Assembly (NCBI GenBank): GCA_008330645.1
Contig: VLTN01000070.1
Location: forward strand, 109,489-173,488
Direction: 5' to 3'
Length of the DNA: 64,000 bases
Source of the DNA: Cafeteria roenbergensis
Taxonomy: Eukaryota > Sar > Bigyra > Bicosoecida > Cafeteriaceae
The translations under genes and the position numbers were made by a program. Positions 1 to 64,000 of the stretch are shown here, in pieces. The notes under the pieces are model-generated. The model was not told the origin of the DNA. It did no database searches and was given only the letters and a program-made list of their open reading frames with translations. The first letter of the stretch is position 1. Each line of letters begins with the position of its first letter.

Positions 1-3000
1 CTCGGTCTCGAGCCGGCGGAAGCCGTCCCAGCCCGCCGAGGCCACGATCTCGGCCACAGAGCGGCCGCCGGCCGCCGCCTGCACCTCCGCGTCGACGTCG
101 ATGGCCACCCAGCGGCCGGCGAGGCGCCCCGCCAGGTTGCGCGCGAGGGTGGTTTTGCCTGCCCCTCGCATGCCGATGATGAGGACGGAGCGGGACGCGG
201 CCTGGCCCGCCCTGGACGGCGCGGCGAGCGTGGCCGCGGCGCCCACGGACGTGCCCGGTCCGGCCGCGATGACCGGCACTCCGAAGTCGTTCTCGAGCAT
301 GTCCCAAAAGGCCGGAAACGTTTTCTCCACGCACAGCGGGTCGTCGAGCACCATGGGGGAGAAGGCCGCCGCGGCGGGCGAGGAGGACTCAGCGGCGAGG
401 GCGGCGGGGGACGGCGCGGCGGCGGCGACTGCGCGGCGGGCCGTGACGGCGGCCGCCCCCAGCAGGGCGAAGCTCATGGCCACGCGGTGGTCGTCGTAGC
501 AGTGAACGGTGGCGCCGCTCACGCCGGGGCTTCCCGGGGAGGCGCCGGGAGCGCGCCCCGCGATCTCGATGCCGTCGGCCAGCTCTGCCGCCGCCGCGTT
601 GCACTTTGCCAGCTCACGCACCAGCGCCCCGATGCGGTCGCACTCCTTGAACCGCTGGTTGCTCACGCCCACGATGGCCGTGCGGTCCTGGCCGGGGGCG
701 GGGCCCGGGGCGCAGAGCGGACCGAGCGTGGCGGCGGTCAGGAAGGTGTCCGTAATGTCGCCCATGTCCACCTCCCCCGGACACCGCAAGCCCCACCAGC
801 TGGCCAGCCCGCCCTCGCCCTCCTGCGGAGCAGGCGGCCAGACGGTCGTGGCCGCCTCGTCCCGCTCCACCCGGCAGCCCATCTTGGCAAGCACCTCCGC
901 GAAGGCGGCGTCGCCCTGCTCGCTGGCGGAGCCGACGCCCTCAATGCGCACGGGCCGGCCGGTGGCTGCGGCCAGGGCCAGCGGGTAGGACGCGGACGAC
1001 GCGTCGGGCTCGATCAGCGCGAAGCCGTCCGCGACGTCCTCCGCAGCTGCGGCTGCTGCGGTGGGGTCGGGCTGCTCGGGGGGCCTGTAGGTGCCCGCGT
1101 GGACGCAGTAGCGGTTGGCAGCGAGCTCGTCCACCTTGGCGCCGAAGCGCCGCATGACCGCCAGCGTCATCCTGATGAAGGGGAGGGACGTCGGCGCCTC
1201 CTCGTCCAGCTCCAGCAGGAGGGTGCCCCCCGCCGGGGCGGCGCAGGGAGCCGCGATGAGCACCGCGCTGACGTACTGGGAGCTGAGCCTCGCGGCCAGG
1301 CGCACCGTCGTGGCGGGGATGCCGCCCCCGCTGAAGAGCAGGGGCGGGCACTCGGACCCCGGCAGCTCGTGGGCCACGCGCGACCCGGCGGCGGCGAGCG
1401 CGTGGACGAGGGGCGCGATCGGCCGGAGCCGCATGCGAGCGTTGCCGTCGAGGCGGGCCACGGGGCGGCCGTCCTCGCGGGCTGGCAGCAGGCACAGCGC
1501 CCCGGTGAGGAAGCGGGCGGCGGTGCCGGCGTTGTTCACCCACAGGGTCGGGACGGCGTCGTCGCCGTCGCCGCCGGCCGCAGCTGAGGCGGCGGCCGAC
1601 AGCCGAGGCTTGCCCGCCGTGCCAGTCACCAGCAGGTCACCGCCGCTCCACCGTAGGGACGCCCCCATGGTCTCCAGCGCGGCCATCATCACCTCGGTGT
1701 CGTCGCTCTGCAGGAGGCCCCGCACTCGAGTGGTGCCCTCGGCCAGCCCCGCCAGCAGCAGGACGCGGTTGCTGAGGCTTTTGGACCCCGGGAGGCGCAG
1801 CGAGACCGGCTCCGCGGGCTCCACCGGCCGCGGGGGGATGCCCACGGCGACGTGCTGCGCGCACAGGCGAGCGAGGAGGCGGTGAGGGACGGCGTGGGCG
1901 AAGGGCGGCGAGCGGACGGATCCCACCTCCTCGAGGAGAACGCACTTGATGGAGACGCTGGCGGGGGCGAGGCGGTCGCCGGCGGACCAGGAGAACCCCG
2001 GAGCGGCGCCGGGCGGGGGCGGGGCAGCCTCCCCGTCGAGCGCCCAGCGCGGGACGTCGGCCGCTCCGCTGGGCGCCTCGGCTGCAGCGGCCGCCGCCGC
2101 CGAGTCGTTCTTCTTGTCGTTGGTCATGAACCGCATCACCTTGTCGACGCGGGCGCGCGCCGGCACGCGGACTGGCAGGCTGTAGGCTCTGAGCAGCGAG
2201 CGCAGCCGGCTCACGGCTGCGCCGCCGTCCCTGCACGCCCCCATCGCGCGCGCTGCCTCCGCCTCCTTGACCATGCCCACCGCGACGCACTCGCCGTGGA
2301 GCCAGTCCGGCGCCATCACGGCCTCAATGCCGTGGCCGACGGTGTGCCCGAAGTTGAGGATGGCGCGGAGGCCCCCCTCCCGCTCGTCCTCCGTCACGAC
2401 GCGGCACTTGACTGCCGCGGCGGCCGCCACCAGCTCGCCCAGAGCTTCCGGGTCCTTCCTGGCCACGGCGTCCGCGAGCTCCTCGCACCGGCGGAACAGC
2501 GCCGCGTCCGCGATGGCACCGGCCTTGATGATCTCCGCCATGCCGTTGTTCACCTGCCGCTGGGGCAGCGTGGAGAGGACGGCCATGTCGGCCACGACCG
2601 CGCTGGGCTGGTGGAAGGCCCCCACGAGGTTCTTGCCTCCCGGCGTGTCGAGGCCCGTCTTGCCCCCGATGGAGGAGTCCACCATGGCGAGCAGCGTCGT
2701 GGGGACCTGCACCACCGGCACTCCGCGCATGAACGTGGAGGCTGCGAAGCCCGCCAGGTCTCCCACCACCCCGCCGCCAAAGGCGACCACCACCGCGGCG
2801 CGCGTGCAGCTCTGCTGCAGCATCCAGTCCTCCATCGCCTCCTTGCTCTCGCGGGTCTTGCTGGCCTCGCCGGGAGGGAGCTGGAACACCGGCGGCGGCG
2901 ATCCCGCCGACATCCACGCGCGGACCGGCTTCCCGGCCGACTTGGCGGCGTCTGCCGCGCCCGCAAACGCAGCAGTCAGCGCATCGCCCCAGAAGCCCCA

Positions 3001-3246
3001 CACCTGCGAATCCGTGATGATCACAACCTGGCCAGCCTTGGGGCAGAACTCGGACACTGCCGCGGGAACCTGGTGCAGCACATCGGTGCCAACCCGCACA
3101 GTGTACGCCCGCGGAGTGCCAGGGTAGCACACGGCCTCGAACACGCTGCCCTTGGACTGCGGCCTCGCCACGCCGCCCGCATGCGGGGTCGCGGCCTCCG
3201 GCCCGGCCGCCGCGGGCGTGCTTTCGTCGCTGGGGAGCGCAGCCAT
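1..3246 (-). CDS. AROM pentafunctional shikimate-pathway protein, N-terminal 1082 residues (partial)
   Basis: Fused shikimate-pathway enzyme, cytosolic in organisms that have it. The frame starts at ATG 3244-3246 and stays open to base 1, so the C-terminal part lies outside the window. Three domains are visible in AROM order. The first is 3-dehydroquinate synthase, with the glycine motif GGGVVGDLAGF near residue 150 and the signature TTLLAMVDSSIGGKTG near 185, closer to AROM than to bacterial AroB. The second is EPSP synthase, with LPGSKSLSNR near 482 and NNAGTAARFL near 575. The third is shikimate kinase, with P-loop GMRGAGKTT at about 1024-1032. Dehydroquinase and shikimate dehydrogenase should follow if the fusion is complete. 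An alanine- and proline-rich linker separates the first two domains. No intron is needed. The gene diverges from the bS21m gene 311 bp away. The domain calls are firm; that all five activities are fused is inference. Confidence 0.93.
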   Translation of the reverse strand, partial: MAALPSDESTPAAAGPEAATPHAGGVARPQSKGSVFEAVCYPGTPRAYTVRVGTDVLHQVPAAVSEFCPKAGQVVIITDSQVWGFWGDALTAAFAGAADAAKSAGKPVRAWMSAGSPPPVFQLPPGEASKTRESKEAMEDWMLQQSCTRAAVVVAFGGGVVGDLAGFAASTFMRGVPVVQVPTTLLAMVDSSIGGKTGLDTPGGKNLVGAFHQPSAVVADMAVLSTLPQRQVNNGMAEIIKAGAIADAALFRRCEELADAVARKDPEALGELVAAAAAVKCRVVTEDEREGGLRAILNFGHTVGHGIEAVMAPDWLHGECVAVGMVKEAEAARAMGACRDGGAAVSRLRSLLRAYSLPVRVPARARVDKVMRFMTNDKKNDSAAAAAAAEAPSGAADVPRWALDGEAAPPPPGAAPGFSWSAGDRLAPASVSIKCVLLEEVGSVRSPPFAHAVPHRLLARLCAQHVAVGIPPRPVEPAEPVSLRLPGSKSLSNRVLLLAGLAEGTTRVRGLLQSDDTEVMMAALETMGASLRWSGGDLLVTGTAGKPRLSAAASAAAGGDGDDAVPTLWVNNAGTAARFLTGALCLLPAREDGRPVARLDGNARMRLRPIAPLVHALAAAGSRVAHELPGSECPPLLFSGGGIPATTVRLAARLSSQYVSAVLIAAPCAAPAGGTLLLELDEEAPTSLPFIRMTLAVMRRFGAKVDELAANRYCVHAGTYRPPEQPDPTAAAAAAEDVADGFALIEPDASSASYPLALAAATGRPVRIEGVGSASEQGDAAFAEVLAKMGCRVERDEAATTVWPPAPQEGEGGLASWWGLRCPGEVDMGDITDTFLTAATLGPLCAPGPAPGQDRTAIVGVSNQRFKECDRIGALVRELAKCNAAAAELADGIEIAGRAPGASPGSPGVSGATVHCYDDHRVAMSFALLGAAAVTARRAVAAAAPSPAALAAESSSPAAAAFSPMVLDDPLCVEKTFPAFWDMLENDFGVPVIAAGPGTSVGAAATLAAPSRAGQAASRSVLIIGMRGAGKTTLARNLAGRLAGRWVAIDVDAEVQAAAGGRSVAEIVASAGWDGFRRLETE

Positions 3247-3557
3247 GGGTTCAGCTGTGACGGCGCCGCGGATTTTCGCGCCCGCAACTTGAACGAGGCG
3301 GGTCACTCGGGGGCCGAGGACACGTCCGCTCGGCACCTTGCGGCGGCGGAGGCGACTGCACGCGGGCTCCCGTTCGAGGGGGCGGCTCGCGACGGAGTGG
3401 CTCCCGCGCCCCGGCGCGCGCGCGGGGCCCGCATCCGCGGCCACGCAGTTGCCTCGCATGGCAGAGCCGCGCGTCGCGCGCAAGGAAGGGCAAAGCAGGC
3501 GGCGCTTGGCCGATCGCGCCCCGGCCGGCAGAGGCGGCGGCGCTGCACTGCTGGGAC
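3247..3557. promoter_or_regulatory. Divergent intergenic region, AROM / bS21m
   Basis: A 311-bp gap between two divergent start codons, so it should carry both promoters. It is extremely GC-rich. I see no TATA box, no convincing initiator and no small gene. Confidence 0.4.
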
Positions 3558-4265
3558 ATGGCCCTCGCCCGCCTGGCCTGCGCCGCCCGCCCGGCCGCGT
3601 GCGCTGCTCGCGCCGCGGCTGTGCCGCGCGCGGCATCAGCCTTCGCCGGCGCCCCGGTGCGGGGCCTCAAGGTGTTCGTCAACGACGTGAACGCAGTGTC
3701 CGCCGTGCAGGAGGTGAGTCCTGCGGCCGGCGCCTGCGCCCTGGGACTGGCGGCGCGCGCGGGCTGGCGCGCCCGTCGTCGACGCCCCGCAGGCGCGGCT
3801 CTGCGCACGGCGGGTGCTGCTGCCTGGGCGAGTTATCGGCCGGCCCTTGCCCTCTGCGGCGTGCTCCGTCCCTGCTTCTGCCGCCACCCCCCCCGCTCGG
3901 GCACTCTCCCGCCCCGCCGCGACGCTGCCCGCAGGCCAAGGTTGACTTCCGCGCCAAGCAGGGCGTGAAGGACATCAACAAGCGCAAGCGGGAGAGCCGG
4001 GTGAGTCCTTGCGGCCCAGCGCGGCGAAACGGCGGGCTTCCATCTCGCGATGCCGCGGCGCCGTCGTGCCGCAGTCCCCGGGGCCAAGGGGCGATTCCGC
4101 GTGTGCGTTCGAGTGTTGTGGGCCCGGCCGTCGCAGTACTACATCAAGCCGACGAAGCAGCGCGAGGGCGCGCGGTCCAACAAGACGTTTTACACGGGCG
4201 TGCGCGAGGTGGAGACTGTCATGGCCCGTGTGCTGGACGAGCACAAGAACGTCGGCTTCGGATAA
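3558..4265 (+). CDS. Mitochondrial ribosomal protein bS21m-like (3 exons, 116 aa)
   Basis: Exons 3558-3713, 3935-4000 and 4137-4265, all joined in phase 0 with GTGAGT donors and CAG acceptors. The first 30 or so residues are rich in Ala and Arg with no acidic residue, as in a mitochondrial presequence. The mature part has the bS21 pattern: a short LKVFVND strand, a basic helix ending INKRKRESR, then YYIKPTKQREGARSNK, which matches the family's R-x-Y-x-K-P-x-x-x-R core. The likely role is in the small mitoribosomal subunit near the anti-Shine-Dalgarno region. The protein is short and similarity is limited to the core, so another small basic mitochondrial protein remains possible. A T run at 4331-4340 lies just past the stop. 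Confidence 0.6.
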
Positions 4266-4769
4266 GCGCGAGGGCGCGAACTAGGGGCGGAGCCGCCAGT
4301 CCCTGAGTTGCGCAGTTCATAGTTGGTTGTGTTTTTTTTTTGGCGAGAGCGGCGTCTCCCTGCCTCGGAGCCCTTGCCGCCCCCTCCCCCGCGCGCCCCC
4401 GCGCCTGACAGCGCGGCCCGGCTGCGGGAGGTGACGGTTCCCCGGGACCCTGGCTTGCGGCGTGCGGGGCAGCGGCCCGCGCTCGCTCGAGCGGGCGCCC
4501 GGTTCGGATGTGTGGCTTTGCGAGGCGCGAACTGCTGTCCAGGCGTCGTTGGCATCTCGACCGGCAGATTTGCCGCCACGCTCACACCTCTTCAACGGCC
4601 CAGCGCGGCCCACCCCGCCGCCCCCCCGCCCCCGCTTCCGCTGAACTCTCACGGGGGGAGGCCCAGCGTCCCTTTGCAACACCCACCGGGCGAGCCACCG
4701 GTGCCGGGGCACCCGCTGGCACCCTCGCGCACTCACCGCTTCATCCTTTGATTCGCTTTCCGGCCCACC
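4266..4769. other. Intergenic region, bS21m to EPL1
   Basis: A 504-bp gap between two plus-strand genes. It begins with a T-rich stretch (4325-4341) that may lie in the bS21m 3' end, followed by a long C-rich tract. The EPL1 promoter is presumably here. A long minus-strand open frame across it is a composition shadow. Confidence 0.4.
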
Positions 4770-7700
4770 ATGAGGCGGGCCAAGACCAGAACCCGTCCGC
4801 TGGACATCTACAAGCGCATGCCGATCCTGCGGAAGCAAGACGAGCTCCCTATCGACGCGGAGACGGTCGATTCGGCGGTGGTTGTGAGTCGAGGCGAGCG
4901 TCCCCGCACTCCAAACGGTCTTCCTGCGCGCCAGGGCCGCGCTCGCGCCCAATGCCACCCTGCAAGGTGTTTCGTGTGCGCGCGCTGGCATGAACTGCAG
5001 AGAATCGGCATCGTGGACCTCCCTGTTCCCGAGGTATCGGCGGTCGACACCTACGAGGAGGAGACCAAAGGCGGCTTCAAGCCGCCCAGGCCGTACATCA
5101 GGCACAAACCGGGCACACAGATTCGTAGCCTCACCTGCGAGTACGAGGCGGACCACGACGACGAGGTGAGAGTCGCGGGGCGCCGTCCAATCGCGGCGGA
5201 GGCTCGCGGACGCCGTTGGGGTCCCCTCCTGCTGTCCGCGGGCCTGGGGCACGCTCCCGGTCCTGTTCAGCACCCCCGCCCCGCTCCAGGGGATGCGCAG
5301 TCGGTTCGGCGCGGGGCGTTGTGGGAACCCTTCTGATCGCGCTCGGCTGGGGTCCGGCCGGCGGACTGGCTGGCGCCTCGGACGCCAGTGCGCCGGCCCG
5401 TATCCCACCCCCGCCAGTGGAGGCGCGTGCAGCGGGTCGGCACGTGCGTGCGTGCGTGCGTGCGCGCGCGCATGCAGCCCGTCACTTTGGCCGCGAACCC
5501 TGCCGCTCGCTGTCCTCTGCCGCCCCGCCCGCTCCGCCGCCGCGCCGCAGGCATGGCTCAAGACCCACGCCAAGTTCGGCACCGGCAACGACTCCGCCAC
5601 GCGCCTGAGCCTCGACCTGTTTGAGCGGGTCATGGACGCGCTGGAGCAGGAGGCGGGCCGCACTGATAGCATGCCGACGCTCACGGAGGCCAGCCGCGTC
5701 GTCGCGGAGCGCACGGGACTCAAGCGCACCGGCGCCAACTCCACGCTCGATGACGTGTACACCTACTGGCGCCGCAAGCGCGAGCGCCTGAAGAAGCCCC
5801 TCCTCCGCCGCTTCTGGCCTCCCACCAGCGAGAACAACGCCGACCCTCACGCCACCTTCCGCCAGCGCACCAAGGAGCGGTACAGGCTGCGCCGCACCAG
5901 GCGCTCCGACGACATGGCCTCCTACCGCAAGCTCGCCGACGTCCGGCAGACGCTGGCCCGCGCCATGGCCTTGCTGGATATGGTCCACACCCGCGAGCAG
6001 GCCAAGCTGGAACTGGCCCGCATCGCCGTGGACTCCTTCGAGCAGGCCGTCTTCGAGGCGACCGACACCACGGGCACCACTCGCACCCCGCCCGTGCTCC
6101 AGACGAGGCGCTTCGAGCGCACCGCGGCGGAGCACGCCGCCGCGTCCCGCGCCCAGCGCCTCAAGAACAAGGGCAAGCGCCGGCAGACGCGCACCACCTC
6201 CAGCGCCACCACCGCCGCCCACACCCTCTACAAGCAGGCCATGGCCGCCCTCAACCCCGCCCAGCACGCCGAGCGCGTTGCGGCGCTGCAGGGCGTGACG
6301 GGCCAGATGGCCGCTCAGCACGGCGCCAGGGCCGCCTCGGGCAAGGTCCCCGTCCCCTTCCGCACCGGCCCGTGGCGCGCGCCCTTCTTCACGGCGGTGC
6401 ACCCCGCGGCCGGCCTCGCCTTCTCCCGCTGGCCCCTCGCCCCCACCGCGGGCGACCCGGACGCCAGCCGCGTGGGCCACTCCGACGGCGAGCTCGAGGA
6501 CGTGGCCACCGCCGCCGCGCTGCTCGCCGCCGCCCCCAACGGCGCCCCCGTGGCGTGCAGCCTCTCCGTCCTCCAGGCGCACGGCGGCGTGGCGGCCACG
6601 CCGCCGCCCCACGCCCTGTCGGTGCACGCCAGCGCCCTGGAAGGCCGTCGCTCCGTCGCTCGGATGCGGGACCGCGGCGCCCTCGTGCCGCTCGGAATGG
6701 GCGGCTCGGGCGCCGGCGAGGCCGAGGCCGACGTCCTTGGCCTCGGCGCGGCCAGCGGCCTCCCCGTCGGCTTCGAGCGCGACGAGCAGCTTGTGGCGGA
6801 CCTTCTGTGCGGCCGGGGCACCAACGCCTCGGCCGAGATGTGGCTGCACCAGCGCCGCCCCGCGCTCCACGTGGACACCACAGCCCGCCTGCGGGCCCTC
6901 ATGCTCCAGCACCGCACCACCAACGTCAGCGCCACCCTCGGGATGGTCACGCCTGGCAGCGCGTGGGAGGAGGTGGCCGGCCTCGCCCTCGGCGTGGGCT
7001 CCCTCGGAAACCACGGCGAGGGGTGGGACCTCACCGGCCACCGGCCCCAGCTCCGCTCCCCGGACATGCTCGAGGCGCAGGAGTGGCGCGTGGTGGCTGC
7101 CGTCGCCCACACCGCCGCAGTGAACCGTCAGGCCCGTCGCCAGGCCGAGGCCTCGGCAGCCAAGGCGGCCAAGACGGCAGCGCTCCTGGCTCAGCAGGAG
7201 CAGCAGCAGATGCAGGGGACGGCCTCGTCCTCCCTTGGCTCCACCCCGCCGGCGGCCGCGGCCGCCGAGCTCGCCCGAACGACCGCTGCCGCCGCCACCG
7301 CTGCCATTGCGCACTCGCGCTCCGAGGCGCCCATCCGCATTTTGGCAGGCTCGGCTCGCACGCACGCCCCCCCAGCACCCTACTCCTCCCTCGACCACGT
7401 GGCGGTGGCCAAGGCGCTCACCGCTCCCGGGACGGAGGAGGCGGAGGAGGGAGCCGACGTCGACATGGAGGGCGGCGCTTCGAGCGCGCCCCCCGCCCTT
7501 TCGTGGGAGGAGGAAGAGGCCCTGCTCTACCTCGAGGAGGAGCAGGCCATCGCAGACGAGCAGGCCGCCCGGGACACCGACGCCGCCGCTGCAGCAAGCG
7601 CTGCGGCCGGCTCGGCTCCGCAGGCGGCGCCCGGCAAGGCGAGGTCGGTTTCGCGGCGAGGCCCCCCCTCGCGGCGCGGCAGGGACAAGCAAGCCGTCAT

Positions 7701-7853
7701 GCCCTCGCCCGCGGCGGCCGCCGGCACTGCCACGGGCGCCGGCGAGACTCTTGCCTGCGGGTCTGCGGGCGTCGCTGCCGCTGCTTCGCCTGCTGGAGGG
7801 GCGGCGGCTCGTGACGACGACGACGAGGTTCGCGCCGCCGCCAACAATGACGA

Positions 7854-7885
<32 letters not shown>

Positions 7886-9303
7886 ATGGCAGCGACGCCG
7901 CCCATGCTGGCTCTGTGGTCCCTGCCGCCGAGGGCTGGCCGCTCTCCAGCCAGCGAAGGTGCCGGGAGGAGGTGTCTCGGCACGCCGCTGCGGCCGCTTC
8001 TGAGGCTGGTGCGGGCGGCTGGGCGACCGGCCGCCACGCCGATGCCCCCGCCACGTACATCACGCGCGCGCGTGTCGGGCGCGGCGGGCGCGTGTGGGTG
8101 GACCGCGTGTCTGCCCCGGCTGGCTCGGACCTGGGGCAGCGCCGTCGGGCCGCGTTTGCGGACGTGGCCGCCCGCGACGCGCTGCGCGCTCGCGAGGAGG
8201 CAGAGCGGGCCGCCGCTGGAGGGGCGGAGGCCGTGGCCGTGGCCGCGGCGCGCGCTGCCGGCTTCGAGCCGCCGCAGTCCGGCCACCTGGCCGCCGCCGT
8301 GTGGCAGGCCGGCACGCGGCCGCGGCGCGGCGACGACATGTCGGAGGCCCTGGGTCTGTCGGCGGGCCTGGATGCGCCGGAGCCGGGAACCCTCCACTCC
8401 ACGCTGGCCGCCGCGCTGGGGCCCGCCGCGGGCGGCACCCCGCCCAGCGGTGCGGGCGGCGACGCGGCCGAGGCTGCGGGGGCTTGGACGTGGCAGGTGC
8501 GCTCGAGGCTGCTCGACGCCTCCTCGGCCGTGCTGGCCGGCGGCGGGGCCACGGGCACGGTGGGGGGCGGGGCGAGCAGGGAAGCCTTCAGCCTGGCCGC
8601 CGGAGCGGCCCAGCTGGCGGGTGCGCACGGCGGCCACGGCGCGAGGATGCTGCGGCGGCTAGCCGGCCTGCCGGCCGGGGCGTCTGCTGGCAGGGCGGAC
8701 GGCGGCGTGCGGGCCTCGCCGGGCAGCGGGGCCGGCGGCATGGCGCCCGTGGCCGGAAGCGGGATGTGCTCCGACCTCCACAACGTGGCCTTGCCAGTGC
8801 CGACGGGGCACGCGGTTGACTCCCGCGCCTGGCCCTGGCTGGCTGGGACGTCTGGCGCACTGCCGCCCGCCGGGCACCTGGCCGCGCCAGCCTTCACCTC
8901 GCACACCGGCCTCATCGCCCAGCGCCTCGGCACGCCCGAGACGCTCCAGCACACCAAACCAGTGAGGCCCAGGAGGCTGGAGCAGGTCTACCTGGGCGAG
9001 GACAACGCGGACTCCGAGCTGGTGGAGGCAGAGGACGCTGCGAAGAGCGAGCTGGCGCACGCGGCAGGCACGGCTTGCCCCGGCGGCGTGGGGAACGCTG
9101 CAACGATTCGAGGTGTCGCGCTCTCCGTGGGCGCTGCGGTGGACGAGGGGTCGGGGCCGCAAGCCGCTGCCTTGGAGGCGTCGCCTGGCACTTCGGGCGA
9201 CGACGAGGGGTTCTGGGCTCGCGCGGTTCGGGCCGCGCGCCCCAGCAGCGTGATCGAGCAGGCGCAACTTCTCTCCCGCGCGGCGATTGACATGGCTGCG
9301 TGA
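4770..9303 (+). CDS. Enhancer of polycomb-like protein, EPL1/EPC family (NuA4 scaffold), 1343 aa
   Basis: Exons 4770-4883, 5001-5165 and 5551-9303, all phase 0. The EPL1 N-terminal domain spans roughly residues 1-250 and runs across the exon joins. Landmarks are a basic start with LDIYKRMPILR, the segment IVDLPVPEV, the acidic YEADHDDEAWL (compare the family's YDMDEEDEAWL), YWRRKRERLKKPLLRRFWPP, and DPHATFRQRTKERYRLR. In yeast and animals EPL1/EPC anchors the catalytic module of the NuA4/TIP60 histone acetyltransferase in the nucleus. The long remainder is low-complexity and Ala/Gly/Asp-rich, with acidic clusters around residues 840-870, and is much longer than in yeast. Intron 2 holds an alternating GTGC tract near 5445-5475. 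The family call is secure from the N-terminal domain; the tail has no recognisable domain. Confidence 0.9.
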
Positions 9304-9522
9304 CTGCAGCGCACCCTTTGCAACGTCGCAATGGGCGATTTGATGCCGAGCGCACTGGCCGTAGCCCTCACACCCGCATCAGATGCCCAGGCGCCGACTT
9401 GGTTGCGGCGCGATTGGCGCGAGGTTGAAGCGCACGTGCAACACTCCCCGCAGAGCCAGCTAGAGTCGCCGTTCGTTGCAACGTGGCCGGCGACCCGCAC
9501 ATCCCGAGCGATCAGAGCAGCC

Positions 9523-11312
9523 ATGAGGCTCATCGTGCTTGCAATCTGCATCACAGCGTGCGCTGTTCGTGCCCAGGTGAGAGCGGCCCAGACTGTGGCC
9601 CGGCTCGTTGCGGCTTGGCTCGCGCTTTGCTGCTGCGATCTGCGAGCGATCGTGCTTTTCAGCGCTCACCCGCGCCGGCCGGGTGCGCCCGAGGCTTCCA
9701 CCGCCTCGGATTTGTCGCGCTTGCGGGGATCGGGAGACCTGGAGCTTGTTTTTTGCGGCTCAGCGATTCGCACGCTGGGCAGGCCCTTGGCAACAGCGCT
9801 CGAGCATGGCAGGGCCGAGTGGCTGCCTTCGACGGCGTCCAGGCCCGCACGACCATGCCCTGGGGAGCGCGTGCAGCTGACCCTGACCCTGCTCGCCCGA
9901 CTTGTGTTCCTTTGGTGCAGTTGATGGCGACGAAGCTGCACCATGCGGCCCAACACGCGGACTCCAGCGAGCTGGCCCAGCTGCTGGAAGGCAACCCGAA
10001 CACCAACATTGGTGATGCCGTGAGGGTGACGCTCCATGCTTCCAGATCCTCTTTTGCTCGGCTACGGACCGCGTGCCCGGCAGCGGGGCCCCTCCGGGCA
10101 GAACAGGCTTGCTGTGGTTGCAATGCCCGCCAGCTGGCCGGCCAGTCAGTGTCCAAGAAAGCGCAGCAACTGAGCACCACTGCCCGGCCTGCATGCCAGC
10201 GGTTTCCACTGCAGGCAAGCCGCGCGGCGTGAGCGCGCCTCTGGTTTCCGTCCCGTGCGCTTTTGCGCGTCGCAGCTGGGGCGGACTCCGTTGATGATTG
10301 CAGTCGAAAACCAACGCGAAGCCAACGTGATTCTGTTGCTGAAGCACGACAAGAACTTGTCCCAGGTCGACAATGTGAGGTCTGAGCGGCGCGTGTGTGT
10401 GTCAACTGCCTTGCCTCACTCGGGAACCGATGGCGTGGGGTTCGGGTGCAACGTGGCCGAGCGCACCCCAATCGGCTCGCTGCGCAATGCGTGCCTCTCT
10501 GAGCGGTCGTCACGCAGTCCGGGATGACAGCGCTGGACATTGCGAACAAGCGCAGCGACGCCGGGCCCATCGGGGTCCTGCTGGCCTCGGCCTGGCGTGC
10601 GCCCCAACTGCCTGAGCCCGTGAGTCAGCTCAAGCTCCACTGCCGCTTCAGCAACACTCTGCTCGCGGCAACTAAATTGCCGAGCTCCGCTTCCGGTACC
10701 TCCTGAAACGACCTGCCTCGAAGTGCGTGTGGCCTCCCCTTGCAGGCTGCTGGCCAAGTGCACTGGCCAAGCCGGCTGGCGCTCTTCGTGGTGCTGTGCG
10801 CAACTTCCTCGGCCGCTCTGGCGCTGCTCAAGCGGCTAGGGCAGTGCTGCTCCCCGCCTCTGGCGCGCCGGGGCAACTCTCCCGCGCAGCCAAAGAGCTT
10901 CTTGAGGCGCTGCGAAGAGGCCCTCTTCGCGGGCCCGCCGCAGCACGACGGTTGGTCGCCGCTGATGTTTGCCGCCCAGGGCGAAAGTGCCGACCTTGTG
11001 GCGCGACTGATGCGTGCCGGAGCCGACCCCCTTCGAGGCACCCCAGTGAGTGCATGCCTGCCGCGCCGCCGCGCACGGCTGTGCGTCGCTGTCGCTAGCT
11101 CGGCGCCGCTAGCGCTGAGAGCGCCGCCGCTGCGTTTCCTGCTTGCCCCGTGGCTGCAGAGAGGAGACTCGGCTATGTCCATCGCCAAGCACCATGGCTC
11201 CAGGGAGGTGCGCATCGCCATGGGTTCGTGGGTGCTTGAGGCGAGCGGCACCGAGCCGGCAGGGGACGCGTTGCTCTCCGCCGCTGGCGTGGTCCCGAGC
11301 GCGGCGCTCTGA
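9523..11312 (+). CDS. Ankyrin-repeat protein with signal peptide and one membrane segment (6 exons, 268 aa)
   Basis: Exons 9523-9576, 9921-10019, 10276-10374, 10518-10619, 10746-11045 and 11160-11312, all phase 0. Exon 1 encodes only an 18-residue signal-like peptide (MRLIVLAICITACAVRAQ). Exons 2, 3 and 4 encode 33, 33 and 34 residues, and each is about one ankyrin repeat: TKLHHAAQHADSSELAQLL, GRTPLMIAVENQREANVILL and GMTALDIANKRS. Exon 5 carries a hydrophobic segment (ALFVVLCATSSAALALL) and then another repeat (GWSPLMFAAQGESADLVARL). Exon 6 has a final partial repeat (RGDSAMSIAKHHGSREVRI). Function is unknown. A signal peptide on an ankyrin protein is unusual, so exon 1 may be mis-chosen, but phase and splice sites agree throughout. 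Confidence 0.75.
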
Positions 11313-11430
11313 GGCACTGGGACCACTGCTCCTCCCAAAAGCCGTTCCGTGAGTGGTGGGTAGTCGCCGCGAACAACAACACAATCACAAGAAGGCCTCT
11401 TTGGCACGCAATGCAGGCGCAGGGCAGCAC

Positions 11431-11868
11431 TCAGGCCTTCCAGATGAGCACGGACACGCCGGTGTAGACGCTCATGTACACGTAGCACTTGAGCTTTTGC
11501 GTCACGTATGCCCCAAAGCTCTTGCCCACAACCACGTTCCACCCGCGGCCGAAGCGCTTGTCGACCTCGCTGCGGATGCCGTTGGCCAGCTCCGAAAATA
11601 CTGTTGGCACCACGGGGGAGCCCTTGAACGCCTCCACGACGACACCCTTGATTTCCTCCTCAGCCTCCACGGAGAGGTCTTCGGCTGCGCTCCCGGGCCG
11701 CAAAGAGGAGCCGCGCGCTCGGGGATTTCAGACTGCGCTGGCGCGGCGCCATGCCGCGCTGGCAGCGATGCGCATGCCCGGCCACTGCTGGGGGCTGCCG
11801 CCGCCCAGCCCGCGGCTTCGCATTCGCTGCGACTCACCGAAAATGATGGGCTCCTTGAGCATCGGCAT
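11431..11868 (-). CDS. Dynein light chain LC8-type (2 exons, 105 aa)
   Basis: Exon 1 is 11838-11868 (ten codons plus one base) and exon 2 is 11431-11717. The join is phase 1, with a GTGAGT donor and a GAG acceptor, the only acceptor in the window that is not CAG. The length is close to the usual LC8 size of about 90 residues. The second half is diagnostic: EVDKRFGRGWNVVVGKSFGA, then YVTQKLKCYVYMSVYTG and VSVLIWKA, matching LC8's EFDKKY-W-CIVG-FGSYVTHE-Y-LLFK. LC8 is a dimeric hub in cytoplasmic and axonemal dynein and other complexes. The N-terminal third is divergent and the exon 1 assignment is less certain. The gene is convergent with the ankyrin gene, 118 bp between stops. Confidence 0.85.
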
Positions 11869-12031
11869 GGCGCAAGCGGCGCGGCTGGAGCGGGTGCTGG
11901 GCAAGCCGAGGCGCCGCAGTGCTTGCTTGCTTGCTTGCGGAACGGCATCAGGATGTTTGGCGGCTAGCAAATATTCGACGCAGTCGGACGCACGGCAAGG
12001 TGGGCTCGCGCCAATTCGCGCGCGCCGCAGC

Positions 12032-13375
12032 TCACGCCAAGATGACCTTGCGGAGAGTGAACTTGGCCTCTACACTGCTCGAGGTGAGCATCCGGCGCCA
12101 AGGCCAGCTGCACAAGAGCAGCGTGGACAGCCAGAAGCAGCCGAACGACAGCCAGCACGGCTTGGCGGTGGGGTCGGAGAGCGCGAGCACGTTGGTGCGG
12201 AACCCCCTGATGCGCATGTCCCAGTTGTGCGAGAAGTGGGAGTCGCGCCAGCGGTTCCTGGCCTGGAAGGCGGAGTAGGCCATGACGAAGGCCCGATGGG
12301 AGGCGTCGTCGTTCCACACCACCAGCTTGTACAGGCGAAGCTTCACGATGGCGTGCAGCGTCATTCCGTGAAACGGCCCGCTCTCGTCCTTCCAGGCCCT
12401 GTACCTGAAGTAGTCCGTCTCCCTGTATGTGGTCACCTGCGCAACAACGGCCTCACAATGGCACGGCACGGCATCACGCGGGAGGCTCTCGCGACGCGCA
12501 AAAGTCGACGGGTCCAGGACAGCCGGCTGTCGAATGCAGATGGCGAAGCGGCGCGCATCACAGCTGGCCTCTGCTCCACCAGGGGCCCTGGGGGTTGGGG
12601 AGGGGGTTGGTTCCCGCCCTCGCCCGCTCACCTTCACCGTGTACGACTCCGTGCGAGTGGTCGTCCGGCCGTTCGAGTCCGTGCTCGTGACAGTGCGGTA
12701 GCGGGTCTCGTAGTGGTAGCACTCGCAGGTCATGGCCACGTCTGGCGGCGTGTCGACCATCTGGCTGAGGAACGCCTCGGCGCCGGCCACGTCCTTGAAA
12801 TTGGACATGTACTTGCGCGAGTCCGAGCAGCAACTCTCGATCAGGTAGAAGAGGTACACCACGCCAAACACCCCAGCGGCAATGGACGGAAGAGCGGCGT
12901 TGACGTCGTCGTTCGGGTCGTCGCTGTAGTCGTCGTGGTACACCCCGGGGGTGGGGGAGCTCGAGTCCTGCATGGCCTCGGACGCGATGATGAACCCAAG
13001 CGCTCCCAACACGAGCAAGTTGCAGAACCCGCTCCGGTAGTGCGGCGTCGACGGGTTGGAAATCTTCAGCTCCGACGGGATGCCGATGGCCACAAAGTTG
13101 ATGGTGTCGCGGACGCCAGCGTTTGTGTTTTCGGACATGGCTTTGGCGATTTCTGCCGGATCGACCGAGGCTGGCGGCGCGCTCGGGCCAGGCGCGCTCG
13201 GCATGGCCCCCCCGGCAAGCCCTGCATTGACTGCCGCATCAGGAACATGCGCCTCCTTCCATGCTGCGGGGTCTGCCATGGGGGCGGACGGCACGGGAAT
13301 GCCGCCCGAGACGCCGGCCGGGGTCGCCGCGCCAGGCATGAGGGGAACAGCCTCGTCGTTGGACTTCCAAGCCAT
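12032..13375 (-). CDS. TMEM151 family membrane protein (2 exons, 382 aa)
   Basis: Exon 1 is 12632-13375 and exon 2 is 12436-12032 read leftward; the intron is phase 0 with GTGAGC and CAG. A Pro/Ala-rich cytosolic N-terminus of about 115 residues is followed by two hydrophobic segments (FCNLLVLGALGFIIASEAM and AAGVFGVVYLFYLIESCC). The TMEM151 core follows: DVAMTCECYHYETRYRTV, the arginine/threonine strand GRTTTRTESYTVKV, and after the intron VTTYRETDYFRYRAWKDESG. A late hydrophobic segment is SFGCFWLSTLLLCSWPWR. This order matches animal TMEM151A/B, whose molecular function is not well known. Several non-animal protists carry homologues. An ATG upstream in another frame was ignored. Confidence 0.85.
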   Translation of the reverse strand: MAWKSNDEAVPLMPGAATPAGVSGGIPVPSAPMADPAAWKEAHVPDAAVNAGLAGGAMPSAPGPSAPPASVDPAEIAKAMSENTNAGVRDTINFVAIGIPSELKISNPSTPHYRSGFCNLLVLGALGFIIASEAMQDSSSPTPGVYHDDYSDDPNDDVNAALPSIAAGVFGVVYLFYLIESCCSDSRKYMSNFKDVAGAEAFLSQMVDTPPDVAMTCECYHYETRYRTVTSTDSNGRTTTRTESYTVKVSGRGREPTPSPTPRAPGGAEASCDARRFAICIRQPAVLDPSTFARRESLPRDAVPCHCEAVVAQVTTYRETDYFRYRAWKDESGPFHGMTLHAIVKLRLYKLVVWNDDASHRAFVMAYSAFQARNRWRDSHFSHNWDMRIRGFRTNVLALSDPTAKPCWLSFGCFWLSTLLLCSWPWRRMLTSSSVEAKFTLRKVILA

Positions 13376-13710
13376 GGTTCCAGCGAGCCGCGCGCAGGCG
13401 CCAGGCTTGGACTGCGCTGGCTGCGGCGCCCTGCAGTGCGCAAGGCCTGCTGTCTGGAGTGGCTGCCCCGCGACAAGGCTCGCTTGAACTTGCGCTCTGC
13501 TTTCTGGAACTTTTCCAATGCTGCGCCGGGCGACACGTTGTGGCCGTAGTGCGCGCATTGACGCAGAGGGCCCCACGCGCCCCGCCGGCGCGCACACAAC
13601 GCACGCCCCTGGGCAATCGCTGTGACGCGCGCAGCTGGTGCTCTTGCTCGCCCCGATTGCTAGCTCTCGGCGCCGCCTCGCTGGTTCGAGCGGCACGCAG
13701 TCATCACTCG
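13376..13710. other. Intergenic region, FIH stop to TMEM151 start
   Basis: A 335-bp gap between two minus-strand genes. It should contain the TMEM151 promoter and the FIH 3' end. No gene or clear motif was seen. Confidence 0.4.
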
Positions 13711-16700
13711 TCACCGCTTCCAGCCGCAAAGCCTCGCCACGGCTACAATGTCGCCCGTTGACACGGCGGCGCGCATGCGCGGATGGCCCAGGTCCTTCCC
13801 CATCGCCGCGGCCACCAGCCCGCACAGCACCGCCCGCTGCGTTGCTGCAACGTGGAACGCCGTCGTCGTTGCCGCTCGGCGCGGCAGGTCGAACCGGCCG
13901 GCCACCAGCGCCAGCAGGAACTCCTGCCCCTCCCCCGGCGCCAGCACCTTTGAGAGAAGCAGCAGCGCGTCCTGCCGCGCCCGCTGCTCCACCTCGCCGA
14001 GCGGCAGCCCCGCCTGCAGGCGGAACAGCAGGTCCACGGCGCGGCAGGGCCCCAGCGTCCGCATCAGCAGCCGCTCCAGGTTGCGGCACAGGATGAGCCG
14101 GTCGGGGCTGTCGGGCGCCAGCGGCAGAGGCATGTCCACCGCGGCCGAGCACCGGTGCCAGAAGTTGACCGACACGGAGTCCTCCCACGGGCTCTCCACG
14201 TGGTGCCACCAGTACGCCGGGATGAAGAGGACGTCGCCCGGCTGCAGGACGGTGTGGGAGAGGCACGACCGCCTCCACAGCGGGAACCGCCACAGGTCGG
14301 GGTCGCGCGGGCACACCTGGCTCTGTCGGTCGCAGGGGTGGCCCACGGGGAACGGGTAGAAGCTCTGCCACTGCTCGGGCCCGCCAAGGAGGACCAGCTT
14401 GCGGCCGCGCGCCTGGCAGAGGAGGTTGTGCTGCTCGTCGTAGTGCAGCGGCGTGACGGCGCCCCGCTGCGCGATGAGGAGGAGGTTGGTCGTGAGCGCG
14501 CCCCACTGGCCCTCAGACTGCAGCCGCGAGACCAGCGCCCAGTCGAGGCCACGGAAGTCGCGGATCATCGGCTGCCCCACGCCGTCGCAGAGGGCTTGCT
14601 GGAGGTACACCCGCTCGACCGGGAGCGCCCCCGGGGCGCGGAGGCAGCGGCCCGCAGCGGGAGCAGCGGCGAGCCTGCCTGCCAAGGCCGCAGCCCCGGT
14701 GCCAGCCGAAGTCGCCGACGGGCCGCGGCCGGCCGCCAGCCGCGCAGCCCCCACGGCCGCGCCCGCCGCTCCGCCGCCGACGTCGCCCTTCTCGCCAGCG
14801 TCGTGGGCAACCTCCGCCTGCGCCGGCCCCGCCCCCGCAGCCGCCGCCGCCGCGTCTGCGCTGTGGTTGCGGCGGTCGCCGTCGCTGCCGTCGTCGGCGG
14901 GGTTGTCGCCGACAGCCTCAGACGCGCCCCCATCGGTGTCGGAGTCCTCCTCCTCGTCCGACATGGGCGTGGACGCCTCGCTCCCAGGGTGCGCCAGGCT
15001 CCCGACCCCCCCGAGGCGCCTCCAGATGAACCGGGCGGCGGCTGCGTCCTCGGCCATGGATGACAGCATCGCGTCAGTGGCAGTGGCAGGGCTCGCAAAC
15101 CCCGCCGGCGTGCCAGCCATCCCTACCCCGCCGGCAAGCCGGGACAGTGCACGGCGGATATTGTGCGGCACTGCGCGTCGCGCGGTTCGAGTTCCCCCGC
15201 CCCCGGGGCCAGGCTCAGCCCCGGCCCCAGCCTCGCCGCTCGTGCCAGCCCCACTGGCGTGCCTGGCTCGAGGGGCAGCCGGCCTGCTGGCCTGCCCAGC
15301 TGCGGCGCGCGCTGAACGCCCCGGGCGTGATCGCGCCGCTCCCCCCCCGGGGCCGTCCATCGCGCCAGTTTCCGGCTCGTACGGCAGCCAGTCGCCCCCG
15401 CGCGCTCCTTCCGCCACCGCCAGCGCCTCCGCCTGCGCTGCGCCCGCCGCCATCGCCACCGCCACCGCTGTCACTCGGCACGCCGCCTCCGCCACGTTGG
15501 GCGACCCCTCCTCCCCACCCAGGCCAGGGGCCGCGCCGCTCGCCCCCCGCGGCGCCGCAGACGCGGCATGCCCCGCAGCGGGCGCGGTGCAGAGCGCTCT
15601 GGCCCAGTCGACGCCCCCCAGGCCGTCGCTCTCGGGCGCCACCAAGGCTTGCACCGAGGCGCTCCCGCCCTTCCCACCGGCCGCGGCCTCTGCTGTCGCG
15701 GCAGCAGCTGCTCCCGCCCCATCTGCCGTTTCAGTTGCTGAGGCTTTGGTTGCCGCAGTCGCTGCCAGAGTAGCAGCAGCAGGAGCAGCAGCAGCAGCCG
15801 CAGCAGCGGCAGTCGCTGCTTCCGCTGCTGCTGCGGACGACGGTGCTGATGGCCCCTCAGGAGCGGCCGTCGCGTCAAGCGCCCCCTGCTCTCCTCCCGC
15901 ATCGTTCGCCAGCTCTGCCGGCAGAGCAGGCGGGGCTACGCCTTCGCGCGCCCGCATGGCGGCGAACGCCCGCTCTCTGGCCGCCGCCTGCAGCGCCCGC
16001 AAGCGCGAACGGGAGCGCCACTCCGAGGGCGAGGGCGCCAGGCCCGCTGCTGTGAGGGCAGCGGCCGCCGTTGAGGGGTCCACCGGGCTGGGCTCCTCGG
16101 AGCTTCCCGCAAAGGGCACGCGCCCGCCGTCCAGGGCGCAGTGCGCGTGCATCTCGGCGGCGAATCCTGCCATCGGAAGGGTCCGGCTGTGCATGGGGTC
16201 GGCGTGGTCGAAGCTGCGAGCCGGCGGCGGCAGGAGCGGCGGGGGCGGGCAGAGCCCGGAGGCGCACAGGGCGATGCAGGAGTGGCGGGCGGGCGGGCCT
16301 TGGTTCCACGGCTGGCCGCGGAGGGGTCAGGCGGATCGAGCCCGCTGCGACAGCCGGGCGCGGGCGGTGGCGCGCGCGCGTGGCTCACCCTGACTCGTTC
16401 TTGTCCTCGTCCGCGTACCGAAAGCTGCCGCTGGAGAAGCGCACCGTGAACTGCACTCCCTGCGCGTGCTTGGCGAGGTAGTCCAGGGTCCAGCGGCGGC
16501 GAACGGGCTCGATCAGGCTCGAGCCGGTGATCACCATCGGAAGCCGCTTGCGGATGAACTCCAGCACGCGGTCGTCGCGAACGTCCAGCCGGGGGATCTC
16601 GGGCCCCGACAGCAGGTGGCCCTGCGGGACGACAGGGGGGGGGGGGGCGCGCAACGGGGGCGGACTTGGACGAGCAAGCGATGCTTGCCCCACTCGCGAG

Positions 16701-16952
16701 AGGCACGCCAGCCGAGTGCAACGCCGGCCCCAGCGCCGGGCTGCAAGCACGAGGTGTGCACTGGAACGATTTCCGGCCACACGCAGCGCCTTGCCCCTGC
16801 AGGCGGCCTCTGGGGCTGGGCCCGGAAGCCGGAGAGGCCCAGCAAATGGCGGAGGGAGGGCGCACCTGCGCGTCTTGACACGTCCAATCACCGGCCGGCG
16901 CCACGGCGGAGGGCGTGCCTGCCCCGGTCGCGCCTGGGGGCGCGGCCGCCAT
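13711..16952 (-). CDS. FIH-1/HIF1AN-like JmjC asparaginyl hydroxylase with ~490-residue insertion (3 exons, 931 aa)
   Basis: A 2-oxoglutarate/Fe(II) dioxygenase of the factor-inhibiting-HIF type. Exons, in reading order: 16952-16866, 16621-16389 and 16186-13711. Intron 1 is phase 0 with a GTGCGC donor; intron 2 is phase 2. Residues 30-140 match the FIH N-terminus (EIPRLDVRDDRVLEFI, PMVITGSSLI, SFRYADEDKN). From about 140 to 628 there is an Ala/Gly/Ser-rich insertion with no recognised domain. The catalytic cupin resumes with VERVYLQQALCDGVGQ. The iron ligands are present in TPLHYDEQHN (H and D near 684 and 686) and YIPAYWWHH-type IPAYWWHHVES (H near 765). VGHPCDRQSQV matches the 2OG-site region. 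Human FIH is 349 residues. It hydroxylates Asn in ankyrin repeats and HIF; whether HIF exists here is unknown. Confidence 0.9.
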
Positions 16953-17104
16953 GGCGAGCCGCAGACGCGGGAGTGGGGGGCCGTGAGCGCGCCCGCGGCG
17001 GCGCGGCGGCAGCGGCGGCGCTCGGCCATCTTTGCACGGGTCAAAGAGTGTCCGGAGCTGCAAAAGGGCGGAGGGAGCGCACACACTCGCAAGGGGACGC
17101 GGCC
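16953..17104. promoter_or_regulatory. Short bidirectional promoter, FIH-like / QNG1
   Basis: Only 152 bp separate the start codons of the minus-strand FIH-like gene and the plus-strand QNG1 gene, so both must use this interval or overlap each other's 5' ends. No TATA box is visible; the left half is rich in GCGGC triplets. Confidence 0.5.
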
Positions 17105-18447
17105 ATGGCTGCCGGCACGCCTGTGAGCTCCGCAGCGGCCGCGGCCGCGCTTCCAGCCCCGCTTGACATCGTGGGCCGGGTCAGGTCCACGACGGCGCGG
17201 GTCATGGAGGCGGCAAGGCACGTGTCCCTGGGCACCGAGGATGCCTTCGCCGCAGCCGCCTCGGAGCTGGCCGCAGCGGCCACGGCTGCTGGGATTGGCG
17301 CCAAGGATGGGGCAGCGTCGACATCCGTGGACTGGGACGCGGCTGGGTGGCACTATTGCGGCGACGCGTCGGCGGGCGGCCCGCTGACCTGCCAGTACGT
17401 GTTCGTGCTGGACTCGCTCAACTGGTGCTTCTGGCCCAGCGCCACCTCCATGGAGTACGACGCCCTGGCCGTTGGCCTCCGCAAGGCTGTCGAGGCAGAC
17501 CCGTCGGTCTTCTCGGCTGAGCGGCTGCAGGGCGCCACTGCGGCGGACGTGCGCGGCTGGCTGGCGCCGCACGACGTGCCAGAGGCAGAGGAGCGCGCCG
17601 AAATGCTCCGCGAGGTGAGACCGCAGCGCGCACAACCGACCCGCGCGAGCGCGCCTTCGCCCACAGCCCCGCGGGGAGGGGAGATGGCGGCGTGCGCGCG
17701 CCGGGGGGGGAAGGCCGGGGGTGTGACCGCGCTTCACGTGTCACGCCCGAAGTCGCAACAGCACTGAGGCGTTGCGCGAGCACGATTCAACGCGCAGGCC
17801 GCCTGGATCCCGAATGAGTATCATCGCCCGCCCCCGGCCGCGCGCAAGCGACCTCTCTTTCGCCGCGCCCGCCCTGCGCCCGCCTCTCGACTGCCCCGCG
17901 GTGCCCGCAGCTGGGCCACGTGCTTGCGGCCGAGTACGGTGGCCAGGCCGCGAACCTGGTTAGCGCGTGCGGCCAGTCAGCGTGTCGTCTAGTCGCGCTG
18001 CTCGCGTCCCGCCTCCCCGGCTTCCGCGACGAGACCGTGTACAGAGGGCGCCGGGTGTTCTTGTACAAGCGTGCTCAAATTCTGGCCGCTGACGTGTGGG
18101 CCGCGTACGGCCGCCTCACCTCTGGCCCGTCCCCCTTTGCATTCCGCGATATGGCGTCCCTCACCATGTTTGCGGACTACCGCGTGCCCCAGCTGCTGCT
18201 CCCCATGGGCGTGCTGCGGTACAGCCCGGCGCTGGAGGCCAGGATTGCTGCGCAGGAGGAGCTGTGCCCCGGCAGCGAGGAGGAGGTTGAGATCCGCGCA
18301 GCTTCGGTGCAAGCGGTTGAGAAGCTGCGGCACGCGATGGGGGGCACTCTCCTCAGCGTGGAGCTTGACTGGCTGCTGTGGCAGCGCGGCGAGCGGTCCA
18401 AGGAGAAGCTCCCGCCGCATCATCGCACGCGCACTGTGTGCTACTGA
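17105..18447 (+). CDS. QNG1: Queuosine 5'-phosphate N-glycosylase/hydrolase, queuosine salvage protein (2 exons, 348 aa)
   Basis: Exons 17105-17614 and 17911-18447, phase 0. The family (human C9orf64, DUF2419) releases queuine from queuosine 5'-phosphate so it can be put into tRNA. Motifs in order: the core strand YVFVLDSLNWCFWPSATSM-EYDAL (residues about 98-120), then after the intron LGHVLAAEYGGQAANLV, the signature YRGRRVFLYKRAQILAADVW, MASLTMFADYRVPQLLLPMG, VLRYSPALEARI, and near the end GSEEEVEIRAASVQAVEKLR. The length is almost equal to the human protein. No gap or frameshift is present. Eukaryotes cannot make queuine and salvage it, so the gene implies queuosine-modified tRNA in this organism. 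Confidence 0.95.
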
Positions 18448-18685
18448 GCTGCCGGCGCTGCCGGCGACGCGCCCAGCTGGCATGCAAGCAGTGCGAGCTA
18501 TTGTGACAGCCACGCCTCTTGCATGCGGTGCCACCGTGCCGAGCGAGTGCTGCCGCGCTGGCCTTTGCGTGAGTGCGCGTGCGTGCGTGCATGTGTGCGT
18601 GCGACTTGAGGCGGCCCAGCTGGAAGCCCTCGCAATGCGACCGTGACTGAGGCTGCAGATCGGACGCGTGCGCACGGCGACAAGC

Positions 18686-19531
18686 TCACGCGAGCGGTCG
18701 ACGCGAGGCGAGCGGCGAAGCGCCGACGGAGCTGGTCAACCGAGACGCTGCGGCGCGCGACCGAGCGACGACTCGCTTGCGCCGAGGGCGCCTGGGCGCG
18801 GCCGAGCGCTCGCTGCGGCGCTTCTCGGCGACGAGGATCCGTCGGGCGGCCTCAAGCTCCTCTGCGGCCTGCACCAGCTCCACCGCTCTGTCAAACTCGT
18901 CTTGGATGTGCCGGAGCTGGCCGTGCAGGTGGCCCGAAAACACATCCTTGCGGAGCTCCCGACGGCCCTGTCGCAGCGCCTGGAGCGCGAATATCAAGTA
19001 GCCGGCAGCGCAAAGCAGCTCCATGTCGTGCGCGCGGATACCAACGCGCCCGGCCGAGGCGCGAGTGCTTCCCATCGAGTCGCCTTGGCACTCGGTGATG
19101 ATTTGCTTCGCGCGAGCGTACACCTGCGACGCCCTGATGCCCACTTCGGTGGGCAGTGGCACCGGCTTGTCGAGGTACTTGGACACGGCGAGGTCCAGGA
19201 CGTACCGGGCCTCAAAGGCGTTTCCAAGCGCCTTGGCGCCCAGTTTGCGAATCACGTTTCGGCCCTCCTGCAAAACCGCTCGGGCATCGGGATTCCCGGA
19301 CCACAGCGAGCCAGCCAGGACGGACTCGCTGACCGCCCGGCCTGGGGTCGGCGGAGGGGGCTGCCACACTCCTACGCGCGCCGCCCGGCTCGCAGCGCTG
19401 GTGGTGGTGGCCGTGCGCGGCCGCCTGCCTCGGTCCCGGGACGATGGCTCTGGCGCTGACGCACCGGGCCCCGAGGCCGCCGCCGGCTGCAGAGTTCCGG
19501 GCCCGGTGAGACTTCGGCCCTCGCGGCCCAT
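18686..19531 (-). CDS. Unrecognised protein, 281 aa
   Basis: An uninterrupted frame from ATG 19529-19531. I do not recognise the family. The first 75 residues are low-complexity (Pro/Ser/Arg/Thr). Residues about 80-235 look like a real helical domain with spaced charged and hydrophobic residues, for example ALGNAFEARYVLDLAVSKYL, a Met-Glu-Leu-Leu-Cys segment AHDMELLCAAGYLIFALQAL, and the charged helix HIQDEFDRAVELVQAAEELE. The last 45 residues are strongly basic. The N-terminus could be a targeting region. It sits convergent with QNG1 and divergent from AP-4 beta. An intron or an alternative start could change the ends. Confidence 0.55.
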   Translation of the reverse strand: MGREGRSLTGPGTLQPAAASGPGASAPEPSSRDRGRRPRTATTTSAASRAARVGVWQPPPPTPGRAVSESVLAGSLWSGNPDARAVLQEGRNVIRKLGAKALGNAFEARYVLDLAVSKYLDKPVPLPTEVGIRASQVYARAKQIITECQGDSMGSTRASAGRVGIRAHDMELLCAAGYLIFALQALRQGRRELRKDVFSGHLHGQLRHIQDEFDRAVELVQAAEELEAARRILVAEKRRSERSAAPRRPRRKRVVARSRAAASRLTSSVGASPLASRRPLA

Positions 19532-20010
19532 CGCGCCGTCGTGCCTAGGCGTGCGCCGGAGGGCCGCGCGAGAAATGCCTGCGACTGACTCCCTGGCAGA
19601 GTCGCGCAGAGCGCTTGCAATGCGCCGCCAGCGTCAACAGCATCAAGCACCGGGGACGCGCTCGGCGCCGCGAAGGGTCCGTGCTCGCCGGCCTCTCGCA
19701 GCAACTGTTCGGCGCCTGCCGCTCGCTGCCGGCCTCTGGCGCGCGGACGCGGCCCTGCGACGAGCGCGATTGCCTTTGGCGCGACAACCGGCACGACGCG
19801 CTTGCCACACGCCGCCAGGCCCACGGCGTCTCCTCGCCGCGCAAAGGCGCGCAGCGGGGAACGCCTCTGCGTCGCTTGGGCGCGCGCGCGGTCGATCGCT
19901 CCGCACCACTCGCGGCAGCGGCAGGCGGGCAGAGCTGGCCAGCAGCCGGCCAGCCGGCGGCAAGCGCGGGGAGAGAGGCGCCGGCTGGCACGTCAGATCC
20001 GGGGCGCGCA
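19532..20010. promoter_or_regulatory. Divergent intergenic region, unknown protein / AP-4 beta
   Basis: A 479-bp gap between two divergent starts, carrying both promoters by position. It is GC-rich with no evident TATA box or repeat. Confidence 0.35.
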
Positions 20011-23000
20011 ATGGCGGCCGCCGCTTCGGCTGCGAGTGGCAAGGGCTCCCCCAGTGGTGACAAGCCGTTCGACAACCGGCGCGGCGAGGTGGTGGAGCTG
20101 CTCAAGGTGAGAATGGCCCAGGCTCGGGGGGCAAGCGCTCCGCGCCCAGCGTTCTTGCGCCTTTCGCTGCGCCGGGGCGCTGGGCGGGCGTGGCGCCTCC
20201 CGCCTGTGGGCTGCGCGGGCGAGCGCTTCCCAGTAGCGCAGCGGCGCATGCGTTGCTGCCGCTTGCTTTGCCCGGCGGACGATGCGGGCGGGCGGGGGGA
20301 TCAAGTTGAGGGCGGCGAGCCGTCCTGAGTGGCACTCGCCCTCCATGCCGAGGCGCGTGGCAGCCGCGGGCCGGTCGCGGCTCGGCGCTCCTTCGGGGGG
20401 GCGGGCGCCCCGGCGCGCTCCCCCAGTCTCCCGCTCTCTCGAAGCCTCCCGCGGCTCTTCTGAGGGGCTCGCGGCCCGCCCCGGCTGCTGCAATTCGCTC
20501 GCAAGCCCGGCCGCTGCCGCCTTCCCCTCGCCCGCGCTCCCCCTTGGCGGTCGCCCGCCCAGCCCCGGGCCGTGCGCCGGCGCGGGTGCCGTCAACCGCC
20601 ACGGGCTTTGCTACGAGCGCTCCAGCGCACGTCTGGGGGCTGCCTGCAAGACTGCCAGCGCGCGTTTGCAGTGAGGGCGGTGGCTTGCCCTCAACAAACA
20701 TTGCTGCCCGCTGCCGCCATCTCCCCCGCTCCCCGCAGCTTCTGCGCGAGCAGTGGTCCGCCAAGGACTCCAAGCGGAAGCAGGATGTCGTCAAGAAGGT
20801 CATCGCGTACATGACCCTCGGCATCGACGTGTCCCGGCTGTACCCGGAGATGGTCAAGGTGAGCTGACTGACGCCCCCCCCCCCCCCAACTCTCGCCGCG
20901 CAGGCCCGAGCAAGCGGCCGCCGTGGCACGCCATGCGGCGCACGGCGCATCGCTGCCGCCAGCACGCGCGCGCCTTCGCTGCGCATCCGCTCACGCAGCT
21001 TGCCCGCCAACGCACGCGCGACTGCGGCTCCGCCCGCCGCCCCTCCCCACCCCGCAGTGCTGCGGCAACACCAAGGACATTGTGGTCAAGAAGATGTGCT
21101 ACATGTACCTGTCGGCCTACGCCGAGCAGAACCCGGAGATCACGCTGCTTGTGGTGAACACGATGCAGAAAGACTGCGCGGACGAGGACCCGATGGTGCG
21201 CGGCCTTGCGGTCCGCTCGCTCACCAGCCTGCGGCTGCCGTCCATCACCGAGTACTCGCTCCCCATCGCCAAGCGCGGCCTGGAGGACCTCTCCGGCTAC
21301 GTCCGCAAGGCCTCCGTGATGGCGGTGCTCAAGCTCTTCCACTCCAGCCCCGAGGAGGTGCGCAGCGACGAGATGACCACCGCGCTGTACAACATGGTCC
21401 GGGACCGCGAGCCTGGCGTGGTGGTCAACGCCCTGCGAGTCCTCGACGAGATGCTCTCCGACGAGGGCGGCGTGGCCATCAACCAGCCGATGATGCACCA
21501 CCTCCTCGGCCGCATCCGCGAGTTCAACGACTGGGACCAGTGCACCGTGCTCGACCTCGTGGCCCGCTACCGCGTGGAGGGCGGCGAGGAGGAGACGTAC
21601 GGCCTGATGAACGTCCTCGACGGAGCCCTGCGCAACCGCAACTCCGCCGTCGGGCTGGCCACCATCAAGGCATTCCTCCACCTGACCGCCACCCCCGCCA
21701 TGGCCGACATCCGCGAGCAGGTGTACGAGCGGTGCCGCACCCCCCTCCTCACCCTCCTCACCTCGGCATCCCCGGAGAGCACCTATGTGCTGCTCGCCCA
21801 CGTCAAGGCCATCGTCGAGCGCGCCCCCGCCGTCTTCGCCGACGAGTTCAAGACATTCTTCTGCGCCCTCGGCGAGCCCACGCACGTGCAGGAGCTCAAG
21901 CTCTCCCTCCTCGCCCTCCTCGCCACCGAGGGCACAGCCGCGCCCATCGTCAACGAGCTCTGCGAGTACGTAACGGGCGTGAACGAGGACATTGCCCGCA
22001 GCGCCCTCACCGCCATCGGCGAGATCGCGGTGCGCCTGCCCGGCGCCGCCACCGGCGTCGTCCGCGCCCTCATCGCGATGCTCGACACGGACGCAGACTG
22101 GGTCTGCTCCCAGGCCGTGCAGGTCATGCAGGTGGTCCTGCGCAAGTACCCCGATAACGCCGCCGACGTCCTGCCCGCCCTCCACGCCACCCTCCGCACG
22201 GGGGCGACGGACCCCGAGGGCCGCGCGGCCGCCGTCTGGATCATCGGCCAGTTCGGCTCGCTCATCGACGACGCCCCCTACCTGCTGGAGCCCCTCATCG
22301 ACGCCGTCGTGGCCGCCGCGGGGTCCGACGCCCCCGCCCCGCACGACGACTCGGAGGCCGCCACCGCCCTCGCCGAGGCCGCGGCCAGCGTCGACGTCCG
22401 CCTGGAGCTGCTCACCGCCGCCGTCAAGCTCTTCTTCGCGCGGCCCCCCGAGATGCAGAAGATGCTCGCCCGCCTGCTCAGCGCCTGCCTCGTGGAGGGA
22501 CAGGACGTCGGCGTCAGGGACCGGGCCCTCCTCTACTTCCGCCTCCTCCGCGCGGGCGTGGCGGCCGCCAAGGAGGTCGTTTGCGCGCCGGGACCCGTCG
22601 CCGTCACGGAGTTCCTCGCCGACGTCTCCTCCGACGTCCGAGACAAGATCTTCAACGAGTTCAACACCCTCTCCGTCGTGTACGTGAAGCCCCCAGAGGA
22701 CTTCGTGCCCGCCTCCCACCGCCGCGCCAAGCGCGCAGGCGAGGACGTGGCGGAGCTGTCGGCCGAGGCCGCCGCAGCAGCGGAGAGCGCGGCCAGCGCC
22801 GAGGCGACCGAGGCGCCCGCCGGCTGGGACGCGGCGCCGGTGTCGGGCGCCGGGTCCCTGGCCACAGCCCCCGCGCCCGCGCCAGCAACCGCCGCTGCCT
22901 CGGCGCCAGCCTCAGCGCCTGCCCAGGCCGCCAACGGGGCCCACGACGACGATCTCGATTTCTTCGGCGGCGCGGGCGGAGCTGGAGCCGCCCCCGCGCC

Positions 23001-23532
23001 TGCGCCGGCCCTTGCGGCCGCGCCCGCCGACGACTTCGGCGACCTCTTCGGAGCCGGCCCTGCCCCCGCGCCAGCGCCCGCGCCCGTGGCGGCGGCGCCA
23101 GCGGCAGCGGACGATGATTTGGATTTCTTCGGAGGCGGCGGCGGCGGTGGCGGCGGCGGCGGTGGCAGCAGTGGCGTCTCCCTGGACCCCGCCCCCACCC
23201 TGGCGCCGCCGGTGTTCCAGTCCAAGTGGTCGGCCTGCACGCCCGCGGAGTCCTTCTCCTTCCCCCTCCCGCCGCACGTTGCTGACCCCGCCGCCTTGAC
23301 GGCCACGGCGGCCTCTGCCCGCTTCGTGCAGCTAGCCTTCGGTGACACCCCCACGCACGCGAAGTTCTTCTTCTTCGCCAGGGAGGCGGCTGCTGCGCCC
23401 GGGACCGGTTTCCACCTCGTCAGCATGGCGGTGGACAAGTCCACCGGCGTTGCCGCAGTCGACGGCAGGTCTGAGGCGGCCCCCGCCGCCGCGGCCGCCG
23501 CGCTTGCGAGTCTCAAGGCAGCCCTCTCGTGA
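20011..23532 (+). CDS. AP4B1: AP-4 adaptor complex subunit beta (3 exons, 896 aa)
   Basis: Exons 20011-20106, 20739-20858 and 21058-23532, all phase 0; intron 1 is 632 bp. The trunk domain fits beta-4 better than beta-1/2: KVIAYMTLGIDVSRLYPEMV, DIVVKKMCYMYLSAYAEQNP, and KDCADEDPMVRGLAVRSL with SITEY. HEAT-like helices follow to about residue 630 (for example AAAVWIIGQFGSLIDDAPYL). The hinge (about 640-780) is Ala/Pro-rich with two DDDLDFFGG motifs, one DDFGDLFGAG motif and a poly-Gly run. The C-terminal appendage (about 785-896) begins with PPVFQSKW. AP-4 works at the trans-Golgi network without clathrin. An AP-1/2 beta assignment is possible but less likely. The gene is complete. Confidence 0.9.
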
Positions 23533-23902
23533 CAGGCGCCATGCTGGTCGCTCGCGCCCGACCACCCGACTATGTGAAGTGTGAGCCTCTGATTCGGCCG
23601 CGGCCAGCACCCAAATGCACGCTCCATCCGTCCGCCCTCGGCTCACTCGCACCGCAACTGCGCACGCCCCACCGCTCCGCCCCACGCCCACAACGGTCGC
23701 GCCGCGCCACGCAGCGCCGCGCTTCTCTGGGCCCAGCCCGGCCGCGAGGAGCACTATGCTGGCTGGCGGCATGCCCCCCCCCCCCGGCCCCACCGAGCCT
23801 CCCCCACCCCCCCCTTCTCGGCCCGACCGGACGTCCGGCTGGGGTGCGGTGCACACCGCAGGCGGCGGCGGTCGTGGGCCGCGCAGCGATTCTCCGGCCG
23901 CC
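23533..23902. other. Convergent intergenic region, AP-4 beta / SDR
   Basis: A 370-bp gap between two stop codons. It includes C-rich runs at about 23774-23815. No gene was seen; it holds the two 3' ends. Confidence 0.4.
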
Positions 23903-24940
23903 TCACTGGGCAGTCCAGCCGCCGTCCATCGCGATGCTCTCGCCAGTCATGTTGGCCGCAGCCTGCGAGCAGAGGAACGCGGTGAGCTCGCCAAGGTCCT
24001 CGGGCGTGGCGAACTGGCGCTGAGGCTGCTTCTCGCGCAGCATGTCGTCCTTCTCCTCCTCGAAGGAGCGGCCGGACGTGGCCGCGCGGGCCTGGATCTG
24101 CGCCTCCACGAGCGGCGTCAGCACCCACCCGGGCTTGATCGCGTTGGCCGTCACGCCGGAGTTGGCAGTCTCCAAGGCCAGCGCCTTGGTGAAACCGATG
24201 AGGCCGTGCTTCGCCGCGACGTACGCAGACTTGTTCGCGCTCGCCACCACGCCGTGCACGGACGCGATGTTGACGATGCGGCCCCACTTGTTCTCCCGCA
24301 TGGCCGGGAGCACGGCCCTGCTGGCGAGGAAGGCGGCGGTGAGGTTGACGGCCATGATGCGCTCCCAGGCCTCGAGGGTGAAGTCCTCGACCGGGCACAC
24401 GTGCTGCGGACGCGGGAAGGCGGCGGGACGGCAGGCGCACACGCCGTGGATGCACTGCTCGCCTCTCGGTGCCACGCACGCGCGCGGGCGGCCGTCGAGT
24501 GGCAAAGCCGCCGCGCTTGGGCCAGCGCGGCCGTGACCTGCGCGATCCGCTGGCCGCGCCCCGGCACTTGACCCACGCCCCAGGGGTCGTGCGCAGACCG
24601 GCTAGGGCGCAGGGCGCGCTGACAGCCTCACCTGGATGCCGGCGTTGTTCACAAGAATGTCGACCGGGCCGCCGAGCGCCGAATGGGACAGATCCACCAT
24701 GGCCTTGACTGGCTCCTCGCCCTTGAGCAAATCAGCGTTGGAAGCGACGCACTTGACCTCGTGCTGCTGCGCGATGGTGCGCGCGACGCGGTCAATCTCA
24801 TCCAGCGCCCCGACGCCGTGCACGACCACGTTGGCTCCCTTGCTGGCCAGAACGCTTGCGATGCCAAGCCCGATGCCGCTGCTAGACCCTGTCACCAGGG
24901 CGGTCTTCCCTACCAACGAGCGGGCGACGGACGCGGCCAT
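23903..24940 (-). CDS. Short-chain dehydrogenase, 3-hydroxybutyrate dehydrogenase-like (2 exons, 269 aa)
   Basis: Exon 1 is 24940-24632 and exon 2 is 24403-23903, phase 0. A classical SDR: cofactor motif TGSSSGIGLGI (residues about 15-25), NNAGIQ then, across the intron, HVCPVEDF (the NNAGIQHVAPIEDF pattern typical of bacterial-type D-3-hydroxybutyrate dehydrogenase), the catalytic Ser in NIASVHG, and Tyr and Lys in SAYVAAKHG. IKPGWVLTPLVE and the C-terminal MTGESIAMDGGW also fit that subfamily. The likely reaction is NAD-dependent interconversion of 3-hydroxybutyrate and acetoacetate. The length is near the usual 260. There is no clear targeting peptide from the chosen start, although the frame continues upstream without an ATG I would prefer. 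Confidence 0.85.
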
Positions 24941-25272
24941 GGCGAGCTCTGGAGTGGTGGCGCGGTACGTCGGCCGACTGAGACGCTGATATTCGCCGGC
25001 CTGCAAGTAATGGCTTGGGCGCCGCCAGTCTGCGCGGTTGGAGCGAGCCGTCAGCGTGAGTGCGGCTTTTGCTCGCTCGTTGCGTGAGAGGCAAGCAGCA
25101 GGGGCCGTGCTGAAGCGCGCGGGACATGGGCTGCATTCGGCGCCGGCCGTGGCCATCGGCAGTCGGGAACATCGCTGTGGATTCACACGCGCGCCACAAG
25201 AGGCGGGGCCACAAGAGGCGGAGAGGGGGAAGGGAACGGGGGGCGGGCTGGAGCAGGCGCACTGCCGAGCTG
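24941..25272. other. Intergenic region, coiled-coil gene stop to SDR start
   Basis: A 332-bp gap between two minus-strand genes. A 15-16-bp unit (CACAAGAGGCGGGGC-like) is present twice around 25195-25222. No gene was seen. Confidence 0.4.
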
Positions 25273-28200
25273 TCAGCGCGAGGGCGTATCGGGCTTGGCC
25301 GACGGGGGGCGGGCTGGCGACGTCGCCGCCAGCGACGACCGCGCCGCAGAGTGGTGCCGCGGCGGCGGCGGCGGAGGGGCGCGGCGGAGCACGAGGTCCC
25401 TCCCGCCCCCATCGCCCCCGCCGCTGGCCCCCGCGGCGTCGTCCTCCCCGTGGAGCCGCACCGACATGACCAGGTCGCCGTCCGCGGCCGCCTCCACCTG
25501 CACGTCAGCCGCGGCGCCGGAGTGGGCAGCGTCCCGCGCGGCGTCCGAACCGGACCCGGCCTGCGGCGGGGACCCATCGGCAGCGCCATCGGCAGCGCCA
25601 TCGGCAGCGCCATCGGCAGAGCCCTCGGCAGAGCCCTCCAGACTGCCGCGCCTGCTGTGAGCAGCGAGCTCCCGCAGCCTCATGGCCCGCTGCTCCGCCT
25701 TGAGGGGGCTGTACAGGCCGAACATGGTGCCGCGGCGCCAGGACGAGTTGGCCGGTTTGCGGGACGCAACACGCGGGTCGACGGCTTTGCGCGCTCTGCC
25801 GGCGCTGCCGCCTGCGCCGGGCGACGTGGACCGCGACCGCGATGCGAGCTTATCGGCCGACGACGCGGGGGAGGGCGGCTTGCCCGAGTCCACGCGGGCC
25901 TGCACCCCGTCCCAGAGGTGCGAGCGCCGGCGCACGCGTGGCGGCGCCCCGAAGGAGCTCTGCATGTAGGCGTCGTCGGTAGAGCCGCTGACGGAGCGGG
26001 CGCGGCTAGCGACCGACCCTGCCGGCGAGGCGGCGGGCGAGCGGGCGGGGGACGGCGCCCCGGCCGAGGCGGCGGAGGGCGGGTGCGGGCCGGTGATGTC
26101 GGAGCGCCTGGGCGGGCGGCGCGCCGCCGAGGCGGCGGGCGAGCGGGTGTTGGTGGAAGAGTTCCACCCGGCGAGGGAGGCGGCGCGGGGGTCGGAGGGG
26201 CGCACAGGCTCCCCGAAGCGGTCGCGGGCGACGGGCACGCGCGGGCCCGGGGAGCCGCGTGCGGAGCCGGAGGTCACCTCGAAGGGCCCTGAGCCGCCGG
26301 CGCCGGAGGAGGGCGGGGCGGGGTGCGTCGCCCCCCCGGAGAGGGGCTGCGGCGCGGGGGCCCTGTTCTTGCCGCTGTAGAGCCCAAAGTACGTGCCGCG
26401 GCGCTGCGAGGTCACGCGCTTGCCGGGGCGGCGGGGCTGCTGCGGCAGCGGGCCAGCCTCCCCGTAGCGGCGCGAGCCGGGGGGGCCGTTGGAAACCGAC
26501 CTCCCGGGGCCCTGTCGGGGGCCCCCCTGTCGGCGCCCCTCGTCCTCGTCTTCGTCGCCCTCGATGATGGACGCGAGATTGTCGCGCGATCGCACAGGAG
26601 GGGCCGACGGCGCGCGACGACTCGCCGGCGGCCCGCTAGCGAAAGGGCGACGACCGCCCGGCCGGCCAGCGGCGGGCGCGGCGCCCACGCGCCGGCCGAG
26701 ATCCCCGGAAGTGCGGCCGTGGCCCGTGCCAGAGCCAGCGTCGTCGGAGGCGTCGTCGCCCCGGCCCCTGCCTCGCGCGGGCACCGTCCCCCGCCCCTTG
26801 AAGGCGCCGAAGAAGGAGCCCCGCTTCCAGGAGGAGGTCGGCTTGCGGCCCTGCCGCTCGCGCTGCTGCTCCAGCTGCGCCGCCGAGGCACCCCCCTGCA
26901 GGTCCTGCGCCTCCTTCCGCGTGATAGTGCGCGTGGCCACCGCCGCCATCAGCGACCGCTCCGTGCTGTCCGCGTGGATGTAGGTGGCCACGCGCGACAC
27001 AGACTCCCGCCGCAGCCGCCGGCCCTGCGCCGTCCCGGCCGACGCCGGGGACTGCCCCGGGGAGCTGCGCTGGCCGGCTCTGCCGGCAGAGCCGGGTGCC
27101 TTGAGCGGCGACTTGGCCGCGGTGCCCGACTGCTGCAGCGTGGCGCGCGCGTTGGCGGGGCGCGGGAACGTCGCCCAGGGGTCTTCCGGTCTGCCCGTCG
27201 AGCCGAAGGTACCAGATCCGCCCAGGCCGGGCGCCGACTTTGCCGTGAGGGCGCGGAGGGCGGCGGCCTCACGGCGCCTGGCTGCCACGATGAGCTGGCG
27301 GGTGGAGCGCGGCGCGGGGGAGGACTGCGCCCCCTTGGACGAGGCCGGGGCGTCGCCGTCGGCCGGCTCCGGCAGCGGCACCAGCACGTTTGCGCCGGCG
27401 CCGCCGCCCTTCCCGTTGGCCTTGAACGCCCCGAAGTAGGTTCCCCGGCGGGAGGACTTGCCTGGGGCGAGGCGCCGCCTGTCCCGGGTTGAGCCCCCCA
27501 CAATAGGGGCGGCCGGCGCGGCGTCTGCCGCGACGCCGCGGTCAGCGGCGGACTCCGCCTCAGCCATGGCCTCCCGAACGCGGGCAGCAACCAAGTCCGA
27601 CGCCAGTCGCTCCGCCCCGCCCCCGCCGGCGCCCCCGCCAGCGCCGTCGCCGTCGCCGCTCTGGGCACCGCCTGCCTTTGTGGCGGCGCCGCCGACGTCG
27701 TGGTCAGCTTGCAAGTCGGCCAGGCTGAACCGCACGCCCGACGCGCCCGGCCCGTCCTGCCCGGCGGCGCGGCCGGGAGAGGCCTTGGACTCAGCCGGCC
27801 CGTCGACAGGCTCCGACTCGCCGCCGCCGTCCCCTCCGAGCGCCGCGCGAAGCCACGCCGGTCGAGGGCCGGCTGCTGCGTCGACGGCCGCCGACCTGGG
27901 CTGGGGCGAGGTGGGGGCGGCCGCGGGGTTGAGGGCTGCCGCGAGGATGGGCGCCACAGGCGCAGCGGGCCCCCGCTCCTCGGCGGCGTCGCGAGCGGCG
28001 GCCAGCCCGGGCACGCGGAGGGAGGCCGCCGGGGCGGCTGCCGCGGCCACTGCGGCGGCCAGGCCGCGGCGCTGCGAGCCAGTGAGCGCGGCCGCCGCCT
28101 CGGCGGACACACACCCGTCGGCAGCCTCCGCAGCCTTTACGGCGGGCAGCGAGGCTTGCGCTGGGTCGGAGAGCACCTCCGCCGCCAGCCGCGCTGGCAG

Positions 28201-29584
28201 GGCTGCCAGGAGGGGGTGGGGCGCGGCCGCCGAGTCGGCCGCCGCCGCCGCAGTGGCGCCGTGGAGCGATCGCTCGAGGTCGGTGGTGGCCTCCAGCTGG
28301 CCCCGCACCGCCGCCTCGCCCAGCTTGAGGGCCGAGAGGTCCGCCGTGGCCCTGTCCAGCGCCAGGCGCATGGCCGTCTGCTCGCGGTGGCCCTCCTCCG
28401 TGCGCCTCACCAGCTCGTCCTGCAGCGCTGTGGCCGGCCGCTCTGCGCCGCTCTGCGCTGCCTGCAGCACCCGCCCCCACGACCGCCGGAGCGACGCCGC
28501 CTCGGCGGCCACCTCGTCCGCGTCCTCGATGCGCGCGCGCACCGCCGCCAGGGCCGCCTGGGCGGCTGCGAGCTCGTCCTGCGCCTGGTCGGCGGCGGCT
28601 AGCAGTCGCGTCTCGCGCTTGTCCACGCGAATCGCCTCCATCGCCAGCACCTCGCGGGAGGCCGTGCGCCGGGCGGCGGCGTCGTCGGCCGCGTCGCGGG
28701 CGCGCTCCCGCGCTCGCTCGAACGCTGCTTCCAGCTGCGCGTAGCGCGACTGCTGCGCCCGGGTGCGCTGCTGCGCTGCAGCAACCATCTCCGCCGCGAC
28801 GCGGCCCTGGTCGCGGTCCGCATTGTGCGCCTTGGCTGCGTGCCGGAGCTGCGCAGCGCGCGCCTCCGCGGCGTCAAGCAGTTCCCGAAGCTGCCTCCCT
28901 TGCTGGCGCAGCCGCTGCGAGGGTGGCAAGCGCAACGCAAACGAGCTCCGGAACGCGCCTTCGGTGGGGACAGGAACCTGGCCAGGGGCCGCGCAGAAGC
29001 GGCTGCAGCCAAGGGCAAGCGGGCGCCCGCGAGCAGCGCCCGGCGATGCCCGGCGCGCGCGTGGCCAGCGACGGCGGGCAGCGCCGCCGAATGCAACCCG
29101 AGGGCGGCCGGGAACGCCGCGGATGCGCAAAGCAGCCTTGCGCGCGCACGAGCCCGCCAAGAGCGGCCGCAGCGGCCATGCCGCATGCCCCCCAGCTCAG
29201 CTCTGACGCGTGGGCCAGGTGCAGGCAGGGGCCGTGGCTCGGGCGGCGTGGCCGCAGCACTCTGCCCCGCGGATCCGGTGGCAATCAGACCCGAGGGTCG
29301 CTCCCGGCCCGCGGCGCCCCGTGCGCCCTCCTGACGGACGGCCCGGCCCAGCTCGGGCGCCATCCAACGCCCGCGACAACGAAGCCCGGACTGGTGGCGC
29401 GCGGGCGCACCGGGCGGGGATGCGGGCTGGCTCGGGCCCGCTTTGCGGGAAAGGAGGCCAAGCATTGGGCAACCACGCGCGCGCGCGGCGCAGCGGCCGG
29501 CCTCACCTCGCGCGATGCCTCCAGGGTCCGCTGGTCCGCCCGAAGACGCTCGAGCCTGTCAACCTCGGCGTCGGCTGCCGACAT
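25273..29584 (-). CDS. Coiled-coil protein with four RRGTYFG-type motifs (2 exons, 1239 aa)
   Basis: Exon 1 (29584-29507) encodes 26 residues starting MSAADAEVDRLERLRADQ; exon 2 is 28914-25273; phase 0, intron 592 bp. The first 290 or so residues form a long, strongly predicted coiled coil that runs through the exon join. The rest is disordered and rich in Ser, Arg, Pro and Gly, except for four well-spaced copies of a short motif, consensus S-S-x-[RK]-R-G-[TS]-x-F-G-[AL]-[FY]-[KS]. I do not recognise this motif as a named domain. Each lies in a basic context. The C-terminus has a 12-bp tandem repeat encoding Gly-Ser/Ala-Asp units. It is possibly a cytoskeletal or scaffold protein; function is unknown. 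The intron join is supported by phase and by coiled-coil continuity. Confidence 0.75.
25575..25639. repeat. 12-bp coding minisatellite
   Basis: The unit CATCGGCAGCGC is repeated about four times and then degrades to a CTCGGCAGAGCC variant. On the minus strand it encodes Gly-Ala-Ala-Asp / Gly-Ser-Ala-Glu units near the C-terminus of the coiled-coil protein. The period is a multiple of three, so the frame is kept. Confidence 0.85.
25708..25746 (-). repeat. RRGTYFG-type motif, copy 4
   Basis: Encodes SSWRRGTMFGLYS, preceded by basic residues (SRKPAN). Confidence 0.8.
26374..26409 (-). repeat. RRGTYFG-type motif, copy 3
   Basis: Encodes SQRRGTYFGLYS, preceded by RPGKRVT. Confidence 0.8.
26797..26835 (-). 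repeat. RRGTYFG-type motif, copy 2
   Basis: Encodes SSWKRGSFFGAFK, preceded by GRKPT. Confidence 0.8.
27421..27459 (-). repeat. RRGTYFG-type motif, copy 1
   Basis: Encodes KSSRRGTYFGAFK, preceded by RRRLAPG. Confidence 0.8.
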
Positions 29585-30045
29585 GACCTGCCCTGCGTCC
29601 AGGCGCGAGTGTCGCTGGCTGGCGCCCCCCGTCGCAAGGCCGCCCGCTCCTTGAACAGCGACTGCCAAAGGCCGGCAGAGCGTCGCGTTGCGTCCGGCCC
29701 CGCCCCGCACTCCGCTGCCCCCGGCCCGTCTTGCTTCTGTGCGTGCTGGCGGGGGGCCTCCAAGCGCGGGGCCCCAGCACTCAGCCATGACTTGGCGCGC
29801 GCGCTTGGGTCGCTCCCGCGTCGCGCAGCAAACAGTGCGGGCCGCAACAGCGCGTTTGCCCTCGCCGTGCGAGTGAGCGGAGGCACCACCGCGCCGCGCG
29901 GCTGTCACACGAGGCAGTGCACACGCAGCCACTTGCAGCACACACCGCACGCCCGGAAGGGGCCGACCCGAGAGGCCGCCCCCCGCGCCGCGATCTCGCA
30001 AGCCGTGCCCGCCTTGGTGGTCCCGCCCCCACCAACGCTTCGCGC
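29585..30045. other. Intergenic region, RRM gene stop to coiled-coil gene start
   Basis: A 461-bp gap between two minus-strand genes. No additional gene was found; several open frames here have no family features. Confidence 0.4.
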
Positions 30046-31088
30046 CTAGCCCGACCCGGCCGCCTCCGCGCGCCGCTGCTCTGCGGCCATGGCCTCCCTG
30101 TCCGCATCCTCCGCGTCCATCGCCGCGAGCTTGCGTCTCACGCCCGCCAGCCGCGCCTGCATGCGCGTGAGCGTCATGCGCTCGCGCTCCCTGGCCTCGG
30201 CCGCCTCCCTGGCCGCGCGGCCCAAGCTGCGCGCCTCGCGCTCCTGCCTGGTGAGGTACTCGCGCTCCGACGTGGCTGCCAGGGGGGCGTCCGCGCCGGC
30301 AGCAGCAGCAGAGGCTGCCGCGGCGGGGCCCGCGGTGGCTGCGAGCTCCGCCTCCACAGCAGCCGGAAGGCGGGGCCGCCCGTCGCCAGCGGCGTACAGC
30401 CACTCCTCTGACGCAAAGCGCACAGAAAGGGTTGCGCCGTGGATGGGCGCCCCGTCAAGCGCCGCCAGCGCCGCCTCGGCTGAGCGCCGGGTGGTGAACT
30501 CGGCTGTGGCGCTTCCGCCCGCAGTCTCCGACACGCCGCCACGCCTGTCCCGTCCAATGCTGGTTTCAAAGTGGCTCAGCTTGCCGAACTTGGACAGGAT
30601 CGAAGTCAGCTCGAACCTGCGCAGCGGCAGCGCGAAGCAGCGGCGACGCGTTGGCAGCCAGCGGAAGCGCCCGCTCCCCGTCGAGGCTCCGCCCCGCCTT
30701 GCCGCCCCGCCTCCGCCCCCCTCCCCCCCCCCGGGGGGGGGGGTGGGGGTAACGCAACGCGAGGCGCAGCTCACTGCCAGCACGCCCAGAGGCCATCGGG
30801 GGCAGCGGCGACGGAGGCAGCCGACTCACTCCGTGGCCGACGACGGAACGCCCGACAAAACCAGCTTGTTCTCGATCGTCTCGTCCCGAGGCACCGCCGT
30901 AGTTGCGACAGGCCGAGGGCGCTTGAACTGCGGAGCGAATTTGCGACATTGCCGACCGCACGCGAGACGAGGGGTTGCGTCGAGACGCCGCACCGCGCGC
31001 GCAGCAATGCAAGCTGAGCTGCCGGCCGGCCCTTTGCCCCGCAGGCACCTGGCCGCGTGCGGGTGCCACTCACGCCACGGCCTGACAT
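30046..31088 (-). CDS. Single-RRM protein with C-terminal basic/acidic helix (3 exons, 227 aa)
   Basis: Exons in reading order: 31088-31074 (five codons, MSGRG), 30927-30830 and 30616-30046; intron 1 is phase 0 and intron 2 phase 2. The intron 2 join restores an RRM split inside its first helix: RNP2-like strand KLVLSGVPSSAT, then EFELTSILSKFGKLSHFE, GSATAEFTTRRSAEAALAAL (RNP1 region, aromatics partly replaced) and the last strand GATLSVRFASEEW. An Ala-rich linker follows, then a long charged helix (REYLTRQEREARSLGRAARE and following, to the stop) likely to be coiled coil. It probably binds RNA or a splicing or chromatin partner; the target is unknown. Exon 1 is tiny, but both splice sites and phase fit. 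Confidence 0.78.
30723..30743. repeat. C10-G11 perfect inverted homopolymer tract in RRM intron 2
   Basis: Ten C directly followed by eleven G, then T and five more G. It could fold as a hairpin, or as a quadruplex or i-motif. It lies inside intron 2 of the RRM gene. Confidence 0.8.
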
Positions 31089-31367
31089 CGCGCCAGGTGC
31101 GCGGCCGCTCCGTCTGGCCGCGGCAGTGGCAAGCGCGCGGCAGCATCGTTCAAGTGCAGAGCGCCAGACGCAACAGGGACTCGACGGTCGCCGCCAACAC
31201 AAACGGGCTTCCATTCAGTCGGCGGCCCTCAGCGCCCCGAGCCCGCGCGCCACCGGGAACCACCCAGGCAGCTAGGGCGACTCCTTTGCTGCTCCATCCG
31301 CGCCAAGGGGCTTTCGCGCTGCGCTCGCCCTGGCCAGGAACGGCCGGCGTCAACGCGCGCTGACAGC

Positions 31368-33554
31368 ATGCCGTGCAGCAGGGTAACCCCGAGCGCGGTG
31401 GCGTACGCCTCCACGACGCTGGGCGCGACGCTGCTGGCGTCCGTATTCGGGGCGTTTTACGTGTCCGTCTTTGCCAAGCACTGGGGAATCACGCAGGGCT
31501 GGTTTCAGACTGCGCAGGCGGTGTACCTGGTCTGGAACGCCGTGAACGACCCCCTCTTCGGCTGGCTGCAAGACCGGCCCGGCTCCCAGCAGAATAACAA
31601 GCACGCGTATGCAACGGCAATCATGTGGGGCGGCCCCCTCTTCGGGCTGTCGTTCCTGCTGCCGTGGCTGCCCATCGGCGATTTGATTGCGCCGTTCGTG
31701 GGCGGCCGCGACGCAGGCGTGGGCATCCACTGCTGCCTGAGCCTGTCGCTATTCGACGGCATGTTCACGTACTGCGTCCTGGCCCAGTGCGGGCTCTTCG
31801 CGGAGCTGGAGGCATCCCAGGAGGGCCGCTCGCTGGTGCTGGCCGCCTCTCAGGCGGCCACTGCGCTCGGCGGCGCCGCCCTGTTCGTCGCCTACCCGCT
31901 CCTGCCCGACCACTTGCGGGGCACGGGCGCAGACTCGGGCGCTGGCCCGAGTGAGGCGGCGGGCGGCGCGGCCACGCACGGGGCGTGGATGCCTGGCTTC
32001 ATTCTGTTCGCGATGCTGTTGGCAGCCGTGGCAACAGCCTGCTTCGCCGTCACGGGGATCATGGTCGCGAGGATTGGCGAGCACTGGGGCCGGACAGAGC
32101 AGGAGGCGCGGGCGGCGGATGGGCGAGCAGCCGTGGAACACGGCGCCGCTGCCGGTCCAGCTGCTGCTGGTCGAGCTGCTGCCGGTCCAGCTGCTGCTGG
32201 TCGAGCTGCTGCTGGTCGAGCTGCTGCTGGTGCAGGGGCGCCGTCGGCCAGTGGGGCGGCGACGAGCGCTGGCGCGGCAAGCGCCCCCGAGCCACCCGCG
32301 GAAGGCGACGCCTCCAGCTCCGCGAGCCTGGTCAGCGTGGTTGAGTTCTCCCACGAGCAGCTCGAGGACGAGGACGGCGACGGCGCGCAGGGGCTGCGAA
32401 ACCGCGGAGCAGAGGACAGGCCTGTCGCCCGGCGGGCGCGACTGGCGGGCGCATCCGCTGGGGGGGAGGGCGCCCACAGCCCCCCGGCCGGCGGGGGAGG
32501 GGCGTTGGCCCGCCGCTCCGGCGACGCAGCTGCGGCTGGCGACCTCGCTGCGCGCGACCGCTACGACGGCAGCGGCGCCGGGGGCGACGACGACGACGAG
32601 GACGACGACGACGATGCAGGCGCTTCCGGCGGGGCCCCCTCCCGCAGCTGCGGCGCGGAGCTCGCGCACGTCGCGAGCACGTGGCTTCAGATTCTGTCGT
32701 CGCCCAGCTTCTGCCTCTTCGTCGCCTGCAACTTCCTTCAGGTGTTCAACAACACGTTCAACTCGGCGCTGCACGCGGCGGCGATGCCGGCCATCTTCAG
32801 GGGGGCCTTCTCCGACGCCGCGGTCGGCGCCATGCTGGGTGCGGGCGCAGTACTCGCCCCCCTCATCTCCATCGCCCTCACGCCGCTGCTGCTCCGCGTG
32901 GGCCACTCGTACCCGCTCATCAGGGGTGCCTTCGCCGGCAAGGTCCTCTTCGCCCTCGCTGTCGGCGCGGCGGTTGGCTCGGCGGCGCCCGGCATCGCGA
33001 GCGACGGCGCCGCCTGGTGGGCGTCCGGCGTGGGCCTGGCGGCGCTGTTCATGGTGCTCCACAGGGCGCTGGCCAACGTCACCTTTGGGTGGTTCCCTCT
33101 CGCCGTGTCGGACATTATTGACGCCGACAAGGCCGCGTACCGCAGGCAGCGCCGCCTCGGCACCAGCGTGTTTGGCCTCAACGCCATGATCGTGAAGCCG
33201 GCGGAGAGCCTCGCTCCGATGCTCTTCGCCCCCGTGCTGCACGACTTTGCTGCCGCGGCGGCCGACACGGCGTCGAGCGCCGCGGCCGAGCTGGCGCCGG
33301 TGAGCGGGTGGTGGAGCTCCCTGCTCTGGCTGCTGGGCGACCCCACGCCCGCGGACGGCGAGGTCAACGAAGCGCATCGGGCCATCGTTGCGTGGCGGCT
33401 GGTATGGGGGGTGCCTGCGGTTTGCGGGGCGATCCAGCTGGCGCTGTGGAGCTTCTACAAGTTGCGCGGCAAGGCGGACACCTCAGTGCAACCGGCAAGC
33501 GGCAGCAAGCCGGGCGAGCGCGTGCCCGAGCCGGTGCGGGGCGCGTCGGTGTGA
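31368..33554 (+). CDS. TMEM180/MFSD13A-like major facilitator protein (728 aa)
   Basis: Intronless. Start ATG 31368. The first six membrane segments lie at residues about 10-260, with the family signature YLVWNAVNDPLFGWLQD near residue 55, close to TMEM180's LLWN-LNDPLFGWLSD. A roughly 190-residue cytosolic loop follows, containing a 15-bp repeat (Ala-Ala-Ala-Gly-Arg/Pro), acidic runs and low-complexity sequence. The second half resumes with SFCLFVACNFLQVFNNTFN, and later SDIIDADKAAYRRQRRLGTS and VFGLNAMIVKPAESLAPML, both of which match the TMEM180 C-half. The substrate of TMEM180 is not known. The C-terminal tail is short and polar. It is convergent with the IQ-motif gene, 134 bp between stops. 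Confidence 0.75.
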   Translation: MPCSRVTPSAVAYASTTLGATLLASVFGAFYVSVFAKHWGITQGWFQTAQAVYLVWNAVNDPLFGWLQDRPGSQQNNKHAYATAIMWGGPLFGLSFLLPWLPIGDLIAPFVGGRDAGVGIHCCLSLSLFDGMFTYCVLAQCGLFAELEASQEGRSLVLAASQAATALGGAALFVAYPLLPDHLRGTGADSGAGPSEAAGGAATHGAWMPGFILFAMLLAAVATACFAVTGIMVARIGEHWGRTEQEARAADGRAAVEHGAAAGPAAAGRAAAGPAAAGRAAAGRAAAGAGAPSASGAATSAGAASAPEPPAEGDASSSASLVSVVEFSHEQLEDEDGDGAQGLRNRGAEDRPVARRARLAGASAGGEGAHSPPAGGGGALARRSGDAAAAGDLAARDRYDGSGAGGDDDDEDDDDDAGASGGAPSRSCGAELAHVASTWLQILSSPSFCLFVACNFLQVFNNTFNSALHAAAMPAIFRGAFSDAAVGAMLGAGAVLAPLISIALTPLLLRVGHSYPLIRGAFAGKVLFALAVGAAVGSAAPGIASDGAAWWASGVGLAALFMVLHRALANVTFGWFPLAVSDIIDADKAAYRRQRRLGTSVFGLNAMIVKPAESLAPMLFAPVLHDFAAAAADTASSAAAELAPVSGWWSSLLWLLGDPTPADGEVNEAHRAIVAWRLVWGVPAVCGAIQLALWSFYKLRGKADTSVQPASGSKPGERVPEPVRGASV
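32148..32235. repeat. 15-bp coding minisatellite in the MFS central loop
   Basis: Units of the type GCTGCTGCTGGTCGA and GCTGCTGCCGGTCCA, five to six copies, encoding AAAGR/AAAGP. The period is a multiple of three and the frame is maintained. Confidence 0.85.
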
Positions 33555-33688
33555 GGCCAGCTGCTCGCAGGCTTGTCCGCAGGCTGCTTGCAGTGGCGGC
33601 AATCCCTTCCGGCCCAGTCAGTCTTGGGCAGCAAACGCGCGCTGCTGCCCGAGGCACAAGTGGCCCGGCCCGCTGCCGGCCCGCGCGC

Positions 33689-36600
33689 CTACCGCCTTGC
33701 GCGCCGCTTGGCGACCCCGGACGGCCGGCCGGCGGAGTCAGCACCCGTGTCGAACGCTTTGGCAGCTTCGTCTGCCAGCAGCTGCTGCTCCTTGGCGGCC
33801 GACAGCCTTGTGCCGTAAAAAGCGCATCGTTCCATGGGGAGCCCGTGCTGCTGAGCGACCGCTTGAAGCCTTGACTCTGAGTCCGCCTTGACGAGGAACC
33901 CGGTGCCAGCAATTGAATCGTGTCGAAGCCTCACGTATGCTGCGGCCCTGCCAAGCACCGTGCGGTGGGCTGACCTCATCGAGCCGCGGGCGAGCGCTGC
34001 TGCCCCCAAAGTCGCCAAGTCCGCCTGCGTCCACACCCTCACGCCGATTGCCCAAGCGTCCCCGTTGCGGTCCTCGCAGAGCGCGCACACGCTGATCCAG
34101 ACGTGGCGCGGCGCGGCTGCCCCCCGCCCGCTCGCGGCGACCACGAGCACGGTCCGAACGCCTTGCGCGACCGCCGCGCTGCTGGGCACGTCGCCTGCCT
34201 CTGCAAGCTCGAAGCTCGGCGCCTCCACCACGACGTCGTCGCCCCCGGCGGCCAGGCCCAAGACGCAGGCCGCGTGGAACGCGCAAGGCGGCTGGGGCAT
34301 GGCGAGGCTGCGGTACTCCTGGCAGCTCGGGCACCTGGCCGAAGGCGCCAGCCATTGGTGCCGTGGGCAGCCTGGAAGCTGCACCGGGGCAGGCGGCTTG
34401 AAAGGGGGCGTCATTCGGCTCGATCCCGCCCAGACCAGGGAAGGCGGCCGCACTGCTTCGGCTGGGGACACTGTCGGGACTGCCGGGGGCGGAGGCGGCT
34501 CTTTGAAGCTGCTGGTGCTTCGCGCCCGGCCTGCTCGGTGGGACTCTCGCTTCTGGCCGGGCGCTCGTGACGCCAAGACGACGGCGGGCTCTCTCTCCTG
34601 CTTCTGCACGGTTTCGGGGCGTGCGCTCTCGGCGCTTGCCGCCTGAGGCGGCCAGCCGAGCGACTTGCTCTCTTCGGCGTAGCCCGCCGAGCCTGCACCG
34701 CCGATGCCGCCGGATCCCGCCGGCGCCACGCCCTCTGCCGTGAACCACGGCATGGCTTCAGCGAAGGCAGCCAGCTCGCCGGAGTCTTCTGGGCGTCCCC
34801 ACTCCTGCGCCTGGGGCGGATGCTGCTTGCCGCGCCTGCCAGCGCGCAGTCCGGCGGCTTGCAGCCGCGCCCCGCTTGGAGCCGAGGAGGCGACCCCCAG
34901 CCGACGAAGAAGCGCTTCCAGTCGCGTCGCCCGGTCCGTGCGCCGTCCAGCGGCTCCGCTGGAGATGGCGCGCAGGTCCTGGACCATGTGGCGCCACCAC
35001 TTCCGGAACAGGGCGAAGTTGGCCGCAACAAGAGCCGTCAAGGCCGTGGGGGGCTCCGCGAACAGGATGTCTTGCTCTCCCTCAGGAGGCCGCCCCAGCT
35101 GCCGCAGAACGCGCTCGTACGCGACGCTGCCGTTGGCCTCCTGTAGCTGCCCGCTCGCACCGGAGACAACCACGACGGGCAGTCCCACGCTGTCAATGGT
35201 GTCGCCCCGGGCGCCCACTGAGCATCCTCCCGGCTTCGCGCTGGCCATGAACGCCTTGGACCCCGGCCGGAGCGGCAGCGGCGAGGTCGGCCGCATCTCG
35301 GCCTGCCATTGGCGAACGCGCCGCAACTGAGCCTCGGGCGCTGCTGCGGCGGCGAATGCGTCTTCAGAGGAGCGATGTTCCGCCGACGGCGGCTCCATGC
35401 GACTGGACGGAGGTTGGTCCGTCGCAGTACAGGCGTCGTCGAGCGAATACTCGTCTTGCGCGGGCAGCGCGCGTCGAGACTGACGATCTGCCGCGACGGC
35501 CGTGGCCGCAGCTGTGCTGCGGCGGTTCGCCCGCGGGCGACCTGCCCGAGGCTGGCCAGATTCGTGAAGGCGACGAACCTCTTCGCCGGCGAGGCCAATC
35601 CAGCTCGAGAGCACCGCCTGGCGCAGGCGCATCGCTGCTGGCGACCGCAGGGGCCTGTCGAGGTCCATCACGTCCTGGTCCACGACGGCCGCCACCACGC
35701 GCCCCCTTCCCCCAACCCCCGGCAGCAGGGCCACCGTTTCTTCGACGGCCGAGCCCTTCACGCCTGCCACCCCGTCCGGGGCGGCGGCGGGCTTGAGCTC
35801 CGGAACGGGTCGGAATGCCATGGCTCCCGCAGCGGTCAGCGATCGTCCTGCGATCCTGTTTGCGACCATCTTGTGCTCTTGAGCGTCGCTCGCGTCGCTG
35901 CTCAGCCTTTGCAGGTGGGCCTGCCGCGCATCCGGGGGCAGGTGCAGGAAGTCGTCACCGTTTGCGGTGCCGGTGACCGCCACAGCCCGGTCGGCTGACT
36001 CGAACACAATCGTGGAGTCCACGCCTGTGATCCCGGCAGCGCTCTCCAAGTCCGTCCCAAGGTGCCTGGCCATCCTGACCATGCGGGTCCACGCAACCTT
36101 GCTCGTCCGCACGTCGATGCAGCGCTCTGCCAGCTTCCTCCCGGCCGCCCGGGGCAGGCCGGCCTCTCGCACGAGCCGTCGCACCGCAGGCCTCGTGAGG
36201 AGCCCGGTTCGACGAGAGTCGAGCTCCAAGCACCTGGCCTCGAACTCGTCCACGATGGCAGCTGCGTTGGCCTCGTCCTCCTGGTGGCGGCGTCGTTTCC
36301 CTTCGGCATCCCCAGCGTTGATGCGCTGCGCCACAGTCGAAGGATCGCGAGTCGGGCGCCGCTTCCTGGTGCGCGAAAAGTCGACTGCGCTTCGCGAGGC
36401 TGAGAGCGACCGCAGCGGCGCCGGCGCCACGGCCCCAGGGAACGCCGCCGCGACGGCCTGCGACGGGGTGTGCGGAACGAGCTGCCCCTCGGGAGGCGCT
36501 TCGAGGACGTCGCGCCCTGGCGCGCCCCAGACGAGCGCGGGATTTCTGTCGTCCCGGATGAAGCGCGAAAGGTCGAACATCTCCTCGTACTTGGGCCGCA

Positions 36601-38503
36601 CGCGGAGCTCGTCGAAGAGCGCGGCCGGCAGGCGCGGGTTCATCCACCGCCACGCAGACGCCAGCTCGTCCCTCCTCCGCTTTGCAGCGAGTCGTCCCAG
36701 CATGCCTCGCGCCACAGCCTGGATGGACATGATGGAGCAAAGGAGCATGTGCCGGTTCCGCCTGCCGTTGCGCTTCCGCTTTCTCGCGAGCCAAAATTGC
36801 TCGATGAACCGTGCCGCCTCCGAGCGTCGAAACCGCTCCTTAATCTCCCGGCGGACGGACTCTTGTCGCTTGCGACCCAGAAAGGCGCGGAACGAGCGCT
36901 GCAGCACTCTGGCCGCGGCTTGCCGGGACTGCCGCCGGATGCTTGCCTTTCGCACTCGAAACTGGGCAATGTACCTTGCCACGAACCCGGCGACAACAAG
37001 GAGGGCCTTGGCCTTGCCGGTGCCCATCACTCGGCCGCGAAGGCGAATCCGCATCTGACGAAAGTCGAATCGGAGGTTTACGCCGCGGACCCATCGCTGG
37101 ACTGTGATGGCAGCGCGCCTGAGCACCCGGTCGCGTCGGAGCGCGGAGTCCAAGCGCCAGCGCCGGAACGCACGCTGGATCGTGACAGCCGCAACGTGCG
37201 TCGCAAGCTGCATGAACGGGTAGTCCTTTGCAAGCCGCCTTGCGCGGAACGCCCGCTGCACGGCGATCACTGCGGACTCTCTGGCAGCGATTCGCTTGTA
37301 CCGGCTCAGCCAGCGGACCCGCAGCGCAGCCAGGCGCCTCCTCATGTTGGCTTGGATGCGGACCACTGCGCGGAGCGCCAGGTCGGGGACGACCCCCGTG
37401 GTTGCCAGCTGCGCTCGTTGCGCCTTGAGGATGAGCGCTCCAAGGTTGTCTGACGCCGTGCTCAGCGCCGCGTTGGCACGGGTCGCGGGCCCCTGCTTTT
37501 GCCCGCTGCTGCGGTGTGCGTCTCCCATGAAATCCACGCCTTCGGCCTTGCCCGAGCTTGCACCGCCTTCGGCCCCTCCATTGCTGCTGTCACTGCTGCT
37601 GCTGTCGTCGTCGTCGTCGTCGTCGTCGTCGCTTGAGGGCGGAGACCCAGGGGCCAGAGGATGGCCGATTCGCATCGGCGGAAAGGCCTCCACCCCGGGC
37701 ACATTGCCAGGGCGGACCTTTCGGGGCTGCTGCCCGAAGCGTGCCGCGAAGTGGGTCGAGCAAACCCCAAGGCTGTTTGGGTGGGTGATGGGCACCAGCC
37801 CCGACGGATGCTGTGCCACGCACATCCGCTGGTGGTAGGCACAAAACGGCGTGTGCTCGCCAGTCGAGGGGTGAACCAGGCGCTTGTTCGTGCAAAAGGC
37901 CTGCTTCCCGCGGTAGTCCGTCCCCGTCCACTCGCAGCGCTCGCCCGAGCTGCGCAGCTTGTGCACGCGCTTCGCAGCGTCCATCACCAGCTGCGACTTG
38001 GGAACCTTGTTTGCGAGGCGGGCCTGTCGCTGCCGTCGCTTGGAGGCCTCGTCCGGGAACTCGCCCTTGAACACAGAGTAGTCCATCAGCAGCCTCGCGT
38101 CGGACAAGCTCATGCCTTCGTCGGCAAGCAGCTGCTGGAGCGTGAGGCCGCTGTCGTCGCGCTCCTTGGGTGCTTTGGCCCCGAACAAGTTGATCTTGTC
38201 GGCATTGAACGTGGATGCCTTGGAAGACAAGAGCGTCTTGGTCTGCGTCACGAACGTCCGAAGGCTTGAGCCTCCGCTCGCCCGTGCATCCGCCTGGATC
38301 TGCAAAATGGTCGCCTCATTGCGCGAAGATCTCCGAGCAAGCAGCTCGGACAAGCGGTCGCTCCTTGAGATGCGCGCAGCGCCTCGGGATGAGTCCCGCG
38401 AACGCCGCGCGGAGGACCGGCGCCCGCCGTCGTCCTCGGCGAAGCTGACCCTCGAGATCCGGCCGCCGTCGCTTGCCCGCTGCGATGACGCGCGCCCCGA
38501 CAT
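33689..38503 (-). CDS. IQ-motif (calmodulin-binding) protein with Cys/His cluster, 1604 aa, intronless
   Basis: A single open frame of 4815 bp from ATG 38501-38503. The N-terminus is Ser/Arg-rich. Residues about 190-245 hold a Cys/His cluster (RCEWTGTDYRGKQAFCTNK, PFCAYHQRMCV, VCSTHF) that looks metal-binding; it recalls C3H-type zinc knuckles but I cannot name it. A poly-Asp/Ser tract follows near 300. From about 385 to 600 there are five or more IQ-type helices (VVRIQANMRRRLAALR, VIAVQRAFRARRLAKDY, AVTIQRAFRRWRLDSAL, AITVQRWVRG, MSIQAVARGMLGRLAAKRRR). Around 790-850 a helix-loop-helix pair (EFEARCLELDSRRTGLLT) looks like a degenerate EF-hand. The remainder is mostly disordered, with a folded-looking C-terminal 150 residues. 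It is probably a calmodulin-binding cytoskeletal or ciliary protein; the role is inferred. Confidence 0.85.
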   Translation of the reverse strand: MSGRASSQRASDGGRISRVSFAEDDGGRRSSARRSRDSSRGAARISRSDRLSELLARRSSRNEATILQIQADARASGGSSLRTFVTQTKTLLSSKASTFNADKINLFGAKAPKERDDSGLTLQQLLADEGMSLSDARLLMDYSVFKGEFPDEASKRRQRQARLANKVPKSQLVMDAAKRVHKLRSSGERCEWTGTDYRGKQAFCTNKRLVHPSTGEHTPFCAYHQRMCVAQHPSGLVPITHPNSLGVCSTHFAARFGQQPRKVRPGNVPGVEAFPPMRIGHPLAPGSPPSSDDDDDDDDDSSSSDSSNGGAEGGASSGKAEGVDFMGDAHRSSGQKQGPATRANAALSTASDNLGALILKAQRAQLATTGVVPDLALRAVVRIQANMRRRLAALRVRWLSRYKRIAARESAVIAVQRAFRARRLAKDYPFMQLATHVAAVTIQRAFRRWRLDSALRRDRVLRRAAITVQRWVRGVNLRFDFRQMRIRLRGRVMGTGKAKALLVVAGFVARYIAQFRVRKASIRRQSRQAAARVLQRSFRAFLGRKRQESVRREIKERFRRSEAARFIEQFWLARKRKRNGRRNRHMLLCSIMSIQAVARGMLGRLAAKRRRDELASAWRWMNPRLPAALFDELRVRPKYEEMFDLSRFIRDDRNPALVWGAPGRDVLEAPPEGQLVPHTPSQAVAAAFPGAVAPAPLRSLSASRSAVDFSRTRKRRPTRDPSTVAQRINAGDAEGKRRRHQEDEANAAAIVDEFEARCLELDSRRTGLLTRPAVRRLVREAGLPRAAGRKLAERCIDVRTSKVAWTRMVRMARHLGTDLESAAGITGVDSTIVFESADRAVAVTGTANGDDFLHLPPDARQAHLQRLSSDASDAQEHKMVANRIAGRSLTAAGAMAFRPVPELKPAAAPDGVAGVKGSAVEETVALLPGVGGRGRVVAAVVDQDVMDLDRPLRSPAAMRLRQAVLSSWIGLAGEEVRRLHESGQPRAGRPRANRRSTAAATAVAADRQSRRALPAQDEYSLDDACTATDQPPSSRMEPPSAEHRSSEDAFAAAAAPEAQLRRVRQWQAEMRPTSPLPLRPGSKAFMASAKPGGCSVGARGDTIDSVGLPVVVVSGASGQLQEANGSVAYERVLRQLGRPPEGEQDILFAEPPTALTALVAANFALFRKWWRHMVQDLRAISSGAAGRRTDRATRLEALLRRLGVASSAPSGARLQAAGLRAGRRGKQHPPQAQEWGRPEDSGELAAFAEAMPWFTAEGVAPAGSGGIGGAGSAGYAEESKSLGWPPQAASAESARPETVQKQEREPAVVLASRAPGQKRESHRAGRARSTSSFKEPPPPPAVPTVSPAEAVRPPSLVWAGSSRMTPPFKPPAPVQLPGCPRHQWLAPSARCPSCQEYRSLAMPQPPCAFHAACVLGLAAGGDDVVVEAPSFELAEAGDVPSSAAVAQGVRTVLVVAASGRGAAAPRHVWISVCALCEDRNGDAWAIGVRVWTQADLATLGAAALARGSMRSAHRTVLGRAAAYVRLRHDSIAGTGFLVKADSESRLQAVAQQHGLPMERCAFYGTRLSAAKEQQLLADEAAKAFDTGADSAGRPSGVAKRRARR

Positions 38504-39083
38504 TGCTTCACCTGGCTGCGGAGGCGACTGCCCCCGGCCTGCGGCGACGGAAGCGCCGGCGCGGCCGTTTGAGTGCCTCTGCGCCAGCCGTCGACTCCGC
38601 CAGCCCGCCTGCCCTGCTGGCCTTGCGCTCCCGGATCCCCGGAAGGCGGGCAGCCAGGCGGCCGGCAGGCTCCGCTTGCCCTTTCAGTCTGCCCCGCTGC
38701 CGGTGGGTCAGCCGGCGCGAGCTCGGTTGCAGACTCGGAGCCTGCGGCAACCGGCGGGGCGCTCCTCGGGGCCGCGAAGCCCCGCTCCAGCCCAACGCAC
38801 GTTCACACCCCCACCCCCCCTTTCCCCTCCCGCCTCTCACGCGTGCTGCAGCCAAGCCGCTGCGGCGGGCAAGGGACAGGAAAGCGTGGGACCGAGGGGC
38901 GACCGCAGGGCGGAACGCGCGCCCCTCGAAACCGGACACGTCATCCGGGCGGGCAGAGCAGGCAGGAAAGCGAAAGCACGCACGACGCTTTGAAGGCGGC
39001 GCCGGCTCGCGGCGGTCCGGGGGCCACAAGACTTTGCAGACCACAACCTGCCTTTCCGTGTCACCGGTACGGCTACCAGGTCG
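38504..39083. promoter_or_regulatory. Divergent intergenic region, IQ protein / topoisomerase II
   Basis: A 580-bp gap between divergent starts. It holds a pyrimidine-rich tract at about 38807-38838 and otherwise nothing recognisable. Confidence 0.4.
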
Positions 39084-42000
39084 ATGCGCGGCGTCGTGGC
39101 TCGCGCGCCCCGCGCGCTGGTGCGCACCGCGGCCGCGACGGCTGCGGAAACCAAAACTCTCGGCGTTGCCTCGGCTGCCGCCCGCGGGGGAGTGCCACGC
39201 GTGGCAGCCAGCGCAGCTGCGCAGTGCAGTCTCTCGACGGCTGCTGGTGCGGGCCCCGGGGCGCCGAAGCGCTCCCCCGCTGCCGGAAAGCGGCCTGCCA
39301 AGCCTGCGAAAAGAGCCAAGGCGGCCAAGACCGCTCAGCTCTCGATCGAGGAGGAGTACCAGCGCAAGTCTCCGATCGAGCACGTGCTTCTGCGGCCGGG
39401 GATGTACATCGGGTCCGTGGAGCCCCGGGCCAGCACGTGCTGGGTCCCAAGGGAGAAGGCCACCACCGTTGGCGAGGGCGAGGCCGCGGCCGTGTGCCGC
39501 ATGGAGGAGAAGGAGCTGCGCCCCGTGCCCGGGCTGGTGAAGCTGCTCGACGAGCTGCTGGTCAACGCCATGGACAACCACCAGCGCGACCGGCGCGGCA
39601 CGACGCGCATCGACGTGTCCATCGACGAGCGCGCAGGCGTGATCACGGTCACCAACACGGGCAGGCCCGTCCCGGCGCAGCTGCACCGCTCGGAGGGCGT
39701 GTGGGTCCCCGAGCTCGTCTTCGGCCACCTCCTCACCGGTTCCAACTTTGCGTCGGGGGCGTCGGCAGCCGGGTCCGAGGGCGGCGCCGGCGCCGGCTCC
39801 GCCGAGTCGGATGGCGCAGTCGGCGTTGGAGGCCGCCACGGCTACGGCGCCAAGCTCGCCAACATCTTCGCGAAGCGCTTCGAAGTGACGGTGGGCGATG
39901 CCGCCGCGGGAAGGCTGTACAGGCAGCGGTGGGAGGCCAACATGGGAACCGTCTTCGCGCCGGAGACGGCCCCCTTCCCCGCGAGGGGCGCGGACGGCCC
40001 GCAGTGGCAGGCGGTCGACGCCACTGCTGGCGAGGCAGGGTGGGCCGGCCCGGCGGACGCGAGCGTTCCGTGGCTGTCGCCCCCCTCTGCCGACGCAGTG
40101 GCCGGGGCGGGCGGGTCGCAGAGCTTCACCAGCGTGTCCTTCCAGGTCGACCTGGCCCGGTTCGGGCGGCGGGAGGGCCAGGGCATCGACCGCGCCTCCG
40201 CGTCGCAGATGCGCCGCCGCGTGTGGGACGCCGCCGGCCTGCTTGGCCAGCCCGGGGACGAGAAGGCGCCCAGCGGCAGCGCCGCCCGCAAGGGCGTGGC
40301 GGTGACGCTCAACGGCCGCCTGCTCTCCGTCGGGGGCTTCCCCGGCTACTGCTCGCTCTTCCCGCCGGCGGCGGGGCGCGAGGCCCTCTTGGAGGAGGCG
40401 GGGCTGGCGCCGGGCCTGGTGGCTCACGCCAAGTGCGGGCCCCGGTGGGAGGTGGGCGTCGGCCTGGCGTCCGCCGACAGCGGCAGGGGCGGCGAGGCCG
40501 TGTCCTTTGTCAACGGCGTCTTCACTGCGGGCGGCGGCGCCCACGTGGACGTGGTCACGGACGAACTGGCCAGACGCCTTGCCGAGCGCATCGCGCCCCG
40601 GGTGAAGGCCGCACTCGCCAAGGACACCTCGGCAGACGCGTCCTCGGCCCCCGCCGTGACCGCCGCATCCGTGCGGCCGCACCTGCGCGTGTTCGTGTCC
40701 TGCCGCGTGGCAGAGCCCGCCTTTGACTCTCAGACCAAGGAGCGGCTGACGTGCGCCCCCGCGGCGCTCGGCTCGCTGCCGGCCATCCCCGACAGGCTGG
40801 TGCGCGAGGCCGCGGCCACGGGCATCGAGGCCGCAGTGGTGGCAGCGGCCCTGTCCCGGCAGCAGGCCGACACCGCCCGCGCCGTGCGGAAGCTGCGAGT
40901 GGCGTCCAAGCAGGCGGCCGGCGCGGGCGCGCGGGCGCGGCAGGTGGTCGACGTGCCCAAGCTGGAAGACGCCTCCCTGGCCGGGACGGCGCGCGCGGAG
41001 GAGTGCACCCTCATCCTGACGGAGGGCGACTCTGCCAAGGCCCTGGCCGTGGCCGGCCTCGCCGTGGTGGGCCGGCAGACGTTCGGGGTGTTCCCGCTCC
41101 GCGGCAAGCTTCTCAACGTGCGGGACCTGCCGCTCAAGGCCGCGCTCGAGAACCAGGAGATCCGAGGCATCGTCACGGCCATGGGCCTGGAGCCCGGCCG
41201 GGCGTACGCCGGCGGCCTTGCCGAGGCTCGCTCGCTGCTCCGCTACGGGCGGGTGATGATCATGGCCGACCAGGACAACGACGGCAGCCACATCAAGGGG
41301 CTCGTCCTCAACATGATCCACACCCTGTGGCCCGCCCTGCTCAGGGGCGACGGGTCCGCGGGCGATGCGGGCGCGGCCTCCTTCGTCGAGGCCTTCATCA
41401 CGCCGGTGATCAAGGCGCGGCGCGGCTCCAGCGAGGTGCGGGACTTTTTCTCGGAGCGCGCCTACCAGGAGTGGTCCGACGCGCTTCCGGCCGCCGAGCG
41501 CGCGCGCTGGAGCATCAAGTACTACAAGGGCCTGGGAACGAGCACCGCCGCCGAGGGCCGCCAGTACTTCTCCGACCTGCCCCGCCACCGGGTGCCCATC
41601 GTGTGGGGCGGCGACGGCGACGGCGACCGTGTTGACATGGCCTTTGCCAAGAGCCGCGCCGACGACCGCAAGGCGTGGCTCCTCGCTGCGCCCGCCGAGG
41701 TGCGCTCGCGGGTCGCGCTCTGCCACCAGGCCGGCCTCCCGCAGGCCCCAGGCGACTCTCCCCCGGCTTCGGAGCCCCGCGCGCCGGAGCAGCGCCGCGG
41801 GGAGGGCGCCGTGTCGGCCCCTCTTCCGGTGGGCACCTTCATCGACGAGGAGCTGATCGAGTTCAGCTGGGCGGACGTCCACCGCTCCATCCCCAGCGTG
41901 GTGGACGGCCTCAAGCCGTCGCAGCGGAAGGTGCTCTTCGCCTGCCTGGCCCGCGCGCGCAAGGGCGGCGTGTCCACCGGCGAGGGCGGCGCTGAGTACA

Positions 42001-43676
42001 AGGTCGCGCAGCTGGCCGGCGCGGTGGCCGAGGCCACCGCCTACCACCACGGCGAAGCCTCCCTCATCTCCACCATCGTGAACATGGCCCAGGACTACGT
42101 GGGCGCCAACAACCTGCCCCTGCTGGAGCCACGCGGCCAGTTTGGCACGCGGCTCGCGGGCGGCAAGGACGCCGCCTCCGCGCGATACATCTTCACGCGG
42201 CTCTCACCCGCCACCCGCCGCCTCTTCCCCGCCGTCGACGACACCCTGCTGCCCCGCTGCGAGGACGACGGCGCCAAGGTCGAGCCCGTCGCCTACGCGC
42301 CGGTCATCCCGCTCGCGCTCGTCAACGGCGCCGCCGGCATCGGCACCGGCTGGTCCACCCACGTGCCAATGCACGGGCCCGGCGATGTCCTGGCCGCGGT
42401 GCGCGGGGCCCTGGAGCGCGCGCCGGCGGACCTCCTCGCCTTGGCCGGAGCCCACGGCGTGCCCAGCGCGGAGCAGGCAGGCGCGCCGGCGGCGGCTGAC
42501 TGGGCGCAGGCGGTGCGCTGGGACGACGGCGCGGCTCGGCGCTGGGAGGAGCTCGCGCGCGACGCCACGGCCGCGCTCTTCCCCGGGCAGCAGTGGGCGC
42601 AGGACGGCCACCTCCTCCCGTGGGCGCGCGGCTTCGCAGGCGGGGTCAAGCTCGTGGAGGCGGCCTCGTCGCCGGCGGTGGAGACGGTCGGGCTGGCGGA
42701 CGTGTTCGACTACGACGCATACGCGCACGAGGCGCGCGCCCCCAGCAGCAAGCGCACCGCGGAGGCGCGGCGAAGGGCCGCGGCGCGCGCGGCCGCCACC
42801 GCCGCCGGGGCAGCGCAGGGGTCGGCGGAGCAAGACGCCATCGCCGCACTGGCGGCCTGCGACGCGGCCGCGGAGGAGGCGGCGGCGCAGGGGCGGCCCC
42901 TCGCCGTGCGCGTCCAGGAGCTGCCCGTGGGCCGGTGGGGCGAGGTGTTCAAGCGGACGCTGGCTTCGCTGGTGGAGCGCGGCCTCGCCGATGACGTCAT
43001 CGAGGCCTCGACGGACACCAGAGTGGACGTGACGGTGGCCCTCACGCCGCAGGGCGCCGCCGAGGCCGCGCGCCACGGCGTCTCGCGGCTGCTGCGGCTG
43101 CACTCGAGCGAGGGCCTGGGCAACATGCACCTGTTCGACCCCTGCGGCCGCATCCGCCGCTACCCGAGCGCCTCCGCGGTCATTGGCGACTTCATGCCGG
43201 TGCGCCTGGCGCTCTACGCGCGCCGCCGCGCCGCAGAGGAGGCCCGCCTTGCCGCCGAGCGAGAGGCGGCCGAGACCCGCGCCCGGTTCATCGAGGACGT
43301 GGTTCGCGGCCGCATCGACCTCGCCGGCCGCTCAGGAGCGGACGTGGAGGCCGCGCTCTCGGCCATGGGGTACGCACCCTCCTCGCACGCGGGTGCGCCT
43401 GGGCTGGGCCGCGGCGCAGCCGGCGACAGCGGCAGCAGCCACCATCCAGATGACGCCGACAACGACGGCGGCAGCTCCGGCGCGTTCGAGCACCTGCTTC
43501 GCCTCCCCATCCGCGAGCTCACGAGCGAGAATGTCGCCAAGAACCACGCGCGCGCCGCCCGCGCAACGGCCAGCCTCGAGAGCATCCAGAACTCCACGCC
43601 GGCCGGGCTGTGGGCGGCCGACCTCGACGCCTTGGAGGCCGCGCTTGAGCCCGTGGCCGGCCACTGGCGCCGCTAG
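39084..43676 (+). CDS. TOP2: DNA topoisomerase II (type IIA) with probable organelle presequence, 1530 aa
   Basis: Intronless. An ATP-dependent double-strand passage enzyme. ATPase domain: HVLLRPGMYIGSV, N-box ELLVNAMDN (about 157), GRHGYGAKLANIFAKRF (about 250). TOPRIM: LTEGDSAKALAVAGL (about 645) and DQDNDGSHIKGL (about 729). Breakage-reunion: GLKPSQRKVLFACL, and the catalytic Tyr1035 in SARYIFTRLSP. The C-gate region includes RLPIRELTSENVAKNH-type LPIRELTSENVAKNH; the chain ends soon after it, without the long charged C-terminal domain of nuclear enzymes. The first 60 residues (MRGVVARAPRALVRTAAATA and onward) are rich in Arg, Ala, Ser and Thr and almost lack acidic residues, like a mitochondrial presequence. 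This suggests an organellar topoisomerase II; targeting is inference. Two low-complexity insertions are present in the ATPase and central domains. Confidence 0.95.
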   Translation: MRGVVARAPRALVRTAAATAAETKTLGVASAAARGGVPRVAASAAAQCSLSTAAGAGPGAPKRSPAAGKRPAKPAKRAKAAKTAQLSIEEEYQRKSPIEHVLLRPGMYIGSVEPRASTCWVPREKATTVGEGEAAAVCRMEEKELRPVPGLVKLLDELLVNAMDNHQRDRRGTTRIDVSIDERAGVITVTNTGRPVPAQLHRSEGVWVPELVFGHLLTGSNFASGASAAGSEGGAGAGSAESDGAVGVGGRHGYGAKLANIFAKRFEVTVGDAAAGRLYRQRWEANMGTVFAPETAPFPARGADGPQWQAVDATAGEAGWAGPADASVPWLSPPSADAVAGAGGSQSFTSVSFQVDLARFGRREGQGIDRASASQMRRRVWDAAGLLGQPGDEKAPSGSAARKGVAVTLNGRLLSVGGFPGYCSLFPPAAGREALLEEAGLAPGLVAHAKCGPRWEVGVGLASADSGRGGEAVSFVNGVFTAGGGAHVDVVTDELARRLAERIAPRVKAALAKDTSADASSAPAVTAASVRPHLRVFVSCRVAEPAFDSQTKERLTCAPAALGSLPAIPDRLVREAAATGIEAAVVAAALSRQQADTARAVRKLRVASKQAAGAGARARQVVDVPKLEDASLAGTARAEECTLILTEGDSAKALAVAGLAVVGRQTFGVFPLRGKLLNVRDLPLKAALENQEIRGIVTAMGLEPGRAYAGGLAEARSLLRYGRVMIMADQDNDGSHIKGLVLNMIHTLWPALLRGDGSAGDAGAASFVEAFITPVIKARRGSSEVRDFFSERAYQEWSDALPAAERARWSIKYYKGLGTSTAAEGRQYFSDLPRHRVPIVWGGDGDGDRVDMAFAKSRADDRKAWLLAAPAEVRSRVALCHQAGLPQAPGDSPPASEPRAPEQRRGEGAVSAPLPVGTFIDEELIEFSWADVHRSIPSVVDGLKPSQRKVLFACLARARKGGVSTGEGGAEYKVAQLAGAVAEATAYHHGEASLISTIVNMAQDYVGANNLPLLEPRGQFGTRLAGGKDAASARYIFTRLSPATRRLFPAVDDTLLPRCEDDGAKVEPVAYAPVIPLALVNGAAGIGTGWSTHVPMHGPGDVLAAVRGALERAPADLLALAGAHGVPSAEQAGAPAAADWAQAVRWDDGAARRWEELARDATAALFPGQQWAQDGHLLPWARGFAGGVKLVEAASSPAVETVGLADVFDYDAYAHEARAPSSKRTAEARRRAAARAAATAAGAAQGSAEQDAIAALAACDAAAEEAAAQGRPLAVRVQELPVGRWGEVFKRTLASLVERGLADDVIEASTDTRVDVTVALTPQGAAEAARHGVSRLLRLHSSEGLGNMHLFDPCGRIRRYPSASAVIGDFMPVRLALYARRRAAEEARLAAEREAAETRARFIEDVVRGRIDLAGRSGADVEAALSAMGYAPSSHAGAPGLGRGAAGDSGSSHHPDDADNDGGSSGAFEHLLRLPIRELTSENVAKNHARAARATASLESIQNSTPAGLWAADLDALEAALEPVAGHWRR

Positions 43677-44128
43677 CCTGCGGCTGCGAATTACCGGAAA
43701 CGGACGGGAGCGCCGGCTGGGCGGGCGGGGCTGCAGCTTGTCCAAGCTGGACTCCCGCTTCGAGCGGCACCGGCATCGGCATCGGCATCGGCATCGGCGG
43801 GCGGACGCTCGAGGCTTGAATCCGGGACCGCGCCGCTCCTCATGTGGAAGGCGCCGCCCTCGCTGGCCTGGGCCCGCCAGCACTCCTTGTCCAACAACAG
43901 GCGACCTGCGCTCTGTGTCTTTCGGCCCCGCTTGCTCGTGCACGTGCTGTGTGTGCTGCGGTGCTGTGACGTCAGCATCCGTCGCGTGCGCGCGCAAGCG
44001 ACGTGCCAACCGTGTTTTTGCAGCGCAACAAGCAATGCAACCGGCCACGCGCAGCCGAGTGCCCGGTGCGCCCCCGTGCAACGTGCACGCGCGCCCCGCG
44101 GGCCAAAGGCCGCCGTCCACAGCAGCTG
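43677..44128. other. Convergent intergenic region, TOP2 / Tyr-rich protein
   Basis: A 452-bp gap between stop codons. It contains a GGCATC hexamer repeat (listed separately) and otherwise no gene that I can support. Confidence 0.4.
43772..43799. repeat. GGCATC hexamer microsatellite
   Basis: Four full GGCATC units plus a partial fifth, in the gap between two convergent genes. Confidence 0.85.
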
Positions 44129-45805
44129 CTAGAAGAGCGGCGGCTGCGCGGTGCCGAAAGGCGTGATGGGCCTGCCGGAGGGCCCGGATGAGCGGCCGAC
44201 CTCGTTGGCCTCGCGCGCGCTCTTGACGGCCTCTGCGGACAGCGGCGTGTGTTGCACCTGCTCCAGCGCTAGCATGGTCTTCACGCCGTAGTATCGCGCG
44301 TAGAAGAGACCATAGTAGTGGCTGTAGTATGTGCCGTAGTAGTGCGCTAGCGCCAGGCGGTACGACGGCGTGCACACGTCACAGCCCTGCCACGGCAGGG
44401 TTCCGTCGTCGCCGCCGGCAGGCGCTCGCAGGGACGTGCCGTTGAACGCTGCGTAGCACTGCTGGCACCAGGGCTCGGAGTTGGGCACCACGCCCAGCTT
44501 CGCCGCGGCGCTGTCCGGGGCCACTGGAGAGCTGATGGCGCTGGTGCCGGGCGGGCGTCGGACCGCCGACAGGCCGCCGAGCCTGAGCGCAGCGGTGATG
44601 GCAGGCGCCACGGCTCGCGGGATCGAGAGCGACAGCACTGGGGCGAGCGACACCCCCAGCTCCCGCTCCAGCAGCGAGCCAAGGCTGGCCGACAGCCGGT
44701 GCCCCAGGGAGTCAAGCAGCCTGTCGTGGATGCGGGCGGCGGACCGGGCGGGGACGCGCGCGCCCAGCGTCTCCAGCGACTCGGCCACGACGCGGTCGGC
44801 CACGGCCGCCGGCGCCACGCCCCGCACCGCCATTGCCACCGCGTCTGGGAGCAGCGCGACGATGTTGGCTCGGATCTGGGGCTCCGACTTGGTGGCTGTG
44901 TCGATGGGAGTGGCCGCCGCGATGTCACCAGCGAGCTCCTGGCTCTCTGTGTTGGAGAAGTGGTCGTTCATCTTCTCCATCAGAGGGTCCATCACGGGCG
45001 GCAGCAGCAGCTTCATCGTCATTGTCAGGATGTCCTGAAGTCCTGGGATCATCGCCGCGTCGGCGCCAGTCTGCAGCAGCGACGGCGCGCGGCCGCCGCC
45101 GCCTGCCTGCAGCAGAGAGGCAGAGGCGGCCGCCGCAGTGTCGCCGGCTCGGCCTGGCAGCGCGGGAAGCTCCGCAACCGGCACAAACGCTCCCGCGCTG
45201 GCCGCCGCCCAGTGCGCCGAAGCGCCTTCGTCGTCACTGGGGCTGAGGGCAACCTCCAGCCCGCCGGCGCACACGCTCTCCCACCCACTGCTCCCGACGG
45301 AAGGACCAGCCGCCGGCTCGACGAGCATGAGGTCCAGCAGCACGCACTGCGATCGCGCGGCCAGCCGGCCGGCCTCGCCGCCGCCTGCTTGCCGCCGCGC
45401 CGCGGCCGCTGCGTGCGCGCACTCCACTGACGCGCTCGCGCTGGCGTACGCTCGCGCCCGAACTGTCACTGGCGTCCTTGGTGCGCCCCGACACCTTGCC
45501 AAGGCCGACCAGTCTACGGCCGAAAACACCACCCCGTCCGCCGGCGCGCGTGTCCGACCCCGCGGGCGCCCCTCAGCGCTCGCTAGAGCCGCCCGCACCA
45601 TGCCCGCAGGGTGCGACGATGCCACTGCAACCACGGCCTGCCTGACGCCGTGGGCGCCGTTGCCTGGGGCGCTGAGGGCGCCGCTCGCCGCAGCCACGCA
45701 GGCCCTGCGGCCGCCGTCCGGGAGCACGATGCAGGTTGCCGGCCAGCTCCCACTGTCCGTGGGCAGGGCGTACGCAAGGGCGAGCCCCAGGAGCAGGGCC
45801 CGCAT
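44129..45805 (-). CDS. Secreted protein of unknown function with Tyr-rich C-terminal module (558 aa)
   Basis: Intronless. Start ATG 45803-45805 gives a clear signal peptide (MRALLLGLALAYALP). The N-terminal half is low-complexity and Ala-rich with scattered Cys. Residues about 255-430 look folded: GLQDILTMTMKLLLPPVMDP, then amphipathic helices such as ARIHDRLLDSLGHRLSASLG and SLLERELGVSLAPVLSLSIP. Near 470-530 there is a two-pair cysteine segment (EPWCQQCYAAFNGTS, GCDVCTPSYRLA) leading into a striking tyrosine repeat (HYYGTYYSHYYGLFYARYYG). I do not recognise the family. It is probably extracellular, vacuolar or cell-surface. The Tyr repeat could be cross-linked or membrane-associated; that is speculation. 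Confidence 0.75.
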   Translation of the reverse strand: MRALLLGLALAYALPTDSGSWPATCIVLPDGGRRACVAAASGALSAPGNGAHGVRQAVVAVASSHPAGMVRAALASAEGRPRGRTRAPADGVVFSAVDWSALARCRGAPRTPVTVRARAYASASASVECAHAAAAARRQAGGGEAGRLAARSQCVLLDLMLVEPAAGPSVGSSGWESVCAGGLEVALSPSDDEGASAHWAAASAGAFVPVAELPALPGRAGDTAAAASASLLQAGGGGRAPSLLQTGADAAMIPGLQDILTMTMKLLLPPVMDPLMEKMNDHFSNTESQELAGDIAAATPIDTATKSEPQIRANIVALLPDAVAMAVRGVAPAAVADRVVAESLETLGARVPARSAARIHDRLLDSLGHRLSASLGSLLERELGVSLAPVLSLSIPRAVAPAITAALRLGGLSAVRRPPGTSAISSPVAPDSAAAKLGVVPNSEPWCQQCYAAFNGTSLRAPAGGDDGTLPWQGCDVCTPSYRLALAHYYGTYYSHYYGLFYARYYGVKTMLALEQVQHTPLSAEAVKSAREANEVGRSSGPSGRPITPFGTAQPPLF

Positions 45806-46013
45806 TCCCGTGCCGCGCGTGCGACGGAGGTGGGCTGCTGCGGCCGGCCCGAATGTTGCACAACGCTGGCGGCTCTGCCAGCCGAGACGGCAGCAGCCCG
45901 CGCCGAGCCGGCCGATGCCATTGAGCCGATTGTGGGTGCTAGCGGTTCGCCGCGGCACTGCGTGGCTGTGGGCGGCTCGCGTGGCGCGCCCTTGCAACGG
46001 GCGAGCGCGCTGG

Positions 46014-46893
46014 TCACGCAACAACACGGCGGGCGGGCTTGCCAAGGGCCGCCGCTCGGCAGCGCTCCACAAAGTGCAGCGTGGCTGCAGTCTCGGCGGC
46101 ATCGACAGCGTCGGGGCTCACCGCGGCGATCATTGCCACACGGGCGTCCCCCGACAGCGCGTCCCGCAGCACCTGCGTGAGCACGCTGTTCCGGTACGGA
46201 ATGTGTGACAGTCCGGAGCGGAACGCGGCAACGACGTCGCCGAGGGCAGAGAGGCTCCGGCCGATGGAGCGCGCTTCCCGGAGCCGCTCAGCCGAGGCGC
46301 TGGAGCGCGCGAGGCGCTCCGACCCGGCGAGGTCGACGAGGCTGAGCACAGAGCGCGTGGTCTGCTCCTGGCCGGTCGCGGAGCCGGCGACGGGCACCCG
46401 GGTAGCGGACACCTCGCACCAGATGCGGAGGACGAGGTGGCTGCGGCTGGACCGCTCGTTCAGCAGGTTCGGGGCGGCCGCTCGCCGCCGCATGGCCGTG
46501 GTGAGCGCCGCCATCACTGCCTCCGGCCCGCTTGCCTCCACGGCTGTGAGCCCCGGGACGCGCGCGTGCGGCTCGGGAGACTCTAGAACGCGCAGCGGCT
46601 CCGCGTCCGGGGAGGCGCCGGGGGCCAGGAGGTCGAGCGCGCGCTCGTTGTACACCTCCAGCGCCGACACCCACACCTTGCACCGCTGGTAGGCGGCGCG
46701 ACCGGCCGCCTCGGCGAAGAGGGCCGCGGCGGCGCGCGGGGCCACGCCGGGCTGCTCGGGATTTCCAAGCATTGTGTACGTCTTGCCCTGCGCACGTGCG
46801 CGCAGAGAGGGGCAGGGGGGCGTGGAGTGGCTGGGCGAGACGGCCAGGCCCGCGCGGGGCCACGACGCTGACAAGCAGAGCTCGGAGGGAGGA

Positions 46894-46926
<33 letters not shown>

Positions 46927-49001
46927 ACGAGAGAGGAGGGGAGGGGAGGGGGCGAAGCGCGTGCAGCTCGCCGCACCCTGCCGCGAAGCAGCCCAGGGCG
47001 GCACCTCACCGCTCCCGTTTGCCCGTAGGCGAAGATGGTCGACGAGTAGCCGTCCAGCGCCGCGGCCACGGCGGGCGAGAGGCAGTCCCAGACGTCGGCC
47101 TGCGAGGAGGACGGCCCCAGGGCCTCGTCCACCTCCACCAGCGTGGAGGCCGCGGCGCTGGCGGACAGGCCGGATAAGAGGAGCCGGATGGAGGACTCCC
47201 CATCAACGCGAGCCGCTGGCGGGGAGGCTGCGGCGCCCACGGCCGGGCGCAGCCTGGCGATGACGCGAATTCGGCCCTGCAGGAGGGCCAGCCGGGCCAT
47301 GAGCTGGCGCCGCCGGCCGGCCTCGGCCTCGAGTCTGCGGCGCCACTCGCCCGCCTCCGCCCGAGCCTCCGCCACAGCGCGCCGGCGCAGCTCCTCCTCC
47401 TCCGCCCGCACTGCCGCCTCGGCCCGCGCCGTCTCCTGGGCAGTCCGCACGGCCGCGGCCTCCTCCGCTGCCTCCACGCGCCCTTGCCACTCAACCATGG
47501 CCTCGGACATGGCCGCCTCCGCCTCCTTGATGAGCGCCTCCCGCAGCTGCTGCAGCGTGGCGTCGTGAGACTGCTGGACGCCGCGGAGGCGCTTCGCGGC
47601 CTCGGCGCGGGCGGCGGCGGCCGCTTCCTCCGCCCGCCGACGCCCCTCCTCGCGAGCCTCTGCCAGCTCTGCCGCCGCTGCGTCTGCTGCTTCAGCGAGC
47701 GCGCCCTCCGCCCGAGCTGCCGCCGCCGCGGCCTGCTGCTCACACTTGGCAAGAGCAGCGGCAGAGCGCTTGTCAGCCTCAGCCCGAGCTGCGGCGGCGG
47801 CCCCCCTGGCGGCCTGCGCGGCTGCAGTGGCCAGGGCCCTGCTGTGGCGAGCCGCATCCTCCTCGGCGCGGGACCGGGCTGCGGCGACCGCCTCAGCAGC
47901 AGCAGCCCGTGCCCGCGCCGCCTGCTCCTCGGCAGCCGCGCACCTAGCCTCCGCAGCGGCGAGGCGCCGTTGGAGCTCGGCCACGCGATGCTCAGACGGC
48001 CCGGCGAGGCCTCGCCCCGCCTCTTCGCCGGAGGTGCGCGGGCGCTGGGGCCGCGCGACGGCGGGCTGCCCAGTCGATTCGCCGGCTCCGCGACGCGACG
48101 TTGGCTCGCTTTCCGAGCATGGATCGCTCGCGCTGCCCCGTGGCACAACAGCGGTGGGCTCCCCGCGGCGTGGCGGCGGCGTGTCGTCCCTGGGGCTGGG
48201 CTCGGCGTGCGGGCCGTCAGCGGAGGCAGCGGGCGCGGGCGCGATGGCGGGCTCAACCCCCGTTGACCCAGCCGCGGCAGCAGCCTCTGCTGCAGCGACA
48301 CGGCGGACCACCGCTGCCATTTCGCTGCGGAGCTGCGCGGCAGCGGCTGCGAAACGAGCCTCCGCCGCCTCGTATCCCCGCCGCCACGCGCCCTCTGCGA
48401 GCCGCAAAGCAGCGTCGCGCTCAGCCTGCGCGGTCGACAGCAGTGTTGCCAGAGCGGCGCCGGGGCCCGCGGCGCCGGAACCGGCAGCATCCCTGCCGTC
48501 CTCCGCAGGCAGCGCCTGCCCGGCCTCGCGCGCAGCGGGCTGCTGCGGCCGGTGCGGTGATGAGCTGGCGCGGTCGGCAGCGTCGACGCAGCTGGCATGG
48601 GCGGGGCGAGGGGCGGCAGCCCAGACCGGCGAGACTGCACGGACCCCGGCGCTCTCGGCACTCGACCCTGGCTGCGGCGGCGTGGTCGCGGCCGCGAAGC
48701 GCGATGCGGCGGGATCGGTCCCCTCGCGCCACACGCCGTCGGGACGAGCCATGGTGTCGAGGGCGGCGGTCCACACCCCTGGCAACGCACGCCGGGACTG
48801 GCGAGGCAATGCGGCGCGAGCAGGCTGCACTGGGAGCGAGGCGGCGCTTGGTCGAGCGCGCTCCCTGGCGCCGTCGGGGGCCGCGGCGCGGCGACCCAAC
48901 CCTTGCCCAGAGCTAGGCGCAGCTGCACGCTGGGGCGCAGCGGCAGGCCTGGAGGCCGATGAGCGCAGGCTGAGCACCAGCCTGGGGTCGTGGGCGCTCA
49001 T
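46014..49001 (-). CDS. Kinesin-14 (C-terminal motor) (2 exons, 921 aa)
   Basis: Exon 1 is 49001-47010 and exon 2 is 46787-46014; the phase 0 intron falls inside the P-loop, between FAYGQTGA and GKTYTM. Residues 1-330 are disordered and Ala/Pro-rich. Residues about 335-570 form a long Ala/Glu/Arg coiled coil. The motor is C-terminal from about 572, opening with LLQGRIRVIARLRP, the neck-motor junction typical of minus-end-directed kinesin-14. Switch I is NERSSRSH and switch II is LVDLAGSER; late motifs are HIPYRNSVLTQVLRDAL and DARVAMIAAVSP. The family usually acts in spindle organisation or minus-end transport. The start at ATG 48999-49001 (MSAHDPRL) was chosen over an upstream in-frame TTG. 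A TG/GA repeat lies in the intron. Confidence 0.92.
46894..46926. repeat. (TG)n(GA)n microsatellite in kinesin intron
   Basis: About eight TG units followed by about nine GA units, inside the single intron of the kinesin-14 gene. Confidence 0.85.
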
Positions 49002-49486
49002 CGTAGGTCCAGCGGCCTCGGGCAACTTGGTCGGAGCGGACCGACAAAGCGCGAGGCAGTCTCCAGCTCGGCTCCAGGGCTGCTAATGTAATGGGATCTC
49101 GGCCGCACTTTGGCAGCGGGTGCGTGCAGAGGTGCTGCGGCCTGTTCAGGTCTGTTGCCGGCGCGGGGGCGACGCGCTCGTGTTGCCAAGCTCGCAGCGT
49201 CTGACGCTGCCGACGAGCCCTGGCTCCACAGGAAGCGCACGTGCACGCCGCGCCCCTTCCGCCCCGGACCGGAGGGTGAGGGCTGAGAGGGGACGGGGCG
49301 GGGAAGGAGGCAGCGACTCGGCTCGACTTTGGGCGGCTGTCTTGAGCATCGGCGGCTGGCAGAGCCACCTGCAACAGCAAGGGAGCGTTCGCCGGCCCCG
49401 TGTCATGCGCCCACTCGCACCGCCACAGCGCTCGGAACACCGCGCAGGCTCCCCCGCGCTGCTGCCGCTCATACCGGCGATCGAGA
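49002..49486. promoter_or_regulatory. Divergent intergenic region, kinesin-14 / lactone oxidase
   Basis: A 485-bp gap between divergent starts. An in-frame ATG at 49400 would extend the downstream protein by 29 basic residues in front of its signal peptide; I treat this as 5' UTR. Confidence 0.4.
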
Positions 49487-51061
49487 ATGCGCCTTCTTCT
49501 GCTGGCCGTCGCTGCCGCAGGCCTGGCCGGCACCACCGCAAAGGCCCCACAGTCGGCAGCAGCCGAATGGTTCAACTGGAACACTCTGCAGCACTGCGAG
49601 CCCTGGACGTTTTCGCGGCCGACCACCGAGGCCCAGGTCGCCGATCTGGTACGGGCGGCGTCTGCTGCCGGCCACCGCATCAAGACCGTCGGAGCCGGGC
49701 ACTCGTTCTCTGGCATCACTCTGACAGACGGACTGATGCTTCAACTGGACGCGCTCGACGCCCCGCTGAGCGTGACCCCGCTGGACCCATCCGCGCCGTG
49801 GACGCCCGGGTCGCCCTCGAAGCCAGCGAGCGGCAGTGCCGCCGTTGAGGTGCAGGCGGGCATGCGCGTGCACGTGCTCAACAGCTTCCTTGCGTCCAAG
49901 GGGCTCGCGCTCGAGAACACGGGCGCCATTGCCTTGCAGAGCGTGGCAGGCGCCACCTCGACCTCGACTCACGGCACGGGCCGCAACCTCGGCTCGATGG
50001 CAACGAGCATCCTGGGCCTCCGCCTCGTGCTCGCCAATGGCACGGTGCTCGACGCCTCTGCGTCCCTCAACCCGGGCGTATTCCGAGTCGCTCGCGTCGG
50101 CTTGGGAGCTCTAGGGGTGATTGTGCGTGTGACAGTCCGCGCAGTCCCGCTCTTCAAGCTCCGCAGGACGGCCACGCCGTACTCGCTCAAGGAGCTCCTG
50201 CCATGGGTCTGGCCGCAGGCATTCGACCGCTGGGAGCGGATGCAGTGGTACTTCACGCCCAGGACCGACTCGGCCACCCTATTGCTCCGCGAGGCGGTTC
50301 CCTTTGACACCCCCATCGTGGACTGCTGGAACGGCTCCGCCAAACTCGCATGGCGAGATCCGTTCGCGGACAAGGTCGCCGACTGGCACCCGTATGCCAA
50401 CGCCTCCGACGTCCAGGTGGTCTCGGGGCCGGAGGGGCCAACGCCGGTGGTGCCGCAAGCGAGCCGCCGCAGAGGGGACACCCAGGCGGGAGGAGCTGAG
50501 CCGGTGCCCACGGGGCCCAGCGTCGAGTGCGTGGACCTCAGCTACCGCGCGCTCGCCCACCAGACCGACGACTACGACCTGTACGAGGAGATGGAGGTGT
50601 TCGTGGACGCGAACGCCTCGCAAGCCTTGATGGAGGAGTTCATCGCGTTCCAGAACTCCACGCCTCTCCCGCCGCAGCCAGCAGGCAGCCAGCCCTGGGC
50701 CAAGTATGCCCTCTTCACCGGCATGCGCTACGTGGCAAAGGACGACATTGCCCTCTCCATGATGAACGGGCGCGACACGGGCGTGATCTCCTTCATCACT
50801 CTCGGAAACCACACTCACCCCGCCGACCCCAGCACGTTTGCACACTTTGCGGAGCAGCTTGAGCGGCTAAGCAACGCCGACGGCGGCCGCTGGCACTGGG
50901 GCAAGATGAACTGGGCAACGGCCGCCGACACCGCCCGCGTGTATCCGGCCAGCTCGGTGAGCCAGTTTCTCGAGCTCCGCGCACAGCTGGACCCGTCTGG
51001 GGCATTTTTGGATGACTACCTCGTCCAGAGGCTGCCGAACACAGGATCAGTCGCAAGATGA
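49487..51061 (+). CDS. Secreted FAD-linked aldono-lactone oxidase, gulonolactone/arabinonolactone oxidase family (524 aa)
   Basis: Intronless. The N-terminus is a signal peptide (MRLLLLAVAAAGLAGTTAKA). The FAD-binding domain shows NTLQHCEPWTFSRPTTEAQV, then VGAGHSFSGI with His72 in the position that binds FAD covalently in L-gulonolactone oxidase. Also present are the pyrophosphate-loop strand ENTGAIALQSVAGATSTSTH-GTG and LRLVLANGTVLDAS. The C-terminal ALO domain has MEVFVDANASQALMEEF, GRWHWGKMNW (the family's H-W-G-K motif) and a typical C-terminus, LDPSGAFLDDYL. The substrate is probably L-gulono- or L-galactono- or D-arabinono-1,4-lactone, giving ascorbate or its analogue; which one cannot be read from sequence. 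It acts in the ER lumen or outside the cell. Confidence 0.88.
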   Translation: MRLLLLAVAAAGLAGTTAKAPQSAAAEWFNWNTLQHCEPWTFSRPTTEAQVADLVRAASAAGHRIKTVGAGHSFSGITLTDGLMLQLDALDAPLSVTPLDPSAPWTPGSPSKPASGSAAVEVQAGMRVHVLNSFLASKGLALENTGAIALQSVAGATSTSTHGTGRNLGSMATSILGLRLVLANGTVLDASASLNPGVFRVARVGLGALGVIVRVTVRAVPLFKLRRTATPYSLKELLPWVWPQAFDRWERMQWYFTPRTDSATLLLREAVPFDTPIVDCWNGSAKLAWRDPFADKVADWHPYANASDVQVVSGPEGPTPVVPQASRRRGDTQAGGAEPVPTGPSVECVDLSYRALAHQTDDYDLYEEMEVFVDANASQALMEEFIAFQNSTPLPPQPAGSQPWAKYALFTGMRYVAKDDIALSMMNGRDTGVISFITLGNHTHPADPSTFAHFAEQLERLSNADGGRWHWGKMNWATAADTARVYPASSVSQFLELRAQLDPSGAFLDDYLVQRLPNTGSVAR

Positions 51062-51406
51062 GTGCCGGGCAAACATGCAAAACGATCCTGGGCTAAAGTT
51101 CGGCGCGGCGGGGACCACACGGGGTCGCCCTCCGTGCCGTCCCCCCGAGGGACGGGAGGGAGGGGTCAAACGATCGAATCGAGCACACACACACCACTCG
51201 GGGCCCGGGCGTGCGGCGGGTACAGATGCGGCCCGAGAGCCCTACGCGGGCTCGAACCGGTGTGCCCGCCCAGAGGGCGAGCTTGCGAGCGGGTCGGATG
51301 GCCCGCGGCTGCCGTGGGGCAGAGCGGGCCTGGGGTGGTTGCCCTGTCTTGAGGGCGGCGGCCGCTCAACTCGAGGGGACAGCAGCACACGATTGACATC
51401 ACAAAC
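51062..51406. other. Intergenic region after the lactone oxidase
   Basis: Nothing recognisable. A short stretch around 51225-51260 looks slightly like a tRNA T-arm but does not fold (see rejected items). Confidence 0.4.
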
Positions 51407-51643
51407 ATGGCGACGATCGACTCGGTGCTTCACACCCAGGCAACGCCGACCAAGGCGGCGTTGAAGCGGGACCTGCTTCTCGACTCTCCACCGGCGAGCC
51501 TGGTGATGGACAAGCTCCGTCTCGGCAAGCCGCTGGTGTTCGTGGGTCCTGAGGTTGCCTCCGCGTCAGGATCACTCGCTCCTAGCCCTCCTTCACCAGG
51601 TAGGGCGCCTGCAAAGGCGGGAACACGAGCGCAAATATTATGA
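51407..51643 (+). CDS. Small ORF, 78 aa, next to retroelement copy 1
   Basis: An open frame from ATG 51407 to TGA 51641-51643, ending eight bases before the retroelement's 3' terminus. The first 50 residues (TIDSVLHTQATPTKAALKRD, then LDSPPASLVMDKLRLGKPLV-FVGPE) look more protein-like than the random frames nearby; the end is low-complexity. I do not recognise it. It could be the 5' remnant of a gene cut by the insertion, or chance. Confidence 0.3.
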   Translation: MATIDSVLHTQATPTKAALKRDLLLDSPPASLVMDKLRLGKPLVFVGPEVASASGSLAPSPPSPGRAPAKAGTRAQIL

Positions 51644-51651
51644 TGAATGAA

Positions 51652-52487
51652 TGAACATCGTTGGGGGGGGTCAAAGACTCGCGTCACCATACCACACACT
51701 CGAGTCACAGACTCGCCAATCACCAATCCAGCAACTCCATCACCGATGAATCACAAACCGCGCCAAACCCGCAATCCCAAGTCTCAAGTCCCAGATCCCT
51801 GCCATCACACTGCCACGAGTCGCCACTCAGCCGCCCCTGCTCACCGCATACGCTCCACCTGCTGTCGCAGGTACTGCGTCTGCCCGATCAGCTGGGTCGC
51901 CAGTCCCTTGGCGATGACCTCGTTCAGCCTCGACAGCCAGCGGAAGGCCCAGCGCGCACGCTCCCTCGGCCGGTCGCCGAAGGCCGTGTCCGCCACCGTC
52001 TTGAGGAAGGCGAAGGCCGCCGGTCCCATGCGTCCCGTGGTCGTGACGACGAAGGGCACAATGGAGCTCATGTTGTCCTTTGTAGCTGAGCTCTTCTTGT
52101 ACTCCCCCATCTTGTCGTTCTCACGGCGCTCGAGAAAGGCGTCCATGTTCTGCAGGCCCTGCGTCACGTAGGACTTGCTCACCGCCGAGGTGATTTGCAC
52201 GTCGACGAGACAGGTGGTCTCGAAGTCGACGTGCACCCGCAGGTCCGGTCGCTTGCGCGCGGCCTCGCTGGACCCCGGCTGGGATCCGAAGCGCGCCTGC
52301 CCGTCCTGCCAGCTGGAGGGCTCCACCACCGACTGCAGCCCCGCCGAGCGCACCGCCGCATGTATAACGTCGCGGACGTCGTTGTGCGCCCGGATGGTGG
52401 AGCCCTTGCCGCAGCGGCAGCGCGCCAGGTGATGTGCCACGCCCGAGACCCCGCCGATGTGGACGGTGCCCCTCGCGGTGGCGTCCT
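51652..52487 (-). mobile_element. RLE-type non-LTR retrotransposon, copy 1 (solitary, 5'-truncated)
   Basis: Minus-strand element. Its 3' terminus (left) is the shared end TGAACATCGTTGGGGGGG on the plus strand. The matching sequence stops at about 52487, where it diverges from copies 2-4. It keeps the 3' UTR and the last 200 or so codons (Cys/His segment and endonuclease domain), open from the stop at 51841. The 3' tail reads TTCATTCATTCA on the element strand, a short tandem tail the other copies lack. No target-site duplication is evident on comparing the flanks by eye. Confidence 0.9.
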
Positions 52488-53126
52488 GACCCTGCAGCCT
52501 AGGATCGTTCAGCGCCGCGCCCGTGGGAGGGCCGAGCCCCGTGCCCCGGGACATGTTTTTGTGGCGCCGCACCCACGCCGTGCAACAATCATCGGTCCCT
52601 TGCCTGCGTGTGGCGGCCTAAGCGCGCCTTGGTGTGACACCCTCTAACTGCCGCCGGCGCGAGAGCGCTGCTGCGCGGTCGCGGGCTCTGCCGATTGTCG
52701 CGGCTGCCAAAGAAGACTGCACTCTTGCGCGCCAGAGCGAGCAGCAAACGCGGCCGCCCGCTGCCTCGCACTGCTTCCCGCTCCTTCCTCCCGAGCTTGC
52801 TGCGCCCGTCTTGAGGCTGGTGCTGCTCGGCCCCGTGGATCGTGAGCTGCGGCGGAGGCGGCCATTCCGTGTTCCAGGTCGCTCTCGCTGCCGCGCTGGC
52901 CGACGCAGCGCTGGCACCCGCCCTCGCAGTGCCTTCATGGCATGATCGCAGCGTGCACGTTGCCGGCCATTGTGCTGGGCGGGGCTGACGCTGAGGGACG
53001 GCTGCAGCGTGCTCGCGCGCCGTTGTTTTTCGAGGCCAGTTAGCATCACGGAAAATCGATCCCGTCTCGCCGCCGCCCCGCCGCCGCAGTGCGCAGCGCC
53101 CGCGGCTAGTGGCCCCTCCCACGACC
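52488..53126. other. Region between retroelement copy 1 and the NTPase gene
   Basis: A 639-bp stretch that should hold the promoter of the NTPase gene. No conserved frame or repeat was recognised. Confidence 0.4.
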
Positions 53127-56100
53127 ATGGCAGACCGTCCGCAATCATCTTCGTCTTCGTCCTCGTCCTCGTCTTCGTCTTCGTCTTCGTCTTCGTCCTC
53201 GAGTTTCTGTTCGCAGGCGAAGCCAAGTGGCCGGCGCGCCGCCAAGCGCGAGCGCGAGCACGAGGGCAGTGTTGCCGGCGATGCCCGGACTGGCAAGCGA
53301 TCCCGCCGAGAGAAAACTGGCGATGCCGGTGCCTCTGCTGCCAATCCCGCTGTGAAGGAGGGCCAGCGTCAAGCCGCCGCTGCGGATGAACATGGAACCG
53401 CTGAGCGCAAGCCGCCCAAGGGTGACAAAAAGCACAAGGAGGCCAAGAGGGCCACGAGGCGCAGCGCTAGCGCTGGCCAAGCCGAGCGTCATCGACGTGG
53501 AGAGTCAGCCGACGCCGCCGCCAGGGGGCCTGCTGCAGCCGATCATTCTGGTGCCGCGGCAGCGGCGGCTTCCTCAGCCGCGACAGTTCCTCGTGGTGCA
53601 GGCTCCGACGATCGCTGTTCGGCTCTTGACGGCACTGGTTCTCGCTCTGGTTCTCGCTCTGGAAAGTCCTCCCCCAGTGCTGCTGCCGCCGCTGCCAGTG
53701 GAGCAGCTCTGCTCCGCAGTGCCGTGGCCACTGCAGCAAGGGTTGGACTTGGCGCAGAGCCAGCTCCGCAAGCTGCAGAAGAGTGGGACGCATCCCTACT
53801 GTCACCGGGCGATGCTGGGGAAGACTTGAGTGCCCTGATGTCCTCTGAGCTCAGATTCAGCCGGACCCCGCCTGCACAGGTCTTCACGCGGGTTGAGCTT
53901 GCCCGGGAAGCGCTGCAGTTCTTCAACAAGCTTCGCCGCGCCAAGGGGCTCAGGTCGACCGGCAAGACAAAGAACTTTACCGCTCTCCTGGGCAAGCTTG
54001 GTGCGGCGAGCATCAAGCTTGGAAGCGGAGTCCACATTCGTGACGTGCTCCGCAGGGCCAAGGTGAAAGTAATAATGGCAGGCGGCATAGATCAGCTAGC
54101 CGAGTGGCACCGTCTTGGACATCTTCGGGGTGTCGCTGACGGTTTGGCTGAGGAGGTGGCCAAGCGGTCCACCATTAAGGCAGCGCAGAAGCATGCCGAC
54201 GTCCTGCTGGCAAGGGCCAAGCGCGAGGCCGAGGAGCAGGCCGAGAAGGCCAAGCGCGAGGCCGAGGAGCAGGCCGAGAAGGCCAAGCGCGAGGCCGAGG
54301 AGAGAGATCGGAACCAGTCGCTGCTCTCTGCCATGAATCGGCTCGTTGTGTCAGTCTCCAGCCAACGGTCTCGTGGCACACGTGCAACCACTTTCGACGG
54401 CATGGGCCGCGCTGTTCTGCGCTCGTTGCAGTCGCTTTCCTCTGGCGACGCAGAGGCCGTATTCCTTGGCACAGACCGTCGTCGGTGTGTTGCTCAGGCG
54501 GTCGCTGACAGTGTCGTATCCTTGGCAAGCAAGCGCATGCGGGGCACTACGACGAATGTCAACTTCCTCACAGGGCCAAAGGGCTCTGGTAAGACGACCC
54601 TGCTATGGGAGGTTGCACAAGCTGCCACTAGTGCACTGCCCGAGTGCAGCCCCTTCGATGTCGTTGCTGTCAAAGTCGACGGTGCCGCACTCTCCAAAGA
54701 CCAGGCAACCTTCGACGCAATCGACGCTTCGGAGGGATTTTCTCCGCATTTGGTCACCTGTGTTCAGTTCGCCTTGTGGCAGGCAGGCATTTTGGATGGC
54801 ACCGAGCGCGGTCGTCGCATGGAGACTGCGCCACGGAATTCGCATAGTTGGAATTCAGAGTTCGAGGACCTGTTTGCCGAGGTCAAGGCAATCACCAGGC
54901 GCGAAGTTCGCGTCCTTCTCATCGTGGATGAGTTCCAGGAATTCTTCAGATTCAGCAACCTGGGACCGAAGTTCCGCGGACAACTCACATGGCTGATGAA
55001 CAGTGTGCCAGCTATGGACACCTGGCTAACAGGCTCGCCAAGCATCGCCAGGAAGCTGCTTTTCGATCCAATTGCGATGCAAAGCGACCCTCGGATCAAG
55101 CCGTATCAAGGGCTGATTGGCGACCGATCCGTGGTCAACGTTACCAAGATTCGAGACGTGGGTAGGCTCGAGCGCTTCACTGCAGACCAGGCCATTCATT
55201 TCCTCATCTCCTGCCTCCCAGATGGCCTGCACGATTCGAAGCAGGACGATCTGCGAATGATCCGGCGGCTTCGCGAGCGAATGCGGAAGCTTGAGGGCAA
55301 GCCCAGCGACATCGTGGAGCGCCTGCGCCAGTCTACGGAGTGGAGGTCTCTTGCCGCAAAGCTTGACATGATTCAACCGGTCGCCAGAACGCTGAAGATT
55401 CACTTTCGGGGCATTGACGTGGACATGGGCACAAGCCTCGACCCGTTTGACCGAATGGAGAGTGAAGAAGCGACAGCATTTTCCTCCGTGATGTCCAGCA
55501 GCCTTGCCAAGCTGATTGTAACGGGCTTGGCCGTGTTGCCTGACGATGGCTCCACCATGCACGCTGCCACTGCAGCCGACATGTCAATGCTGCCGCTGCG
55601 TGGCTCCGTCTCGAAGCGGGACAAGGAGCTTCAGATTGACTCCGAAACTGATCTTCTCGTCGATCTCGGCATCATTCGAGAGGAAAAAGGTCAGCACATG
55701 CTGAGTTCGAAGCTTCACCGCTTGTTTGCTCTTGGCCTGCTCTCAAGGCCCTCAGGGCTGAATGCTCGCCAAATGTGGGCGATGCTTGACCCAACCGGGA
55801 AATCCGGCGAAGCCATGGAGCTGCTGGCAGCCCAAGGCATCGCCTCAACTGGTCCCGCATCGTTTCTCCACCGCTGCACGGACGTCCACCCGCAACTGCA
55901 GCTCAAGGAGGACGCAACTGACGGGACCCCGCTACTGTCGGACTGGCTCAAGGGCATGAAGGAGCTCAAAATCGTTGCTGAGCCAGCAGAACCAATGGCA
56001 GCCACCACGGGGGGTCCGTCAGTAGCAGCAAGATCCATCGCGGTGCAGCAGCTTTCAGCTCTCGACCTGAAGCGCACAAGCACGGCAGTCGCCCGGCCGC

Positions 56101-56708
56101 TCCACTTCCACAAGGAAGCGCCCGACAAATTTGGATCCGACGCGACAGTGGTGCTAGATGTTCCCACAGGCCACGGCACCTTGGTTCGGCATGCGCTTCG
56201 AGTGCAGGTCAAGGTTGGCTCGGACAAAGGCGCGGTATCCCGGATGGGGATCAGCGAAGCAGCCAAAATACTCGACCGAATGCACCAGCCGTTTCGCAGC
56301 GGCGGCACTGGCAGCAGCACACAGTCCCTGCTCGACAGCCCCTTGACGCGAGTCCCGGGCGAGTGTGAAGCCATCGTTGTCTGGAACTGTTTGGTGACGT
56401 GCAAGCACGTCGGGAACGTTGGTGAACTGGAGCGTGTTCTTCAGGTGCAACGCGATGCTTCGGACAATATGTGGCACCCACCAGCGGAGAGTGTGGTCTT
56501 GCGCGCAGCTGTTTCCGCTGGCCTGGCCTGGACCGAGGCAGCTGCAGCAATGGCTTCCAGCAGCTTGCACCCCTTCAAGTCGGATGCAAACGGCGTGCCG
56601 GTGTACGTCGTTCCGCTCGTCGCCGATCACAAGGTCATGCTCGAGCTGTGGCCGAAGGCTGTCAGAGCATTTGCCAAGTCAGTTGGCATTCCCAACTATG
56701 CTGTGTGA
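53127..56708 (+). CDS. Crinkler/RHS-like P-loop NTPase with possible C-terminal restriction-nuclease motif (1193 aa)
   Basis: Intronless; start ATG 53127 (an upstream in-frame GTG was ignored). Twenty Ser residues follow MADRPQ, then a basic, disordered region with nuclear-signal-like clusters. Residues about 240-360 form a helical header (AREALQFFNKLRRAKGLRS). Three tandem copies of AKREAEEQAEK lie near 363-395. The NTPase core has Walker A GPKGSGKTT at about 483-491 and Walker B VLLIVDEFQEFF at about 595-606, in the style of STAND/ORC-like ATPases. Near 1005-1030, DATVVLDVP and LRVQVKVG give a D-x(n)-Q-x-K pattern as in Mrr-type nucleases. Its GC content is visibly lower than that of neighbours, and non-LTR elements flank it on both sides. 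The architecture resembles eukaryotic CR (Crinkler-RHS) proteins; trypanosome RHS genes are retroelement hot spots. The NTPase call is firm; the CR and nuclease calls are inference. Confidence 0.7.
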   Translation: MADRPQSSSSSSSSSSSSSSSSSSSSFCSQAKPSGRRAAKREREHEGSVAGDARTGKRSRREKTGDAGASAANPAVKEGQRQAAAADEHGTAERKPPKGDKKHKEAKRATRRSASAGQAERHRRGESADAAARGPAAADHSGAAAAAASSAATVPRGAGSDDRCSALDGTGSRSGSRSGKSSPSAAAAAASGAALLRSAVATAARVGLGAEPAPQAAEEWDASLLSPGDAGEDLSALMSSELRFSRTPPAQVFTRVELAREALQFFNKLRRAKGLRSTGKTKNFTALLGKLGAASIKLGSGVHIRDVLRRAKVKVIMAGGIDQLAEWHRLGHLRGVADGLAEEVAKRSTIKAAQKHADVLLARAKREAEEQAEKAKREAEEQAEKAKREAEERDRNQSLLSAMNRLVVSVSSQRSRGTRATTFDGMGRAVLRSLQSLSSGDAEAVFLGTDRRRCVAQAVADSVVSLASKRMRGTTTNVNFLTGPKGSGKTTLLWEVAQAATSALPECSPFDVVAVKVDGAALSKDQATFDAIDASEGFSPHLVTCVQFALWQAGILDGTERGRRMETAPRNSHSWNSEFEDLFAEVKAITRREVRVLLIVDEFQEFFRFSNLGPKFRGQLTWLMNSVPAMDTWLTGSPSIARKLLFDPIAMQSDPRIKPYQGLIGDRSVVNVTKIRDVGRLERFTADQAIHFLISCLPDGLHDSKQDDLRMIRRLRERMRKLEGKPSDIVERLRQSTEWRSLAAKLDMIQPVARTLKIHFRGIDVDMGTSLDPFDRMESEEATAFSSVMSSSLAKLIVTGLAVLPDDGSTMHAATAADMSMLPLRGSVSKRDKELQIDSETDLLVDLGIIREEKGQHMLSSKLHRLFALGLLSRPSGLNARQMWAMLDPTGKSGEAMELLAAQGIASTGPASFLHRCTDVHPQLQLKEDATDGTPLLSDWLKGMKELKIVAEPAEPMAATTGGPSVAARSIAVQQLSALDLKRTSTAVARPLHFHKEAPDKFGSDATVVLDVPTGHGTLVRHALRVQVKVGSDKGAVSRMGISEAAKILDRMHQPFRSGGTGSSTQSLLDSPLTRVPGECEAIVVWNCLVTCKHVGNVGELERVLQVQRDASDNMWHPPAESVVLRAAVSAGLAWTEAAAAMASSSLHPFKSDANGVPVYVVPLVADHKVMLELWPKAVRAFAKSVGIPNYAV
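53145..53204. repeat. TCN triplet tract encoding 20 serines
   Basis: A run of TCT, TCG and TCC codons directly after the first six residues of the NTPase gene. On the opposite strand it reads as Glu-Asp repeats, which explains a spurious minus frame. Confidence 0.9.
54214..54302. repeat. 33-bp coding tandem repeat (AKREAEEQAEK x3)
   Basis: Three near-identical 33-bp units (the third partial), encoding a charged helix just before the ATPase domain of the NTPase gene. The near-identity at DNA level implies recent expansion. Confidence 0.85.
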
Positions 56709-56769
56709 ACGTGAGGCGCGAGGCTCGCTCTGAAATGTGCTGCATGCGACGAAAGGAGCATCGTTTGAT

Positions 56770-57977
56770 TGAACATCGTTGGGGGGGGTTCGAAAACTCG
56801 CGTCACCATACCACACACTCGAGTCACAGACTCACCAAACACCAATCCAGCAACTCCATCACCGATGAATCACAAACCGCGCCAAACCCGCAATCCCAAG
56901 TCTCAAGTCCCAGATCCCTGCCATCACGCTGCCACGAGTCGCCACTCAGCCGCCCCTGCTCACCGCATGCGCTCCACCTGCTGCCGCAGGTACTGCGTCT
57001 GCCCGATCAGCTGGGTCGCCAGTCCCTTGGCGATGACCTCGTTCAGCCTCGACAGCCAGCGGAAGGCCCAGCGCGCACGCTCCCTCGGCCGGTCACCGAA
57101 GGCCGTGTCCGCCACCTTCTTGAGGAAGGCGAGGGCCGCCGGTCCCATGCGTCCCGTGGTCGTGATGACGAAGGGCACAATGGAGCTCAAGTTGTCCTTT
57201 GTAGCTGAGCTCTTCTTGTACTCCCTCATCTTGTCATTCTCACGGCGCTCGAGAAAGGCGTCCATGTTCTGCAGGCCCTGCGTCACGTAGGACTTGCTCA
57301 CCGCCGAGGTGATCTGCACGTCGACGAGACAGGTGGTCTCGAAGTCGACGTGCACCCGCAGGTCCGGTCGCTTGCGCGCGGCCTCGCTGGACCCCGGCTG
57401 GGATCCGAAGCGCGTCTGCCCGTCCTGCCAGCTGGAGGGCTCCACCACCGACTGCAGCCCCGCCGAGCGCACCGCCGCGTGCAGGACGTCGCGGACGTCG
57501 TTGTGCGCCCGGATGGTGGAGCCCTTGCCGCAGCGGCAACGCGCCAGGTGATGTGCCACGCCCGAGACCCCGCCGATGTGGACGGTGCCTCTCGCGGTGG
57601 TGTCCCGCTGCACGCACGCGCAGTTGATCGACACGCCGTCTGGCACCACGTGGTCGGCCTCGGAGGCTCCGATGCGGTAGCGGGTGACCACCGCAAACTC
57701 CTCGTCCGTGAGCCCGCGGGGTCCCATCATCGTGTTGCGGAGCCAGTAGTGCGTTCCCGGCACGCACGCCTCTCGGAACGCGACCAGGTCGCTCATGACG
57801 CGCAGCATGGCCGGGTCGTCGATGTTGGCGACACGCTTCTCCGGCGTGCCTCGTCGTCAGATCCGAGCTCCATCATCGCCTCCAGCGCCATCTCCTCGAT
57901 CTCGGCGCGCAGCTCTTCCAGGCCCTCGACAGCCCCCGCGATGTCCGACCTCCACACGTGCGCCAGCTGATAGCGCT
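56770..57977 (-). mobile_element. RLE-type non-LTR retrotransposon, copy 2 (5'-truncated, internal deletion)
   Basis: The 3' terminus lies only 61 bp past the stop of the NTPase gene. It keeps the 3' UTR and the ORF end (stop at 56960), open to about 57808. Compared with copy 3, about 340 bp are missing: the sequence jumps at about 57850 from the region equivalent to 59058 to that equivalent to 59399. The 5' end stops at 57977 and is followed after one extra base by the 3' terminus of copy 3. Its ORF is therefore broken. Confidence 0.9.
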
Positions 57978-58094
57978 GTGAACATCGTTGGGGGGGGTCG
58001 AAAACTCGCGTAACCATACCACACACTCGATTCACAGACTCACCAATCACCAATCCAGCAACTCCATCACCAATGAGTCACAAACCGCGCCAAA

Positions 58095-58126
58095 CCCACA
58101 ATCCCAAGTCCCAAATCCCAGATCCC
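58095..58126 (-). other. G-quadruplex motif in the retroelement 3' UTR (copy 3)
   Basis: On the element's sense strand there are five GGG runs separated by 4, 4, 4 and 5 bases. Copy 4 has five runs with spacings 8, 3, 4 and 5 (62055-62089). Copies 1 and 2 have four runs with one 11-base spacer. Confidence 0.7.
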
Positions 58127-58167
58127 TGCCATCACACTGCCTCGAGTCGCCACTCAGCCGCCCCTGC

Positions 58168-61100
58168 TCACCGCAAACGCTCCACCTGCTGTCGCAGGTA
58201 CTGCGTCTGCCCGATCAGCTGGGTCGCCAGTCCCTTGGCGATGACCTCGTTCAGCCTCGACAGCCAGCGGAAGGCCCAGCGCGCACGCTCCCTCGGCCGG
58301 TCGCCGAAGGCCGTGTCCGCCACCTTCTTGAGGAAGGCGAAGGCCGCCGGTCCCATGCGTCCCGTGGTCGTGATGACGAAGGGCACAATGGAGCTCATGT
58401 TGTCCTTTGTAGCTGAGCTCTTCTTGTACTCCCTCATCTTGTCATTCTCACGGCGCTCGAGAAAGGCGTCCATGTTCTGCAGGCCCTGCGTCACGTAGGA
58501 CTTGCTCACCGCCGAGGTGATCTGCACGTCGACGAGACGGGTGGTCTCGAAGTCGACGTGCACCCGCAGGTCCGGTCGCTTGCGCGCGGCCTCGCTGGAG
58601 CCCGGCTGGGACCCGAAGCGCGCCTGACCGTCCTGCCAGCTGGAGGGCTCCACCACCGACTGCAGCCCCGCCGAGCGCACCGCCGCGTGCAGGACGTCGC
58701 GGACGTCGTTGTGCGCCCGGATGGTGGAGCCCTTGCCGCAGCGGCAACGCGCCAGGTGGTGTGCCACGCCGGAGACCCCGCCGATGTGGACGGTGCCTCT
58801 CGCGGTGGTGTCTCGCTGCATGCACGCGCAGTTGATCGACACGCCGTCCGGCACCACGTGGTCGGCCTCGGAGGCTCCGATGCGGTAGCGTTCCACCACC
58901 GCAAACTCCTCGTCCGTGAGCCCGCGGGGTCCCATCATCGTGTTGCGGAGCCAGTAGTGTGTTCCCGGCACGCATGCCTCCCGGAACGCGACCAGGTCGC
59001 TCATGACGCGGAACATGGCCGGGTCATCGATGTTGGCGACACGCTTCTCCGTCGTGCCCTTGGCCAGCGCCTCGGCCCTGCAGCGTGCTGTGCAGGCCCT
59101 GCGCGCCTTGGCCAGCCGGCGCAGGAAGGCGCACTCGTGCTTGATGCGCAGCATGTCATCGTGGTGCAGCACCATCTTGCGCTGCCAGGGCGCCTCGGTC
59201 TGCTCGTTCGCCCGCGCTGTCACCCCGTCGCCGTACAGGCACTTGCGGAGCTTGGCCTTCAGCTCGCCCGGCAGCTTACCCAGGGTGTCGGGCAAGAAGC
59301 CCTCGAACCCTGTCGCTGCGGCCAGGCAGCGGGCTCCCTTGCATGCCCTGATGAACTCCTCCACCAGGTTTGCAGTTGCCTCCATGTCATCCGACGACTC
59401 GTCGTCAGATCTGAGCTCCATCATCGCCTCCAGCGCCAGCTCCTCGATCTCGGCGCGCAGCTCTTCCAGGCCCTCGACAGCCCCCGCGATGTCCGACCTC
59501 CACACGTGCGCCAGCTGGTAGCGCTTCTTCACCCTGGCGTCATGAAGGTCGGCCTCCTTGCCCACGACGCAGTCCTTGTCCGGCCTGAAGTACCGTGCCT
59601 CGGTGCAGGCGTCCTTGTACTCCTTGCTGTCCCGCTCGTAGTCCCGGTAGGCTCCCTTGGCGACCTCCTCGCATCGCAGCAGGATGTCGCCCACCTCCTT
59701 GGTCGCATCGCTGCGGTCTGAGCGCTTCAGCGCCCGCATCACGAGTTTCTTGAGCGAGATGCCCTTCCAGTTGGGGTCGTTGCCGTCCGCGTCCGCGTCG
59801 GGTCCGTCCCTGGCCAACCCGATCGCCGGCGTTCGCCTGACCGAGTAGACCTGTGCCGCATCCGCTCTCGGCTGTGCGGCATCAGATGTCTCTTGGCCGG
59901 TTGGAGCGCCAGCCGCACTAGCTGCCGCTGCGCCGCCGCCGCTCGTCGTCATCTCGGTCGCCGCTCCCGCCGCGCTGGCGGCAGCCGCACCTCCGCCGAC
60001 CGTCTGGCCTCCGCTTGTCGGTGTTGGCTGATGCCCCGGTTCAGCCGCTCCCCCCGTACCGCTGACGAGCCAGCCGTCCAGCGTACCTGCAAGCTGCTGC
60101 CCGTGCGCCGGCCCCTCCTCGCAGTCCTCCTTGGACTCGCTCTCTCCGACCGCCGGGTGGTCCACCCACGGCGTGCCGCCCGCTGCAGCAGCCGCCGCAC
60201 CCGACTCATCCTCCGCTTCCGCCTCGCCGGCGTTGGCTGGTCCCGCTCCGGCACCACTCCCCGACGCCGCTTCGCCTCCGCCTCCACCAGTGCCGGGTCC
60301 GTCGAGGGCCTCCTCCGGCGGTGGTGCCATCTCGAACCGCCCTTTCCGCATGTCCCGAACGGCCTCGATGAAGCCCGCTGTCGCCTCGAAGCGGAACTGC
60401 GCCACGCCAGGCAGGCCCATGCCCCCGGCTTTGCAGCCCTTGCTCAGCATCTTTGCCAGCCTCATCTGAGCGTAGCCTCCCTTCTTCAAGGCCGGGTTGG
60501 ACGCTGCCGATGCGAGCCGAGTCACACCGTCGGCTTCCCGGCCCAGGAGCGCCCACCACGCCTCCCGCCTTGCGTGCTCGTCCGGCAGCCCCCGAACAAG
60601 CGCCTCGATGGCCTTGGACATGGCCTCACGGAAGCCGTCCTCGGTCACCGTGCACATCTCGTCCGAGAGCGCGTGGCCGATCGCATCCAGCTCCGTCTTG
60701 TGCGCCACCGCCGACAGGTTGGCCAGCAGCGCCGCATGGAACACCGCCAGCTCCTGGCCCGCCGCCGCACCCGCTGCTCTGTGCAGGTAGCTGAACTTCT
60801 GGCCCACCACCGACAGCAGCAGGTGGTGCGCCCGCTTGAGCCCGCAGACCTCGATGCCCGCGAGCAGGCGCTCCGCGGCCGGCCCGAACTCCTTCTCCAG
60901 TCGCTTCATCGAGTGCTCAAGTGCCACCTCCGGCGGGAGTTCCTCCCCTACAGGACACTGCAGCACCGCCACGCTCCGTTCGGTGAGGTGGCACCCCTCC
61001 AGCACCGAGGGTGGGGACCCTGGATCGTCCCTACTCCGCTTCATCTCCCGCCGAATTCTGGCTTTGGTTCTCTCGAGCTGTCCTCGCTTGCACAGCACCT

Positions 61101-61935
61101 GGGTCTTGTCGGCGTTCATCCGCAGCCCCACCGTGCTGAGCCGCTCGGCCAGCATCTGGGCTGCCTTGAAGGCGCTCCTCCTCGGGCCCACGAGCGTCGT
61201 GTCGTCGGCCATCTGCAAGATGAGCACATCTGGGAAGGCGCGCCTCACCTCGTCCACCAGGGGGTGCACTGCGATCGCAAACAGTGCGCCCGCTGCCGGG
61301 TCGCCTTGACGCACGCCCCTGTTGGACTCCAGCTCAAAGACCTCGCCCTCGTCCGTGGCAAAGAGGAGCGGGCTGGACGAGCCGTACAGCGCCAGCACCG
61401 CCGGCACGAGCTTCTCGTCCAACCGCCGCACCTCCTCGATCATCGCGCGCCTGGAGACGGAGTTGTAGGCGTTGGCCATGTCCAACGCTACCACCACCGT
61501 TCTGATCTCTCCCTCCTCGAACGCGGTGCGGACAGCATGGACCAGCCTGCACGACCCGTCTCGGCAGCCCAGGAACTGGAAGCGCAGCTGGTCCAGCAGT
61601 CCGTGCTTCCCCAGGATGGTGTTCACCACCTTGCCCACCAGCTTGCCCAGGCCCGAGACCATGGCCACCGGCCTGATCTTGCCGTTGCCCTTGGGGATCG
61701 CCATCAGGGTTGACGACCCGAGGACCCTGCGCTCCTCGGCAGAGAGGTCGTTCCTCAGCGCCCTTCGGACAAATGACACGAGCGCATCCAGGTCCTTCTC
61801 GGCGATGTTCTCCAGCTGCTTTGCCACCATGCCGTCCGGGCCCACGGCCTTCTTGTGTGGCATCGACTGAATCGCCGCCGACACCATTTCCCGGAGCTCG
61901 GAGTCGGTGAGGTCCGGCGCTTCTCCCTCCACCGT
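58168..61935 (-). CDS. Retrotransposon polyprotein: reverse transcriptase + Cys/His motif + restriction-like endonuclease (5'-truncated)
   Basis: About 1256 element-derived residues. RT domain: PHKKAVGPDGMVAKQLE, then ALDMANAYNSVSRR (motif A, first catalytic Asp, about 61466-61495), RGVRQGDPAAGALFAI (motif B) and LQMADDTTLVGP (motif C; Met replaces the usual Phe or Tyr before ADD, about 61189-61218). A thumb region follows, then a 200-residue Gly/Ala/Ser-rich linker with a duplicated GGGAAAASAAGA. Near the C-terminus are a Cys/His segment (INCAC and HHLARCRCGKG, about 58735-58830) and the nuclease motif RPDLRVHVDFETTRLVDVQI (about 58520-58580), as in R2-type restriction-like endonucleases. 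There is no stop up to the truncation. The only upstream ATG lies in copy 4's 3' UTR, so no native start survives. This copy's final residues are VERLR; the others end VERMR. Confidence 0.92.
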   Translation of the reverse strand, partial: TVEGEAPDLTDSELREMVSAAIQSMPHKKAVGPDGMVAKQLENIAEKDLDALVSFVRRALRNDLSAEERRVLGSSTLMAIPKGNGKIRPVAMVSGLGKLVGKVVNTILGKHGLLDQLRFQFLGCRDGSCRLVHAVRTAFEEGEIRTVVVALDMANAYNSVSRRAMIEEVRRLDEKLVPAVLALYGSSSPLLFATDEGEVFELESNRGVRQGDPAAGALFAIAVHPLVDEVRRAFPDVLILQMADDTTLVGPRRSAFKAAQMLAERLSTVGLRMNADKTQVLCKRGQLERTKARIRREMKRSRDDPGSPPSVLEGCHLTERSVAVLQCPVGEELPPEVALEHSMKRLEKEFGPAAERLLAGIEVCGLKRAHHLLLSVVGQKFSYLHRAAGAAAGQELAVFHAALLANLSAVAHKTELDAIGHALSDEMCTVTEDGFREAMSKAIEALVRGLPDEHARREAWWALLGREADGVTRLASAASNPALKKGGYAQMRLAKMLSKGCKAGGMGLPGVAQFRFEATAGFIEAVRDMRKGRFEMAPPPEEALDGPGTGGGGGEAASGSGAGAGPANAGEAEAEDESGAAAAAAGGTPWVDHPAVGESESKEDCEEGPAHGQQLAGTLDGWLVSGTGGAAEPGHQPTPTSGGQTVGGGAAAASAAGAATEMTTSGGGAAAASAAGAPTGQETSDAAQPRADAAQVYSVRRTPAIGLARDGPDADADGNDPNWKGISLKKLVMRALKRSDRSDATKEVGDILLRCEEVAKGAYRDYERDSKEYKDACTEARYFRPDKDCVVGKEADLHDARVKKRYQLAHVWRSDIAGAVEGLEELRAEIEELALEAMMELRSDDESSDDMEATANLVEEFIRACKGARCLAAATGFEGFLPDTLGKLPGELKAKLRKCLYGDGVTARANEQTEAPWQRKMVLHHDDMLRIKHECAFLRRLAKARRACTARCRAEALAKGTTEKRVANIDDPAMFRVMSDLVAFREACVPGTHYWLRNTMMGPRGLTDEEFAVVERYRIGASEADHVVPDGVSINCACMQRDTTARGTVHIGGVSGVAHHLARCRCGKGSTIRAHNDVRDVLHAAVRSAGLQSVVEPSSWQDGQARFGSQPGSSEAARKRPDLRVHVDFETTRLVDVQITSAVSKSYVTQGLQNMDAFLERRENDKMREYKKSSATKDNMSSIVPFVITTTGRMGPAAFAFLKKVADTAFGDRPRERARWAFRWLSRLNEVIAKGLATQLIGQTQYLRQQVERLR

Positions 61936-61938
61936 GAT

Positions 61939-64000
61939 TGAACATCGTTGGGGGGGGTCGAAAACTCGCGTAACCATACCACACACTCGATTCACAGACT
62001 CACCAATCACCAATCCAGCAACTCCATCACCAATGAGTCACAAACCGCGCCAAACCCACAATCCCAAGTCCCAAGCCCAGATCACTCCCATCACACTGCC
62101 TCGAGTCGCCAATCAGCCGCCCCTGCTCACCGCATACGCTCCACCTGCTGTCGCAGGTACTGCGTCTGCCCGATCAGCTGGGTCGCCAGTCCCTTGGCGA
62201 TGACCTCGTTCAGCCTCGACAGCCAGCGGAAGGCCCAGCGCGCACGCTCCCTCGGCCGGTCGCCGAAGGCCGTGTCCGCCACCTTCTTGAGGAAGGCGAA
62301 GGCCGCCGGTCCCATGCGTCCCGTGGTCGTGATGACGAAGGGCACAATGGAGCTCATGTTGTCCTTTGTAGCTGAGCTCTTCTTGTACTCCCTCATCTTG
62401 TCATTCTCACGGCGCTCGAGAAAGGCGTCCATGTTCTGCAGGCCCTGCGTCACGTAGGACTTGCTCACCGCCGAGGTGATCTGCACGTCGACGAGACAGG
62501 TGGTCTCGAAGTCGACGTGCACCCGCAGGTCCGGTCGCTTGCGCGCGGCCTCGCTGGACCCCGGCTGGGATCCCGAAGCGCGTCTGCCCGTCCTGCCAGC
62601 TGGAGGGCTCCACCACCGACTGTAGCCCCGCCGAGCGCACCGCCGCGTGCAGGACGTCGCGGACGTCGTTGTGCGCCCGGATGGTGGAGCCCTTGCCGCA
62701 GCGGCAGCGCGCCAGGTGATGTGCCACGCCGGAGACCCCGCCGATGTGGACGGTGCCTCTCGCGGTGGTGTCCCGCTGCACGCACGCGCAGTTGATCGAC
62801 ACGCCGTCCGGCACCACGTGGTCGGCCTCGGAGGCTCCGATGCGGTAGCGTTCCACCACCGCAAACTCCTCGTCCGTGAGCCCGCGGGGTCCCATCATCG
62901 TGTTGCGGAGCCAGTAGTGTGTTCCCGGCACGCATGCCTCCCGGAACGCGACCAGGTCGCTCATGACGCGCAGCATGGCCGGGTCGTCGATGTTGGCGAC
63001 ACGCTTCTCCGTCGTGCCCTTGGCCAGCGCCTCGGCCCTGCAGCGTGCTGTGCAGGCCCTGCGCGCCTTGGCCAGACGGCGCAGGAAGACGCACTCGTGC
63101 TTGATGCGCAGCATGTCATCGTGGTGCAGCACCATCTTGCGCTGCCAGGGCGCCTCGGTCTGCTCGTTCGCCCGCGCTGTCACCCCGTCGCCGTACAGGC
63201 ACTTGCGGAGCTTGGCCTTCAGCTCGCCCGGCAGCTTACCCAGGGTGTCGGGCAAGAAGCCCTCGAACCCTGTCGCTGCGGCCAGGCAGCGGGCTCCCTT
63301 GCATGCCCTGATGAACTCCTCCACCAGGTTTGCCGCTGCCTCCATGTCATCCGACGACTCGTCGTCAGATCTGAGCTCCATTCATCGCCTCCAGCGCCAG
63401 CTCCTCGATCTCGGCGCGCAGCTCTTCCAGGCCCTCGACAGCCCCCGCGATGTCCGACCTCCACACGTGCGCCAGCTGGTAGCGCTTCTTCACCCTGGCG
63501 TGCATGAAGGTCGGCCTCCTTGCCCACGACGCAGTCCTTGTCCGGCCTGAAGTACCGTGCCTCGGTGCAGGCGTCCTTGTACTCCTTGCTGTCCCGGTCG
63601 TAGTCCGGTAAGCTCCCTTGGCGACCTCCTCGCATCGCAGCAGGATGTCGCCCACCTCCTTGGTCGCATCGCTGCGGTCTGAGCGCTTCAGCGAGCTCCT
63701 CACGAGTTTCTTGAGCGAGATGCCCTTCCAGTTGGGGTCGTTGCCGTCCGCGTCCGCGTCGGGTCCGTCCCTGGCCAACCCGATCGCCGGCGTTCGGCCT
63801 GACCGAGTAGACCTGTGCCGCATCCGCTCTCGGCTGTGCGGCATCAGATGTCTCTTGGCCGGTTGGAGCGCCAGCCGCACTAGCTGCCGCTGCGCCCGCC
63901 GCCGCTCGTCGTCATCTCGGTCGCCGCTCCCGCCGCGCTGGCGGCAGCCGCACCTCCGCCGACCGTCTGGCCTCCGCTTGTCGGTGTTGGCTGATGCTCC
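61939..64000 (-). mobile_element. RLE-type non-LTR retrotransposon, copy 4 (runs off the window, frameshifted)
   Basis: The same element; its 3' terminus abuts copy 3 and it continues past the right edge. Against copy 3 it carries single-base insertions at about 62573, 63382, 63502 and 63795, and a loss near 63607, so the ORF is broken into at least five pieces. It is a decayed copy. The 3' UTR and endonuclease region remain highly similar to copies 1-3. Confidence 0.92.
62127..63880 (-). pseudogene. Frameshifted retrotransposon ORF of copy 4
   Basis: Consecutive pieces of the endonuclease, Cys/His and linker regions lie in different frames: stop at 62127 to about 62573, then 62573-63381, then fragments up to about 63880. 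Each break corresponds to a one-base indel against copy 3. It cannot be translated as one protein. Confidence 0.88.

Follow-up and report, generated by a model that had tools for sequence, protein, structure and literature searches.

Predicted NTPase-nuclease genes of Cafeteria roenbergensis form repeated units with truncated tails of an R2-like retrotransposon

Introduction

CR proteins, as described in passages of a 2017 review (PMC5289972), combine a header, an NTPase and a nuclease of the REase type, reassort headers and cores, and are associated with transposable elements. For CR-type NTPase-nucleases, this tie to transposons is usually one of neighbourhood and ancestry. Among telomeric retrotransposons, HeT-A/TART, GilM/GilT and MoTeR form head-to-tail arrays at ends, with the 5′ end outward and with 5′ truncations, and MoTeR arrays undergo recombination and may end up as internal relics (sections of PMC5537684, PMC10088271 and PMC7367193).

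We analysed a locus of Cafeteria roenbergensis that resembles both kinds of system. Its gene family is like the CR proteins in having a header, an NTPase with a REase-type nuclease, header-core reassortment and a link to a transposable element. Unlike theirs, the unit includes the element tail as a constant component, with common breakpoints, and the header was found in Cafeteria only. The element arrays have the same layout as those of HeT-A/TART, GilM/GilT and MoTeR; unlike those systems, as the cited sections describe them, a multigene family is welded to the element tails, and a telomere repeat was not found here. No CR-like family welded to element tails with common breakpoints appears in the passages of PMC5289972 used here. 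Among the matches listed for literature on Cafeteria with Crinkler, telomere or draft genome, no title concerned the family or Cafeteria telomere elements; the string "telomer" does not occur in the main text of either PMC6972860 or PMC8547959, and is indexed twice in the full text of the latter. A first-pass annotation of the locus had held that a free-living host would be a new example of such genes. This must be given up, since free-living CR carriers already figure in passages of the 2017 review (PMC5289972).

Results

The gene of the window and its predicted domains

The genome comprises 167 contigs and 36.3 Mb; the DNA analysed, hereafter the window, makes up the final 64 kb of one of these contigs, C70, which is 173,488 bases long. 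On the plus strand, positions 53127..56708 are open from an ATG for 1193 codons in a single frame, and the product has homologues. GC content at 53-57 kb is 58-65%, against 64-80% elsewhere in the window (1-kb steps). The first-pass annotation had described the gene as uninterrupted, lower in GC than its neighbours, Ser-rich at its start and equipped with P-loop motifs, and all four statements were borne out.

The leader (residues 1-238; 53127..53840, +) is Ser-rich, then Arg/Lys-rich and, judged by eye, nuclear-signal-like; copies on C4, C46 and C52 have related Ser/Arg/Lys-rich leaders. A header domain, delimited by comparison with its family, follows (residues 239-362; 53841..54212, +), and then an AKREAEEQ repeat that sequence and alignment suggest to be a coiled-coil-like linker (about residues 364-397; 54216..54317, +). 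Upstream of the gene, 52487..53126 (+) is conserved at 84-88% over 624-639 bp in C4, C46 (two loci) and C52, and is the presumed promoter in the short class of units defined below. The neighbour gene at 49400-51061, with FAD-binding and D-arabinono-1,4-lactone oxidase domains, is an ordinary gene of the host that borders the array on its inner side.

The P-loop NTPase domain (residues 468-643; 54528..55055, +) corresponds to the stretches matched by the Pfam models AAA_16 and AAA_22. Both a Walker A motif, GPKGSGKTT, and LIVDEFQEFF are present in the 1193-residue protein (P0001). Its AAA_16 match (E 2.8e-7, 31.6 bits) lies slightly below the cut-off of 32.6, which a homologue, P0003, exceeds at 35 bits. 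NCBIfam gave weak P-loop and coiled-coil rows, none close to a cut-off, the PADLOC matches were weak P-loop rows (best E 0.0055), and the solved-structure search with P0001 gave a single row at chance level (E 0.66).

Residues 954-1193 (55986..56705, +) form a probable PD-(D/E)XK-type nuclease domain. A possible Q-x-K motif had been pointed out in this region. Q1027 and K1029 proved invariant, together with D1000, G1003 and D1005, across 13 sequences, including three that share only 18-19% identity with that of the window, and the motif D-x2-G-x-D...Q-x-K is present in all three core types described below. A model of the domain (pLDDT 70.7) had the PD-(D/E)XK nucleases Avs3 and Cap4 as its best VIA-align matches, with modest scores. 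Hence the catalytic pattern D...(D/E/Q)xK on a common core fold, which defines this superfamily, is found here with modest structural scores, and the NTPase-nuclease architecture anticipated in the first pass is probably correct. In comparison with the Cap4/Avs3-type nucleases of bacterial defence, the nuclease is C-terminal in the Cafeteria proteins, and Z is modest. The AlphaFold model of the full core was weak (pLDDT 43.8) and its Foldseek list was headed by ORC (E 0.033); solved-structure searches with core profile A3 gave only rows with E of at least 0.13, and with core profile A4 no rows.

One header, three cores and two upstream modules

Twelve homologues of the window gene were found, 11 of them named Cafeteria roenbergensis. 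The best row was 90% identical, and the window's own protein was absent among the 12. The header (about 123 residues) is present in 22 database proteins, 21 of which are named Cafeteria. Three homologue searches returned no relative named as belonging outside Cafeteria; two of them scored the 7991 and 7996 candidates with the most words in common with the query, so that distant relatives may exist elsewhere. Across the genome 48 header matches were obtained, and removal of two fragment rows (C51:915-1001 and C128:14029-14097) left 46 that were counted as headers. Open frames of at least 700 codons contain 33 of these.

Three diverged cores follow the header: A, which is that of the window, B and C, each made of a P-loop NTPase and a C-terminal domain. 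In profile comparisons A matched B with a probability of 98 over 653 columns and C with 90 over 650 columns; the direct match between B and C was weak (12.8). Genome searches with A, B and C yielded 32, 23 and 21 matched pieces, respectively. The header of the window is 98% identical to that of P0010 despite the type B core of the latter, a sign of recent swapping. Values of dN/dS were 0.22-0.52 for pairs of cores or whole frames, with synonymous sites saturated in the most distant pairs, and indicate that family pairs evolve under constraint.

Upstream modules were compared in DNA cut out at 30 header loci. The upstream flank of the C14 unit is matched at 25 of these (in part only at C29, C45 and C85), and the match of C34 is limited to the leader and header of that unit; the upstream flank of the window is matched by four loci (C4, C46 twice and C52). 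The C14-type module goes with an Arg-rich MLARG... leader, where the start was read, and the window-type module with a Ser-rich leader having Arg/Lys clusters. By eye, the former leader looks mitochondrion-like and the latter like a nuclear signal. At the N-termini of L070, L071 and P0005, the leader MLARG...PPSARTA resembles a mitochondrial presequence, unlike the Ser/Arg/Lys-rich leader of the window gene.

The first-pass annotation had called the gene CR/RHS-like. This is right as regards architecture, a P-loop NTPase followed by a nuclease of the REase superfamily, and as regards modularity, one header standing before several C-terminal cores, with the precision that these cores are distantly related rather than unrelated toxins. 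It did not extend to a Crinkler or RHS assignment at the sequence level: no RHS or Crinkler model was among the Pfam rows shown for 9 proteins (P0001 at E≤1 and 8 relatives at E≤10, with the best 25 of 28 rows for P0003), and neither an LxLFLAK-like motif in the first 400 residues nor an HVLVxxP motif was present in 27 family proteins. The family appears to work like a CR protein, membership among CR, Crinkler or RHS proteins being unproven.

A retroelement forming arrays at contig ends

Four copies of a retroelement lie on the minus strand around the gene. Upstream, 51652..52486 is a 5′-truncated tail (element positions 1-834 from the 3′ end; 96.4% identity to copy 3 by blastn). Downstream, copy 2 (56770..57977) is 5′-truncated with an internal gap, comprising element positions 1-1080 and 1420-1547; copy 3 (57979..61938) encodes a reverse transcriptase (Pfam RVT_1, E 3.1e-20) and a C-terminal region that we take to be a restriction-like endonuclease; and copy 4 (61939..64000), delimited by comparison between copies, runs off the end of the contig. 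The reading frame of copy 3, 58168-62013, starts inside copy 4. The best match of the reverse transcriptase among PDB chains was R2 (4.8e-5), and we refer to the element as an R2-like non-LTR retrotransposon, R2 being nearest by solved-chain match rather than by a clade tree. The gaps reported earlier between gene and copies, 640 bp on the upstream side and 61 bp on the downstream side, are exact. The picture of a gene bracketed by retroelement copies is therefore accurate as to their presence on both sides, and has to be revised as to their nature: the copy upstream belongs to the unit as a constant component, and those downstream make up an array running to the contig end.

Complete-ended copies have a common 3′ terminus, TGAACATCGTTGG, or a one-base variant of it. 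Their 5′ cut points vary, and copies mostly abut, with few extra bases between them; fillers such as TTAGGTTGA were noticed between some. Element counts rest on 150 scored of 333 candidates, and distances to ends were counted on contigs of at least 100 kb, which excludes 9 of the 46 headers and 25 of the 150 element copies. On these contigs, a contig end is no more than 20 kb away for 106 of the 125 scored copies, where 19.1 would be expected. The arrays read near contig ends are head-to-tail, and, with contig ends standing in for chromosome ends, the 3′ end points inward in 102 of the 106 near-end copies, which is the arrangement typical of telomeric non-LTR elements.

Three consecutive TTAGGG or TTTAGGG repeats occur at no place in the whole genome, and three of the AGGTT type at one, which is interior; the assembly ends inside arrays. 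The assembly thus shows no ordinary telomere repeat. The polarity bias of 102 to 4 points to real ends, because an assembly broken within interior arrays would show copies of either polarity at its ends, and such breaks were rejected on this ground as the source of the end location. We infer that the contig ends are chromosome ends.

Gene and element tail form a repeated unit

A link between homologues and retroelement copies, proposed in the first pass, turned out genome-wide to be stronger than suggested. Neither of the two outcomes that the first pass had named as refuting its reading came about: the homologues are linked to retroelements, and the C-terminus has its best structural matches, if modest ones, among PD-(D/E)XK nucleases. 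In 25 of the 46 headers, an opposite-strand copy of the presumed endonuclease region of the element is found upstream at one of two fixed distances, 1410-1502 bp (short class, 12 headers) or 2036-2106 bp (long class, 13 headers). These two distance windows were defined after the data were seen. Random displacement of the headers by at most 10 kb put on average 0.61 of them at the two distances, and never more than 4 in 5000 runs, and uniform placement of headers on their contig gave a mean of 0.08 and a maximum of 2. The remaining 21 headers have no copy at either distance among the 150 scored of 333 candidates, and some of them are at contig ends or on small contigs.

Where sequence was read, breakpoints of the element are common to different loci and account for the spacing. 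Position 1298 of the element is the break in the long class, as seen in C14, which has core A, in C76 and C20, both with core C, and in C45, which has core B (the spacing of C45, 2843 bp, is longer and places it outside the 25 headers). Between C14 and C76, 3280 bp spanning tail, upstream segment, leader and header are aligned at 91%. Short-class units break at 834 in C46 as in the window, and at 830 in both C4 and C52. By position, core A is found 5 times in the short class and 2 times in the long, core B 6 and 4 times, and core C 1 and 7 times, so that all six combinations exist.

Headers are also concentrated near ends, with 21 of 37 within 20 kb of an end for 5.2 expected (contigs of at least 100 kb), 19 of the 21 pointing outward. 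Of 55 element-bearing contig ends, 16 also have a header; three ends have a header only. Joint location near ends as the sole cause of the pairing was rejected, since gene and element are still paired in the interior: of the 16 headers lying more than 20 kb from an end, 12 are accompanied by an element copy at 3 kb or less, as would be the case for about 0.5% of random points, and a header stands within 6 kb of 14 of the 19 interior element copies. From the fixed spacing and the common breakpoints where read, interior loci included, we conclude that the gene plus its truncated element tail is a repeated unit, and not a gene beside an insertion hotspot.

Discussion

Predicted function

In each protein, a leader and a header, both interchangeable, would precede a P-loop NTPase and, after it, a PD-(D/E)XK-type nuclease. 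The mechanism we consider likeliest is that of a putative NTPase-gated nuclease, acting on DNA inside the cell when licensed by ATP, with the leader setting the address: the nucleus for the Arg/Lys-rich leader of the window, the mitochondrion for the alternative MLARG... leader. These destinations, like the enzyme activity and the biological role, are predictions. Cafeteria is known to host a giant virus and virophages (sections of PMC8547959 and PMC6972860), which makes a putative role in antiviral defence plausible. Secretion, as CR-type effectors directed at prey bacteria or competitors, would be in line with the inter-organismal conflict that CR proteins of the same architecture are thought to serve (passages of PMC5289972); we think it unlikely, because the leaders, Arg/Lys- and Ser-rich or Arg-rich and mitochondrion-like, look to the eye unlike signal peptides.

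How units spread

We propose that the locus belongs, as a single unit, to a dispersed Cafeteria gene family of mostly subtelomeric location, in which the gene would travel fused to an upstream, antisense, truncated tail of a telomere-seeking non-LTR retrotransposon. Element copies would be added serially to chromosome ends, 3′ ends inward. Breaks or erosion in the arrays would be repaired by recombination or break-induced copying, with element and header sequences as handles, and repair would move whole units between chromosome ends and reassort upstream modules and cores. Taken jointly, a dispersed and largely subtelomeric family, an ATP-gated nuclease, a unit with an element tail and spread by recombination of arrays make an explanation to which we give slightly better than even chances.

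In trypanosomes, elements are said to insert repeatedly at a hotspot by RHS genes. A similar preference of the Cafeteria element for a site beside these genes would explain why the upstream copy keeps its side and orientation in 25 headers. It would not explain why 5′-truncated copies end at one and the same base in separate loci, before different cores; common truncation points being impossible from separate insertions, independent hotspot insertion was rejected at the loci read, and we regard it as most improbable in general. Two routes remain, recombination between arrays and retrotransposition of whole units.

According to the second route, the unit would be a gene-carrying, non-autonomous retrotransposon: an RNA starting just past the stop codon would run antisense through the gene into the truncated tail, and be copied to chromosome ends by element enzymes recognising its 3′ end. 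The 3′ UTR promoters of HeT-A, which serve the next copy of an array (section of PMC5537684), offer a precedent, and each unit read at a contig end starts at the exact element 3′ terminus. Left breakpoints are common while right ends differ between loci, in agreement with this route: the distance from stop codon to next element copy is about 61 bp in the window, 46 in C46, 15 in C14, 23 in C76, 1 in C20 and 75 in C45, roughly 690 bp in C55 and C128, and the C13 gene is cut short 20 bp before an element copy. Common left and differing right ends fit recombination too. Against retrotransposition of units, those of C20 and C45 are without a complete element 3′ end, and their interior flanks gave no convincing target-site duplication (at C20 a short common string about 40 bp from each edge, at C45 none). 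A tree was built from a selected subset, 7 unit tails with 15 free copies. In it the tails of C14 (support 0.74), C76 (0.94) and the window (0.94) each join free copies from the contig on which they lie, as exchange would give. This proximity favours spread by recombination between arrays. The tails of C46, C20 and C45, all interior loci, cluster together (0.88), a grouping that does not speak for exchange. On balance, copying of whole units as retrotransposons seems to us improbable, and we favour recombination between arrays, in which new elements would seal eroded ends as in MoTeR arrays.

A bolder combination of these ideas, which we consider a long shot, is that the telomere-seeking retrotransposon took up the NTPase-nuclease family as cargo. 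Tail and antisense gene would then be a mobile unit reverse-transcribed onto chromosome ends and sealed by new copies, with interchangeable nuclear and mitochondrial leaders; if true, the host of CroV and virophages would own a mobile, self-diversifying repertoire of DNA-cutting defence proteins. What sets the family apart from the usual CR-type tie to transposons is a physical fusion with countable common breakpoints at many loci. If it holds, it provides a concrete route by which a chromosome-end element would spread and reshuffle putative DNA-cutting conflict proteins in a free-living marine protist. New moves of units could be followed in the four published Cafeteria strain assemblies.

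Some loci depart from the single, complete unit. Tandem units are found at C46:188-201 kb, far from the contig end, and at C76:130-146 kb, near the end. The two A cores of C46 are mutually identical, as are the two C cores of C76, which indicates either very recent duplication or an assembly effect. At C36:140.9 kb and C100:36.5 kb (L022 and L023), the final portion of a core A gene abuts an element fragment, the middle of the unit being missing, and the join is common to both.
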